DNA of 64,000 bases from Meandrina meandrites. Lineage: Eukaryota > Cnidaria > Anthozoa > Scleractinia > Meandrinidae. The notes beneath the pieces are model-generated. The model did no database searches. It saw nothing but the letters and a program-made list of their open reading frames with translations, and was not told the origin of the DNA. The stretch lies in assembly GCA_963693305.1 (NCBI GenBank), contig OY855912.1:10669501-10733500 (forward strand), read 5' to 3'. The position numbers and the translations under genes are program-made. Shown piece after piece: positions 1 through 64,000 of the stretch (the first letter of the stretch is position 1; every line of letters begins with the position of its first letter).

Positions 1-39
1 TTGAAATCTAAAAATATTTATTTTATCCAACTCTTTTAG

Positions 40-3000
40 AAAGCGTTGAGCCTTCACCTCCTTCCAACCTGTCAATTATGAAAGAGTGCGGGTTTAAGCC
101 CTTAAATCGGTATCAGAAGGAAGCAGTGAAAGAGGCGCTTGTGAAGCCTTTTACCCTTGTCCAGGGTCCTCCAGGTAAATAAGAGTACTACGAAACTCGT
201 ACATTTCATTTCTATATAAAAGTTTATTTTGTTATATCGCCATCGTGATTCTCTATTCCAAAGACTGTGCTACAGACAATATGATATGTTCTTTAAGTGT
301 TCATATAGTCTTACTAACCAAGCAGGAGGGTCATACTTTGAGAGTGTCGGACTTGTCAGTACCGATCAAGAACAGCGAGGGCCAAGCACGGTTTCGAGCG
401 AGCTCAGTTAATAATAACTTAATTATGTACGAGCAGTAGAAACTTTACCCGGTCCAATACTTAGAAAACCTTAAATGAATAATCTGAAGCACTCCGATTG
501 GTTGATTTTAGTTATAAGCCCTCTGAACTCTTTAATCGTAAGGGGGAAGGGGGATGGGAAGAGGAATTCCACCGTCGCCTTAACATGATCTTGGGACGTC
601 GTCTTTTCCTGGTTTTGTTTGTTTGCTTGTTTGTTTGTTTGTTTGTTTGTTTGCCTGCTTCCTTGTTTGTTTGTTCTTGCCCTTGTTTTGTGCTTTACTG
701 ATAAATTTCACTTTTTATTGGGGTTGTTATCTTCATAAAGAATTAGCCAGAACTAGAACTAGCGACACCGTTTCCATCATTCGATGTCCGCGTTCACTCC
801 GTTACCATGATGTATTGTCTAAGAGAGTGTTTTTGTCCATTTGAAGGTACTGGTAAAACTGTGACAGGCGTCCACATAGCCTACTGGTTTGCGAAACGTA
901 ACAAACAGTTGCAATTGCAAAAGGACCAGGAACCTGTCGAAGTCGTTCTGCCAGACAGTGCAAACAAGCCTAAGGCGCCCCCACGAGTCATTTACTGCGG
1001 ACCCTCCAACAAGTCCGTAGACGTGGTAGCTAGTAAGTATACAAGCGTTTGATGATACGCAGACAAAAACATGAACCGTTTCTACTCGCTTCCCTAAATG
1101 TATTTAAAGCTGCCATTGATTGAACGTAAGTATTGTTAAATGCGTACTTCATGTTTGACTGGCCAAGGTTATATGACATTTCCATATTAATTACTTCATA
1201 TTGGACAGAATTAGGTGTGTTTTGGTGAACTTTTATCAATCAGGACACTTAATGATGCCTATCATAATGAACGTGCATCTCATTAGCCTTCAATCCTGGA
1301 CATATCCGAGGAACATGACAGATCAAGATTTGCTTAATCCCAGAAGTAAAGGTTTTTTTCAAAACTAGTACTTGATTTCTTTTTTCTTGTCTTTTCCCAA
1401 TTATTGACAAGTGCCTTGCTTAAAAGTACACACAACTGACCCCGGCCATTCCGGACCACTCAATCCGGAGTCCAGCGCACGAACCATTTGTCCACAGCGC
1501 CTCTCAAAAAATCAAATTATGTAGTATGTTCTAAGTAAATACTTGAATACAACTGAATTTTTGAATTAATTGTTCTATCTCATCCCCTAAAGAATACATG
1601 CTGAAAATTCCCGAACTCAAGATCATCCGCGTGTATAGCGATCGTAGGGAACAGGCAGAGTTTCCAATTCCTAACCAACGTCAACAACTAAAAAATTCAA
1701 CCGACGAAGATGATCGAATGTCGAATGAAGAAAATGAACTCAAGACAGTGTCGCTGCATCACATCATTCGCAGTGATCAGTGTCCGTTTGCCGATGGGCT
1801 TCGAGAATACGAGCGTAAATTTAAAGCTGATGAGAAGGACGGTCTGAGGACCAGTGACAAAGAAGTGGAAGAATACCGCAAAGTAAGACTTTTTTGATAT
1901 GCCGAATTGTTATCCGATACTATCACGTTGAATTGCACATCGTACTACTATGGGGGTCTACTATCTGTCGGTGTGCCATTAAAGTGTATATGACATGAAA
2001 AATATTTCCTGCTTATTTGAAGGACCTTTCAAAATTCAGTAGAATGGCGTTTTTCGTTTTGAAATATCTTTTTTTCGTTTCAGAGATACTGACATGTTTC
2101 TATTATGCGAATTAGGTCAGTGATGACGTCATAAGATTTGCAACTAAAAAGTGGTAAAATACTGAATAAACAATATCTCTAAAAGTATTAAAGCAGTGGT
2201 CTTGAAACTTGGCACCACAGATTTACATCACAAACGAAAAAAAATGACACCCTTTGGGCTGTTGCCATGGCAACAGTTTTGCCGCTGGTGCTGTCTCAAT
2301 AAAAACTGAAATTCCCAGTTTTTGTGACAGCCTTTAGAATATGAGAATTTAGTTATATACTCAATTCATCTAAGTTCATCTATCCAACCATCCATGCCGT
2401 TCACTCTCTCGTAGACTCACTTACTTATTTATTCCTTCAGTTAGTCATTTATTCATTCATTCATGAATTTTTATTGTTTTTTTACGTGTTTGTTCATTCA
2501 TTCATTTCATTTTGACTTACTTACTCACTCACTAACATAATATTATTTAAATTATTTATTTATTATTTATCTATTCAACAGTTAATTGGCACGGCCGAGG
2601 ATTGGGCACTTAAATCATTAGGAGCTCAGATTATCTTGTGCACGTGCGCAGTTGCTGGTATGGCTAGAATAGCCAATTCCTGCCGTGACAACATCAAGCA
2701 GTGCATTGTGGATGAATGCGGTATGTGCATGGAACCTGAATCACTCGTGCCAATCACGTGTTCAGGAGTACAGCAAGTGGTTTTGATTGGTGATCACAAA
2801 CAGTTACAGCCGGTAATTAAGGACAACCTGGCAGTGACTCTTGGTTTGAATGTGTCTATGTTCGAAAGGCTTTCTGAGCGAGCTAAAATGCTGGAGCTGC
2901 AGTACAGAATGGTAAGAGAAGAACGTTCTTAAAAGGCAGTGTAAAAGGGCTACGTCACTCAGTGATAGGCAACAGCTGGCCAATGGTTATTGTGTTAACT

Positions 3001-6000
3001 AAAGTATCGCAGAAACGGCTAAAAACTGTAGAAGAACTCAAAAGAAACACAGAAAAGCCAAGAATGGGCATGGATAAATAAAATCGGAGAATATTAAGAG
3101 CGAATGTCTGTAAGAATCAAACAAAATCGGAAAAAAGCGGCAAAAGTGTGAAAACTCAAAATTGTTCAAACTCTGACTGTAAGTAGTCCATAATGAGTTA
3201 TTCATCACCATGCAATTTATTTGTCAAATAACTCTTTCTTTCGGCAGGAAATGACGATCATAAATTTCACGGCCAGACACGGGAAAATTCGACTTGAAAA
3301 TTAGCGGTTTTAAAGCAAACCACTTGCCTGTACTATAAAACCTGAAGACATCCACTTGTTATCAGCTTATTCTACATCTTTTCCAGATTTTATTCTATAA
3401 TTTCTATGAAGTTTAAATAAATTCATGACACTAAGAGAGATCTGAAAGAAATCCCACTCTTTCTCTATGGAAATGACAAGGTAAATTTAAGAGATTATTT
3501 ACCATACTACCTTTATCTCAAATAAACTGATATTTTGGAAATAAAGTCAGGAAGAAATGGCCTTTCAATTGATGGCACTTTTTGTCTGGGGAAATTAAAT
3601 CGTTCTCTCTGAGAAAGCGCTAAAAATCACGAAATCAAGCAAATAAGAGATTGCGTGACAGACGTGACAAAGGTGGAAATTGCGATTTTCAAATATTTTG
3701 GCCCTATAAACTCCACAAAAATAAAAAGATCGTATTTCTACGCATGAATTTGCCATTCATCAACTTTTTGTTGAAAAAAAAAACAGCGTTTGATTTCTAT
3801 TTAAGCTTTCCCTCCGTTTTGCGTGCAAAGTGTACCCAGTTTATATCATTTCTTTCACTTGGATGTTGTGTTATGTGGATGCCTTTGTGAGCTAATAAGT
3901 AAATTATTAATGCTATCACTAATTTTAGAAAGTTGCTAATTCATATCAATCTACCCACCGTACGGATTATATATGTATGTCGATTCATATGGTAGAGAAA
4001 ACCCTACAACTGAAGTTTGAGAGCAAAGATGAATTTTTCCATCTGACTGTAACTATGAGACATCTTTTGATATGGCAGATTTATCCCAAACCTGCAAAAA
4101 TCAAAGCAACTTCCAATCTGCCGAAGCCCCTCTTGGGATTTATGTAAGAATTTTTGGAAAGCCCCTTTGTGTTGCGTTATCTTTGGTTTCCAACTGATTA
4201 ATATGATTGTCACTGAAAAGTATTCTGTGGTTTTTGCCCTATGGAAAATTCTTTTTCGCTCAAAATGGACCAAACAGTTGTAGATCAAACATTTGCTTAT
4301 TAATTTATTCATGTTACCCGAGTGGCAGGCGAAATAATATAGAAATAATAAGATAAGTTTATTTATAGTTTATTCATGTTATGAGTGACACACAAAATAC
4401 TTACATAGCCAGCTTTTTCAAAGTTGTAGGCCCGTTTAACCGAGCCTCCTTTCGGGGATCTGGGAGTATGCTTCCTCGAGGAAGGTTTTTTTTTTTCTTC
4501 ATATAAAGACCGCTGAAAACGTGACTGTTTTCCTTTACTTTTGTCGATTTTTATTGTATTTTGACATTACCTAAATTCTAACATTTCACAATAGAGAATG
4601 GCACTAATTCTCACTCATTCCTAAATTAATGAACCATTGTGCATTAGACGGCTGTCACTTTGCTTCCGAGTTTTCACCCGTGAGAAAAGCCTTGATCTCA
4701 TCATGAAAGGGTAGTTGCGAGATATATTACCTGTAAGCGATACGTTAAAACTGAATTGATTTCCATTTCATCTATCTTAAAAGTGCTCAACCTGAATTGT
4801 TTTACTTGCACATTTTAAAAATACGTTGCTGAAAATATTGCCGGCCAGCCCTGGCTAATTTTTGTACTGGCCTGTACGTTAGCTATATATTAAACAAGGG
4901 CTACGCCGCAAGCGAGCCCTTGTTTAAAAACAGTCTACTAGGTATACCATGTCCACGTATCATAATGGCTGTTAAGAATTAAGCGGAAGGTTGGGCAAGC
5001 AGCTTCCTCCAATCCATCCTCGGAGACCCAGGGGCAGTTAGTGGGAGCGAAACGTAGTAAGCCGGGCAGAAATCGTAGCGGCAAAAGTTTTCTATAAAAG
5101 TGTAAGAGCCCCTGGGAAACGAGTCTCTCCAGACCATTTCCAAGCGGCTTTGCGAATGCTGGCTCCTGATTGAGCAAAAAAAATCCTTTGTATTATTTCT
5201 CCCAATCAGCGAATAGTAACTTCAGAGTCACTTTCGTGTGTTCTTACAAGGCAGTTATTGTATCGGCCATATTTTATTTTAATTAACATAAGATAGCCGA
5301 GAAATGTCGGAAGTCATTTCGGATGTCAGAAAGAAAAATATATCAACACATCCACCAGTAAGTTTTGTTTGGACCGATCAGATGTATTGTAAATATAAAT
5401 TGTGTCTTGTTTACCTGTGCAGTGCATTGAGGGCGGTTCGGCATACTCGTCTGGCCTGCACTGCGTGTATTTCTTTGCAGCACGGGAATATTCCAGTTGG
5501 CTGAAGTATCCGAAAATAAAAAGTATAAAAAATAAATTAAATGAGTGATTGATGTAAGATTGATGTAAGGTCTCAATTTTCTGAAATTTACTAGTACTGG
5601 CTTGTACGTTTGATTTTACATTTTTCTGACTTTATCTCAATATTTTTCGGCCGACTGCAATTTGTCCGCGCTGCGAGCATTGTCGCACGTGCCAGACGAG
5701 ATAAGACGAGTGTGCCGGACGGCCGCCAATGTGTCGCATACAGGTAAACAAGCCACTATTTCCTCTGATCAGTCCATATGACAATATCCGGGCAGATCTT
5801 GAAATATATTTCTTTCTGACATCTGAAATGATTTCCCGACTTTTTGTGGTTTTTGTGGTAAATTGAAATAGATTGCCGTGTAAGAACATACGAAAGTGAC
5901 TCTGAAGTACCTGTTCGCCGATTGGGGAAAATAATACAAAGGATTTTTTTGCTCAATCGGGAGCCAGAGTCGCTTAGAACTTCATGGTAAGTCAACATGG

Positions 6001-9000
6001 CCGCCAACAATGAAAAACATATAGTCGCCCAACCACAAAATGAATGCTAACCGCAAGCAAATTGCAGTAAATAAATGTCAACTGCAAGCAAACTACAGGG
6101 TAAAATGCTAACCGCAAGCAAACAGCAGTAAATAAATGTTAACTGCAAGCAAAGCTGCAGGGCGACTATATGGTGTCTTAACATGAATTATATACCGTCT
6201 GGAGAGACTCGTTTCCCAGGGGCGTATACTTTTATAGAACACTTTTGCCGCTACGATTTCTGCCCGGTTTATTTCGTTTTGCCCGATTTGCTGTCCCTGG
6301 GTCTCCGAGAATACCCTAGCCTGTTCCAGGCTCTCGGTAGTTGGGGGCGAGCGAAAAAAGCGGGCAAAGGAAAAAACGAGGGGGAGACTAAGGCGCCTTA
6401 GTCTCCCCCTCGTTTTTCCTCGCCCCCAGCTACCGAGAGCCTGGAACAGGCTAAGGATACCCCCATTCATGCTCATATGTATTTAAGTGACAATGTTGCA
6501 CATTAGAAGTGGATGTCAATGGTTCGCTTTAGGGTACCCTTTGTTACTCTTCTTCGGTGGGTTTAAGAAACTCCGTCCATGCCGTGTTTGTGCACGGTCG
6601 AGCCGAAAATAACCTTCAGCACATGATGTTCTAACAGAATATCGAAATACTGAACTAGAATCCACCAAACGGATCTTCTCAGTGCAGGAGAGCATTCAGC
6701 TACAACTCCATGATGCTGGCTAATTTCAATGGACGTTTTACAGGTTAGATTTGCCTCTTAATACCACTTTTGGTGCCTTTTGTTATTGAGCGAGCTTTAA
6801 TAACAGCTGCAAAAATTTAGCTAAGCTTACCTAATTTCTAAGCTTTCTCTCTTGAAAAAATAGAATGCTTGCTCCTCTCGTCTTCAAAACTAAACTGTTC
6901 CTAGGCAGTCTGGTTAGTACTTCTTCTCTCGGTAGTTGGGGGCGAGCGAAAAAAGCGGGCAAAGGAAAAAACGAGGGGGAGACTAAGGCGCCTTAGTCTC
7001 CCCCTCGTTTTTCCTCGCCCCCAGCTACCGAGAGCCTGGAACAGGCTAAGGATACCCCCATTCATGCTCATATGTATTTAAGTGACAATGTTGCACATTA
7101 GAAGTGGATGTCAATGGTTCGCTTTAGGGTACCCTTTGTTACTCTTCAAAACTTGTCGTTCAGTAAATTTGTTGCATTGGCTGTGATACCCAAATCAGTG
7201 GAATCAACACGAGATACATTCGAGTCACGCTTTACCTTTTGTTATTTCTTTGGTGCAAAAAAGAGTGGAATAAAGGTAAAAGGTTGAGGTAATTCTGCCA
7301 TTTTTGTTGAAAATAAAATACAAATAACGTCAGTAAAAATTCTTTGCAAGCGGACTATATGCTGCATCATTCCACAGACTGAACCTTTTCAGGCAGTGTT
7401 CTGAAATAACAATTTACACACAACTTACCTGATCTAACTCAGGAATAAAATTGTGTCCAGTGTCCGTGTTCTGAAAGCACCCAATCTAGCCAGCTAAGCA
7501 TGAGTTCACTTTCTGTGGTTGAATATTTCAGGAGAAAACGACCCGCCGAAACAGTGATTCGAAATATCCTTTGCCAGTTGCGCAAAGTAATTAAAGACTC
7601 TAGCTTTTATCTTACCTATTACAGGAGCAGTCTGTTCTCATTATACTCTGAAAAGAGCACAATAACTACATTGCAGCCATTACACAGTGCGTGAGATATG
7701 CGGCAAGGCCGTGGGAAAATCCAAAAAATCAGGAGGAAAACTTAGCAACCATAACAACGATGACAAGTTGTTCAGTTTTAGTAATAAATATATATTAAGA
7801 ACTAGGAACTAGAATTAGCAACTTTCTAAAATTAGTGATAGCATTAATAATTTACTTATTAGCTCACAAAGGCATCCACATAACACAACATCCAAGTGAA
7901 AGAAATGATATAAACTGGGTACACTTTGCACGCAAAACGGAGGGAAAGCTTAAATAGAAATCAAACGCTGTTTTTTTTTTTCAACAAAAAGTTAATGAAT
8001 GGCAAATTCATGCGTAGCAATACGATCTTTTTATTTTTGTGGAGTTTATAGGGCCAAAATATTTGAAAATCGCAATTTCCACCTTTGTCACGTCTGTCAC
8101 GCAATCTCTTATTTGCTTGATTTCGTGATTTTTAGCGCTTTCTCAGAGAGAACGATTTAATTTCCCCAGACAAAAAGTGCCATCAATTGAAAGGCCATTT
8201 CTTCCTGACTTTATTTCCAAAATATCAGTTTATTTGAGATAAAGGTAGTATGGTAAATAATCTCTTAAATTTACCTTGTCATTTCCATAGAGAAAGAGTG
8301 GGATTTCTTTCAGATCTCTCTTAGTGTCATGAATTTATTTAAACTTCATAGAAATTATAGAATAAAATCTGGAAAAGATGTAGAATAAGCTGATAACAAG
8401 TGGATGTCTTCAGGTTTTATAGTACAGGCAAGTGGTTTGCTTTAAAACCGCTAATTTTCAAGTCGAATTTTCCCGTGTCTGGCCGTGAAATTTATGATCG
8501 TCATTTCCTGCCGAAAGAAAAAGTTATTTGAGAAATGAATTGCATGGCGATGAATAACTCGTTATGGACTACTGACAGCCAAAGTTTGAGCGATTTTGAA
8601 ATTTTGAAGTTTGCCACTCAATGTCTGATTTTTGTGGACACCTGCTCTTAAAACGGATGCATTTGGATAAACTTGAAAACGTCGAACCGCCTTGTTTTCC
8701 GTGCAAGTTTATCTCAGTTTATAATGCTCGAAAACCATCATTGTTATGTGGCATTGATTTTGCCATAACGTGTTATATACAGAACATTTAATTACCATGC
8801 TCCTTTGTCGATTTGTCTCAGTTTTTTGGTGATTACCGTTGACTGATCTTTTTCCATAAAAACAAACTAGAGAAATAATGTAGCCAGAATGAAAAGTAGC
8901 AAGAAAAGCAACAAACCCCTTAAAGTGCAAGCTTTCGGCTAGCAGTCTAATAACTTCAATTGCTTCAAAGCTCTTGATTGACGTCACATCCAAAAGCAAT

Positions 9001-11617
9001 AACAACTACAGAGCGTTTCTTTCTCCCCCACTAACCTTTTTTTTTTGTTTCAAATAAATTGCAAAACTGTTGAACATCAACGAAGCTAACTTGTAACAAA
9101 AATAGCGTCTTGCGGATAAATTTCACTGGCAGGCAGTTTAGTTATTAAGAGGGCCTTTGTCAATGGACCTGATCTGCATGTACATACATTTCCATTTTTT
9201 TTTTCTTTTTTTTTTTTTTTGCCGGTGCTATATGATGAAAAAATCTTGATGGTGTAGATTTTCTATTTCTCAAACCCTGAATTTTTGGCACCGTTTCTCT
9301 TACCTGCATTATATTTGGATAAAAGCTATTTTAACGAATAAACATTGTTTCTACTTTTCTTAGCAAAAAGAAATCTGCAAATTTCCCTCTAATTACTTTT
9401 ATGAGGGAAGGTTAAAAACGGACCAGTCAGTTCCGATCCGGGACCCTCGTTTACAGTCCTTTTGGCCTGTTCATACATCGCGTTCGGGAAAGAATGTTCC
9501 CATGGCATTTTGCCATGTAGAGGGTAAAGAGGTTAGCAGCGCCATCAAGACGGCACATAGTAACGAACAGTCAAAAGCAAACGAGAAGGAAGTCAGAAAA
9601 GTGGTAAGTTGGATTTCGTCAAAATGTAACGTAATAAGGCTATAGCTATGCAATGTTTACCAGCGACCATTATAAGTAAACAGCCTTTTTCAGGGCTTCT
9701 CATTCGCAGATCAAAATATGAAGGTAGCCCTTGGGAAAACGTTTACAATCCGATTATCATTTCTGTTGTTATAAGTTCGTGTCGCAATTACGAATATTAA
9801 CAGTGTAAGAGTTATTCGGAAGAAGTTGTCCCAAACTGAGCCCGAATTAATCTGCTGCACATATAGATATCGGCTCTTAAAGCCACCCTGAATGTACAGA
9901 AATTTGAGTACAACAATAACACGATTTATTTTATGATAAAGATGCAACTCTTAAACTCTACTTATATTTTTCTTTGCCAGGTACATGTGGCAAGATCCTT
10001 AGTCTACAGGAACAACGTGGATGCGTCAAAAGTGGTTATCTTATCACCTTACAGAGAACAGCGAAGCAGAATAAACGAGGCCTTGAAGAAAGTGGTTAAG
10101 TGCAAAGATATCCTCGTCACAACCATTGCAAAAAGCCAGGGTAAAAACCAGTCGTTGATGGTTTCTTAGTATTCCAAAACATGTTCTTTAATTTCAATAT
10201 TACGAATATTCTTAATTAATGCTTCCCTCGCAGAACAGTGCTGCATTTAAGATGTGTTACGGTTTTGTAGTCTAGACGCTGAAAAAACACAAATAATCGA
10301 ATCTTTGTTTGTCTTGGTTTTTTTTTTGTTGCGGTTGTTGCTGCTGCTGCTTGTTGTTGCGTTGTCTTCTCCCTTTTAAAATAATACGTCATACTGGTTT
10401 ACCCAGTTAAAATTGGTCATGTAGATATTTCTTTACACATCTTGCATTCCCAGGAAGTGAATGGGATTACGTCATCTTATCTTTGGTGCGTTCTCTGAGC
10501 AAGGAAGAACTCGATCCAGAGCCCACGCTTTATTGGCTCCGGGAGCATTTGGGTTTTTTGACGGATGAACATCAAATGAATGTCGGGCTCACACGAGCAC
10601 GAAAAGGCCTCTGTATAATTGGTAAGTAGGATTATTCGAAATTGTAATTTATTTTTTTTCTTTTCTTAACTCGCTCTTGTTTTTCCTTGATCAAATTAAC
10701 ATGCAAGATAGCACGCGAGTAACAGTGCGACTTCTTGAACCGGGTCACTTGGAACATACTTAACCAATCAAACTTTAATAGAGAACAAACGATGGTGACT
10801 TACGTTGAATAACACAAAGAATAGTTCCATAACAAAATTTCAAATTCATTCAACAAGTTTAAACTTGTTGAATGAATTATTTAATGAATTTAGGGGAACT
10901 TAATTTCTGCATTTATTACTTTCGGACTTACATTGTAAGCAGTTTTCAACAGTTTCGGTTGTTTGAAATTTATTTTCAAGCTAACATGATTTTTCGAGTA
11001 AAATAACACTTTTGACAATTTGCCGCCAGGGATGAGATCTGTAGAGGATATGCAGTATTGACGTAAGACAGAGCTTCATTTGTCTTCAGCTGATGTTAAC
11101 TTTTGTTGTAGGACTACTGTCTGGATGTTTCAATGTCATGGGTCTGTGAAAGAAAAAAAAAATCCATTCTTTGTTATTAATTTTGTTACAAGTGGCCCGA
11201 TTCGAGTAGTCACTCTGTTATATGTACTCGTCCCTATTTCAACTGGGTAAGTTTTACAAGAACTACAGAAGTGAAACGACTCTAACTGCTGCAACTTGCA
11301 TTTTTTTAATTCCTTTCTGAAACTGTCAATAGTTAACGGAAATAGCTCTGTTGATTGAAACTGTTTATTGCAAGATACAAATGCATGAAGCCATTTTCGA
11401 AGGGAAATACGTTAACCGTATGTGACAGAAGAATTGAACATCCAATATAACCAGCATGGTATATAAAAGCTGAAGATGTTTTTCCATTTAACCTGTCTTT
11501 TTTTTTCGTTTAGGTAACAAAAACCTGCTAATGCTCCATCCCATGTGGCAGAAGTTGATAGAATTTTATGAAGAAAATCACTGCTTGGTTGATGAATCTG
11601 ACTGGCCTAGAAACTAA
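40..11617 (+). CDS. HELZ2: HELZ2-like gene 1, C-terminal SF1 (UPF1-like) helicase, 5' truncated by window edge
   Basis: Eight exons were assembled by GT-AG junctions, matching phases and homology to gene 2: 40-174, 847-1032, 1593-1882, 2582-2911, 9364-9603, 9981-10140, 10454-10621, 11514-11617 (stop TAA 11615-11617). They encode about 536 residues. Walker A QGPPGTGKT is split between the first two exons. Walker B is IVDECGM in exon 4, followed by GDHKQLQPVI. Motif IV is SPYREQRS in exon 6, and the motif VI region GLTRARKGLCIIG is in exon 7. By family knowledge this is the second helicase core of HELZ2, an RNA/DNA-dependent ATPase module. No frameshift or internal stop is seen, so the visible part looks functional. 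The upstream RNB and first helicase should lie left of the window. The third junction codes K where gene 2 has E, so that acceptor is slightly less certain. Confidence 0.88.
615..680. repeat. (TTTG)n-rich simple repeat in gene 1 intron 1
   Basis: Runs of TTTG units with a few CTTG and CCTG variants. The intron (175-846) shows nothing else of note. Confidence 0.8.
2424..2580. repeat. TTCA/TTTA-rich low-complexity tract in gene 1 intron 3
   Basis: Imperfect tetranucleotide runs (TTCATTCA, TTTATTTA) stop just before the acceptor of the DECG-motif exon at 2582. Upstream in the same intron (1883-2423) there is only AT-rich sequence with a short GTTGCCATGGCAAC palindrome near 2263. Confidence 0.6.
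5017..6315. mobile_element. Nested fold-back element with two-part inverted arms
   Basis: Two blocks occur in order A-B then B'-A'. Block A (about 5017-5150) is the reverse complement of about 6190-6315. Block B (about 5153-5470) is the reverse complement of about 5680-5975. Between B' and A' sits a roughly 220-bp insert holding 61-bp tandem repeats. Short ORFs in both arms mirror each other and are not convincing genes. No terminal duplication was pinned down. Confidence 0.6.
6044..6161. repeat. Tandem repeat, two copies of about 61 bp
   Basis: Units start at 6044 and 6105 and share ATGCTAACCGCAAGCAA and AACTGCAAGCAAA. The pair is bracketed by the inverted 11-mers ATATAGTCGCC and GGCGACTATAT, suggesting a small insertion of its own. 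Confidence 0.65.
6317..6453. mobile_element. Near-palindromic MITE with TA ends (Tc1/mariner-like)
   Basis: The ends are TAGCCTGTTCCAGGC and GCCTGGAACAGGCTA. The centre is AAGGCGCCTT, and the two halves are close reverse complements (CTCTCGGTAG against CTACCGAGAG). Terminal TA dinucleotides would fit a TA target. Family assignment is inferred from ends only. Confidence 0.55.
6331..6552. repeat. Direct repeat, copy 1 (222 bp)
   Basis: This block, most of the MITE plus about 100 bp downstream, is repeated at 6926-7147, offset 595 bp, with no difference seen. Copy 2 lacks the first 14 bases of the MITE, so it is a local duplication rather than a second transposition. Confidence 0.85.
6926..7147. 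repeat. Direct repeat, copy 2 (222 bp)
   Basis: Second copy of 6331-6552. The 373 bp between the copies is unique and has no gene. Both junctions carry CTCTTC/CTTCTTC-type microhomology. Confidence 0.85.
10843..10878. repeat. Perfect 36-bp palindrome with no loop
   Basis: The sequence is symmetrical around GTTT/AAAC at 10860/10861 (half-site starts AATTCATTCAACAAG). It lies in the last intron of gene 1 (10622-11513). No larger element was recognised around it. Confidence 0.8.
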
Positions 11618-14600
11618 AACCAGTAATTCGCAGAGGCGGCCGTGATACTAAACACCTCTCATTATATTTCCAGACAACCAGTCAAGCTGACCTGTCTTAA
11701 ACGATACATCATTGTCACATCCGACTTTAGAAGTGCGCGCTGCTCGCTGCATTCAAAATACATCTTTCCTACGATTGTCGATGAGTTTTAAAACTTGATT
11801 TAAAACTTAGGACACTTTTGTGTCACACGATAATCGCAGCAAGTTGCAAGTTTTGTACACACGAAACGATTCTTGTCGTAGACGTTTCGTAACTCTCTTG
11901 TCGCAAAACGTGGCAAAGTTGCACCGTCTAAAACTATTAGTGCCGCGAAATGGCACAAACGATCAACGCACTTTGCCTCGATTTTCGAGTAGTAGATCTG
12001 ACAAGAATACATTCCTCCGCAGTAAAGAATGATTATAAACTATATTCCAGACACTTCTAATACCTATCTAGTATTCTATCTTCTTTTAGGTTTTCGTCAG
12101 GGATTGCGTGAGTACTGCACGGGTTACTTCAAAATTTAACACGCACAGTTGTCTCAGGGAAACTTTAGTAAACCACCTTAAATTTATGCTATAAAAGAAA
12201 TGGTAAACGTCAGTTATGGATGCACTTTGGAGGTTTGCTAAGCAGTCATTCAAGAGAGTAAAGTAGCTGTCGGCTGTCGTCCCCAGCAGCTCTTACGTAA
12301 TTTGTGCTTAGCAGCCTCCCGCGTGCGTCCATAACTCAATAGAGCACGCTGTGGCGTTTGCCATGTTTTAATTGTTTGTTTGTTTGTTTATTTGTTTTTT
12401 TTTTGTTATTATAGAGTACAAAAAAATCTGTTGGATTTACAAGATATTTTGTTGATAGCGTTCATCTTTTCATCGGCGTTGAATACGCTTTGCAGTTCAC
12501 TATGTTTGAAACTTTCACCTCTCCTTTCCTTTAAAAATAAAATTAAAAATTGTCCTTTTAAAGGGATATTTCCCAGGTTAAATTAGTTTTAAAGCGACTT
12601 TTCGACGAGTTTCACTGGTCTTCTTCAGGCTTGATGTAAAATTTCAAATGTCAATATGGCGGATCGTTATTTTGCTTCTTTGTTTTTTTTAGTCTTGTTA
12701 TTTTTAGATTTCTTAATTAGAGAAGTAAATGTAAGCAAGCCTTTACAAGGGCAATGGTTTAGGATTTTCCACATAGTATAAATACGTATTTTACCAAAAC
12801 TTTTTTAAGCCTTTTTAACCTTTTACTTCGGAAATCGCGATTTTAATTTGATTTAATGGAGGTTTTATAACTTGCTTAGGATGTTACAAATGTAGAAGAA
12901 TATTTACATTTAATTTACATTTTATTGTATTGGACTGTCTATAATATGAGACAAAATGCAGTGAGTCATTAAAACTAAATGTTTGTTTGCGACGTCATTC
13001 TGATTAAATGCATCTTAAAATACATCTCAACTCTATGAAAATAAAATTTGTGACATATATGAGTTGTTAGTTAATAAGCAAATGACATGCATATTGTTCA
13101 GTGTAAACCTAAGAACAGGTTGCATATGTAGAAATTAATTAATGAAATAGCAGTATCTTCTTGCATGCAATACCACACTCGTACATTCGTCACTGTCGGT
13201 ACATTGGGTCAACAATAAAAATGAATCTAAGCATCTGTAAACATGCGGGCATAGTGTGACGCAGTGGAGATGTGCTACGACAATGCTATGAGCTTTTCTG
13301 CCGTAACTTCTGAACCACGCGTAAAATCACAATCGTGATCCTAGTACAACTATTCTTTAAAATGAGTAGAAAATGCACTATGCAGACCTAGGAAAAGTAC
13401 CTAATTATTATCGAACGCAATCGACAGCTTCAAAGTTTAAAAAAAAGTATAACCCGGAAATTTCGGAACAGAAATGCATTGGCGCGCAAAGCACCGTGGT
13501 TGAGAATTTCATTTTTATTTTGAATTCATGCTAGCCCTAACCCTTGTTTTCGGGCGAAGCAGGCGTAAAGTAAATATGGGGTGAATTTTGACGAGAGCAC
13601 GCGAAAACAAACTGTGTTTAATCTTCCCAGGCGCGCAATCTTCTAAAGCGGGAATAATGGGACCTATATTTGCCTCTTGCACCTGTGACTCTGATTGTAA
13701 GTCCGCTTTATCCCTCTTAATGTCTGCATCTTTTAATGGTACTCGCGTCTCTGTCTCTCCTTTGAGCTTTTTATCCGCATGCGAAATACGGGAGGGACTG
13801 GACTGCAGTGATTTCGCAAGCGGGTAAACTGTCACTTTCTGTTATCATCGATCAAACACAGTAATGGATGGTTATAATTAAGAGAATCCACTCCGTATTT
13901 GGCATATATTATAGAAACGAACATCGCCCTCTTTGGAAGGTATAGTATAGTACAGTGAGGGTTCGTTTTCCTTTTACTTCACATGCTGTTCTTGCCGTTC
14001 TTCGTCACGGGACTCTGCTCACAACTGGAAATATGATAACTGTGTCTTCGTTTGACTTGAAGAAAATATAAACATTTGTTCCTTGTCACGGATTAGAGTA
14101 GTTATGCTGAACCCGTGTAACAGTAACTAAACTTTCAGATAGTATTACACACTAATCTCATTGTTTTCTGTTGTTTAGTTTGACTATTACGCACTAATTC
14201 CTAGGTATTGTTTCACGGATTAAATCAGACCTGTTTGACTCTAAGGTCCTCTAACGTCACGCTTCGAACACATATTAAAACATCATTGGAGAAACAAATC
14301 TCTTTTATTCATTAAAATACTCTAATACTTTTGGAGCTTTATATTTTGGGATTATAAATTATATACATATTATATGATATTAATGATAACATGCTAATTG
14401 TATGCATAACATGTTAGGACATGCTGATCATGACCAATAAGGTCAGGAGGCAGTTTCTCAGAAAACCACCCGGAAAATACATTCTTTCTCGGAAAACAAA
14501 ATGTTTTGAATATTCATGTTCTTCTTCACAAGGCGATTTATTGTTATTTCTCCACTCAACAAGAAAAGCCAAGTGAATTTTACGCCTAGTATGAATCTGG

Positions 14601-16863
14601 AGAATAGAGAAGGACATTGAAGCGTTCAGGTAAAGGTACGTAAATTTCAATAATCCTATTCGTTTTTTAATTGTTATGACTGGTATTTTCCGCCAGGTTC
14701 ATGAATGTCATTTATTTATTTTTCCCGACTCGACTGGCGATTTCGAAATTTATTGCTTGAATTAGGAGATTCGAACGAAAGTTTCAAAGACGATAACTGA
14801 ATATTTCCGATCGGCATTCATCCTCCTGTAATTGTCCTTGATGTTTTATGTCTTACTCTCAAATTTAAACGTAACTGTACTGACTGTACCGCGATCAAAA
14901 CATACTGTCGCTGTGTTATTTTTAATATGCAAATGTTGTAAGTCAACATCAAAAGCTTCTAAACAGTCGGGCCAAAAAATTGTGTTGTCATGAGCTAAAA
15001 GAGGAAACCGGTTCGATACTTCTATCTACAACCGACGTTGCATTACTCTGCATTTAATGAAACACTGTAAACTGCTCTGTGAACTCAGTTATACTACTCG
15101 TTATATTCATCATATAGACTCGTCGGCTATACAATAATTCCCATTTAAAACAGCGAACACATTCATGTGATCATGAGTTGGAAATCAATCTTATTTTTAT
15201 ATACAGTATGGTAATCAGCGTAGTAAGCAATTTAAATAAAGAAAGTATATACCCAGTCTGCCATCCACTATTGAGTTCGTTCTTTGTAAAATATCGAATT
15301 AACCTGTATGCGCATGCCTTGCGTTTTTTTAAAATGGCGACGGAAAGGTAAAATCTGAAATATCAGGTAAAATGTTCTTCTATCCAGGCTTTTGAGCTTT
15401 TATCAGTTTTATGCATGTATCATCACGTGTGTCACCTTAAAAACTCGTGATAAACTTCAAGAAAAGATTAAGGTTGCACTGTGCCTCAAAATCGAATGAG
15501 AACAGGCAAGTAAATTGCGTGCCAGAGACCAGAATCAGGGTACAAGTTAGTTTAGCTAAGTCACTCAATGTAGAACTGAGAGTTTAAGTCTCGGTCACTT
15601 AAAATGTGTAAGAGCTTCATAACTTTAAAACGTGCTTGCCAGGAATTATTTGAAATTCAATCCAAAGACTGTTACAGGAAATTTGCCGTTTCGCGAACCT
15701 TGACTTGGATTCAACTATTTCAGTACAAGGTAACAAATTATCGTCAGATAGAATATTCTCTTAATAAGAAAATGACTGTTATTTTGTTATATAATATAAT
15801 TTCTATTGTATAACTTATATATAAAGGCACGGCAGGAAAGATCCATAATTGCCCTAGTCTTGGGCCGAGTCATTTTAATTGCTCTTTTATGGAACGAAAT
15901 GGGTCTCACGTCGTTTATAAACATCAAGTGTTCATGTTCGGTTCATTTCCACCAAGTCACAAGACCCACAAGTGCCTCAAAAGCAATTACTATTCCTCTG
16001 CTTGTTTCTACAATGACTGTATGTTACAATGAAGACTAGAAATATTAAAAAATCAATAAGCTATGGTCGACGTTTGTCCATAGACAAAACGTTGGCGACT
16101 GCCTTCTTGCCAAGAACCCGCTGCATGCTGAAAGTCGAGCGTGTTGACAACAGTTAGACTTTTTCTGCTCCAAACACTGTTTTAAACTCGAAGATTGCAA
16201 CTAATTATGTCGAATTATGTTATTGCGGTAATACTGCACAAGATCTAGAGTTACAGCAAGTCAAGCTACAGCTTCAGCAAAATCACTGTTCAGATCTTAC
16301 AAAAATTATCATCTAACAAACTGGTCTTTTTGTTATTTACACAGACGTGTAGAGAAACACTGAGTACAAGTTGGTTATGCATGTACTTATTTAACACTTT
16401 CGATGAAGATATTACTCGTGTTTTCGAACAAGAAAGTTCTCTTTACTGTAAATTTACACTTAATGTGCGTAATTCCGAGGCAAAGATGCATTTGTATTCC
16501 ATTGTGCTTATGCTCTAGGCGCACACTGCCTTGAAGGTTTTTGAATCGATTAATCGAATACACCAATACAGTTCATATGCAGTATCACTATAGACGAATT
16601 TCTTAAGAACATTCCTCAACATAGAGAGATTGTAACTGTACTGCTATAAATTGAGATCACAATTATCTATCTCACAATCGAAGAGGCTAAGGTAGTTTAT
16701 GCTTGAAAGTTTACATTACACTTTAAAGCTGGCTCAAATTAGTGATTTTTGTTGATACTTAGTCTCTCAGTATGCGTATCAATAGGATCGATTTATGAAG
16801 TACTGAGCTCACAAACGTATTTAAAAAAGACGAAATTGTTTAGATATTGTTCTCAACTTTCAG
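11618..16863. other. Intergenic region between the two HELZ2-like paralogs
   Basis: No convincing gene is seen in 5.2 kb. Contents: a TTTG/T-rich tract near 12370-12410; an AT-rich tract with AATAAA near 12534 that could serve gene 1 only if its 3' UTR is long; open frames on both strands at 13515-13835 that resemble no family I know; and an ATGGCGACGGAAAG followed by a donor-like GTAAAA near 15336. The promoter and non-coding first exon of gene 2 must lie here, since an acceptor (CAACTTTCAG) precedes its start-codon exon, but I cannot place them. Confidence 0.5.
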
Positions 16864-16875
16864 TTTGAAGTACAA

Positions 16876-19800
16876 ATGGCACAAGGTGGACATCATCCAG
16901 GGATGGATGAGGAAGAGAGGTTAGCGTGATATACAAAACGCAACAAGTTTTAGTGCTAGTTATGTTTTTTTCTTTATTTTCTAAAGTACGCAATTTTATA
17001 GTTTCGTTTCTTCTCTAAATTACAGTGAAGACACCGAGGACTTCATTCCGCTGCCTTTTATGGTAAGATATAAACAATCGACTAAGAAATAAATTGAAAA
17101 AAGATGGAACGGTGAAACTGAAAACTACTCGAGTGAACAGAACCGAGACTTTGATATTTTGTTCCCCTTTACTTAGAACATTACATCTCTCTATTGTACT
17201 GAATAAAACTGGCTTCTGGCTGGAGTTACTTAATCTCTTATACTCCTAGACGCGGGTGTTGGTATGGATTTGCTGGGGCAACATGCGTTTGTAACAAGCA
17301 CATTGGCAAACACAGTTATCACAGTAACCGACTGTTTCGGCATAACATAAAATCATTACCGACCAATTGCCTTGTAGACTAGTGTTGCGCGCAGTAGCTT
17401 TTAGTTCTTCAGTTTAATCTTCCTCGAATCTTATAGTCATCTTAACTAGTCTTAATTTCTGCTTTACAGATAATTATTTTTATTTCTATCATACTTGTAG
17501 GACCCATTTGTTATGGGATTGAAGAGAGAGGGTGATGAAAAATTTCAAGCAAAGCTATATCAAGAGGCAGCAGCGATTTATACAATGGCGATGACTTGGC
17601 CAACTGACCCCTTTATGGATACCACCGCCATCGCCGAAAAGCTTTTTCGCAAGAGAGCCACGTGTTTCTTTAAAATGGTAAGTTCATTCCCCTGATTTCC
17701 TGGTAGGGTACGTAACAAATTACTTGAATAGATTTGAGGTTTTGGTCTTCAGTTAATTCTGTTGCTAGTGTTTTCCAAATGCTGACTATTTGTACATGTT
17801 GTATTGCACAGGGCAAATATCTTGAGGCCATCAAGGACAGCGAAAGAGGTACATGTAAAATCTTTTTATTGACGTATTTAAAGACGAAATGTTAAACAAA
17901 TTACATAATACTAAGAGGATACGAAAAGGAGTGGTGAAAAATACAAATTTAAGTAAAAGTGTCAGATTAACATGTTTAAGCTGTTTATTAGTTAATTCAT
18001 GCCTTTTTAAGGTTGTTGTTTATATCTTTCATATATTCGCTATAAAAGTTATTTTGTTGATTTGTGAGTGCACCTTTATAATTCTAGTATAGTTTACACA
18101 AAAACGTCCTCTCGTGATACTACCCTTTTATTTGTTGTCTCTATCTTTTCCTATAGTTACCCTTCTTTTAATTCGTTGTTTGGACGTCTTTACAATTGCC
18201 TTAAAAGCGAATAGTGTGCTTATGTTAGGTCCCAACGAAGAATACAAAATAATTATATAAGGTTATAAAAATAATCTCAGGCCCTTAACGCATAGCCAGA
18301 TAGCCCCCGGATGCTTGAATAAGTTTCAATCAAAGGCAAGCTGAAATTCCCTCTTTGTATCGGGCTTCTAACATTAATTATTTTATGCCGGCTTTGGTAC
18401 TAATGTTTGCTTATTCTTTGAGTGGTTCAGAGTAAAATATAAAGAGTGTAGGGATTACAGTCAACCATAACCTGTTGCCAAACTGACACAAGTTTCAAAT
18501 AAACATTTTGCTTGTCGATGGTTCCCCACGCTTTTGTAATTTCTATTTCCTGATGATGAAAGCCGCATTTAAGGTGATTCCTCAGTATTGCATTGCGCAT
18601 CTCTTCTGCGCAGAATTTTACGCGTGATTAGCGCGCGCACATGAACAAAATGGCGGCTTTTTTCTATACGGCTTGGCTCGCGAGAGAGACATATCGTCGT
18701 TTTCTCGTAAACAAGCACGGTGACCTATATGTTTTATTGCATAATTTTGATGTGCAAATTGTCCTCTTTGAGCTGGGCAATTTAAAAAAAATTTCATCGG
18801 GGAGAAAAAAAGATATAGCTGAATGCGTGCACAAACTCGTTACTCGAGGACGCAAATTATGACCTTGAAAACAACGACACGAGAAACGTTTTGATTCGAT
18901 CTTGTTTGGATTTGTTTGAATGTTTCAATAAGACATATATAGCATTGTTCCTTATTCTAGGGGCTTTCCAGCCATCGAGTTTTTTCTTAAGTATTACTTT
19001 AACAAACTTTGCTTCCAGCTACCGTAAAATGTAATCTGGGACCGATTAAATAACGCGCGCGATTAGTACCAGAACAGGCATAAATAAGGTAAGTCTGGCC
19101 CATTATATCTTTCTTGCGAGCATGGTGACCTATCTTTTTTATTGTATTTTTCGAAACAGTGATTGGTAGTGTACATTCTGCGATTCGATCGGGCAGTTTT
19201 ATTTTTGAGAAATCACCTTAAAGAACTTTTGCTTCTTCTCTGAGCCCAGAAATTTGGATCAGTGACATGTTGAAAATCTTTATCCTTTATACAGTGAATA
19301 ATTCCCTAAGATTTACTTATTTCCCTTGTTCTTGTCTAAGGCATTGAACTTGCAGATTGTATGAACAATAGAAACCTGTTAGCAAAATCTATCTTCATCA
19401 AGATGAAAGCAATAGTGTCTCTTGGAGATTTCGTACCAGCTCTTCCGCTGGCCGTGTGGTGCAAGCATTTGAGACCCAATGTGAGTATTGACTCGGTGTA
19501 ACTGTCGGCAACCGATCCGGTAACTCAAAATGAACAATAGAACACGTGATCAAGTAAACGTTAGGCCCAAGTAAGTAGCTAGAGAAAAAAAATGTACTTC
19601 CCGAATACACGAGCTTGGTCAACCGTATTATATCGAAAATAACTGGTTTTTACAGCTATAAAATTATATTTAAAAGTATACTTATTTAACGGGTTGTCCA
19701 GGTTCTGTCGCATACTAAACTAGTAAATGAATATTGAATATTGAGTATGATACAAGCTATTCAAGCCTGAGTTCATAACTCCATTATCTGGTTAATTTTT

Positions 19801-21493
19801 GTTTGTTTTTGTGTGCTTGCTTTTTTTGTTTTGTGTGCTTTGTTTTGTTTTGCAATTTGTTTATTATATGTATGTCAATAACGTGGTTTAATTTTGAATT
19901 ATTGGCAAAGCGAAGCCCGTAGCTGAGCGAACGTGTTTATGACTTTGACGCGCCAAAGGCTTGAGAACGATCATTGATGGCCCTTTTTATGTCTTTTTTT
20001 CCAGTGCGAGAAAACCAATAAATTCTTAAAAGATCTGAAAGAAAACCTGAGAGAAGAGTTTAAAAAGGTGGGTATTTTTTGTTGTTGTTAAACATGCACT
20101 CCAACAACACCATATTTTTATACCACTACATTTATTGTCTCAATAAGATTATGTGACAACAAATGACGTTTTTCGATCGTGATGTATTGTAAGCTACACT
20201 GTATTATCGGTCTGTTAATTGTTGTGACTAATGAGTGTTCTATTCTCTTCTAAGCCATGGATGTCCTTCGCTTCTTATTTCTTGTTTAAGTTTTCTTTCT
20301 TTTTCCACAGCACAATTTTGTGATCAATGCAGTACTTTTAACAATGCTTCGATTTGCCGGCCAGATGGACATGGACAACGAAACTCGTGAACTAGCTTTA
20401 GAATGTTACACAGAGTTACTGGAGTTGTTAGACTTTAAGCATCTCCCTGGCGTTCTTCTAAGCAAAGCTGAATGTCTACTGAATCTGGTAAAATTACACT
20501 ACTACAAGCATAGCACAGTGAAAGCACGAGGTCGGAAGAACAAAAAAGTTTAGAAAATAAGCGTCAAAATTATCCCTATTGCTTTTATTGTTCTAGAAAA
20601 CTCTTTATAATTGATTATTACATACGTTAGTACTAAGGGGGATAGGAAACCCTTAGAAGTAGTGATAGATAGAACTCCGTGTCGTCCAATTTCTGTTGGA
20701 AATCGAGGATTGGTGTTGGACTAACTTTTTTCATACTGGTTAAATTACATTGTTTCGTTTACCTATGTATGTTTAGTGAAATGGCTAATTGAATTTTGTT
20801 GTTCTTAACTTATTTCAGGGAAGATGCAACGAAGCAAAGGACATTTGTGCAAATGGTATGATTCCACTTCTCAGCAATAAGAACCTTATTGGCTAGTTAC
20901 GCGTGCGACACCAACGCAAACAATCTGCAAGCGCAATAAGGAATACGCAGGCGAATTGGAGGATCTTAAGAAAAGCAATCTTGGTCAGATTCTAGTCGGG
21001 GGCATGGCAGTGATATTTTATGCCATGCGCTTGCGTTTATGTTTTCCCTGTTCACATGGCGATGGAAACACAACCGCAAGCATAAATAATTGTGAACTAC
21101 CGTGACGTAAACGCAAGTACGTTTAAAGCAAGAGAATGTAAAATAGTCTGCGTGTATGCTTGCACTTGGGCCTCAGCTTGCATATGTTGCAACATTTCCC
21201 TGCCCTAAAGTCTTGTGGGATTCGGCCCGAAAAATTCCACACTGACTCAGACAATTCTCGAATGTGGAAAGGTAAACACTCAAGAGAGACTACTGTTTTT
21301 TGAGACTTTAGGCTCGTAAGTATGGTTCACTCTGTCTGTTTGAGCAAAAGAAACTAACTCTATATCTTAAAGAACGTGTCACATTTTCTTTCTAGTGCTG
21401 TGGGTACATCGTGATAACCTTGAAGCTTTAGAACTTATGAGTGAGATTACACAACGTTTGAAGGAAAACGAACGGAAGAAAGCTGAAGAAACG
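16876..21493 (+). CDS. Gene 2 exons 1-9: start and TPR-like N-terminal region
   Basis: Residues 1-270. After an acidic start (DTEDFIPLPF) comes a helical repeat region: GDEKFQAKLYQEAAAIYTMA is a typical TPR A-B helix pair, and KRATCFFKMGKYLEAIKDSE is another, split over exons 3 and 4. Further helices follow in exons 5-9 (ALECYTELLEL, LLSKAECLLNLGRCNEAKDI). TPRs are protein-interaction scaffolds; the partner is unknown. A TPR front end is not part of the vertebrate HELZ2 layout as I know it. Very short exons of 37 nt occur three times (exons 2, 4, 8) and all fit the reading phase. Confidence 0.75.
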
Positions 21494-24400
21494 GTAATTA
21501 CTGTAAGAATTTATTAATTCAAACAGCCTAGATTACATGCACGTCGCAAAAATAACCACGATGTTAATCAAAACTTAAGAACACTTCGCCAGTGTAGGTC
21601 GCCTTGTTCTTATGCAATACGGCAGAAGTGCATAACTAGAAATCTACATGTAGCATTAGGGCGCGTGCTATGTCTTTCGCGAGTAGGCTGTTTTTGGCAC
21701 AAATCTTGCGCGCGAGAAAATGACGTCTTTTATTGCGAAGAAAAGATGGCGTCCACGTGCACATCCTCATTGCATCACATTGTTGCAAATTGTTGCTAGT
21801 TACGACTCTGTCAGCCCAAAGAAAGTGTTTGTTAATAGCGACGCTTCAAAGGGCAGACAAAACGAAGTAAACTATTAGGAAAATAAACTTGCTCTAAGCA
21901 ATCTATGAATGGTATTTATACAAAACCTCAAACCGTCGATAAATGTACAATCTGATTCAATCCGCGCAAAGCTATATTTACATTAGCATAATATCACGCA
22001 CAATGGAATGAAGGCAATTAATATTCAAAACTCAACTTTTTAAACAGCTTTAACACAAAACGAACTTTTATTCTTGAAAATGATGTTGGACACATCGAAA
22101 CGTCGATTAACGTTATTATTATTTTTTGTTATTAAGTGCTTTAGCAAGCAAGTTATAATCCGATCTAAGCAGAAAGGAAGCGCTTTTCGCCCGACCTGCG
22201 AGCAAGCCAATAAAAACCGCGAATGACAAGTGCTCTAATACGATTGGTTCGTGGAAAAGCTGTTCTAAAAATAGCCTACAACAACACGAGAAAGACTTAT
22301 CTCAAGGCCCATTACCAGAGATGTAGACATCAAGTCATGGACTTCTGAATACGGTTATGTTTATGCCTGCGTATACGTGTATACCAGCCTTAATTTTAAT
22401 GCACTGTCGAATTTTCAATCAGTTGAAAGTCGTCTCTAAAAATCTATTTTCACATTGAATAATTAAACCTCGAGTTATTTTCTTGTTTTGCATATGCGCA
22501 TTAAAACGTTCGGTTAACCTTAAGGAGGAAGAATACCCTGCCGCGGTACATGGGACTGTGGAAATGCTTCCCCTATTAAGTTTTCATTGCTTATAGGTTT
22601 GAAATATTTAATATTTAAAAATATTTAGTGGATACACTAAGATACCCTCTGCAAGAAAAGAATTTTTTTCAAGTGAACATCGTAGTGGGCGCTTCGATCT
22701 GGGGTCGATGAAGTGATCCAATATAAAGTATAATTTTCTGCATGGCAGTTTTTTTTACTTTCTCTAAAACATTAAAAACATTTGCTTCTTTTACTAAATG
22801 ATATTTCTCAAATAAAACTCCGTTGACCCCTCTGTTAATTCCTGTAAAGTGGAAAGGGCCTCTTTACAGATCTTTCTCTGAGTTACCTGAAGTAGCAATA
22901 AAAGTGGCATCAACATCAACTCAAGATCGCCAACCCTTTTGTAGGGTAACTGTCATATTGGACATTCTACTAAAAAATATTGACTCGGTTTATTGAACAT
23001 CTGTTTCGAGTGCATGGGCTATATGATTAATTACAAAACAAATCGACCATATTTCTCCACATGGACAATCGCCCTCGTTTTCTATGAGCAATATAAAAGT
23101 CAACTCGTCCAGATGCGCCTCGTTGACTTTTCGCCCATAGGAAACTTGGGCTCGTAGTCTAAGGGCCTATTTACATGGAGGTTGGGGACCCCGGGTAGGT
23201 GAAGTAACCAGCCCAGCCGTGGTCGAAAAATAGCTCGCGTTTACATGCAATCTTATCACCCCGGGGTTTCGGGATTAACTTCCTTGAGAAAATAGCGTCA
23301 GCTGTTGTGGGAGCAATCGCTCGACGAACACGTGAACAACAAGAAGGCACGAATTTCCAGCTCTCCTTAACTCAGATTTTACTAGGCCCATTCAGCGCTG
23401 CACAAGCGGAATACAACAGCCATATACCAAGACATCTGTGTACCGCAACAGAAGTACATCAACATAATGGGAAAATCCATTAATGCAAACGAGCGAGAAA
23501 GCTCAAAATTTTGTGGCAAACTCACAATCTGACAAAACTCAAAATCACGTGATACAAAAACGAAATAAATTAACATAATTAAGTTTTCCGCGGGAAAAGA
23601 CACGACAGCTGTCAAGGTCTTGTTCTTGGGAGATTTCTTTGTTTTTTTCGCAGCATCATTTTCGTTGGTAGAGACATCGCAGGCTTTGCTTAGTGTTATC
23701 GACTGATCTCTAGGTAGAGAAGTAGCGTGTGCCTCGATCGGGCCTTCACTTAAAGCATCACTTGAAATTTGAATACCTTCAGATTCTTCCTGATTGCCTT
23801 CTTGATTGCGGCGTTCAACACTAGGCAGATGAACCCGGAAGGATGGAAGTTGCTGACTGATGTTTATCGACTTCAAATTTGACAAAATGAAAGCACAAGT
23901 TAGAGCACAGTTCAACCATATGTAAAATTTAGTCTGTAAGTTGTTTGTTGCTGATTCAGTTTCATTTTCTTAAACCTGGTTTCACAAATCATGTTTTGTT
24001 GGTGTGAATCATGTATAAAACATGTTGTTGCGGTTCCAATATGGCGGGCGTGTGGTTGTTGGTTCGGATTTGGCGCGTTTTGGTAACATGAACCGACCCC
24101 GGGTAGGCGGGTTACCCCACCTTGAAACGTTTACATGGCAAAAAGCGACCCCGGTTGGGAGGATTACCCTACCCAGCAGACCGGGCAACCAGCCTAGGCG
24201 GGTCACCCGCCTATCATGTAAACGCGATCGAGAAAAAATGAGAGTTTATATGGACAGGCGGGCTACCCCACCTAGGCGGGTTACCTCACCTACTGCAGGG
24301 TCCCCCACCTCCATGTAAACAGGCTCTAAATTGGCCATACAATGGCGTCATAAAATGTTCAAAACACAAGCCATAGTCAAAAGAATGATTTCACTGCCGT

Positions 24401-27400
24401 TTTGGACATCCGGTTTAGTCAGATCTATAGTCTATTAAAGTGAAGATCATGGCAAAATGTGGTTGATTTGTTTTTTGTTTGTTTTTTTTTACAAATAATA
24501 CTAAAATTTTATGGAATTTTGAGTGAAAATCAGTGCGAAATCTATTTAACAGGTTGAACACGAAGCAAGCTTTTCAATAGAGGACCCCGAGGAGTGCAAG
24601 GCAAACGATGACACCGCTTTGAATTCCGAAGACAACGTCGAAGAATTTGACGTAGAGAATCTTCCTCAAATAAGACCTACAAATGTACGTCCAGATATAA
24701 TCCTATTATCATCAGTTGTTTATCTTATAGGTCCAAAAGTTAGCAGGTAGCACTAGAGATTGCGAGCTAAGAGTTCGAACTTAGCGATGATCAAAGTGTT
24801 GCAGTCTCCCCCACCAAGCAATAGAACCTGGGTACAGGCACAATGATAGTTTCTAGGAGAACCTGCATGTGATGATCTAGCTTTGATCGCAAAGACTGTA
24901 AGCGGTCTCTCTCTAACCCACTTACTGTCGTTTTCTGCAACGAAAACCGAAATGATGAGGCATCTAGGCTCCCCAATCCCTTTTATCGGAACAAACTGTA
25001 AAAATCAACCTCACTCATTACCGCATGGGCCTAAAGCCCCCGCACTTACGACTTTGTTTTACCTTTTTAACAGGTCAAATCGCCAACGGGTCTTCCAATA
25101 GAAAACGTTGAAGAGGACAAGAGAGATGGTGATGCCATATTGAATTCGGGAGAGGTATGAAATTTCACTTATTTTAACTAATTAACAAATTAATGATGCA
25201 TTCCATTAATGTGTACTATTTCTTAATTACAGAAACAGTGTGCCCAAATAAAAGAAGAGAGTCCGGTGGCTAATGTACCAAATGGTAAACTTAGCTTTCT
25301 TGTTTATTTTATTCCTGGTTTATTGAGTATGAGTATCATGTAATCTACATTTTTCAGATCACTCTGCGTCCATTTTAATATCAAGTGACAGTAAAACCAC
25401 TTTTAGGTGTATTCCACATTACAAAGAGCTCAAATATTTAAATTTCTTAATTACAGTGTGAAATTGGATCAGCACTATTATACATTATTCATTCATGTTT
25501 TACGGTGTAATTTAGTAAGGCCTGGTTCACACTAGCGACATAACAACATAACGGCAAGGTCAAGCAAATGCAAAAAACACCTTATGTTGATGTTTTATGT
25601 CACCAGTGTGAACAACATAACATAACGACATAATAGCAACATAATTACATAAGCATAACGACATAAGGAAAGAACTGAACTTTTCTTTATGTCGTGATGT
25701 CGTTATGTCGTTATGTCGCTAATGTGAACCAGGCTTAACTATGATTAACATTCGAGTTCGAGAACATTCGAGGAGGCCGGCCTAGAACACACTCAAGGTG
25801 AAGACTCGGCAGACAATGATCATAGTATTATTTTTAGAACGCATTTTTTTCTCCGTATTAAACTAAAAGGTTTGTAGCGGAGCTGACCTTAATCTCGTTA
25901 CATTTTAGCAGAAAAGAAAAGAAAGAAAAACAAAAAGAAGAAAAAGAACAAGAAAGCAAAGAAGAAAAGCCAGCCGAAAAAGAAGGATTCTTCAGGTAAA
26001 CTCATATTGTTACATTCGTTGACATTGTCAGCAACCCTAAATTTTCCTTATTTTTGCTTTACAGTTTTTTTATTGCTGACTTTAAGAATGTTACAATTTT
26101 GTCTCCAGGATGTTATCCCACCACCCCGCAAAATGCAGAGGGTCAAACCCTCTGCGTTCTTTTTTGCTAAACTACTTTAATTTCTTGTTTATTTCACCTT
26201 CCCATCACGCGCTTTTCATTGTAGTGTGTATGAACGTAGTGCCTGCGATTTCCATTTCTAAAGTGCACTTTTTCATTTTACCTACAGATCAGGCACCAGT
26301 GAGCAACATCGATAATGACGAAAGTCCGGATGAGTATGACTCTCAAGCAACGGATTCCGTAATGGGAGACCCGCCGGATTTAAGCTTAGATTATCCCGAC
26401 TTTAGCAACACAGTAGGAGAGGATAAAGCATCTTTTGGCACTTTACCGATTACATTAAGCATGTTGGAAGCCAGTAAAGATGAAGACTATGACGATGGAG
26501 ACTTTATCCCTGTACGCAAAACTCGGCGCCCCTTTCTTTCAACAACCAAACAAAGTGAAATTACACCAGATGTTCAGAATCAGTCTGGAGAGAGGGTATC
26601 TGACCTCGACAGGATTAGTGCTGCCGGTGTAAAGCCTCAGTCTTCCGGTTATACTGACATTACTAAGCCAAAGACCAAGAGTATGGGAGATTTCTCGCAC
26701 CCCAATGCGAAACAGTTTCCATTCTGTCGTACCGCGGCGATCACAGAGAAACCACACTCAGCTGCAAAGGTTAAAATATCCCAGATAACGTCTCAAACAA
26801 ACACACCACAGCTACAAAATAAATCTCCCAGTGTTGCTTCCGGAATCCAGACCAATGCGAGCAAGAGTAAATTTGAAGGTCCAAGCTACATTTTACGTCC
26901 CGACGACTTTCCAAGCTTGGAAAGTGGTACTGTTCAAAGGCCAACTAACAACTCCTTAAGTGCACCTAGCATTGCATGGAGTAATTTTAAAGTACGTGAC
27001 GTCACTCCCATTATGGATCCATCAGTTCCAACGTCCCACAGATTTCAAAGTGAAGAGCTAACTAATGAGCGCAGACCTGAACAGTCTGCAAGGCCTTCTA
27101 CACCAGTCACATTTTCCCAGAGTTTCCAAGCCAACACGTCGGCGAGAAAGCCAAGTGCGGATCAACCATCTGGGTTAACAGGCCCTAGAAAGATTCCCGA
27201 AGGCGTAATTGTCGTGTGTGTACACTTCCTGCAGAAAATTATACAAACCAAGACCTGTAAATTCTGTGAACAACGCGGCATGCTGAAGTACGCCACCTGG
27301 AACAGTAACCACTACTACTGGCAAGTAATGAGGCCATATCCCGTTTATAGGCTCCCACCAAGAGCTGTTTTTGATGTATGCCGCCATTTTGCCACTGGTA

Positions 27401-30400
27401 GACCATGTCCAAAAGAACCATGCACATTTCCTCATGGTAAACAAGAAACTTTCATGTGGAAATTAGAAAGAGAGCGCTGTAAGTATAACGAATGCACATA
27501 TTAATATAAATAGTGTAATATTTACACCTTATTGAACGGTTTTTTATTTAATACGGTGGTTTATTTATATGAGTTACAAAGCTCGCACAATGAATATATT
27601 GTCCTTAGGTTTCAGAGTGATGAACCACGAGAGGCTTGAAAGCGGAAATGCACTGTCTATGCAAGTGCTCGATGATAAAAGTTTGCTGGTGGAATTATTC
27701 ATCAGATGATTCTTATTTGCAAAAAAATATATACAGTTAACGGTAAACGAGCCCCGCGCGAAGCAAACATGAAATCAACTAGACAATAGTCAAAGGCGTC
27801 AAGAGCCAAACAATCCTGACAACAATAGCAGGAAGTTCTTGCAGACTTGTTATCGTAACGACATAAGTGTTGTTAAATAGTAAGTGATGCATATTCAAAT
27901 TCTTCACCTTTTGGAAGTTGTCGAATGAATCATATTCCTTTAAAGGTTTGCAACGAAATATTGAGTTGGTCATTATGTAAAACATACTTGGGTCTAGAAA
28001 GTCTTTAACTTGTTTCATATTTTTATTTTCCGATTAGCTCTACCCACTCCAGGAGAAAGTCTACAAATGTTGCGATCCAGTACTGCTCCGGCTTCTTTCG
28101 TAATAAAGCCTGCAGTACCAGATAATGGCACTAATATCATGCCACCTTTAACTGCGGATGAATTCCCTGACCTAACAGCTGTTTCGTCTCAAAGCTCTGC
28201 TACAGGTGACTCCAAGAATACCTCCTCGACCGTTTGGTATAATCCCCATGAGGCATCTGGAAGACCTTGTGCACCAGTCCGACCCCCGGAGAAAGCAACC
28301 ATTACGAATTCGAATTACCAAGTGGGTTGTGTAGAAGCTGTTTTATCTCAAAGCTCGAATGCAGATAGCCAGAATACCACTTCTGCTTGGTTTACACGCG
28401 TTGAACAGTCTGGGAGACCTTCTACACCAGTTACACCTTCGGCTACACCTGCCATGATAACTTCTGAAATGGCGTACAAAGATCTCCTTCCACCTTCAAA
28501 CCTCACCGCGGATAGCTCCACCAATATCACTTCCACTACTTTGTCTAAACGCTTTGAACCATCTGGGAGATCTCCAACGCCAGTACCTTCGGCTAAACCG
28601 GCTATTATAACTTCCCAAGTAGCTCGCAAAGTTGCTCCAACTCAAAGCTCCACCAAAGATGACTTCACCACTACCACTTCTCCTGCATGCCTTGAACCCT
28701 CCTGCAGACCACCTACACCAGTCCCATCCGCTGTACAGGCGATAAAGATTAGTTCTGTACCATCGTCCATCTCCTCTAATGATCCAAGAAAAATCCCAAA
28801 GGGAGTATTTGTTGTGTGTGACGACTTTGTTCGGAAACATCTTAAACGATCAGCAAGCATCTATGAGAAGAGCAAAGCCTGTAAAGGTTGCGAGAATCGT
28901 TTAAAGCTGAAGTACGCTGTATGGAGTGATATCAGCAAACAGTGGGAGCTAATAAGGCCATACCCTGCTGAAAAGGTCCAAGCCAATGTTGCGTTCAAGG
29001 AGTGTGCATACTATGCCACTAATAGGCCATGCCTCAAGACATCGTGCTCGTTTGCTCACGGCCAACAAGAGTTATTGATGTGGACAATGGAAAGAGAAGG
29101 AAGTAAGTTTGATTAGGACACTTTAGATTCTTTGTTATCGTTCATTGAATACAAAGATAATAGGCTGCGGAATGAATCCCTCAATCATCGCGTCCATTAC
29201 ACTAATTTTAGTACTCTGCGCAGAACTGGCTGTGAGACAAATATTTTGACTTGCCGTGAAGACACCGACTTTATATGAACAAGAATTAACATGGAAATGC
29301 AAAATTTTGGCATCAGCCATTAACTGAAAGAGTGCCACCTAGTATGGTGATTTATGTTTGGTTTAAAGACCTTTTTGTTAACTTTCAGTTTTCCTATGTA
29401 GCTTCTTGCGTTAGAAAGCTCGAAAAAAAGGTTGATTTTGTAAGCGTTCGTTTTAGGGTGGCTCGCAATGGTTTACATATTCCCGTCTTTGGCATTCTCT
29501 TGCATGCAGCAACACAAATAATATTGAGGTTAAACTTTTAGTACAACTTTGTAATTGTACAAATTTTACCGATGAACAAATTGGAGTCAATGTGATGTCA
29601 AAATGCGTTGCCATGGCAAGGACAGAAGAGGTCAAAGATACCTTATTTTTGACCGTTTAAGGCTAATAACTTAAAATCCACACAGTGAAAGTTTTTGTTG
29701 TTGATATATTTTTGTTTAACGGACAAAAAAATTCTGTATGTAGGGTTTAGAACGTAGTTCCGGATCCTACCTACAGATTTTTAAAAATTTGCAAACATGT
29801 TCCTTTTGTCGGCTAAAAACAATAGATCAAAAACAAAAACTTTCGCCGAGTAGGTTTTGAGTTATTAGCCTCCAAAGGTCAAAAATAGGGTATCTTTGAC
29901 CACATTTAACGTCGCTATGGCAACGAATTTTGATGTTACAATGATCTCAACTTGTTCATTGGTAAACCTTGTACAAGTTTGTACTAAAAGATTAGGAAAG
30001 GATAACAAGGACACCAAAAACGGGTATGTCTAATTCTGACTAAACTATTACGAGACACCTTAATTGCTTGTTTCACCTGCAGCTTTAAGCCGCCAGCTCT
30101 CCTAAGAGGCTCCATCCCGCACAATTATAGTAAATTTCAGCTGGAAGTTCAAAGCGCTTTCTACATGAGTGTGCCCTGCAAAGCCGTGTATGGTTAATTG
30201 TGCTTTACAAAAACCAAAAACACGCTCGGGGAACCACGATTTAGTTTTTAAAAAGTGTTCTGATTTTAAAATGAAAAATCCACATTAATTCTGATATTTT
30301 TCTTCTTATAAACTTCATAGTTCTCCCTTCTCCTCATGAAACTCTCACTGGCTCTTCTGGAACTATGCCATCTACCTCAACAAAAGAATCCTCTACCGCG

Positions 30401-33400
30401 CAGCCTCTAGTGCAGCTGCGGTTCAGACCCTCTCCACCAGGAGTTACAAATGGATCCTTTAGATTATGCAGAAGGTATGACTATTGAGTGCTCCCAGTTA
30501 TCTTTAATTCCCATTGTTGATGATTATTTATTTTTCGCTAATAACTGAATATGTTCTAAATAATGCAGAGCAATTACTTTGTCGCCACAAGCAAAAATGT
30601 CAGATCATCAGCGTGCCGTATAGTAGCTAACCTCACATTGGCAACGCGATAGCTAAAACATCACTATTAATAAAGAATTTGCGAAAAAAAAAATCGATAA
30701 GTTGAACTTTTTCCCGCACAGGACGTTATTGTCCTTAATCTTGATTTTGGTGAAAGTGCGTTCAAATGAAATTTCGCTTGAAAACAAAATGCGTCGCCTA
30801 CTAGTGTGAGAGAAAAATCCGCTAACAATAACATTAACTGTGTTTGCGCTTGTTTTATTGTTTTATTGTGAGTCGTCTATACTTGTTGCACTTGTACGAG
30901 ACTGGCTTAAAGCTATTTGTGCAACCTTAGGGACGATACAGTTTTAAGTTAAATGACCATGTCGGGGTCACCGTATTTACGTTATGCCGGAAAGTATTTG
31001 TAATACATCCATTCGAAAATGGTACCCAATTTATATGTGTTTTATGTTTGGGAATTAGCTACATCCACGTTTTCGCGTGGCTATGGGGTAATTTACGTAG
31101 GGTATGTAGTCCTGCAAATGTTTTGATTGAGCAAAAATAGCTTCAATCTTATCTGATTTACAGTTGTTACACACATGAGCGATGCAGATTTGGGAGAGGG
31201 TGCCTATTTGCACATAGCAGTGACGAGCTAAATGAATGGAACCAAGAATACAACAGGAAAAAGAATGAGAAACTTAGAAAAGAATTCGAGGAAAAGGGAG
31301 AAGTATGGTCTTTGGAAATGGCGTCAAAGGTCTTGAAAGGACCAGAGGAAGACGTGAGTTAAACTATTCTGGTTCCTATTTTGTAATTGTATAAAATATA
31401 ATCCTAGGAGGGATCAAGGCTCCAGGGATCCGGTATATAAAAATGCAGGACTTCATTACACTGATTCTTGGCTCTCCAAGAAGGGTGTCCTGGGCTTCGA
31501 GGGTGCCGGAGAAGATCAAAAACTATTCAGTCAATATACCAGCACTTATATGGTTAACCTCGACATCACAAACACAATATCCTATACATGAAAATTTAGA
31601 CCTTCTTAATATAAAAAGTAATTCCTTATAAAATAGATATTTAATGATTATTCGAACATTTATCGCAAATATTTATGAAAACATGGAGCTTTAGTACGTG
31701 TAAGTGAGCGTATATTTGAAGCAAGTACACAAACAAATGTTAGCATCTCCTGTGAAAACGTTATCAGGAAGCGTAATTTGACATTTGTACACCATGCTTC
31801 TACAAGTTCTCTGTTAATCTTCTTCCTCTTCCTCTCCACAGCTAGTTAAATATCTGCCCGGGGTTGTGGTTTCCTGCACACCTCCAGAGCTTAACATAAA
31901 GCTTCAGGACAAGAGTGAAACACACAAGTATCAATGGACATTTAACCTTATTTTCAAGGTCAGTGAAGTTGTCCGCATTAATGTTTATCATCCCACTTTA
32001 AAAATATTTATTTTTTGCTGTTATTAGGCCATATACCGGACGTGCTACGGTCCATCTGTAGTTATTTTACTGGATACGATCTGATTTATGATATGATCTG
32101 CTCCTTAGATTTACAATTTTATAGAATTTTAATACTTCGAAAAAGTAATGCCAATTTTGCAACCTGATCAGTTACTAGCTCCAAGCCTCTCGTTTGCGGT
32201 GAAAAGTTGGGTTTGTCTCAAATTTGAGGGGATATAAGTGAAGTGGGGGTGAAAATACCTTTCGACCACGGATGAAAATGAAAAATCACCTAACGTAAAA
32301 GGCCACCATCTTTTCCTTTTGGCAGACAAGTGAGGTAGGATACTTACAGCACGTCCTTTTACTTCACCGATACCACAACTGCTACCAATTGTCAGAAATT
32401 CGTGTTGGTTGCTATCAAGAGACCCAAAGTTATTCAAGTTACAAGCTATGTTACACGGCCAAGCTCAAGGATTCTTGGTATCAGTCTCCGGCAACAAACA
32501 GGCCGTCAGGGCGAGTGGAAGTGTCTTTAACTGTCTCGTTCGAATCCCCTCTGTACGGCAGCTTTGATCAGTTGGTTCTATTCGACTTTGGGAAAAAGCC
32601 GTACCTGGTACAGAAGCTTAACGCTGATGTAATGAGCGAAGCCCTATCTCAAACGCCCATTGTTATAGAACATGCTACTGCGTCTACGCAAGCCATCTGG
32701 GATGAAAATTCCATGGAAGTGGTGAGGTTCGTTCACGGGACGAGCGAGGCTCTTCAAGCAGAACACTTGTCAAGAACATACAGTCTTCCTAAGCAAGTAG
32801 AAATCACAGCTGTGACCTTGGACCCTGGTATCTATAAACGAATCATGCATCAATTACTATTTGTGGAGGAAGGATTCATGAGGGATGAGATTTCAAGGTA
32901 CTAAGCAAATTGAACTTGTTTAAATCATTTCAGTGATGTGCTTTCTGAAACCAGACAATAATGTTAATTTTATAATGATAATTATAATGTTAATTTTATA
33001 ATGATGCAATTCTGCTTCCTTATTGTTCAAACGTACACGATACGGTGATACTGCAGAAAAAAGAATATCAGCGGAACTTAATTTTATTAAGACGGTTAAA
33101 ATTTAATCATCACAGAGTTTCGGCTAAACGGCGAAACAATGACCTTAGCAACGCTTAAGTGTAGATCAGTTTTATATAACAAGGGCACAGTCAAGACTAA
33201 CTGATCCCGCTGCGGAATACCATGTGGCATTGCACTTTAAATGAAGTGCAGATGAAATAACATCTACTGGTACAAAACTTGCATAAAAGACCTGTTTTAG
33301 GAACTTAGAGAGGATCTTACGACATCTTCTCTAAAAGGAAAACCGTGGAAACTTATAATTGGGCTGATTAGGCACAGCAGTTAGTTTAGGTGCAACAGCC

Positions 33401-36400
33401 GATCCGAAAACGAGTGGTGACCTTGCGCAGCCAAGAAAACTAATTTTCGTTTTTTGTTTGAACGGATGGCGCTCGAAACATCACCTGCTTAATATAAATC
33501 TTACTTAGAAGTCCGCTTAATATCTATCATACTATCGTCCTGTTGTTTTATATAGGTACACCCTGAATAACACTCAGTTGCATGCTCAGTGGCACATTTT
33601 CGACGAGATGACTGGAATGAAGTGTGCCGTTGATGGTGAACTGTTTGGTGTTCTCTACCTGCAAGAGGAAGATGCACTAAGGCCTGATGATGCCGCAGGC
33701 CGCCTTCTGTACCGTAACGTCAGTTCTGTGTGGTTCCAGCTAGCCGACCGTGTCTCTAACAAAGTTTACGAAGCTCCTGTGGAGAAAGTGGAGAGTGAAT
33801 GCGTTGTGTTGAGGCTTTCGTCTAAGACGTGCTCCGACCTTAACCTATATGACACTTGTGATGCTGCTGTTAATGCCCAGTTCCAGCTGAACCGGTGGCC
33901 ACTTTGTCAAATGCACGCAGCTGTTGATAGGCTTACCAAAGGGCAGTTACGCCTTATTTTCCCAGAGCCAAGAACCGAAACTGTCAAAAGTGAAGTAAGC
34001 CATTATGTTCCTTATTTAACAATAATAAGCCTAAGATCATAGCTGATAATATGACCGAGTCCAGCTTCATGTTAGTGAGATGTTAGTTATTGTTTCTATT
34101 CACTTAAATTCGATATATAACTTGAATTTGATTTTCCTTCAAGAAGCATACCCATCACTAAGCTTCATTTCCTGTAGAGTAAAACTTTGCTCAAGCAAAG
34201 GACTGGATTTATTAAATCCGGAAGCCAATTTTTAATCCTAAAATGCAGTTACTATTACGGTTCGCGCTGCCAATGTATCTTAGGAGTAATGAGTATTAAA
34301 TATTAAATTCTAGATTAAAATCCGTTGGCAATGGCTTCTTGATGACCGGCTGAATACGAATCAAAAGAAAGTCATTGAGCGGATTGCATGTCCAGAGTAC
34401 AACGCCCCTCCCTTGGTAGTGTTTGGGCCTTTTGGGACTGGAAAGACGTTCACCCTGTATCAAGCTGTTCGTCTTCTGGTGCAGGTGGACAAATCTCATA
34501 GAATCCTGCTGTGCACCCATTCGAACCGTGCAGCAGATATTCACGTGGAATTGTTACATGAGTACCTGACTAAAAAGAACGGTATACCTGCAGCAAGGCC
34601 CTTGAGGGTTTATCAGCCTATGAGAAGGTAGTGTAAAATCTCATTTCTGCCTGACTGCCAAAGTAACTTCAATCGACCATACCCTGTTTTTCATGCAATC
34701 GATGAAACCCACTAAATAAATAGGTTAATCAATGCTAAATGCTTAAGCGGTTAACTTTTAGATTGCTGTCTGATTGATAAATGACGCCCGTACCATCGTA
34801 TTTTTGTGTTTCACAATACAACAGCCCCTTTACCTTAGACCTTCTTTACCACGACCCAAATATATTTTGCGTTATTACAAACCATTTTTGCCAAGTAACA
34901 TAAGTTTTTTTCTTTCATTACTAATGATAGATTAGAAACGGCATCCGAGATAGCCAGGAACTATTGTTTAATCAAAGATGACATGTTCGTGTTGCCTTCT
35001 CGCGATGATCTCGTTGAACATCGTGTAGTGGTGACGACGCTGAGTACATCGCAAGTGCTCCTTGATCTGCAAGTGTTACATGGATTCTTCACTCACATCC
35101 TTATTGACGAGGCCGCCCAAGCACTTGAACCCGAGGTGCTAACTCCACTGATCTTTGCAGGACCAAACACAAAGGTTGTCTTTACCGGCGATCACATGCA
35201 GGTATAGCATATTTAACTCTGATTGGGGCCCAGCCTCTCCAAACAAAATAGTGTACATGTTGTGATGGTAGATTTTTTACCTACTAGTTAGTTGTTCTAG
35301 GCCGGCAAAGCGTACGGATAACGAGTAGCTATCAGAGCTATTCTCTTTAACGTCAGTAGTCATATCAGCCCCTCTAGACATCTTTACCTCGCTTTCATGT
35401 TGCATACATAATGAGCGAATCTGCCTCGCTTTTGCGCTGAACCCTCTAGACATCTTTACCTCGCTTTCATGTTGCATACATAATGAGCGAATCTGCCTCG
35501 CTTTTGCGCTGAACCCTGTAGACAACTTTACCTCGCTTCCATGTTGCATACATAATGAACGGATCTAGCTCGTTTTCATGTTGTATATTTAATGAGCGAA
35601 TCTGCCTCGCTTTTGCGTTGAATGAGCAAACCTCGCTTTCATGTAAACTGGTCACGCAATGCGTCACGCGATCACAAAAATCACACAACAACAGTTTTGT
35701 TTGATAAAAATTTAATGTCAAAAACTCCTAAATGTACAATGCGGGAACGTATGCTGACAATCCTGCTGACCAGCGTCCCTCTACAAAAATATAATTCTGT
35801 CAACATTCCAGAAAACGTAATCAGAGGCCTCGGTATATAATTGTTCAGGATCGTAAGTTTCTACCGATTGTCTCATGTTTCGGCGTATTTCATCTTCGGT
35901 TTCGCCGAGTTCAACAATGACGAGTGTACCGTTGCTTGCGTTAAAGATTTCACCGTAATATTCCTCGTCGTTCCCTCGGCGCCAAAACGGACGATGGTGC
36001 CAAATTGTCCTGAATCGTTCTGCTAAAAAGCGAATATTGTGGAATGTAAACAAATTAAAATGCAAATCTTAGTAATTGTTGCTTCTCGATGCGAATCGAT
36101 AATCATAGTAAGTACTGAATAACTGTTCAGGATCGTGTTCAACAATGTAGTTTCCTACATTGGCTTCAATTTCATCTGAATCTCCCAACATAACAGTCAT
36201 TATAGATCTTGTTCTCGCGTCGATTATTTGTCCGAAATAAGTTTGCCCTCTCCGCCATAACGGTCGTTGTCTCCATAAAATCCACACGGTAGGGTTTTCT
36301 AGGACTGTTCATGAGAAAAGAAAGTGAAAATTATGTTTGGAAGTGTTCCCATCCGGCGTATACTTGGAAGCGATCGAAATGGTAAACGTAAATGTTCATG

Positions 36401-39400
36401 TTTTCTAGTACAGTGGAGGGATGTGACCCCAAGGAAACTGTCATTAAATAACCATCTAGCGCGTCTCGAATCTGGCCCATGAACTCATTATCATCTCTCC
36501 AAAGTGGGCGTTCCCTCCAAATGTCCCTTAGTCTTGCACGAAAATCGGGGGACAAATCGCCCGGGGGACTTGGCGGCGGAGTGTCTTCCAAAATTATTTC
36601 TTCGCTTAAAAGGAAAGATATATCCTCACCTTCAAAGTCGGTATCTTCTTGAACATCGGCTTCTTCGACCGTTGCGACCTCGCCTGTTTCCGTTAATCTC
36701 CTCCTACAGTGCGGACATTTTAATGGTTTGTTTTCCTGACGGCAGGTACCGATCCACGAAGTGAAGCAGTCTCTGTCGATTAGTTGATTGCAGCACTGAA
36801 GTGGCGAAGTCTCAGTAGCTTCCGAAAGACAAACTATACATCTGTTTTCGGCGATTTCTGCTATGGTTTTGCTTGTTTCTTTTCGATCGCTACGTTGAAC
36901 AGTTGAGAAATGGCGCTTTTCTTTCGAATTTGAAAGTTTGTTGGAGTTATTTTGGGAAGAGATCTATTTATGAACAGAAAGCCATTGAGGCATTGTAAGA
37001 GGGAATATTCAACCACAGCAAAAAGAACTGCTCTTTTGAAACAACAGCTTCACGTGCGTTAAACAAAACAGGGTTAATAAAGTGCGATGTGCGATGCATA
37101 AACAAGCGGCAAGACAAAATCGAATACTTTTTGTAATGGGTAAAAAGAACCGCCCCTTTGTAAAACCGTGTAAGAGGAAAGAAATTATTAGTAAAACGAA
37201 GTGCAAGACATTTAATTTAGCGTCGCGTTTTGTCTTGTGAACGGAAAGCCAACGCGCCAATGTTGTAAAAGTCAAGTTTTTTGAACCCGGTAAAAAGAAC
37301 TGCTCTTTTGAAACAACAGCTTCACGTACGTTAAACAAAACAGGGCTAATAAAGTACGATGCGCGATGCATAAGCAAACGGCAAGACAAAATCGAATACT
37401 TTTTGTAATTGATAAAAAGAACCGCCCCTTTGTAAAACCGAGTAAGAGGAAAGAAATAATTAGTAAAACTCATTAATTTAGCTTTGCGTGCTCTTTGTCC
37501 AAAGCAGCACTAAATGAAATATGATGCTGAAGAAGTTATGAACGTTGATCCTATAGAATTGCAATGTCCTGAGAACGTTGTCAGAAAAGAAGAAGAACTT
37601 ATGGACCTTGACTATGTAACTCGAGGTTGACTTCGAAGCAAGATGGTTTTCGCACTCCAAAGCGTTCTTGTATACGTTATGTTTGTTTTAGCTATGGTCC
37701 CCAAATGTTTTACGTTTGAATGTATCGGGAAAAGATGTCTTTGTATTGAGGAAATTAGCATCGTTGATTGCTCCCGAGCGGCTTTTGAGTCAACGCCTCA
37801 AACAAAGAAAAGAATAGTGAATTATACACATCTCTCTTTACGGCACAATCTATTGTGGGAAGTAAATTTTACTTTGATAGCGGAACAATTTCCAGATGTC
37901 AAAACTGTGGATATCAGAGACAATCCCATTCATTGCGAGGGAGTCGAAGGAGGTGAACCTTTTAAAGTCCTAAGCGATTGCGACGCGTTGAGGCCGACAA
38001 AGGGCCAAAGGACAACTGCACCGATTTCTTCTACGACCGAGCAATATCTCTTTCACAACCAGACGTAACCTTTGTACATCAACACTACGACTTCAGCCTA
38101 TACAGAGCCCAACCTTACTTCCAGTGTTTATTTGACCACTTAAATTACCAGTATTATTTTAATCCCGTTCATCATCATTTGTCTAAGGATTGTAGTAAAA
38201 CTGCTTATCAAGAGGCGCAGGAGACAACGAGGTGTAATGAACTCCTTCGAAATGATTTCTTTCAATTTGGAAACTTCTGATGAAGAGGAAGTCATCTTTG
38301 ACGCTACCGCACTGTAAGGAATATCTTTGAACATTTTAGTTTGTGTTTGTAAATAGCTTTCCCGAGTTGTTCCCTAGTAAATATCTTTCCCTAGTTGTTT
38401 GTAAATAGCTTCGTTTTGTTAAAAGTTGTTTGTAAATAGCTTCGTTTTGTTAAAAGTTGTTTGTAAATAAACAAGGTTTAAGTTATCAGTATAGCCCAAA
38501 TGACCATCTGTCGTTGGAACTGCTGGAACTGCTTTACCACCCCACGTTTAAAGCAAACCTCAGCAAAGTATGAGGGTCGTATAGGGGGGTCTCTGGCACG
38601 ATTCACGGATGAAAAAAAATAACGAATCACGGATCACGGATATTGACATTTCATTTTCTCGAATCACGAAAATAAGTACTCTTTTATCCCGTTCTCACGC
38701 TACAAATAGTGTTTGAAGAAATCAAAATTGATCAAGAAATTACGAAAATAAGAAAGAAACATATTTTTTTATCCTGTTCTTACTCTACAAAGAATGTTTG
38801 ACGTTGCGATAATTATACGGAAGTCACATTTGAGGTCTCGCGTCTTAAAATCACGCAAAATAAAGTCAATAAAGTGGTGAAATCACGAATATCGGTTATT
38901 AATTCAAGCTCTTCACGTGTCACGTAAAACTTTCCGGTCACGGGTCATGAAGAATAAATTTATTAAATTCACGTTTCACAGAAAATAAAATCAGCTAATC
39001 ACGCGTCACGAGAATACCCCTGTACGACCCTCAAGTATATATCTTTTGGAAGCTTAAGAACTGACGATTACGAAGACATATTCATTTGAAGTTGAAAAAA
39101 TATGGTTATACGAATGGAGCGCTTAACTTCCACGAGTACCGAGGTTCACAAATCGATTTCGTTTCCGGTCGGATTTGTACGGGAGAAAGCGTTCAACATC
39201 GCTATGTGTTCTTCACACCTTCCTCTATGTCGGGGAATATTGATTACTTGTCTGGTTTGTTTTTAACATGCAGTTGAATTGCGAGAGTTTAGAAAACAAC
39301 CATTTCCTTTGTTAAAATAGCCATAACTTTTGAAAGAGGAAAAAAATAATAAAAAAATTCCCCGGCACAGCCAATTATCGGGCGACGTTCGTGTCAAATT

Positions 39401-42400
39401 TCAGCGAAAAAGGTTTAAAACTCATTGAAAACGAACTTGAAATGTGTGCCACACTCTTCAAAATTTTGGTTTTCAGATACGACGAAAAATATACTTGAGC
39501 CGTTCTTCCGGCGTAATCACACAAGACGTGTGAAAATGATTACGCATTGATCGATGAAGTGAAGGCTCGTTGTAAGAGAATTCTTATCAATTACGCGCGC
39601 GTGTTCCACGCGAGTTCCCACGCGCACCCTTGGGGAAAAAACAGCGCTAAAGTGGCCTTCTTGGCCCTCCTGGCCTGAATGGCCCGAGAAATTTCGTTTT
39701 ATAAATCATTTTGTCCAGTTGGAATCAACCTTTCACTCCGTAAACATGAAGAGGAAATGTAAACACTGTCCCATTCCTGGTTGTGCTTCAAAATTTTTAG
39801 TTCGATTGGCAAATCATTTGGCACAAGTGCACGAATTATCCGAGATGGAGCGAAAGTATTGGCTGCAATTTGCTAAATTACAAAACACTAACATGATTCG
39901 CGTATATGACAAAGAGGCTGAACCTAAAACAATTTTTCTATAAACGCGAAATTGCAGCCAATACTTTCGCTTTTTTTTATAGAAAAATTGTTTTAGGTTC
40001 AGCCTCTTTGTCATATACGCGAATCATGTTAGTGTTTTGTAATTTAGCAAATTGCAGCCAATACTTTCGCTCCATCTCGGATAATTCGTGCACTTGTGCC
40101 AAATGATTTGCCAATCGAACTAAAAATTTTGAAGCACAACCAGGAATGGGACAGTGTTTACATTTCCTCTTCATGTTTACGGAGTGAAAGGTTGATTCCA
40201 ACTGGACAAAATGATTTATAAAACGAAATTTCTCGGGCCATTCAGGCCAGGAGGGCCAAGAAGGCCACTTTAGCGCTGTTTTTTCCCCAAGGGTGAGGTA
40301 AGAACGGCTCAAGTATATTTTTCGTCGTATCTGAAAACCAAAATTTTGAAGAGTGTGGCACACATTTCAAGTTCGTTTTCAATGAGTTTTAAACCTTTTT
40401 CGCTGAAATTTGACACGAACGTCGCCCGATAATTGGCTGTGCCGGGGAATTTTTTTATTATTTTTTTCCTCTTTCAAAAGTTATGGCTATTTTAACAAAG
40501 GAAATGGTTGTTTTCTAAACTCTCGCAATTCAACTGCATGTTAAAAACAAACCAGACAAGTAATCAATATTCCCCGACATAGAGGAAGGTGTGAAGAACA
40601 CATAGCGATGTTGAACGCTTTCTCCCGTACAAATCCGACCGGAAACGAAATCGATTTGTGAACCTCGGTACTCGTGGAAGTTAAGCGCTCTATTCGTATA
40701 ACCATATTTTTTCAACTTCAAATGAATATGTCTTCGTAATCGTCAGTTCTTAAGCTTCCAAAAGATATATACTTGAGGGTCGTACAGGGGTATTCTCGTG
40801 ACGCGTGATTAGCTGATTTTATTTTCTGTGAAACGTGAATTTAATAAATTTATTCTTCATGACCCGTGACCGGAAAGTTTTACGTGACACGTGAAGAGCT
40901 TGAATTAATAACCGATATTCGTGATTTCACCACTTTATTGACTTTATTTTGCGTGATTTTAAGACGCGAGACCTCAAATGTGACTTCCGTATAATTATCG
41001 CAACGTCAAACATTCTTTGTAGAGTAAGAACAGGATAAAAAAATATGTTTCTTTCTTATTTTCGTAATTTCTTGATCAATTTTGATTTCTTCAAACACTA
41101 TTTGTAGCGTGAGAACGGGATAAAAGAGTACTTATTTTCGTGATTCGAGAAAATGAAATGTCAATATCCGTGATCCGTGATTCGTTATTTTTTTTCATCC
41201 GTGAATCGTGCCAGAGACCCCCCTATACGACCCTCATACTTTGCTGAGGTTTGCTTTAAACGTGGGGTGGTAAAGCAGTTCCAGCAGTTCCAACGACAGA
41301 TGGTCATTTGGGCTATACTGATAACTTAAACCTTGTTTATTTACAAACAACTTTTAACAAAACGAAGCTATTTACAAACAACTTTTAACAAAACGAAGCT
41401 ATTTACAAACAACTAGGGAAAGATATTTACTAGGGAACAACTCGGGAAAGCTATTTACAAACACAAACTAAAATGTTCAAAGATATTCCTTACAGTGCGG
41501 TAGCGTCAAAGATGACTTCCTCTTCATCAGAAGTTTCCAAATTGAAAGAAATCATTTCGAAGGAGTTCATTACACCTCGTTGTCTCCTGCGCCTCTTGAT
41601 AAGCAGTTTTACTACAATCCTTAGACAAATGATGATGAACGGGATTAAAATAATACTGGTAATTTAAGTGGTCAAATAAACACTGGAAGTAAGGTTGGGC
41701 TCTGTATAGGCTGAAGTCGTAGTGTTGATGTACAAAGGTTACGTCTGGTTGTGAAAGAGATATTGCTCGGTCGTAGAAGAAATCGGTGCAGTTGTCCTTT
41801 GGCCCTTTGTCGGCCTCAACGCGTCGCAATCGCTTAGGACTTTAAAAGGTTCACCTCCTTCGACTCCCTCGCAATGAATGGGATTGTCTCTGATATCCAC
41901 AGTTTTGACATCTGGAAATTGTTCCGCTATCAAAGTAAAATTTACTTCCCACAATAGATTGTGCCGTAAAGAGAGATGTGTATAATTCACTATTCTTTTC
42001 TTTGTTTGAGGCGTTGACTCAAAAGCCGCTCGGGAGCAATCAACGATGCTAATTTCCTCAATACAAAGACATCTTTTCCCGATACATTCAAACGTAAAAC
42101 ATTTGGGGACCATAGCTAAAACAAACATAACGCATACAAGAACGCTTTGGAGTGCGAAAACCATCTTGCTTCGAAGTCAACCTCGAGTTACATAGTCAAG
42201 GTCCATAAGTTCTTCTTCTTTTCTGACAACGTTCTCAGGACATTGCAATTCTATAGGATCAACGTTCATAACTTCTTCAGCATCATATTTCATTTAGTGC
42301 TGCTTTGGACAAAGAGCACGCAAAGCTAAATTAATGAGTTTTACTAATTATTTCTTTCCTCTTACTCGGTTTTACAAAGGGGCGGTTCTTTTTATCAATT

Positions 42401-45400
42401 ACAAAAAGTATTCGATTTTGTCTTGCCGTTTGCTTATGCATCGCGCATCGTACTTTATTAGCCCTGTTTTGTTTAACGTACGTGAAGCTGTTGTTTCAAA
42501 AGAGCAGTTCTTTTTACCGGGTTCAAAAAACTTGACTTTTACAACATTGGCGCGTTGGCTTTCCGTTCACAAGACAAAACGCGACGCTAAATTAAATGTC
42601 TTGCACTTCGTTTTACTAATAATTTCTTTCCTCTTACACGGTTACAAAGGGGCGGTTCTTTTTACCCATTACAAAAAGTATTCGATTTTGTCTTGCCGCT
42701 TGTTTATGCATCGCACATCGCACTTTATTAACCCTGTTTTGTTTAACGCACGTGAAGCTGTTGTTTCAAAAGAGCAGTTCTTTTTGCTGTGGTTGAATAT
42801 TCCCTCTTACAATGCCTCAATGGCTTTCTGTTCATAAATAGATCTCTTCCCAAAATAACTCCAACAAACTTTCAAATTCGAAAGAAAAGCGCCATTTCTC
42901 AACTGTTCAACGTAGCGATCGAAAAGAAACAAGCAAAACCATAGCAGAAATCGCCGAAAACAGATGTATAGTTTGTCTTTCGGAAGCTACTGAGACTTCG
43001 CCACTTCAGTGCTGCAATCAACTAATCGACAGAGACTGCTTCACTTCGTGGATCGGTACCTGCCGTCAGGAAAACAAACCATTAAAATGTCCGCACTGTA
43101 GGAGGAGATTAACGGAAACAGGCGAGGTCGCAACGGTCGAAGAAGCCGATGTTCAAGAAGATACCGACTTTGAAGGTGAGGATATATCTTTCCTTTTAAG
43201 CGAAGAAATAATTTTGGAAGACACTCCGCCGCCAAGTCCCCCGGGCGATTTGGCCCCCGATTTTCGTGCAAGACTAAGGGACATTTGGAGGGAACGCCCA
43301 CTTTGGAGAGATGATAATGAGTTCATGGGCTAGATTCGAGACGCGCTAGATGGTTATTTAATGACAGTTTCCTTGGGGTCACATCCCTCCACTGTACTAG
43401 AAAACATGAACATTTACGTTTACCATTTCGATCGCTTCCAAGTATACGCCGGATGGGAACACTTCCAAACATAATTTTCACTTTCTTTTCCCATGAACAG
43501 TCCTAGAAAACCCTACCGTGTGGATTTTATGGAGACAACGACCGTTATGGCGGAGAGGGCAAACTTATTTCGGACAAATAATCGACGCGAGAACAAGATC
43601 TATAATGACTGTTATGTTGGGAGATTCAGATGAAATTGAAGCCAATGTAGGAAACTACATTGTTGAACACGATCCTGAACAGTTATTCAGTACTTACTAT
43701 GATTATCGATTCGCATCGAGAAGCAACAATTACTAAGATTTGCATTTTAATTTGTTTACATTCCACAATATTCGCTTTTTAGCAGAACGATTCAGGACAA
43801 TTTGGCACCATCGTCCGTTTTGGCGCCGAGGGAACGACGAGGAATATTACGGTGAAATCTTTAACGCAAGCAACGGTACACTCGTCATTGTTGAACTCGG
43901 CGAAACCGAAGATGAAATACGCCGAAACATGAGACAATCGGTAGAAACTTACGATCCTGAACAATTATATACCGAGGCCTCTGATTACGTTTTCTGGAAT
44001 GTTGACAGAATTATATTTTTGTAGAGGGACGCTGGTCAGCAGGATTGTCAGCATACGTTCCCGCATTGTACATTTAGGAGTTTTTGACATTAAATTTTTA
44101 TCAAACAAAACTGTTGTTGTGTGATTTTTGTGATCGCGTGACGCATTGCGTGACCAGTTTACATGAAAGCGAGGTTTGCTCATTCAACGCAAAAGCGAGG
44201 CAGATTCGCTCATTAAATATACAACATGAAAACGAGCTAGATCCGTTCATTATGTATGCAACATGAAAGCGAGGTAAAGTTGTCTAGAGGGTTCAGCGCA
44301 AAAGCGAGGCAGATTCGCTCATTATGTATGCAACATGAAAGCGAGGTAAAGATGTCTAGAGGGGCTGATATGACTACTAACGTCGCTCGCTTTTCAGCAT
44401 TCATATCTGAAGGTCATTCGAACAGCACTCTCTCCATACAAGAAAAAACTTTAGCGGGGAAACGTGCAAAGCTGATTTGTTTTGATCCTTTTAATTATTG
44501 TTAGACAGATCAAATCGCGAAAACTAATTAGAAAACACTCTTCCCTCTACTAGTCAGAGATATAAAAAATATTTCTTTTTAAAGAATTGTTGTTGTTGAC
44601 CATTTTCCTCGCAACTTTTTTTTAAGATGAGCCCAGAAGTTTACTCACCTCAAGCAAGAAGTTTGGGCCTCCAAAAGTCACTGGCTGAGAGGTTGTTTGA
44701 CGTTTATGATAAGCATAAGACTGAAGGGTCCAATGGCAATCCAAACGAAGATCCCAATGTCTTGTTTCTGACAGAAAATTATCGATGCCATCAGGATATC
44801 CTACAATTTCCTTCTGACAACTTCTATGGAGAAAAACTGGTCGCTCGCGGACATCAACCAGCACACCCGAAATTCGGTCCTTTGTTATTCTTCTCCGCGC
44901 GTGGCAAAGAGAAGAAGGAGCATGACAACTCATACATCAACTTATCTGAAGTTTACGAAGTAGTCAAGAGGGTGGAGGAGATTGCAAAAAGTTGGCCTTC
45001 TATTTGGGGTCCCAAGAAACTATCTGATATAGCAGTGCTCTCCTCTTATCGTTACCAGGTAAATTTTCGAACAATTTCATATTGCGCAGTATTACATTAT
45101 ATATTTACCGCCGTCGACATCACCAACACTATCCTATCTCGGCTACCTTCTTGTTTTATCTAAATTGATAATTTTTTGAAAAACTTGATACGTTTGACCT
45201 GCTAAAAAGCGTTAAGTCGAGCCGCCGCTAACGGACAGCTAGCTCTTGTAGGTGGATATCTCACGTAAGCGGACACTTGGTGAAGGTCACAGTCACATAG
45301 AAGTACTACATTTGAACCTCCCAAAAGCGGATATCTCTCCTAGACGGAAAAATACCTTTTCAGCTCCCAGTGATATTCGGTTACGGGAAGTCGACTGTAT

Positions 45401-48400
45401 TTATTATTCATACACAAAATAGAACATTGTCGCTGCTAGTTTTAACTTGTGCATTATTAATACCTACAGGTACAAGCCATACGAAACAGCCTACGAAAGA
45501 ACAGAGACCTGGCGGATGTAAAGGTGGATACGATTCATAACGTCCAAGGTAGATTTTACTCATCCTTAAGTTTCAATCAGTTGCTGTAAGGACAACGCCA
45601 AGTCGATCGGTTACTTGGTATTAACCCCCTTAACTTGACCGCAGGGGAAGGCCATTTTGCTTCAACAAATGGCTGACGCTTGGAACGACAGCTTTTCTAA
45701 ATTCAGTCGCCGACTGAATTTAGAAACGCTGTCGTTTCGTTTTGGGTTATTTACCTATGTGCGTCAGCTTGAAGTTGATAATGAACTTAGTGCATGTTTA
45801 ACCTGCGTACCCACGCAGCAATTAATAACTTTGTTCCCAGCAGTTATTGGTGTCAGAAAAGGTAGCGTATAAATAATTACTTGCATTCCATTTCAGGGGA
45901 AGAATTCCGGGTACTTTTCATCAGTACTGTTCGTACATTTCACACTTGCAAGCCTCAACAGGACGAATTATGTTCCAATGGATCTGATCGACAATTGTAT
46001 TGGGAATTTCTGTCAGATCCAAAATTACTGAACACTGCCGTGACTCGAGCAAGGTGCTTGGTAGCTGTTGTTGGAGATCCTGTCTCGCTCTGCACAGTAG
46101 GAGAATGTCGGAGCCTCTGGAGAGACTATATCAAGAGATGCAACGAGAGAGGGGGGCTTCACGGCACAACAGTGGAGGAGCTAGATAAAGAAGTAAACGC
46201 ATCTATTGCTAGCATCGAACTTAACCCAAAGGCACAGCCATTCGTCCCACGGTTTTCACAGACGCCGGAGAAAAGTTCCACTGTAGACGTGACTGGAGGA
46301 AGAAAAGACGAAGGTGACCAAGAGGCCTTGGAACAGAAAAGACGAGTTGCAAACACAGGGGAAGCCCAACTATTGGAACAAAATGGGAAGGAATCACAGC
46401 ATCTTCTTGAAATTAGTGGAAACGTAACGAAGAACGATAGCCTGGATGGAAAAAATGATCCCAACGTTAGCGCCAAGGCTCAGGACCTCGAAGAAAAAGA
46501 AGAGGAAGAAGCTGACGACGATATTGCTGAATCGGGGGACTTCCAAGATAACCTTCTTGAGGATGAGACCATATTTCCCAGAGATATGGACGAAATTATT
46601 TTGGCGTTTGTGAAAAAGTGCGAGGAAACGTTACAGATGGATGCACAAGGAACATCAATGTTTCAAGATTCAGACTTTCCTTCACTTCAAACAGCGAAAG
46701 ATATCAAATATCGACCTACCAATGAAGTGCAACATGTTCCATTCAAGGGTGATGCTGACATAAAAGATCTTTTCCCAGAAGTACGAGTTGTAAACGGTCG
46801 CGTCGAAGTTCGTCTAACAAATATTGGCTTTTATACCTCTCCCTCCGAAAGGGCTCAGCAAATCATGATTTCCACCAAGCAACAGGAATTCTTGGATCCA
46901 TCGGTCTTATTAAAGCTTCTTAAGGATGAACCACAGAAATACGTAGCCTGCAACCTTCGGCTTAGTCCAGAAAAGTCTCAGGTAGGATATGCAGAAATAG
47001 AAGACACCAAGACACCAGCCATTCATATCAAGGGAAGGGTCCGCCAAGCATTCGATAAAGACAAGGTTGTTGTGGAGTTGGCTGAAAAGAAACCTCGTTC
47101 GAAGGCCGAAGACAGCGAGCCGCTAGTCCAGGGAAAGGTCGTTGGTAAGTATATGCAGTTCGTTTACTACGATTATCGTTTAAAATGCAGCAACGTTTAG
47201 AGATTCTAAACGGCGGTAAATTTGTTAGGAAACAAGCAACAAAACCAAGGAAAATGACCTTTAGGCGTGACGAAATCGGCTTAAATTACGTTCTCCTTAA
47301 CTTTGTAAATTTTGAAATTTAATTACTTCAGATGTCTAGGTGTTTGGTTAAATTTTGGTTTAATCAAGGCCGAGTCAGCGCATGAAGGTAGTTATGAGTT
47401 CAAAAGGGTCGGTACTGTAAGTACATATATAGCGAAGAACAATAGGGCTCATGGCGGGTGTTGTGCCAAAATTGATGCAAACAAGACGCATTCTTTTAAA
47501 TTCTTTAGTATATACGCAGTTGTCGCTTACTTAGGACGATTTATTTTCTCTTTATTCAGGTGTATTGGAACACATCATAAGTCCACACGAACGCCAATTT
47601 GTATGTACTACAGATTATGAAAATCCTGCCTTAATGATACCTATCAACAAGTCGGCCACGAAACTGGTCAACCTAACCGACAAGAGCTGCAAAGACATTC
47701 CAATCTACAAAAAGGATCAGAATGACAGGGCAACAAGAGTCAGGATGATGAAAAGAGAGAAGGTCCTTAGTGGGAAGTACCTGTTTGTTGTCAAGTACCT
47801 TCAATGGAGAAGAGACTTCAGGTACCCTCTCGGAATTGTCGTGAGAACTCTGTCCAGAGGAGAAGATTTGAAAAGTAGCATGGAAATTGCTTACGCTGAG
47901 CATGGTATCAGAACAGTTTTTAAGGAAGAAACCAGGAAATATGTCAAGGACAACTTCCCACCAGAATGGTCCATTCCTGAGTCAGAGCGCAGTAATCGAA
48001 TCATGGTTGCTAAGGCTATTACCATTGATCCTCCCACGTCCTTGGATCTTGATGACGCACTGACGATAGAGAGGGCATCTCCTTCTACCTTCGTGGTAGG
48101 AATACACATTGCTGACGTCAGTTTTTTTGTCAAACCAAACAGCCCCTTAGACCATGAAGCTTTTCTACGTTGCACCTCTTATTACCCTGGTGAAGGACAA
48201 GAAAATGTCCCAATGCTTCCACGTGAGCTGAGTGAAAATGTTTGCAGTCTCTTGCCTAATCAAGATCGGCTAGCCGTGTCTGTGTTTGCCACCCTAGACG
48301 ATGAAGGAAGGATTGTTGCCGGGCCAACTATAAAACGCACGATTGTCCGATCCTGTTGTCGATTAAATTACGCTGAGGCTCAAATGGTTATACGTGGTTC

Positions 48401-51400
48401 TAACGTCTCAAGTACTGGACACATCCCAGATGAAATCGTGGAGAATATCAGGCAGTTAAGCTCGCTGGCACAAAAAAGAAGATGTGTTCGTTTGGGAGAC
48501 TCTGCCTTTGATCACTGGCAAAACGACGGAAGTGGTGAGTGCTTTCAAGCCCATGAACTGGTAGAAGAAATGATGATCCTTGCTAACGAAGAAATCGCTA
48601 AATTTCTGTCTCAAAAAAGTTCCGACTTGGCACCTCTGAGAATTCAGCTACCTCCAAAAGACCACAGACTTGCTGAATGGATCGAAATGCACGGCAAGTA
48701 CGCAAGATTATCACTTAAATTTTCAGATATGTTCAAGAACGAAACCACTGACACCCCGCCACTGAACAAGCTTCATGACGAAAGGACTGTGTTTAAAATC
48801 CAGAGGTCGGTTTGGGCTGCAATATGCCAAGCAGTAGAGTCAAGCGATCTATCCAGGCTCTACAACCTGATTTGCAACGAAAACAATCACCCTCAAATTG
48901 CCGCAGCCATGTCTCATTTTCGACGAATCCAGTCTGAGTCTCGGTACGTTCGTGAGGAAGATCAACCACCTGAGAACATCTTCCACTACTCCCTTGGAAT
49001 GCGCTGCTACACGCACTTCACATCCCCAATAAGGCGATATATCGATATTGTAGTGCATCGCCTTTGTCTAGGATTGCAGTCTGGCAGTTCGTATGCTGAA
49101 ACTGTTTCCAAAGATGACATAACGAAAGTATGTCGCCGTTCTACTTTCATGCAAGACAACGCACGAAAATTTGACAAGAATTGCAAGAGGGTCCACATGG
49201 CAAACCAGCTTCAACAGCGATGCCGTGAGACACGCGTTTTCATTGAATCCATGGATCATCAGTCGATAAGCCTTCATGTTGTCAACCGAGAAGACGATCA
49301 CATAGCAAATAAACAGAAAAGAATGCTTCTAAGTCATCTTAATCCAGTGGCCTTGAAAGAACAAGAGGAACTCGAGGGTAAGGAGAGGATTATCGTTCTC
49401 AAATGGAAATTTAGAAAGTATGTAGCACCAGATGCCATAGGCAACATCAAGAAAGGAGGCAACGTGGACTACGATGGTATTGGTGAAGTAGCACAGATTC
49501 CCTCGGATATTTGGCTTCAAGTATTGGATGCCGTTAGGGCCAAGAATGAAGAGAAGCTGGCAGCCATTATCAATCAAGCTGAAGCAAAGTTGGGTATCAT
49601 TTCCACTATGCACAGGAAGGACAAGCCAACTCAAACCATATCACGTGGCAATAATCGTGGTGTGCCTTACAAGCATCCTCATCAAAATGACGAGGCAGCA
49701 CCGTCATCCGAAGAGGTGGTTGACCACTTTTATGAGAAGAGCATCACACTGAAGAGGTACGATTTCGTTTCCGTACAGCTCTGCCCTCACATGACAAGGG
49801 GGATTCTGCAGCCCGATATTCAAATGTTCAAGATTAATGCCCACCTAAATATTTGCATCGAGCATCGCAGATACCCGAGGGAGTCATTTGCGCACACGGC
49901 CAGATACCAGGCATCAAGAGAGCGGTATGCAACCATCGATGAATATATAAGGGCTTGGAAACCAGTACTTGCAATGGAAGCTGCGACGGAAGCCGTCAAA
50001 GAAAACGATGGATTTGTCATTGAAGACCTTAACGTGATATGGGAACAAGAGCTCGATGATGACACCGTAAGCGGATTATTTACTCTTCCTTCAAGCTACT
50101 GTGCTAGCCGACAGCTTAATTTTTATTTGGGGGACCTTGTGTGCGTCCGTGTACCATATGTGGGTGATGAAACTTCAAAACGGCCAAAGGTAATTATTGG
50201 TACTTGCACAGCAACTGTCCTCTTGATAAGGTGTTTATTTTAGTTCTTTGTTATTCCGACAGCCCTCTCCAGATATTCCGTATTTTGGTGAAGACAAACG
50301 GGCTAGTGATTTCTGGGTGGCGCATTGCATCATCAAAAAGACAGTGTACAGGAAAGAAATTAATACAGTCGAAGTAATTTTTGAGGTCCACCAGTCGTCA
50401 TCAAACATTCCAGAATGGCTTACAAACGGAAAAAGCCACAGAAGCACTCTTGAACTCATCCATAGAACACTTCCTCAAAGGTAGGATAGGTTAAAATGGT
50501 AACTTAAGTTTCTTAGAGTTTATAACTATTTTGTTCCCTGGTTTGTTTTTAAATACGACAATTCCAAATAATGAGAGACAGTAAGAAGTAACCATTAAGC
50601 ATAAGGTTGAGGGTATGAAAATCAATCCATATTCCAACATCAGTTAAGAAAAAGATAAATATGCGTGTGTTTACAAAACCTGATTGAACTACCAGTCTAC
50701 GAGCTACGAGCATGCACTTTCGTGTTCACCCATGACCCGGCAAGAAAAACGATCTAATCCGCCGTAATTACGAGAAAAAGATGGCGGCTGTACATTTTAC
50801 CGCAAGTACCTTGCGAACTTGACACAGCCAATAAGCACAAAGGAAGTTTAAATTCTAATTGTTTTACTAGGGAGTAAGTTGTTCTTCGCCTTTTACATGG
50901 CCAAGGCAAGAAAATGAATGTTAAAAATAGTAGGCACCCAATTGAAGGCAGCCTAATAGAGTGCATAGGGCTCATAGGCAAACTCTTGGCGCTTGGCCTG
51001 AAGTTATTGAATGTATTACTAACAGGTATGTGTAAGTAACATGCCCTTACTAATACCTTTGACTTTCTAGGCGAATGTATGCAGCACTATGCGATTCTCT
51101 GAAAGATTCATCGGAACTGGTTCATGCCATTTGCAAAGGAGAAGAACCATCGAAAGGTATCTGTCGTATATTTTCTCTTTAAAGAGGCCATTATATAACG
51201 CCACAATGTCATCAGCATCATCGTTATCGTCGCTAAATATTCTGTTTACCTTTCTTTAGAAAATTTTGGCGACGAGCCCCCTTCCAACTTGTTCTTAGAG
51301 CAACACGGATTTAGAACGTTAAATCAGTATCAAGAGATAGCAGTAAAGGAAGCCCTGTCCAAGCCATTCACACTGATTCAGGGCCCACCAGGTACGTCAT

Positions 51401-54400
51401 TGGCCCAACGCGTTCATGTTCAATCATCACCCAGGAAATATCATGTACAGAGGCAAACATTGACTGCAGCTTATTGGGTGTTTATGAAGTTTCTCAGTTT
51501 GTTCTTTTTAAAAGCTTGAGAGAACGCTGCGTCATTGTACTGCAATATTGTATGAAATAGCTTCAGTCGAAGCCGTTTCCCTCTTCGACATATCACGCAA
51601 AGTTATCATAGTAAATGGTTAACATGTTAACACGCGTTTAGACTGTTTCGTGCAATGTGATATAATAAATTAATTTATGTTACGTCATTTATGTTGGTTG
51701 GGACAGTTTCATCAGAGGTGGACGCACGGTACAATAGTTACGGCAACACCGGGTTTTGGGCCTTAATTATTTTTCTATCGGTACAAATTGTGGCTTGTAG
51801 TACAAGCCATGTACTACTCGTTTAGAACACGTAGGCCTACCACCACGCTTGCCGTTTTCGTGATCTTGCTTTTAAAAAAACCCGTCACTGACTATGAACG
51901 CATAGAAAACAGTATTAGCCGGGTAGGAGAGGTCCATCGCAGGTTTTTATTTTTTAGCACTAATTTTGTTACTTAATGGCTAGAATTTGCCTGTATCAAT
52001 TCATTAACTTGGACTGAGAGCGAGAGATAGACCATGAGGGGTAAGCATTCAACAAGCATGCCACGAAGTCAAAGGAATGTCAACATTTGTTAGTCTCCCT
52101 GACCACTTCATTTCGGGCAGCACAAAATACAATTGGGCAACATGTACAGCGCTTTCTTGCGTTGTCATGGAAATACATAACACATTATTACTCACTCAGG
52201 TACTGGTAAAACCATAACGGGAGTACACATCGCATACTGGTTCGCTGAAAGAAACAAGAAGTTAAAATCATACAGGGTTGTGGAAAAAGATACTGGTGAA
52301 TCTGAATGCGATGGAGCTTACAAAGCACCACCTCAAGTTATATATTGTGGGCCGTCTAACAAATCTGTGGATGTGGTCACAGGTAGGTTGTGTTACCCTC
52401 ATTTTATACCCTGTTTAAGAGTGTGTTCTCATACGTTTGGGAACCGACAACAATAACCGGAAATTTCATAATCCCGTTGTTATGCCATACAATAGGGCGA
52501 ATACTGCGAATACTAAGCAACCTTTTTGCCGAAAACGTCGGTTCACACAATGCTTTTCCGCGTGAGTTCTCGTTTATTTTTCTCGGTAGAAATTCTAACT
52601 GAGTCACACTTTTTCTTACAATCTGAGAGCCTGAACTTGTAAATACATGCTTCACTGACATATACATGAAGCATACAAAGACGTATGTTTTACCCTTGTG
52701 TGCCCATTTACAAGTTAAGCGAGAGAACTGCGCATTCAAGAAAACTTTGAAGTTAATCTTAAATGCGCCAACATTAAAATTGAAGGGGCGTAGCCCAGTC
52801 AGCATGTGCCGGCAGCCGTCGATTTTGCCACCTACTACACACTTAAGTTGATTAAATAAATCAGTTTTAAACTTTGTTTCTCTTTTACTAACAACACTGC
52901 TTTGTGAAAGACACGATGTCAACACCAAGACGTTTTCATTTACTCTATTCTCTTCAGAGTATCTTTTGAGGATTCCTAATCTGAAGGTTCTACGAGTCTA
53001 TAGCGATCAAATTGAGCAAAGGGAATTTCCAATTCCAAATAAGCTGAAGCCACCCAGAGCCACAAGGAGCGACGAAGAATTAAAGATTTCCAGCGACAAA
53101 ATAAGATATGTGTCTCTCCACCACGTGATTCGAGGGCCTGATTGCCCGTATTCACAGGAGCTGCGACAATTTGAAGAGGGGTTCGCCCAGAACAAAGCAA
53201 AGGGTGAATTGATAAGCCAAAAGGAAGTCACCGAATATTGTAAAGTGAGTGAAACAGTTAAATCCGAAATGATCATGCTAATACTTTTTAATCTACAAGG
53301 TTATAAATCAGTCAAAAGAGAACTCGGAAAGCTGAAGGAGCTTGGGTCGAGTTGAACGTTTTAGATGAGTAGGGGGGATGACTCAAAGAAATGCATACAG
53401 TTGTTTTCTTTTCACCACTCTTCCGCATGGACAAGAAGGAGGAGAAGAGAAATAGAGCTTTTGTGCTTTTGCAAAACCTTGAAAAAAAGATTAGAAATAA
53501 ATAATTATCGTTCACTCACTATTCATCAATTATTACAGATGTTTACAGCTTCTTATATTATGGTGAATATTGATGCCGTTTTTTGGTGATTACTGGAAAT
53601 GTTTAAAGTCGGTGACAATTTTAAGGAGGCTCGCAACGGTTTCTAGCGCTTTCGAGCTCCTAAACTTTGATGGGTCAGTACTACAAATCTTTATCAGCTG
53701 CTGCAACAATAATGATATATCAATAATGATAAGTTGTGGTCCTTTTCATGACGTCACTGCTTACTATAGCAACAGTTTTACCTGTTAAATACACCCTTAA
53801 TTTTCCCTTTAAGTGCTTATAACTCAAACACGAGTCTGGTGACCCCCATTTTTTATTATTGAATAATGATTGGCATGTTAAGATGCAACTTTTTGCAAAG
53901 TTAAAAAAATTTCTCTGGAGTGGTTTCAGAGCCACCTTAAATTTTCGAAAATTTAAGGTGGCTCTGAAACTGCTCCGGAGAAACCTTTGTGAGCCTCCTT
54001 AACTTATAAAAAATGGGTCAACTTGCAAAGTCAGCAACAATTTATATCGCTTAGCTCCAATGGGTCACGTTATTAAATCGTGTTCTATTTTAGGATTTTT
54101 AGAATTTTATTTTGAAGTTCTTTTTTTTAAGTCTATTCAAAGTTTCTAATTAAAATACTTTTCTCCATTTCATTTACCTCAGCTGATCGGTCAGGCGGAA
54201 AATTGGGCTCTTCAAGAAAACGGGGTTCAGATCATTCTTTGCACATGCGCAGCCTCGGGAAGTCCTAGTCTAATCACTTCCTGTGACAACATTCAGCAAT
54301 GCATTGTGGATGAATGCGGCATGTGCATGGAACCGGAGTCACTCGTGCCAATCACGTGTTCAGGAGCGCGGCAAGTGGTTTTGATTGGTGATCACAAACA

Positions 54401-57400
54401 GTTACAGCCGGTAATTCAGGACCATGTGGCTAAAACACTTGGTTTGAGCGTGTCCATGTTCGAGAGGCACTCTAAACGAGCTAGGATGCTTGAGATCCAG
54501 TATAGAATGGTAAGATACGTAAAATAAAGTAATAAATCACTGTTAAACAATAAACGTCCGTTTCAAAAATTGTGGCATGATCAATTACATATATGTATCT
54601 CGATGCGGAACTCGAGTAAAAAAATCAGCTCTTTGTCGCTAAAGCTTTCAAAACATACTACTCGGTTGCAGCTATAGAGTTTTCCCGAAAGGATTCTTAG
54701 TGTTGTGGTAAACGAGGACACAATGTTGCGGACACAAATGTTTCCCTGTTTGCCCGCGCAAGGTGTCAGCAACAATGTGTCCTCGTTTGTCACCACCTTT
54801 AAAGTTCACAAAGTAATCGAGAATAAAAAGATACGTTGTATTCGGAGTAAACGTAAAAAAGAGTAATGAAGGTCACCACTCGACAACAATAAAAATGTTC
54901 ATTTAATGTCTATGTTTCTCACAAAAATTGATTCATTAATTATTTTTTTATCTTTTGTCTTACCAGCACAATGGAATATGTGAATTTCCATCGAAACAGT
55001 TCTATGATGGAAAACTTCAAACAGCTGACGTAGTTAAGTCACGTAATCCTAGCCCAGTGACTTTTTGGCCGGCGCTGGTACGTCGGCAAATAAATCTTCC
55101 CATTGTCTTCTGTCACGTGGAAGGACAAGAAGAGTCTACTGCCATTGCTACCTCAGAGAGCAACGAGGAATCGAAGAGGAACATGAAAGAAGTCAGGAAG
55201 GTGGTACGTATAACAATAATCTAACCACATGCATCCATAGACTGAACAGTTTTCACTAACCCTTAATCGAAAGTTATCCGCATTCGCTTTGCTTTGCTAC
55301 TATTAGTTATCGCTTTGAAACTCCGGGCCACTTTCTCGACCAATATCTCGTGACTCGCTTGCGCACGTTTTCCCGCGCTTCGTGCCTGCTGCATGTATTT
55401 CCTTCGAGTTTTGATTGGCTCACTGGATTGTCTGTGTCCTTTGTGATTGGCCAGAGTGATTACTTTGGTTCTGGTTTTGCGACACTCGATAGAAAATTTC
55501 TCTATAATTTCTCATCCAATCAATGTTACGCCTATTCGTATAGCCTGCTACAAACAAGGATGAACTTTAAAGAAATATGAACATCTCGAAACATCAGAAT
55601 GAACTGGGAGAACTTGAAACATTACCTCAGAGCAAATATATAGGTTGCACACGCGGTCTATGTCTCAAGGTCACACGCATTCTTACAATGTTTCATCTCT
55701 TCATGGCACTCTTCTCGACATAGCCTGCTACAAAAAAGGATGAGCTTTGGAGAAATGTAAACATCAGAATGACCTGGAAGAAATTGAAACGCTAATTGAG
55801 AGCAAATATGTTGCACACACTGTCTTTATATATACCTTCGACCAGTCAAAGGCTGCGTAAGGCCTATCGTTATTTTCAGGCCTGTAATTCTCCTGTGACA
55901 CTGAGTATTGGCATTTCAAACACAAAAATGGCTCTAACATAACACCGTCATTCATATTGGTGCAGTTGTCCAATTTTGGCGCAATCCGAGTCATATTTAC
56001 GTCAGCAAAGTTGTGATTGGTTAAACCTTCAGTTGAAGTAGCAACACACCTTAATGTTCCCAAAATAACGACCCACTGAAATTTGCGACGTTGTGGTGAT
56101 TCCCAGGAAGTAATGACGAATTAATGAGCCTCTATTGCGTAATTATTGGAATTGTACTACCCTGTAGCAAAGTAGTATGGAGTGGACGCAAACGTTGCGT
56201 AACGAAAAAGAGTCATGTAAATTATTATCGTTAGTTTACCGAGACCCTCTAATCCACGCACTCGGAGGATCGAAACCAAAACCCTTACACGAAGATGCAG
56301 GAAGGAAAACATGAACGCTGTGCTTTTCTTCCTTTGCAGGTCCAAGTTGCAAAATACCTTGTGAACCGTTTCAGGCCTAGAGTGAGCATGTCAGATGTGG
56401 TTATTTTGTCACCCTACAGAGAGCAGCGAAGCAAAATCACTGAACTTTTGAAGGGAGCGTACGATGATATCCAAGTCACAACCGTCACTAAAAGTCAAGG
56501 TAAAGGACTTTAGTCAAGACAAGTGATTAGACTTGGCTAAAACGACTGGAGATGTCAGTTGTTAAGCTCTTTGGCGGTTTGCTCAGAATGGCTACTTAGT
56601 TCTTTCCCGTTGCGTCGTTGGTCGAAATGTTACACATGGTGCATTTTTCCCAGACCATTATCAATTGTCTTTTCTAAGAAAGATTGAAAAATGGCATAGC
56701 ACGAGTAGAAAACCACATAATTCAAGCTCTGAATATTTAAGTGCTTTACTGACATTTCGAAATCATGATAAAAAATGTCGATATTGAATTGAACAAGAAA
56801 GGCTGCCATTTTACCATTGCCCTGATTTTGTGCTTTTATTTATTTTCAGGAAGTGAATGGGATTACGTCATCATATCTTTGGTTCGTTCGATAAAGCGTG
56901 ACGAGATCGATCCCGAGCCTTCTCTTAGCTGGCTTCGTGAGCATTTGGGTTTTCTTACAGATGAACATCAAATGAACGTTGGACTCACACGAGCTCGCAG
57001 AGGGCTTTGCATCATTGGTGAGATGTTTTTTTTGTAGTTCTTTGAAGTCTTTGAAGTACTTCTTTGGGGAACGCCCACGGGATCTCACGCTAAACGGGTC
57101 GTCTACAATTTACATTAACTTACTTGTCCCGTTTAAACTAAAGATATGGATGGAGATGGTGACAAATAGAAAGGCATAAATTTGTCAGTAAAAAAGTAAC
57201 TCAAAACCTCGGCATTTTTTCCCAAAGCCGAAGTTGTCCGACCATGTACAATAAAAGGAAAAAAAATTATACAAAACGAGCAAGTCGCAATTGAGGAGTT
57301 GAAATAACGACAATATTACATCTCTCGATAGTTCAGTGACTCCCCACAACAAGGCGTAAAATAACGTACCGTTTGCGCAACCGAAGCAAGAGCTAACGTC

Positions 57401-57577
57401 CTACGCATGCGTCCTCTGGACTTGCCACGTGTCCTTCCCCCTTGCGTGGGGGAGAAAAGATTGCGTGACAGGCCTAAAGACCGTCTGTTGCGAGGTAGAA
57501 AATGGACGCAAGAGGGATAACTGATTACGTATCTCCACAGAGATTCGAATAGCATCCCTGGCCCCAGTTGTTCAAAG

Positions 57578-57614
<37 letters not shown>

Positions 57615-58095
57615 GTGGATAGCGTAGTTTGTTTTGCCAACACTTATCCGCTGGATAGCGATTTATCCGGTGGATAGCGTTATCAACCCTTTGAACAACT
57701 GGGGCCTGATTGGTAGTTGCTCGGCTCTAATATTTCACGCGCAAAAAACGCGTGAGACTAAATTAAACTAATTTATGGATAGAATGTCATGAGTATGACA
57801 CTTCCGTTCAAATCTCTGCGTCTTCTTCGCCGGAAATGCATTGAGGGTGCACATTCATCCCATTCTTTGCTCATTTATCGTCGGGAGACAAGATTGTATA
57901 CAACACAAGAAAAAACTTTTTTGAAACCACCTTTACGAAAAAGGGAGAGCTCGTTTTATTGATAGTTTGCTAAAAGCTGTTTTATTCACTTTAGGAAACA
58001 AGCATCTTCTCGGTATGGACCCAATGTGGAAAGATTTGCTGCAACACTATGAAGATAATCACTGCCTTGTGGATGAGACATGGCCTTGGTCGTGA
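16876..58095 (+). CDS. HELZ2: HELZ2-like gene 2: TPR-CCCH-helicase-RNB-helicase protein, complete
   Basis: The 36 coding exons are 16876-16919, 17026-17062, 17501-17677, 17812-17848, 19341-19480, 20005-20067, 20311-20487, 20819-20855, 21396-21493, 24553-24684, 25074-25154, 25233-25284, 25909-25995, 26288-27478, 28038-29102, 30321-30474, 31164-31353, 31842-31958, 32326-32897, 33556-33994, 34314-34627, 34931-35201, 44627-45058, 45470-45548, 45897-47144, 47560-50189, 50263-50480, 51071-51156, 51260-51391, 52200-52382, 52958-53244, 54183-54509, 54967-55203, 56340-56499, 56850-57017, 57995-58095. The sum is 11,763 nt, a multiple of three, with every phase consistent and no internal stop (3,920 aa). 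The ATG follows a 12-nt 5' UTR remnant after an acceptor. HELZ2 in vertebrates is an interferon-induced nuclear-receptor coactivator and antiviral factor; a similar role here is inference. Its size exceeds human HELZ2 (about 2,650 aa). Confidence 0.85.
23163..24326. mobile_element. Harbinger-like DNA transposon remnant, TAA target duplication
   Basis: TIRs read GGGCCTATTTACATGGAGG at the left and, as reverse complement, GAGCCTGTTTACATGGAGG at the right. TAA flanks both ends (23160-23162, 24327-24329). Three-base TAA/TTA targets and GGG/GAG ends are typical of PIF/Harbinger. Sub-terminal regions repeat GTTTACATG and GGGTTACC-type motifs. A minus-strand open frame at 23382-23915 (177 aa, with a KKTKKSPKNK patch) lies inside and is not recognisable as a transposase. 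Located in the gene 2 intron between exons 9 and 10. Confidence 0.7.
24553..25995 (+). CDS. Gene 2 exons 10-13: acidic linker and lysine-rich tract
   Basis: Residues 271-387. Exons 10-12 are rich in Asp/Glu, with related openings such as EDPEECKANDDTALNSED and EDKRDGDAILNSGE, which look like diverged repeats. Exon 13 is almost only Lys, Asn, Ala and Ser (KKRKKNKKKKKNKKAKKK) and is a likely nuclear localisation or nucleic-acid binding patch. No enzyme domain is seen. Confidence 0.7.
25519..25735. mobile_element. MITE, 217 bp, TAA target duplication
   Basis: Ends are GGCCTGGTTCACACTAGCGA and the inverse of TCGCTAATGTGAACCAGGCT, flanked by TAA at 25516-25518 and 25736-25738. The interior repeats ACATAACGACATAA and its complement. 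It lies in the intron between exons 12 and 13. Confidence 0.75.
26288..31353 (+). CDS. Gene 2 exons 14-17: duplicated Cys/CCCH zinc modules in Ser/Thr/Pro-rich linkers
   Basis: Residues about 387-1254. Exon 14 (residues about 387-784) and exon 15 (about 785-1139) each end in the same module: RKIP-G-V-VVC, a CxxC pair (CKFCEQR; CKGCENR), a YA-W-----W--RPYP segment, then a CCCH finger (C-x7/8-C-x4/5-C-x3-H, ending FPHGKQE or FAHGQQE) and MW--ERE. Exons 16-17 add a third finger (CYTHERCRFGRGCLFAHS). Exon 15 has four copies of an SGRPSTPV-like motif, and exon 14 has one. CCCH fingers in HELZ-family proteins bind RNA. The two modules are ancient duplicates with clear divergence. Confidence 0.8.
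27609..27709 (+). CDS. Possible alternative terminal exon of gene 2
   Basis: An acceptor (TTGTCCTTAG) precedes an open stretch that joins exon 14 in the correct phase and codes 33 more residues (begins CFRVMNHERLESGNA), ending in TGA at 27707-27709. Splicing exon 14 to exon 15 skips it. It could give a short TPR-CCCH isoform of about 817 residues lacking all enzymes, or be a relic exon. No AATAAA is visible nearby. Confidence 0.4.
29453..30064. mobile_element. Long inverted-repeat MITE, about 610 bp
   Basis: The two halves are imperfect reverse complements over nearly their full length. Examples: GTTGCCATGGCAAGG near 29609 pairs with CGCTATGGCAACG near 29912; GGTCAAAGATACC pairs with GGTATCTTTGACC. 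The outer ends resemble TTAGGGTGGCTCG and the inverse of CGAGACACCTTAA. It lies in the intron between exons 15 and 16. Confidence 0.65.
31842..47144 (+). CDS. Gene 2 exons 18-25: first UPF1-like SF1 helicase and acidic linker
   Basis: Residues 1255-2411. Exons 18-20 form the beta-rich region that precedes the ATPase. Walker A GPFGTGKT is at residues 1668-1675 in exon 21. DEAA is at 1794-1797 and GDHMQ at 1821-1825 in exon 22. ENYRCHQDILQFPS is in exon 23. VDTIHNVQGEEF spans exons 24-25 and AVTRARCLVAVVGDP is near 2043-2057. All core SF1 motifs are present, so ATP-driven translocation or unwinding is expected. Exon 25 continues into a Glu/Asp-rich linker with a DFPSL motif, then the start of the RNB-associated OB-like region. 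The palindromic mobile element interrupts the gene between exons 22 and 23. Confidence 0.85.
35349..35354. repeat. Left 6-bp target-site duplication of the palindromic element
   Basis: AACGTC directly precedes the 5'-AGTAGTCATATC terminus and recurs at 44379-44384 directly after the opposite terminus. Confidence 0.85.
35371..35650. repeat. 72-bp tandem repeats inside the left terminus
   Basis: Units start at 35371, 35443 and 35515 (CCTCTAGACA or CCTGTAGACA), then decay. Each contains ACCTCGCTTTCATG, GCATACATAATGAGCGA and GCCTCGCTTTTGCG. The right terminus (44150-44362) has one unit fewer. Terminal iterons like these could be replication-protein or terminal-protein sites; that is inference. 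Confidence 0.85.
35781..36065 (-). CDS. Element ORF, WxxRPFW repeat module 3 (left arm)
   Basis: 94 codons. It shares with the two upstream ORFs a 60-residue module: IWHHRPFWRRG, then a G-I-A-G core, a hydrophobic strand (LVIVELG) and YDPEQLY. An acceptor-like TTCGCTTTTTAG lies just before the module, so it may be a spliced exon rather than a separate protein. The mirrored copy is at 43740-44024. Function is unknown to me. Confidence 0.5.
   Translation of the reverse strand: MHFNLFTFHNIRFLAERFRTIWHHRPFWRRGNDEEYYGEIFNASNGTLVIVELGETEDEIRRNMRQSVETYDPEQLYTEASDYVFWNVDRIIFL
36069..36287 (-). CDS. Element ORF, WxxRPLW repeat module 2 (left arm)
   Basis: 72 codons. It carries the same module as its neighbours: LWRQRPLWRRG, FGQIIDA, MTVMLG and HDPEQLF. 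It is preceded by an acceptor-like TTCTCATGAACAG. The mirrored copy is at 43518-43736. Three consecutive modules on one strand suggest a repeat protein encoded by exons. Confidence 0.5.
   Translation of the reverse strand: MWILWRQRPLWRRGQTYFGQIIDARTRSIMTVMLGDSDEIEANVGNYIVEHDPEQLFSTYYDYRFASRSNNY
36331..36963 (-). CDS. Element RING-finger protein with WRERPLW module (left arm)
   Basis: Open frame of 210 codons, no ATG at the 5' end, which starts after a TAG that could be an acceptor. It encodes a RING-like finger (C-x2-C, then C, C, the pair DRDC-x5-C, and CPHCRRR), an acidic stretch, a PPPSPP linker and then the first of three WRERPLW modules. RING proteins are often E3 ubiquitin ligases; in a virus-like element this could target host factors (inference). 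The right-arm copy is cut by TAG. Confidence 0.6.
   Translation of the reverse strand: MSSQNNSNKLSNSKEKRHFSTVQRSDRKETSKTIAEIAENRCIVCLSEATETSPLQCCNQLIDRDCFTSWIGTCRQENKPLKCPHCRRRLTETGEVATVEEADVQEDTDFEGEDISFLLSEEIILEDTPPPSPPGDLSPDFRARLRDIWRERPLWRDDNEFMGQIRDALDGYLMTVSLGSHPSTVLENMNIYVYHFDRFQVYAGWEHFQT
37018..37470. repeat. Two-copy tandem duplication in the left arm (period about 272 bp)
   Basis: A block of about 180 bp starting AAAAAGAACTGCTCTTTTG at 37018 is repeated from about 37290. It includes AAACAAAACAGGG and AGAGGAAAGAAAT. The open frames that span it in reverse owe their repetition to this duplication and are probably not genes. Mirrored at 42337-42789. Confidence 0.75.
37514..37630 (+). 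CDS. Small acidic ORF, 38 aa (left arm)
   Basis: ATG to TGA, Glu/Asp-rich, ending 12 bp before the ATG of the next ORF. It could be a short leader ORF or noise. The mirrored copy is 42177-42293 on the minus strand. Confidence 0.25.
   Translation: MKYDAEEVMNVDPIELQCPENVVRKEEELMDLDYVTRG
37643..38068 (+). CDS. Secreted LRR-like protein (left arm)
   Basis: 141 codons. The N-terminal hydrophobic segment (LVYVMFVLAMV) is a clear signal peptide. Next come a cysteine cluster (C-x4-CLC, then VDC) resembling an LRR N-cap and a leucine-rich repeat-like pattern ending in VDIRDNPIHCEG, typical of a terminal LRR with C-cap. A Thr/Ser-rich tail follows. A second open frame (37978-38280) overlaps the end and could be reached by splicing or frameshift. 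AATAAA lies at 38466-38471. A secreted or surface LRR protein in a virus-like element could be host-derived; the role is unknown. Confidence 0.55.
   Translation: MVFALQSVLVYVMFVLAMVPKCFTFECIGKRCLCIEEISIVDCSRAAFESTPQTKKRIVNYTHLSLRHNLLWEVNFTLIAEQFPDVKTVDIRDNPIHCEGVEGGEPFKVLSDCDALRPTKGQRTTAPISSTTEQYLFHNQT
38394..38470. repeat. Short tandem repeat downstream of the LRR ORF (left arm)
   Basis: Two-plus units of GTTTGTAAATAGCTTCGTTT-type sequence run into AATAAA. Mirrored at 41337-41413. Confidence 0.7.
38571..39033. mobile_element. MITE nested in the left arm
   Basis: The ends are TGAGGGTCGTATAGGGG and the inverse of CCCCTGTACGACCCTCA, with AAGTAT-like flanks. The interior is rich in AATCACG/GTCACG motifs. 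An inverted copy is present at the mirrored place in the right arm. Confidence 0.75.
39719..39943 (+). CDS. Zinc-finger-like ORF at the inner end of the left arm
   Basis: 74 codons. A basic start is followed by a C-x4-C-x10-H-x4-H finger (within CPIPGCASKF and NHLAQVH) and a helical ERKYWLQFAKLQ tail. The TAA stop coincides with the arm/spacer boundary, so the original protein may have been cut by palindrome formation. Confidence 0.45.
   Translation: MESTFHSVNMKRKCKHCPIPGCASKFLVRLANHLAQVHELSEMERKYWLQFAKLQNTNMIRVYDKEAEPKTIFL
39945..39975. other. Palindrome centre: 31-bp spacer with templated insertion
   Basis: Bases 39949-39971 (23 bp, core GCAGCCAATACTTTCGC) repeat 40049-40071 in the same orientation, exactly 100 bp apart. 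A T-run leads into the right arm. Confidence 0.9.
39977..40201 (-). CDS. Zinc-finger-like ORF at the inner end of the right arm
   Basis: Mirror copy with the same translation. The open frame extends upstream to 40363 only because of the 113-bp deletion in this arm. Confidence 0.45.
   Translation of the reverse strand: MESTFHSVNMKRKCKHCPIPGCASKFLVRLANHLAQVHELSEMERKYWLQFAKLQNTNMIRVYDKEAEPKTIFL
40774..41236. mobile_element. MITE nested in the right arm (mirrored)
   Basis: Same MITE as 38571-39033 in inverse orientation at the exact mirror position (coordinates sum to 79807), so it was already present when the palindrome formed. Confidence 0.75.
41739..42164 (-). CDS. Secreted LRR-like protein (right arm)
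   Basis: Mirror of 37643-38068. The only change I see is Tyr to Cys in the signal peptide (LVCVMFVLAMV). Confidence 0.55.
   Translation of the reverse strand: MVFALQSVLVCVMFVLAMVPKCFTFECIGKRCLCIEEISIVDCSRAAFESTPQTKKRIVNYTHLSLRHNLLWEVNFTLIAEQFPDVKTVDIRDNPIHCEGVEGGEPFKVLSDCDALRPTKGQRTTAPISSTTEQYLFHNQT
42842..43333 (+). pseudogene. Right-arm copy of the RING-finger ORF, premature TAG
   Basis: Mirror of the left-arm ORF. The codon CAG (Gln) in the left copy is TAG here at 43331-43333, just inside the WRERPLW module, and one Ser is Ala upstream. The RING itself remains intact. Confidence 0.65.
43518..43736 (+). CDS. Element ORF, repeat module 2 (right arm)
   Basis: Mirror copy of the minus-strand ORF at 36069-36287 with the same translation. 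Confidence 0.5.
   Translation: MWILWRQRPLWRRGQTYFGQIIDARTRSIMTVMLGDSDEIEANVGNYIVEHDPEQLFSTYYDYRFASRSNNY
43740..44024 (+). CDS. Element ORF, repeat module 3 (right arm)
   Basis: Mirror copy of the minus-strand ORF at 35781-36065 with the same translation. Confidence 0.5.
   Translation: MHFNLFTFHNIRFLAERFRTIWHHRPFWRRGNDEEYYGEIFNASNGTLVIVELGETEDEIRRNMRQSVETYDPEQLYTEASDYVFWNVDRIIFL
44379..44384. repeat. Right 6-bp target-site duplication of the palindromic element
   Basis: AACGTC, identical to 35349-35354. Confidence 0.85.
45684..45736. repeat. Hairpin with 26-bp arms and a 1-base centre
   Basis: Arms 45684-45709 and 45711-45736 pair with one mismatch (AACGACAGC against GCTGTCGTT). It sits in the intron between exons 24 and 25. 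A wider CTGACGC/GCGTCAG pair lies outside. Confidence 0.75.
47560..50189 (+). CDS. Gene 2 exon 26: RNB (RNase II/R-type) exoribonuclease domain
   Basis: A single 2.6-kb exon, residues about 2412-3288. The catalytic signature TIDPPTSLDLDDAL has four acidic residues (2568, 2574, 2576, 2577) spaced as in RNase II/R, where they bind two Mg ions. Downstream come HIADVSFFV, LPRELSENVCSLLP, and HFTSPIRRYIDIVVHRL near residue 2900, which carries the conserved arginines. All key residues are kept, so 3'-to-5' RNA hydrolysis is expected. Human HELZ2 has an RNB domain at the equivalent place. A roughly 300-residue C-terminal part after the RNB fold, with a YDFVSVQL segment, has no assignment from me. 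Confidence 0.9.
50263..58095 (+). CDS. Gene 2 exons 27-36: second UPF1-like SF1 helicase, C-terminus
   Basis: Residues 3288-3920. Walker A GPPGTGKT (3431-3438) is split by a phase-1 intron exactly as in gene 1. DECG is at 3633-3636, GDHKQLQPVI starts at 3659, and SPYREQRSK and TVTKSQG are in exon 34. SEWDYVIISLVRS and GLTRARRGLCIIG are in exon 35. It ends in ENHCLVDETWPWS. Exon boundaries and phases match gene 1 one for one, which proves tandem paralogy. Intron lengths are unrelated. Confidence 0.88.
53621..54002. mobile_element. TTAA-ended inverted-repeat element with a central palindrome
   Basis: Outer ends TTAAGGAGGCTCGCAA and the inverse of TTTGTGAGCCTCCTTAA. Inside lies a second, near-perfect palindrome, 53915-53985 (GTTTCAGAGCCACCTTAAA and complement). 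TTAA at both ends could be a piggyBac-like target. Located in the intron between exons 31 and 32. Confidence 0.55.
55541..55822. repeat. Two imperfect direct repeats, 180 bp apart
   Basis: Copies at 55541-55655 and 55721-55822 both start TAGCCTGCTACAAA and share AACATCAGAATGA and GAGCAAATAT. Located in the intron between exons 33 and 34, which otherwise holds nothing clear. Confidence 0.65.
57561..57705. mobile_element. MITE, 145 bp
   Basis: The ends are GCCCCAGTTGTTCAAAGGG and its inverse, with inner GGATAGCG/GATTTATCCGG blocks in both halves. CTG flanks both sides and may be the target duplication. Located in the last intron of gene 2. Confidence 0.75.
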
Positions 58096-59876
58096 AATTT
58101 TTTTTCTAAGTTCTTAGTGATCATTTGTTTTATTTTAAGCAAAATAGGTTAAACAAAAACAGTTGACTGAACCAAGCTAAACAGATTTACTTATTTTCTT
58201 AGTCCGGGTCCATAAAGAGAGTTACGGTTTTAAGTGAGATAAGATTGAATGATTTTTTTAGTTTTTAAGGCATTTCAATTTATATTTTTTTATAATGTTT
58301 AAGCTTAAGGGATTTTTGTAGACTTTTAGCTCGAGGAATTAAGCGAGAAGCAAATTGTAGAGCGTTTTCATATGACGTCACGGCAGCCACATTGGTGTTC
58401 CAAGCCATTCCTCAGGGAATTAAACTCTATCTTTAAAAAAAATCGTATTTTTTGGGAAAGCGATATGGCCGCTGGTCACGTGAGTGAAAACGCTGCATTT
58501 ACCAATCTTTCAGTCCAATGCTCTAAGCATCAATTGTTATTAATGTGAGTTTACTGCGCAGATGTTAGAATTAAATTTTGGATGCCCTTGGGAAGATATG
58601 CTGAGACGCGAGTGCTAAGTGTTTCTTCCCGCGTGTCCTGTATGTACTTCGCGTTCGCTTAACAGGATTTACTTTTCATAAAGTATATGAATATGTGGCT
58701 GACACTTAACGCTGAGCCGAAACCCAAGCCTGGGGTGACTCATAACTCCGTTTGCTCGTCTGTTGCACGGTGCGTTCCGTGCGCGCTCTCTCTTGCCTTT
58801 CATTGTGCGTTGGATCCTTGCGTCTTCTCTCGTTTTCCCACGAAACACAGCCTCCTACGTTCCCTTAGTGTTCCAGGTGGGATCTCACCTACCCTGTTCT
58901 TGTTATGCCCCCCCCCCCCCCCCCCATAAGTTTGCTAGTTCTTAACTCCTCGCGTCCCTGCATACATTTCTTTGCGTTCCACCATGGGCTTGCGGTGCAT
59001 TCCTCGTTCATCTCCTTGCGTTTCCTGAGCGTTCCGTCATAGGTTCCTCCAAGCTTTCCTTCATGAGTTCCCAGATGGTTTCCTCTTATGATCTCCGTAC
59101 ATTCGCTCCGGGTTCCCAAATGAATTCCCTCGTCCGTTAGCCCTGCTTTTCCTTTTCGTTTCGTCGTGCATTATCGTATTCGTTTCCTCGTTGCTCCCGA
59201 TGCATTCACCGTGCCTTATGCTATGGGTTCCTTTTACTTTTTCCGGGGAATAGGCTGTAGGTCTCCCCGTGCGCTTTTTCGTCAGTTTTACTGTTCGTTC
59301 ACTGTTAGTTTCGCATGCCTTTTCCATGCAATACTTACGCGTTCCCTTGCGTTTATCACTGTGCGATTCTACGTGCGAACTACGTATTTAGGCAGTGGCA
59401 ATACAAGAAAGCTTATCAGCTTAACTAACCAACCTGGAATTTTTGGAAATATTAAACTCTATCAGGTTCTTATTCAGCGGACTTTGTCGAAAGAAATGCC
59501 CATTAAAATCTAAATGAGTGGTACTAAAGTACCCTCAACTTGTGAGCATATTGACCCTCCACCCTCTTCATTACCCCTTATCATCCAATCACGGCTCCAC
59601 CCCTAAATATACGCCAGTTGGCTCAATTATATTTTATTTTAGCGCTAAAAAGGAAAATAATTTATTCTGTCTTTGCAGTTTATTTCAAGAGTGTATTTAT
59701 AAAGCATCTACTACTGCAGAGCTTGCTTTGTTTCTTGTATCGTTTTGCATGATAGAGAAAAATTTCTTCTGTTTGTAAGCTCCCCTGCTAATTAAGAGGC
59801 CCAATCCAGCTAACAAAACCTTTTGAGAAGGACGAAAAGCGCACACAAGCGCGCATATGTTTTCGGAATTTTATGG
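58096..59876. other. Intergenic region downstream of gene 2
   Basis: No convincing gene. It holds an 18-base C run (58908-58925) inside a pyrimidine-rich, strand-biased stretch (about 58745-59400) with many diverged GCGTTCC/TTCCTT motifs, probably an old minisatellite. The open frames there are products of that composition. No AATAAA is obvious right after the gene 2 stop. Confidence 0.5.
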
Positions 59877-59940
59877 TATGCAAATCAATTCATTCTCCCG
59901 CCCAAAGCACATGACACAGTTGTAAAGTGATTGGTTCTGG
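59877..59940 (+). promoter_or_regulatory. Candidate polymerase II promoter elements
   Basis: An octamer ATGCAAAT starts at 59878, CCCGCCC follows about 20 bp later, and an inverted CCAAT box (GATTGG) lies near 59930. All are ahead of the possible first exon of a third gene. No TATA box was seen. Confidence 0.3.
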
Positions 59941-59984
59941 CTTTTCATCCATATTCATGACAAGTTGTAGTATTTGCCTCAAAC

Positions 59985-60657
59985 CAGACAGCTCGTGAAA
60001 GTGTGAGGACGTGGATCCGTCTCTGCCGAAAACTTATAACGTGTAGCTTATAAATTAGAAGGTGGATGACCACTGGAAACCTGGAGAAACGAGAGAAAGA
60101 TAGTCCTTGAACAACTCAACCGAAGGTGAGTATCTATTTTGAAGATTTTTCTACAACTTTTGCTCGAAATAGCAGTGCATTTGTATGTTGTCGAAGTGAA
60201 CACGTGCGTTAATGCCGGGACGCTGTGAATGTTTGTTTACGGAGTACGGTTGGGACGCTTGGCAATTTCCTGCCGTTCAGATTCGAGTGTTGTCTTGTTT
60301 CTGGATGGCCTTTTAAAGTTGGTCGAGTTGCTTTCTGTTTTGAGCGTCGACGTGAATTTGTTCGGAAATACTGACTTCCTCGAATGCGACACCACCGTTT
60401 TAACATTTAAAATAACACGGCATTTCCAAACGCATGCCTGAGTTTTACAAATAACCTCCTTCTTCCCTTATCTGAATAGGTCTATCATTTTGCCGACGAT
60501 TTAAAAGTGTTCAGTGATGAGTAATATATTTTTTCCTCTTTTCTTCTCAGACCGAAGACTCGAGTCGAGGAAGATCAACATTGAACACAGTGTGGACCAC
60601 GCAAGGAAGCCATGGAACAATGTGGACAAGAGAGAGTTAAACAGCGCATGGATAAAT
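59985..60657 (+). CDS. Possible first exons of a third gene (start only)
   Basis: A non-coding first exon may end at 60125 before GTGAGT. A second exon, 60551-60657, follows TTCTTCTCAG and carries ATG at 60612 in good context (CCATGG), then 15 codons (MEQCGQERVKQRMDK) and a phase-1 donor GTAAGA. No later exon was found to the window end, so this needs a long intron. The first-exon start is a guess. It does not resemble the start of gene 2. Confidence 0.3.
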
Positions 60658-61182
60658 GTAAGAATTAGTATTAAGTGACCGGTTCCAGAAATTTTCTGAC
60701 CAAATTGGTGGCTGTGAATCTTCTTTGGCATAAGACTTTACTTTTTTAACAGAAAAATGTTAAACTGGGAGGGTAGCAAATAGGGTCTGCTCGGTCAACT
60801 GCAAATAATCAGTAATACTTATTAATTGGGAAAAAAATTGTTGATTTCTCAAAAAGTCGTTGAAATTTCCGTACAGATCATGTCAGCCATTAATTTGGAA
60901 GGTTGCAGAACTATTTCATCGCTGTACAGAACTTAGTAGTGAATATTACAACCCTTGAGCAAACACCGGTCTTCTGATTTGTTTTATTTTTGTTTTGTTT
61001 TTTCTTTATTGTTCTTGAAATATAACTTTCAGAAATAAGGAACTTCGTTGTTGATGTTTGGATTAAGAGATGTAACACAAATTCAATATCGATCATTCGT
61101 TAGACTGAATATTTTAAAGGTCAAGGTTGACAAGGTGATCGCTCAAGGTTGTTGTGATTTTTCGCAATGGTATTTAACGTTG

Positions 61183-62448
61183 TTAAGGTGGCACTGCAAA
61201 TGAATTTAAGTCCTATTTGCCATTTCATTCAAATAAATTTATCATGGGAGGAGTTGAATACAATAAGTATAGGACGGATTTACTTTTAAAAAAAGTTGAT
61301 CTACTGTTGAAAAAGTAAATTAATGTTTGGAACGTAAATCGCAAGACGAAACATAATTTCTTGAACCAGAGTTTTAAAAGAATTTCTCAACCAAGAGGGA
61401 ACTTTGTTTCAAAGCCCCTTGTTTATTAGATTAAGGGCTTTTGGCGGGATTCTATTACAAAAGAAAGTTTGCATCTCTCAAAGGATCGATTTTGTGTCTG
61501 GGAACTATTTTCTATGTATAACAATTGTACTTAACAAGTTATTGAAAAACAGTCAAAAATAGTCGTTAGATCATTAAACCACAAGAAGGAATTTTGCCTC
61601 TAGGATTTGGTTGTTTGTTTTAGTGTTTTGAATTTAACATCAATGGATGCGACAAAAGTGACCAATTAAATTTGGCATTATTCATCAAGTTTTTATGTTT
61701 CAAATATGTTCCTTTCTCGTGGATGATCAAATATTTTAAGCAAAAGCACTAAGTAATTAATCAAGATTTACATTCCAAAACGAATTTTTCTCACACGCCT
61801 TCTGTGGGATTTGGAATTAATTTTGATACGCCAAAAACAACCAGTCAAAACAACAAACTAATTCACTGTATTTAATTTTGCCAAAGCCTTGCATTTCAAA
61901 TTGATTTTCTAGAAGAAGCAAAGCAAGTTTTATCGGAACATTGTTTTTATTATCGTTACGGCAAAAGTAATAAGTAACCGATCATTTTGTGATATTTATC
62001 CAAAGTTTTTCTTTCCAAACATATTTTCGTAATCATATGCTGCCCAAGATGTAAGAGGGCAGGCGCGAAGGGGAGGGAGGAGAGCAGAAAATATTTGTGC
62101 TGATTTCAAACTTCTTGCGTAAATATTATTCAAAAAATAATCGCCAAACTTTGCGACTTTTCCAATGAATTAGTATCGGGGGATAATTGTTTATTGTTTT
62201 ACCAAGTAACTTTAAGTTGCACATTTTGTACCAAAGTGTTGCGTTCTAAATAGATTTTGGTTAGAAAATAAGTTTAATGTATATACCAAATTATTTTTAT
62301 GTTGTGCAACGAAGTTTTACGTTCCAAATAGATTTTTCCAAGACAAAGTTAAGGGAGACGGTCGTTTAGGCAGCAATAAAAAGGTTGCTTTTCTTATTGC
62401 ATGTGACCGACATGCAACCGACATAAATACATTACAGTGCCACCTTAA
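61183..62448. mobile_element. TTAA-flanked element with internal degenerate repeats, 1.27 kb
   Basis: The ends are TTAAGGTGGCACTGCAA and the inverse of TACAGTGCCACCTTAA, close to the inner palindrome motif of the 53.6-kb element. The interior is AT-rich with several diverged units resembling TTCCAAATAGATTTT spaced about 80-130 bp. No ORF is seen. Probably a non-autonomous piggyBac-like or related element. Confidence 0.55.
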
Positions 62449-62545
62449 TATAAGTTAGAGAACATTTGGGTACTTTAAAAGAGGCCTTGACCTAGGTTTA
62501 AATCACGGACAAATATCTGTAAACATGATCGATCAAAATAATTAC

Positions 62546-62795
62546 AGGGGTTATGAATGGTCTCTCAAAATTTTGCATTGCTCGCAAAATTAGGTTTCTG
62601 CTCGAGAAGCTCGCAACATTTTAGTGGGTGCTCATTTGCTCGTGCTCGCATATTTTTATAAGTCGCATGCTCGGTTTTTAGTGAAGGCAGTTCTTTGAAA
62701 ATGCTCGTTGCTCGTAAGGCTAGCTTTTGTCAATGCTCGTGCTTGCAAAGAAAAACGCTGTGTTCGCATGCTCGCAAAGACCATTCCATACCCCT
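62546..62795. mobile_element. MITE with AATTAC target duplication and GCTCG-rich interior
   Basis: TIRs are AGGGGTTATGAATGGTCT and the inverse of AGACCATTCCATACCCCT, flanked by AATTAC (62540-62545, 62796-62801). The interior is a low-complexity string of TGCTCG/GCTCGCA motifs. Confidence 0.7.
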
Positions 62796-62801
62796 AATTA
62801 C

Positions 62802-64000
62802 GATTTCCTGACTTGTTTTTTAATTGTCTATTTTGCCAAATTGAGATTTCAACTCTCAAAGTCTGAAGAACCACAGAAGGTCCAACAGTACTCAAGGTGT
62901 TCTCTTGGTTTATTAATTAAAGTGCATAATGGAAAATAACGTCTGGTTCTAAGATAACAGTTGACAAATAATAACAGAAAATACTCGCATATATGTTCGT
63001 TCGTAGGGCTTGGTTTAGTTAAACGGATCCCAAAAAAAAACATTAATTTGACAAATAATAACTGATGATCGCTACGCCCGAAATGTTTTCCGAAATGAAA
63101 CCTTGGAAATTGTACTATATCTACAAAAAAATATTCAATCAGTCTCTCTGTTTTTATTTTTTGTTATTATCAAAAACTCAGCTGCAATCGGTAGTAAGAG
63201 TGATTTATTCGTTTAAGAAAAATTAGCATTCGAAATGCAATTGTCAAAAAAAGACAACGGCAAAAACCCATTGGGATTTGTCTGATATATATGCAAAATT
63301 GTTTTGAGTACCAGTTTCTTTGATTTTGTTAACTCTGTGTACTAAATTGGAACAAAGCAAAGTGAAACTGTTTTAAACCATAAATTGCAATTTGCTCATC
63401 CTTTAATCGCCAAATTAACTCGTTTCAAACATTTACTAAGCAAGGTACAATTCACAAATCACTCAAAATAATCAAAATTGAAAATAAACCAGTTACTGAA
63501 ACCGATTCAGCATGATCCGTTTAACTTAACTTCCGTCCTCCACGATTTTATAAAAAATAAATAAAAAATAAAGAAATATTGTCATGATGTATCGCCAAAT
63601 TCTCAGAACCAAAGCTGTAACAACTGAATGACACGCAGTAAGGAGAATTGACATTGGCATATCTCTGAACCAGACGATGTTTTCATATTGATATTGTTTC
63701 TTGTTGATTGTTCAACAGAATACGATAAAGAGCGAAAGATCAAATTTTGGTTTATACCAAGAAAAAGCTACCTCTACAGCAATACAATTTTAATTTGTGA
63801 AATGTTAATGCAATCGTTCGCTAGATTTTTTTTTGTTTTGTTTTTTTTAATTTGGCCACAACAAAGTTTTTGCTTTCGCTCTGAATCTTTTCTGTGCAAC
63901 AAATCAATCACGCCAAGCCATGAACATATTTGTAGTTCAGAGATTGTTTTTGATAGCAAACTGATTTGGCCTTGAATACCTAGTAAACTGGCAACAATTC
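62802..64000. other. AT-rich sequence to the window end, no gene seen
   Basis: There are short open frames only and no splice-supported exon or known repeat ends that I can defend. Confidence 0.5.

Follow-up and report, generated by a model that had tools for sequence, protein, structure and literature searches.

Polintons have AG ends and are flanked by 6-bp duplications. To our knowledge, their linear, end-primed, virus-like mode of copying is widely assumed, mainly on the basis of gene content. Snap-back defective genomes are known from adenoviruses and other protein-primed linear DNAs. The gene set of Polintons is outlined in PMC4028283 and PMC11071308. Among the best-ranked open-access literature matches, no title or abstract opening mentioned palindromic or snap-back Polintons.

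The window (the whole stretch of 64,000 nucleotides analysed here) contains a palindrome of 9,024 bp at positions 35355-44378, referred to as C10, which is built as follows:

35349..35354, no strand: left copy of the target duplication AACGTC, directly abutting the element
35355..39944, + strand: left arm, 4,590 bp, from the terminus AGTAGTCATATCAG inward
35370..35622, + strand: subterminal 72-bp tandem units, of which the right arm has one fewer
39945..39975, no strand: central loop, 31 nt
39949..39971, + strand: templated insert of 23 nt, exact reverse complement of 39849-39871
39976..44378, - strand: right arm of 4,403 bp, repeating the left arm in inverted orientation
44379..44384, no strand: right copy of the target duplication AACGTC, directly abutting the element

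The right arm is complementary to the left one at 99.8% over 4,066 bp and at 100% over 320 bp; missing from it are one of the 72-bp tandem units, 113 bp close to the centre, and a further 2 bp. When the element was compared with its own reverse complement, 98.7% of it paired, which rules out chance symmetry as the origin. For comparison, this value was about 8% in two elements that have the same terminus and are not palindromic. The element is thus an inverted duplication of one end around a small, non-terminal centre, as in a snap-back genome. The first-pass annotation had described two inverted arms of about 4.5 kb, identical AG termini, a flanking AACGTC duplication and the absence of core Polinton genes. 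All of this was confirmed: AGTAGTCATATCAG is present at both ends, and the core proteins of the element families A and B described below (PolB, integrase, ATPase, protease, and capsid-like) gave no match in the window palindrome at E<=1e-5. The gene set of an autonomous Polinton (pPolB, RVE integrase, ATPase, protease, capsid) is absent from the palindrome.

Relatives were searched for in the same genome (G000, 551 Mb, one assembly). All 15 elements with the window terminus start with AGTAGTC, and 12 of them have an exact 6-bp duplication, while three are without one. Family A shares this terminus, and its outer 151 bp are 97-100% identical across five copies. Family A elements encode PolB (PF03175, 2.1e-30), an RVE integrase (9.6e-13), and a chromodomain, and further frames in them are ATPase-, protease- or capsid-like. 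PolB frames of 1,388 aa were found in C2a and C7 and in the deletion derivatives C12 and C2b. The family A PolB had no match in the PDB, none of the capsid- and protease-like frames of either family passed a Pfam cut-off, and no PolB was found in family B. The window element has both the AG terminus and the 6-bp duplication, and is therefore a palindromic, non-autonomous Polinton derivative. Foldback-type transposons, in which long terminal inverted repeats (TIRs) of variable length flank an unrelated centre, do not fit, as the centre here is only 31 nt long and mostly derived from the arm.

In this loop, 23 of the 31 nucleotides are an inverted copy of the nearby arm, and the source of the copy ends 73 nt short of the inner end of the arm. 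Judging from its sequence, we regard this insert as a template-switch-like mark. The family B loci L025, L027, and L037 continue beyond the point at which the palindrome folds back.

A second copy, C9, in the region C9:29960406-29969691, is flanked by a different duplication (CATATG), self-pairs over 100% of its length, and has the same central junction as C10, with one base different. Since at least two insertions have one junction, the window palindrome spread as a palindrome and was not a one-off. This pair also bears on the idea that the palindromes are assembly artefacts, i.e., chimeric fold-back reads or mirrored contigs. Long-read libraries are known to produce perfect palindromes by error, and the analysis drew on one assembly. 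However, the two loci have a junction in common, yet their flanks and target duplications are different, SNPs and indels separate the arms within both copies, and three more palindromes with their own flanks and duplications were found (see below). An artefact is so improbable that we give it hardly any weight.

To compare the arms, all four were aligned over 4,400 gap-free columns. Of 20 SNPs, 17 are confined to a single arm and three occur in both arms of one copy; none (0/20) is common to both left or both right arms. In addition, one 31-bp and one 1-bp indel are present in both arms of one copy. With an adjacent SNP and 1-bp indel merged, this gives four both-arm events; for three of these a direction could be assigned, with the derived state in C10 for two and in C9 for one. 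Four changes thus mark both arms of a single copy and not one follows the left or right side, so the arms are kept alike. Gene conversion after insertion could also cause this likeness.

The arm itself is a mosaic with the following features:

35355..37527, + strand: part with a match of about 98% to family A Polintons at their left end
36331..36963, - strand: RING-finger-like ORF of 210 aa, from the family A end
37620..39946, + strand: part matching family B, about 94%, inserted repeat apart
37631..38068, + strand: ORF of 145 aa, shortened relative of a 222-228 aa protein (B element L025; L047)
38572..39032, no strand: insertion of a high-copy repeat (about 460 bp, tentatively MITE-like) into the left arm
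39563..39943, + strand: ORF of 126 aa adjoining the centre; B elements, the C1 palindrome, and L047 have related sequence
40775..41235, no strand: the repeat of about 460 bp at the mirrored position in the right arm
41739-42164, - strand: mirror copy of the 145-aa ORF

The RING-finger-like ORF matched Pfam zf-RING_2 with 8.7e-4, which is below the cut-off of that family, and its mirror frame in the right arm contains a stop. The high-copy repeat occupies mirrored sites in both arms of C9 as well as C10. It had been proposed that a full element sharing one end of the palindrome, ideally with PolB and integrase, should exist in this genome. Polintons with both genes do share the terminus, but no single element in the assembly matches the entire C9/C10 arm. 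The region 37480-38390 of the window gave 34 matches, with full-length ones only in the four palindrome arms. The parent is seen in pieces, as a family A end and a family B interior. Since the arm is about 98% family A outside and about 94% family B inside, the parent was a recombinant, which was not found in the assembly.

Three further clear palindromes, C1, C4 and C3, belong to a second terminus family and have their own 6-bp duplications (CAAGAT, GTTTGT, and TATAGA, respectively). The prediction of palindromic copies at other 6-bp targets was therefore borne out. The C1 palindrome contains another high-copy repeat, inserted in both arms. No family A or B core protein matched the C9 and C1 palindromes, L049, or L051 at E<=1e-5. 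One-ended relatives were found as well. In L043, L044, L045, and L046, one side matches the first 1.9 kb of the 2.6-kb arm of the L051 palindrome, while the other side matches this palindrome only over a TIR of 0.6-0.9 kb; the matches do not extend into the last 0.6 kb at the inner end of the L051 arm. These four elements carry an ATPase-like gene that is missing from L049 and L051, in which the PolB-like frame is reduced to a tail. In L047, the inner part of the C1 arm is present once and continues beyond the fold-back point of C1 into a PolB-like frame. No terminus was recognised for L047, and its two PolB-like frames matched no Pfam family above the cut-off.

Not every element with the second terminus is palindromic, as L043, L044, L045, L046 and L048 pair at their TIRs only (for L046, by a single comparison). 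We considered C14:12539153-12549685 as a clean, non-symmetrical progenitor of the palindromes in the second family but rejected it, since the 6.4 kb examined has inverted arms itself. L050 (C13) resembles a damaged palindrome and was left out of the counts. We also dropped the idea that C3 and C4 are two independent events, because the C3 junction region is also present in C14 and loops can flip. We thus count one or two fold-back events for C3/C4, and at least three overall.

Alternatively, recombination or gene conversion among element copies could have extended TIRs into the long arms, in the manner of elements whose TIRs are very long. The natural TIRs of the second terminus family measure about 0.4-0.9 kb, and ends and bodies appear to have been exchanged between element families, both of which agree with such growth. 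TIR growth gives no reason to expect a 31-nt loop containing a templated, inverted insert of 23 nt, and the pairing of 100% in C9 and 98.7% in C10 contrasts with only 0.15-0.6 kb in eight other window-terminus elements compared end to end. We consider this explanation very unlikely.

Another explanation is that chromosomal repair or recombination folded back an inserted element, with mobilisation in trans of the two-ended unit at a later time. PMC7467729 describes fold-back inversions in chromosomes of yeast. All copies here are integrated ones from one assembly, and the common junction of C9 and C10 means that at least one insertion came after palindrome formation. Yet a chromosomal fold-back has no reason to end at the terminal base and should leave an inverted flank. 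At all five clear palindromes, the duplications are direct, not inverted, and in none of the five does symmetry extend past the target duplication: in C9 and C10 it reaches the self-complementary bases of the duplication and no further, and outside the duplications only 2-4 of 14 bases agree. The missing flank also fits a chromosomal origin, because later mobilisation would trim it. Palindromes arose, however, in two terminus families, and we judge this origin to be unlikely.

Taken together, the further inserted mirror-image elements suggest that Polintons fold back during DNA copying and that they are still capable of chromosomal insertion. A snap-back origin is favoured because the palindrome stops at the terminal base, the 6-bp duplications are direct, the junction is template-switch-like, a foreign insertion is found in both arms, one junction is shared by at least two insertions, and the second terminus family has both palindromes and one-ended relatives. 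DNA synthesis would start at one terminus of a linear Polinton and proceed inward; the nascent strand would then switch template, fold back upon itself, and be extended to its own start point. The product would be a hairpin and, after copying, a genome with one end twice and the other not at all. Replication would be protein-primed and extrachromosomal, PolB and integrase would be supplied in trans by helper Polintons, passage through the hairpin would keep the arms alike, and the palindrome would then spread as a helper-dependent element. It is likely that the palindromes are such fold-back genomes from end-started replication that subsequently spread with the aid of helpers.

The first-pass interpretation as a fold-back genome is thus supported by the PolB/integrase relatives and by the palindromes at other targets. 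Its wording of "direct evidence" for protein priming was too strong: the data consist of fold-back with exact ends, from which we infer priming. In integrated form, snap-back genomes would preserve a physical record of linear, end-primed copying and define a class of helper-dependent derivative. Any good assembly can be screened for them, their junctions are testable, and the similarity between arms can be used to ask about hairpin passage between insertions. More tentatively, Polintons here may repeatedly yield snap-back satellites that replicate through a hairpin with repair of arm mismatches, use PolB from one family and integrase, perhaps also capsids, from another, and reinsert. If this were true and the inserts were transcribed through, kilobase-long hairpin RNAs against the helper families would result.

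How do the palindromes compare with known systems? Family A Polintons have PolB, an RVE integrase, a chromodomain, and frames resembling ATPase, protease and capsid genes, besides AG termini and 6-bp duplications. The window palindrome has the same terminus as these elements, but it lacks those genes and has one end twice. Origin-dependent inverted-repeat amplification acts on chromosome segments and involves no element terminus, integrase, or target duplication. As described in PMC4689423 and PMC10766183, template switching at forks produces inverted copies by way of hairpin-capped extrachromosomal intermediates; inverted copies by template switching are also what we propose here. AAV, a parvovirus and not a Polinton, uses its own hairpin ends for priming. 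For this DNA virus, PMC8235507 describes subgenomes from either end in snapback form, the form also proposed for the palindromes here. The snap-back genomes of the adenovirus type resemble our palindromes in the symmetrical duplication of one terminus, the lack of an internal terminus, and the expected dependence on a helper. They are free or packaged DNA, whereas the palindromes described here are chromosomal and flanked by target duplications, and at least one palindrome lineage has been inserted more than once.

A single palindrome spans window positions 35355-44378. Its left arm of 4,590 bp and right arm of 4,403 bp enclose a loop of 31 nt and pair with each other at 99.8% over 4,066 bp and at 100% over 320 bp; relative to the left arm, the right one lacks one 72-bp subterminal unit, 113 bp near the centre and 2 bp. 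The sequence AGTAGTCATATCAG is present at both ends, and a direct duplication of AACGTC flanks the element on both sides. Self-pairing with the reverse complement reached 98.7%, compared to 7.6% and 7.8% in C12 and C2b, which share the terminus but are not palindromic. When the PolB, integrase, ATPase-, protease- and capsid-like proteins of the related elements described below were compared with the palindrome, no match was found. Judging from the surrounding sequence, the palindrome appears to sit in an intron of a HELZ2-like helicase gene, with AAA_11 just upstream and AAA_12 and OB_HELZ2 downstream.

Exon-like stretches of the HELZ2-like gene flanking the palindrome
34980-35201: AAA_11
44627-47200: AAA_12 and OB_HELZ2

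The window lies at G000:C10:10669501-10733500 in a genome of 551 Mb. A 151-bp terminus yielded 58 matches in this genome and bounds 15 elements, counts that are lower bounds, as the best candidates of one assembly were scored.

Elements carrying the window's terminus
Palindromes: the window copy and C9:29960412-29969685
Family A: five long copies, 19.6-36.1 kb
Family A: two 9-kb deletion derivatives
Family B: six elements, 9.9-11.5 kb

An exact 6-bp direct duplication accompanies 12 of the 15, the exceptions being A-C2a, B-C8a and B-C4. The first-pass annotation had called for a Polinton with this terminus, ideally encoding PolB and integrase, and family A copies encode both. In copy C3a, Pfam recognised PolB (PF03175, 2.1e-30), an RVE integrase (9.6e-13) and a chromodomain, alongside relatives of family B's ATPase-, protease- and capsid-like frames; the same proteins have matches in copies C2a and C7. 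PolB frames of 1,388 aa are present in C2a, C7, C12 and C2b. The name ATPase is based on weak Pfam hits below the cut-off (Adeno_IVa2 and Pox_A32, about 5e-4), and protease and capsid on gene order and similarity between A and B, as Pfam searches with the frames of either family found neither a capsid nor a protease. Since family A encodes PolB and RVE integrase, the elements with this terminus are, by their sequences, identified as Polintons, and the palindrome as a derivative with none of the core genes.

Family B, exemplified by G000:C6:31553613-31564408 (L025, L026) and G000:C8:24905944-24916716 (L027, L028), comprises elements about 10.8 kb long that carry an integrase gene, ATPase-, capsid- and protease-like genes and the terminus of the PolB-bearing family A. 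The two copies compared whole gave no match to family A PolB, and it is possible that these elements are satellites that borrow a polymerase. A complementary gene set was observed in two family A derivatives, G000:C12:18776547-18785755 (L019) and G000:C2:46750378-46759290 (L020), each with a 6-bp duplication: through different internal deletions both have lost the capsid-like, ATPase, protease and integrase genes and kept an open 1,388-aa PolB frame. The long family A copies at G000:C4:28887729-28922171 (34.4 kb) and G000:C3:40679605-40715719 (36.1 kb) probably carry large inner insertions. Single matches to the terminus, with no partner end recognised, occur at G000:C5:32966233, C5:3839844, C2:7587674, C5:12427350 and C2:2369132.

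A full element matching the whole arm had also been anticipated. This match was recovered in pieces, with no one element extending across the join: positions 35355-37527 resemble the left end of family A (about 98%), and 37620-39946, excluding an inserted repeat, resemble family B (about 94%). The stretch leading up to the join (about 36.9-37.6 kb) contains repeats that the ends of A and of B also have. When a 911-bp probe spanning the join was used, 34 matches were obtained, of which only the four palindrome arms were full-length. Most simply, therefore, the direct parent would be an A/B recombinant absent from this assembly.

The search proposed in the first-pass annotation, for further palindromic copies with other 6-bp targets, was productive (C9, CATATG; C1, CAAGAT; L049, TATAGA; L051, GTTTGT). 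The C9 palindrome measures 9,274 bp and is self-paired over its whole length at 99.6%. Its central junction is that of the window copy except for one base, while its flanks and duplication differ, so the simplest reading would be that the palindrome formed once and, already in that form, was inserted at least twice. Three family B loci (L025, L027 and L037) continue unbroken beyond the turning point. In the palindrome, a 23-nt exact reverse complement of 39849-39871 adjoins the inner end of the arm, and the arm's own tip then returns in reverse complement. Such a pattern, in which a jump over a few tens of bases precedes a full return, would be expected if one growing strand had switched template twice.

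The two arms carry, at mirrored positions (38572-39032 and 40775-41235), a high-copy repeat roughly 460 bp long, which thus probably predates the doubling of the arm. Across 4,400 gap-free columns, the four arms of the C10 (window) and C9 palindromes differ by 20 SNPs. Seventeen affect one arm only (C9L 7, C9R 2, C10L 4, C10R 4), three are found in both arms of one copy, and neither the two left arms nor the two right arms share any. Two indels, of 31 bp and 1 bp, are likewise copy-specific; indels in one arm only were left out of the count, and as the 1-bp indel adjoins one SNP, the both-arm events number four. Three of them, a set outside which the 31-bp indel falls, could be polarised. Comparison with L025 makes the first a derived change in C10 (L047 carries a third base at that site), comparison with L025, L027 and L037 does the same for the second, and L025 and L047 together place the third, as a derived change, in C9. 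Because mutation hits a single arm, one arm must have been copied into the other, either while passing through a hairpin between one insertion and the next or by conversion once inserted; four events do not separate the two.

Probes near the centre of the window palindrome led to a palindrome on C1 with the terminus AGTAGTAATAGG, unlike that of the window copy; for one of these probes, which had 44 matches, the best 40 out of 145 candidates were scored. Its 6,968 bp comprise 3.1-kb arms (99.45% identical) with 775 bp between them, and another high-copy repeat stands at mirrored places.

Palindromes of the second terminus family
C1:10344378-10351345: duplication CAAGAT, 89% self-paired
L049, C3:5064762-5070159: duplication TATAGA, 85% self-paired
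L051, C4:32511766-32517785: duplication GTTTGT, 84% self-paired

The turn of the C1 palindrome holds a 66-bp patch weakly resembling the same and related arms (73-81%, E 0.003-0.09), and its origin as a templated junction patch is less certain than that of the window's 23 nt. At locus L047 (C1:41743501-41751000), the inner part of the C1 arm occurs once, free of that palindrome's high-copy repeat, and the sequence goes on past the point of folding into a PolB-like frame (39.5% to the PolB of family A over 86 aa, E 5e-16); two L047 frames received no PolB call from Pfam, and no terminus was recognised at this locus.

Ten elements or loci of this family were chosen from a longer match list, so the proportion of palindromes carries no meaning. 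L050 and L052 (the latter compared in part) look like damaged palindromes, and L043, L044, L045, L046 and L048 are ordinary elements with terminal inverted repeats (TIRs) of 0.4-0.9 kb. All five ordinary elements carry an ATPase-like gene that is absent from L049 and L051. On one side, the first four match the L051 arm over about 1.9 kb, counted from its end, and on the other in the TIR only; the arm's innermost 0.6 kb is missing from all four. The centres of L049 and L051 retain the tail of a PolB-like frame, and one L049 terminus reads AATAGT for AGTAGT. The fold-back points of these two palindromes differ; as their loop is common, in opposite orientation, they may represent one event with later change.

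Two small frames were also seen near ends of this family: a 170-aa ORF (L047:2592-3104), for which Pfam gave no match, and an acidic 169-aa ORF (L051:1207-1716) adjoining GTGGVQEGYR-like repeats. Around G000:C8:13151542, C1:18156828 and C3:4146181, family B bodies lie near second-terminus-family ends or PolB-like remnants; ends and bodies thus seem to have been swapped between Polinton families.

By our count, the sequences point to palindromes having formed at least three times and to five clear insertions, each of the five with a different 6-bp duplication. A palindrome born in the chromosome and never mobilised later should bring an inverted flank with it. Beyond the duplication, the flanks of the five clear palindromes are asymmetrical (2-4 of 14 bases agree), and the exact ends and direct duplications argue against such an origin. 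We consider it probable that the palindromes arose by fold-back during end-started replication. Synthesis would start at the end of a linear Polinton, a template switch would fold the new strand on itself, and synthesis would return to its start; the hairpin would then be converted to a double-length palindrome and integrated by the RVE integrase of A or B. Protein priming is likely, since Polinton PolBs contain a terminal-protein domain according to PMC11071308. That the palindrome maintains itself as a satellite and passes through a hairpin is a more tentative idea, which we consider less likely than not.

No title or abstract start among the matches listed, from a literature that is open-access with subscription journals mostly outside, concerned palindromic Polintons. 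Snap-back defective genomes are formed by adenoviruses. In the passages concerned of PMC12721341, head-to-head and tail-to-tail denote gene order and not palindromic elements; PMC8235507 describes snapback subgenomes of AAV.
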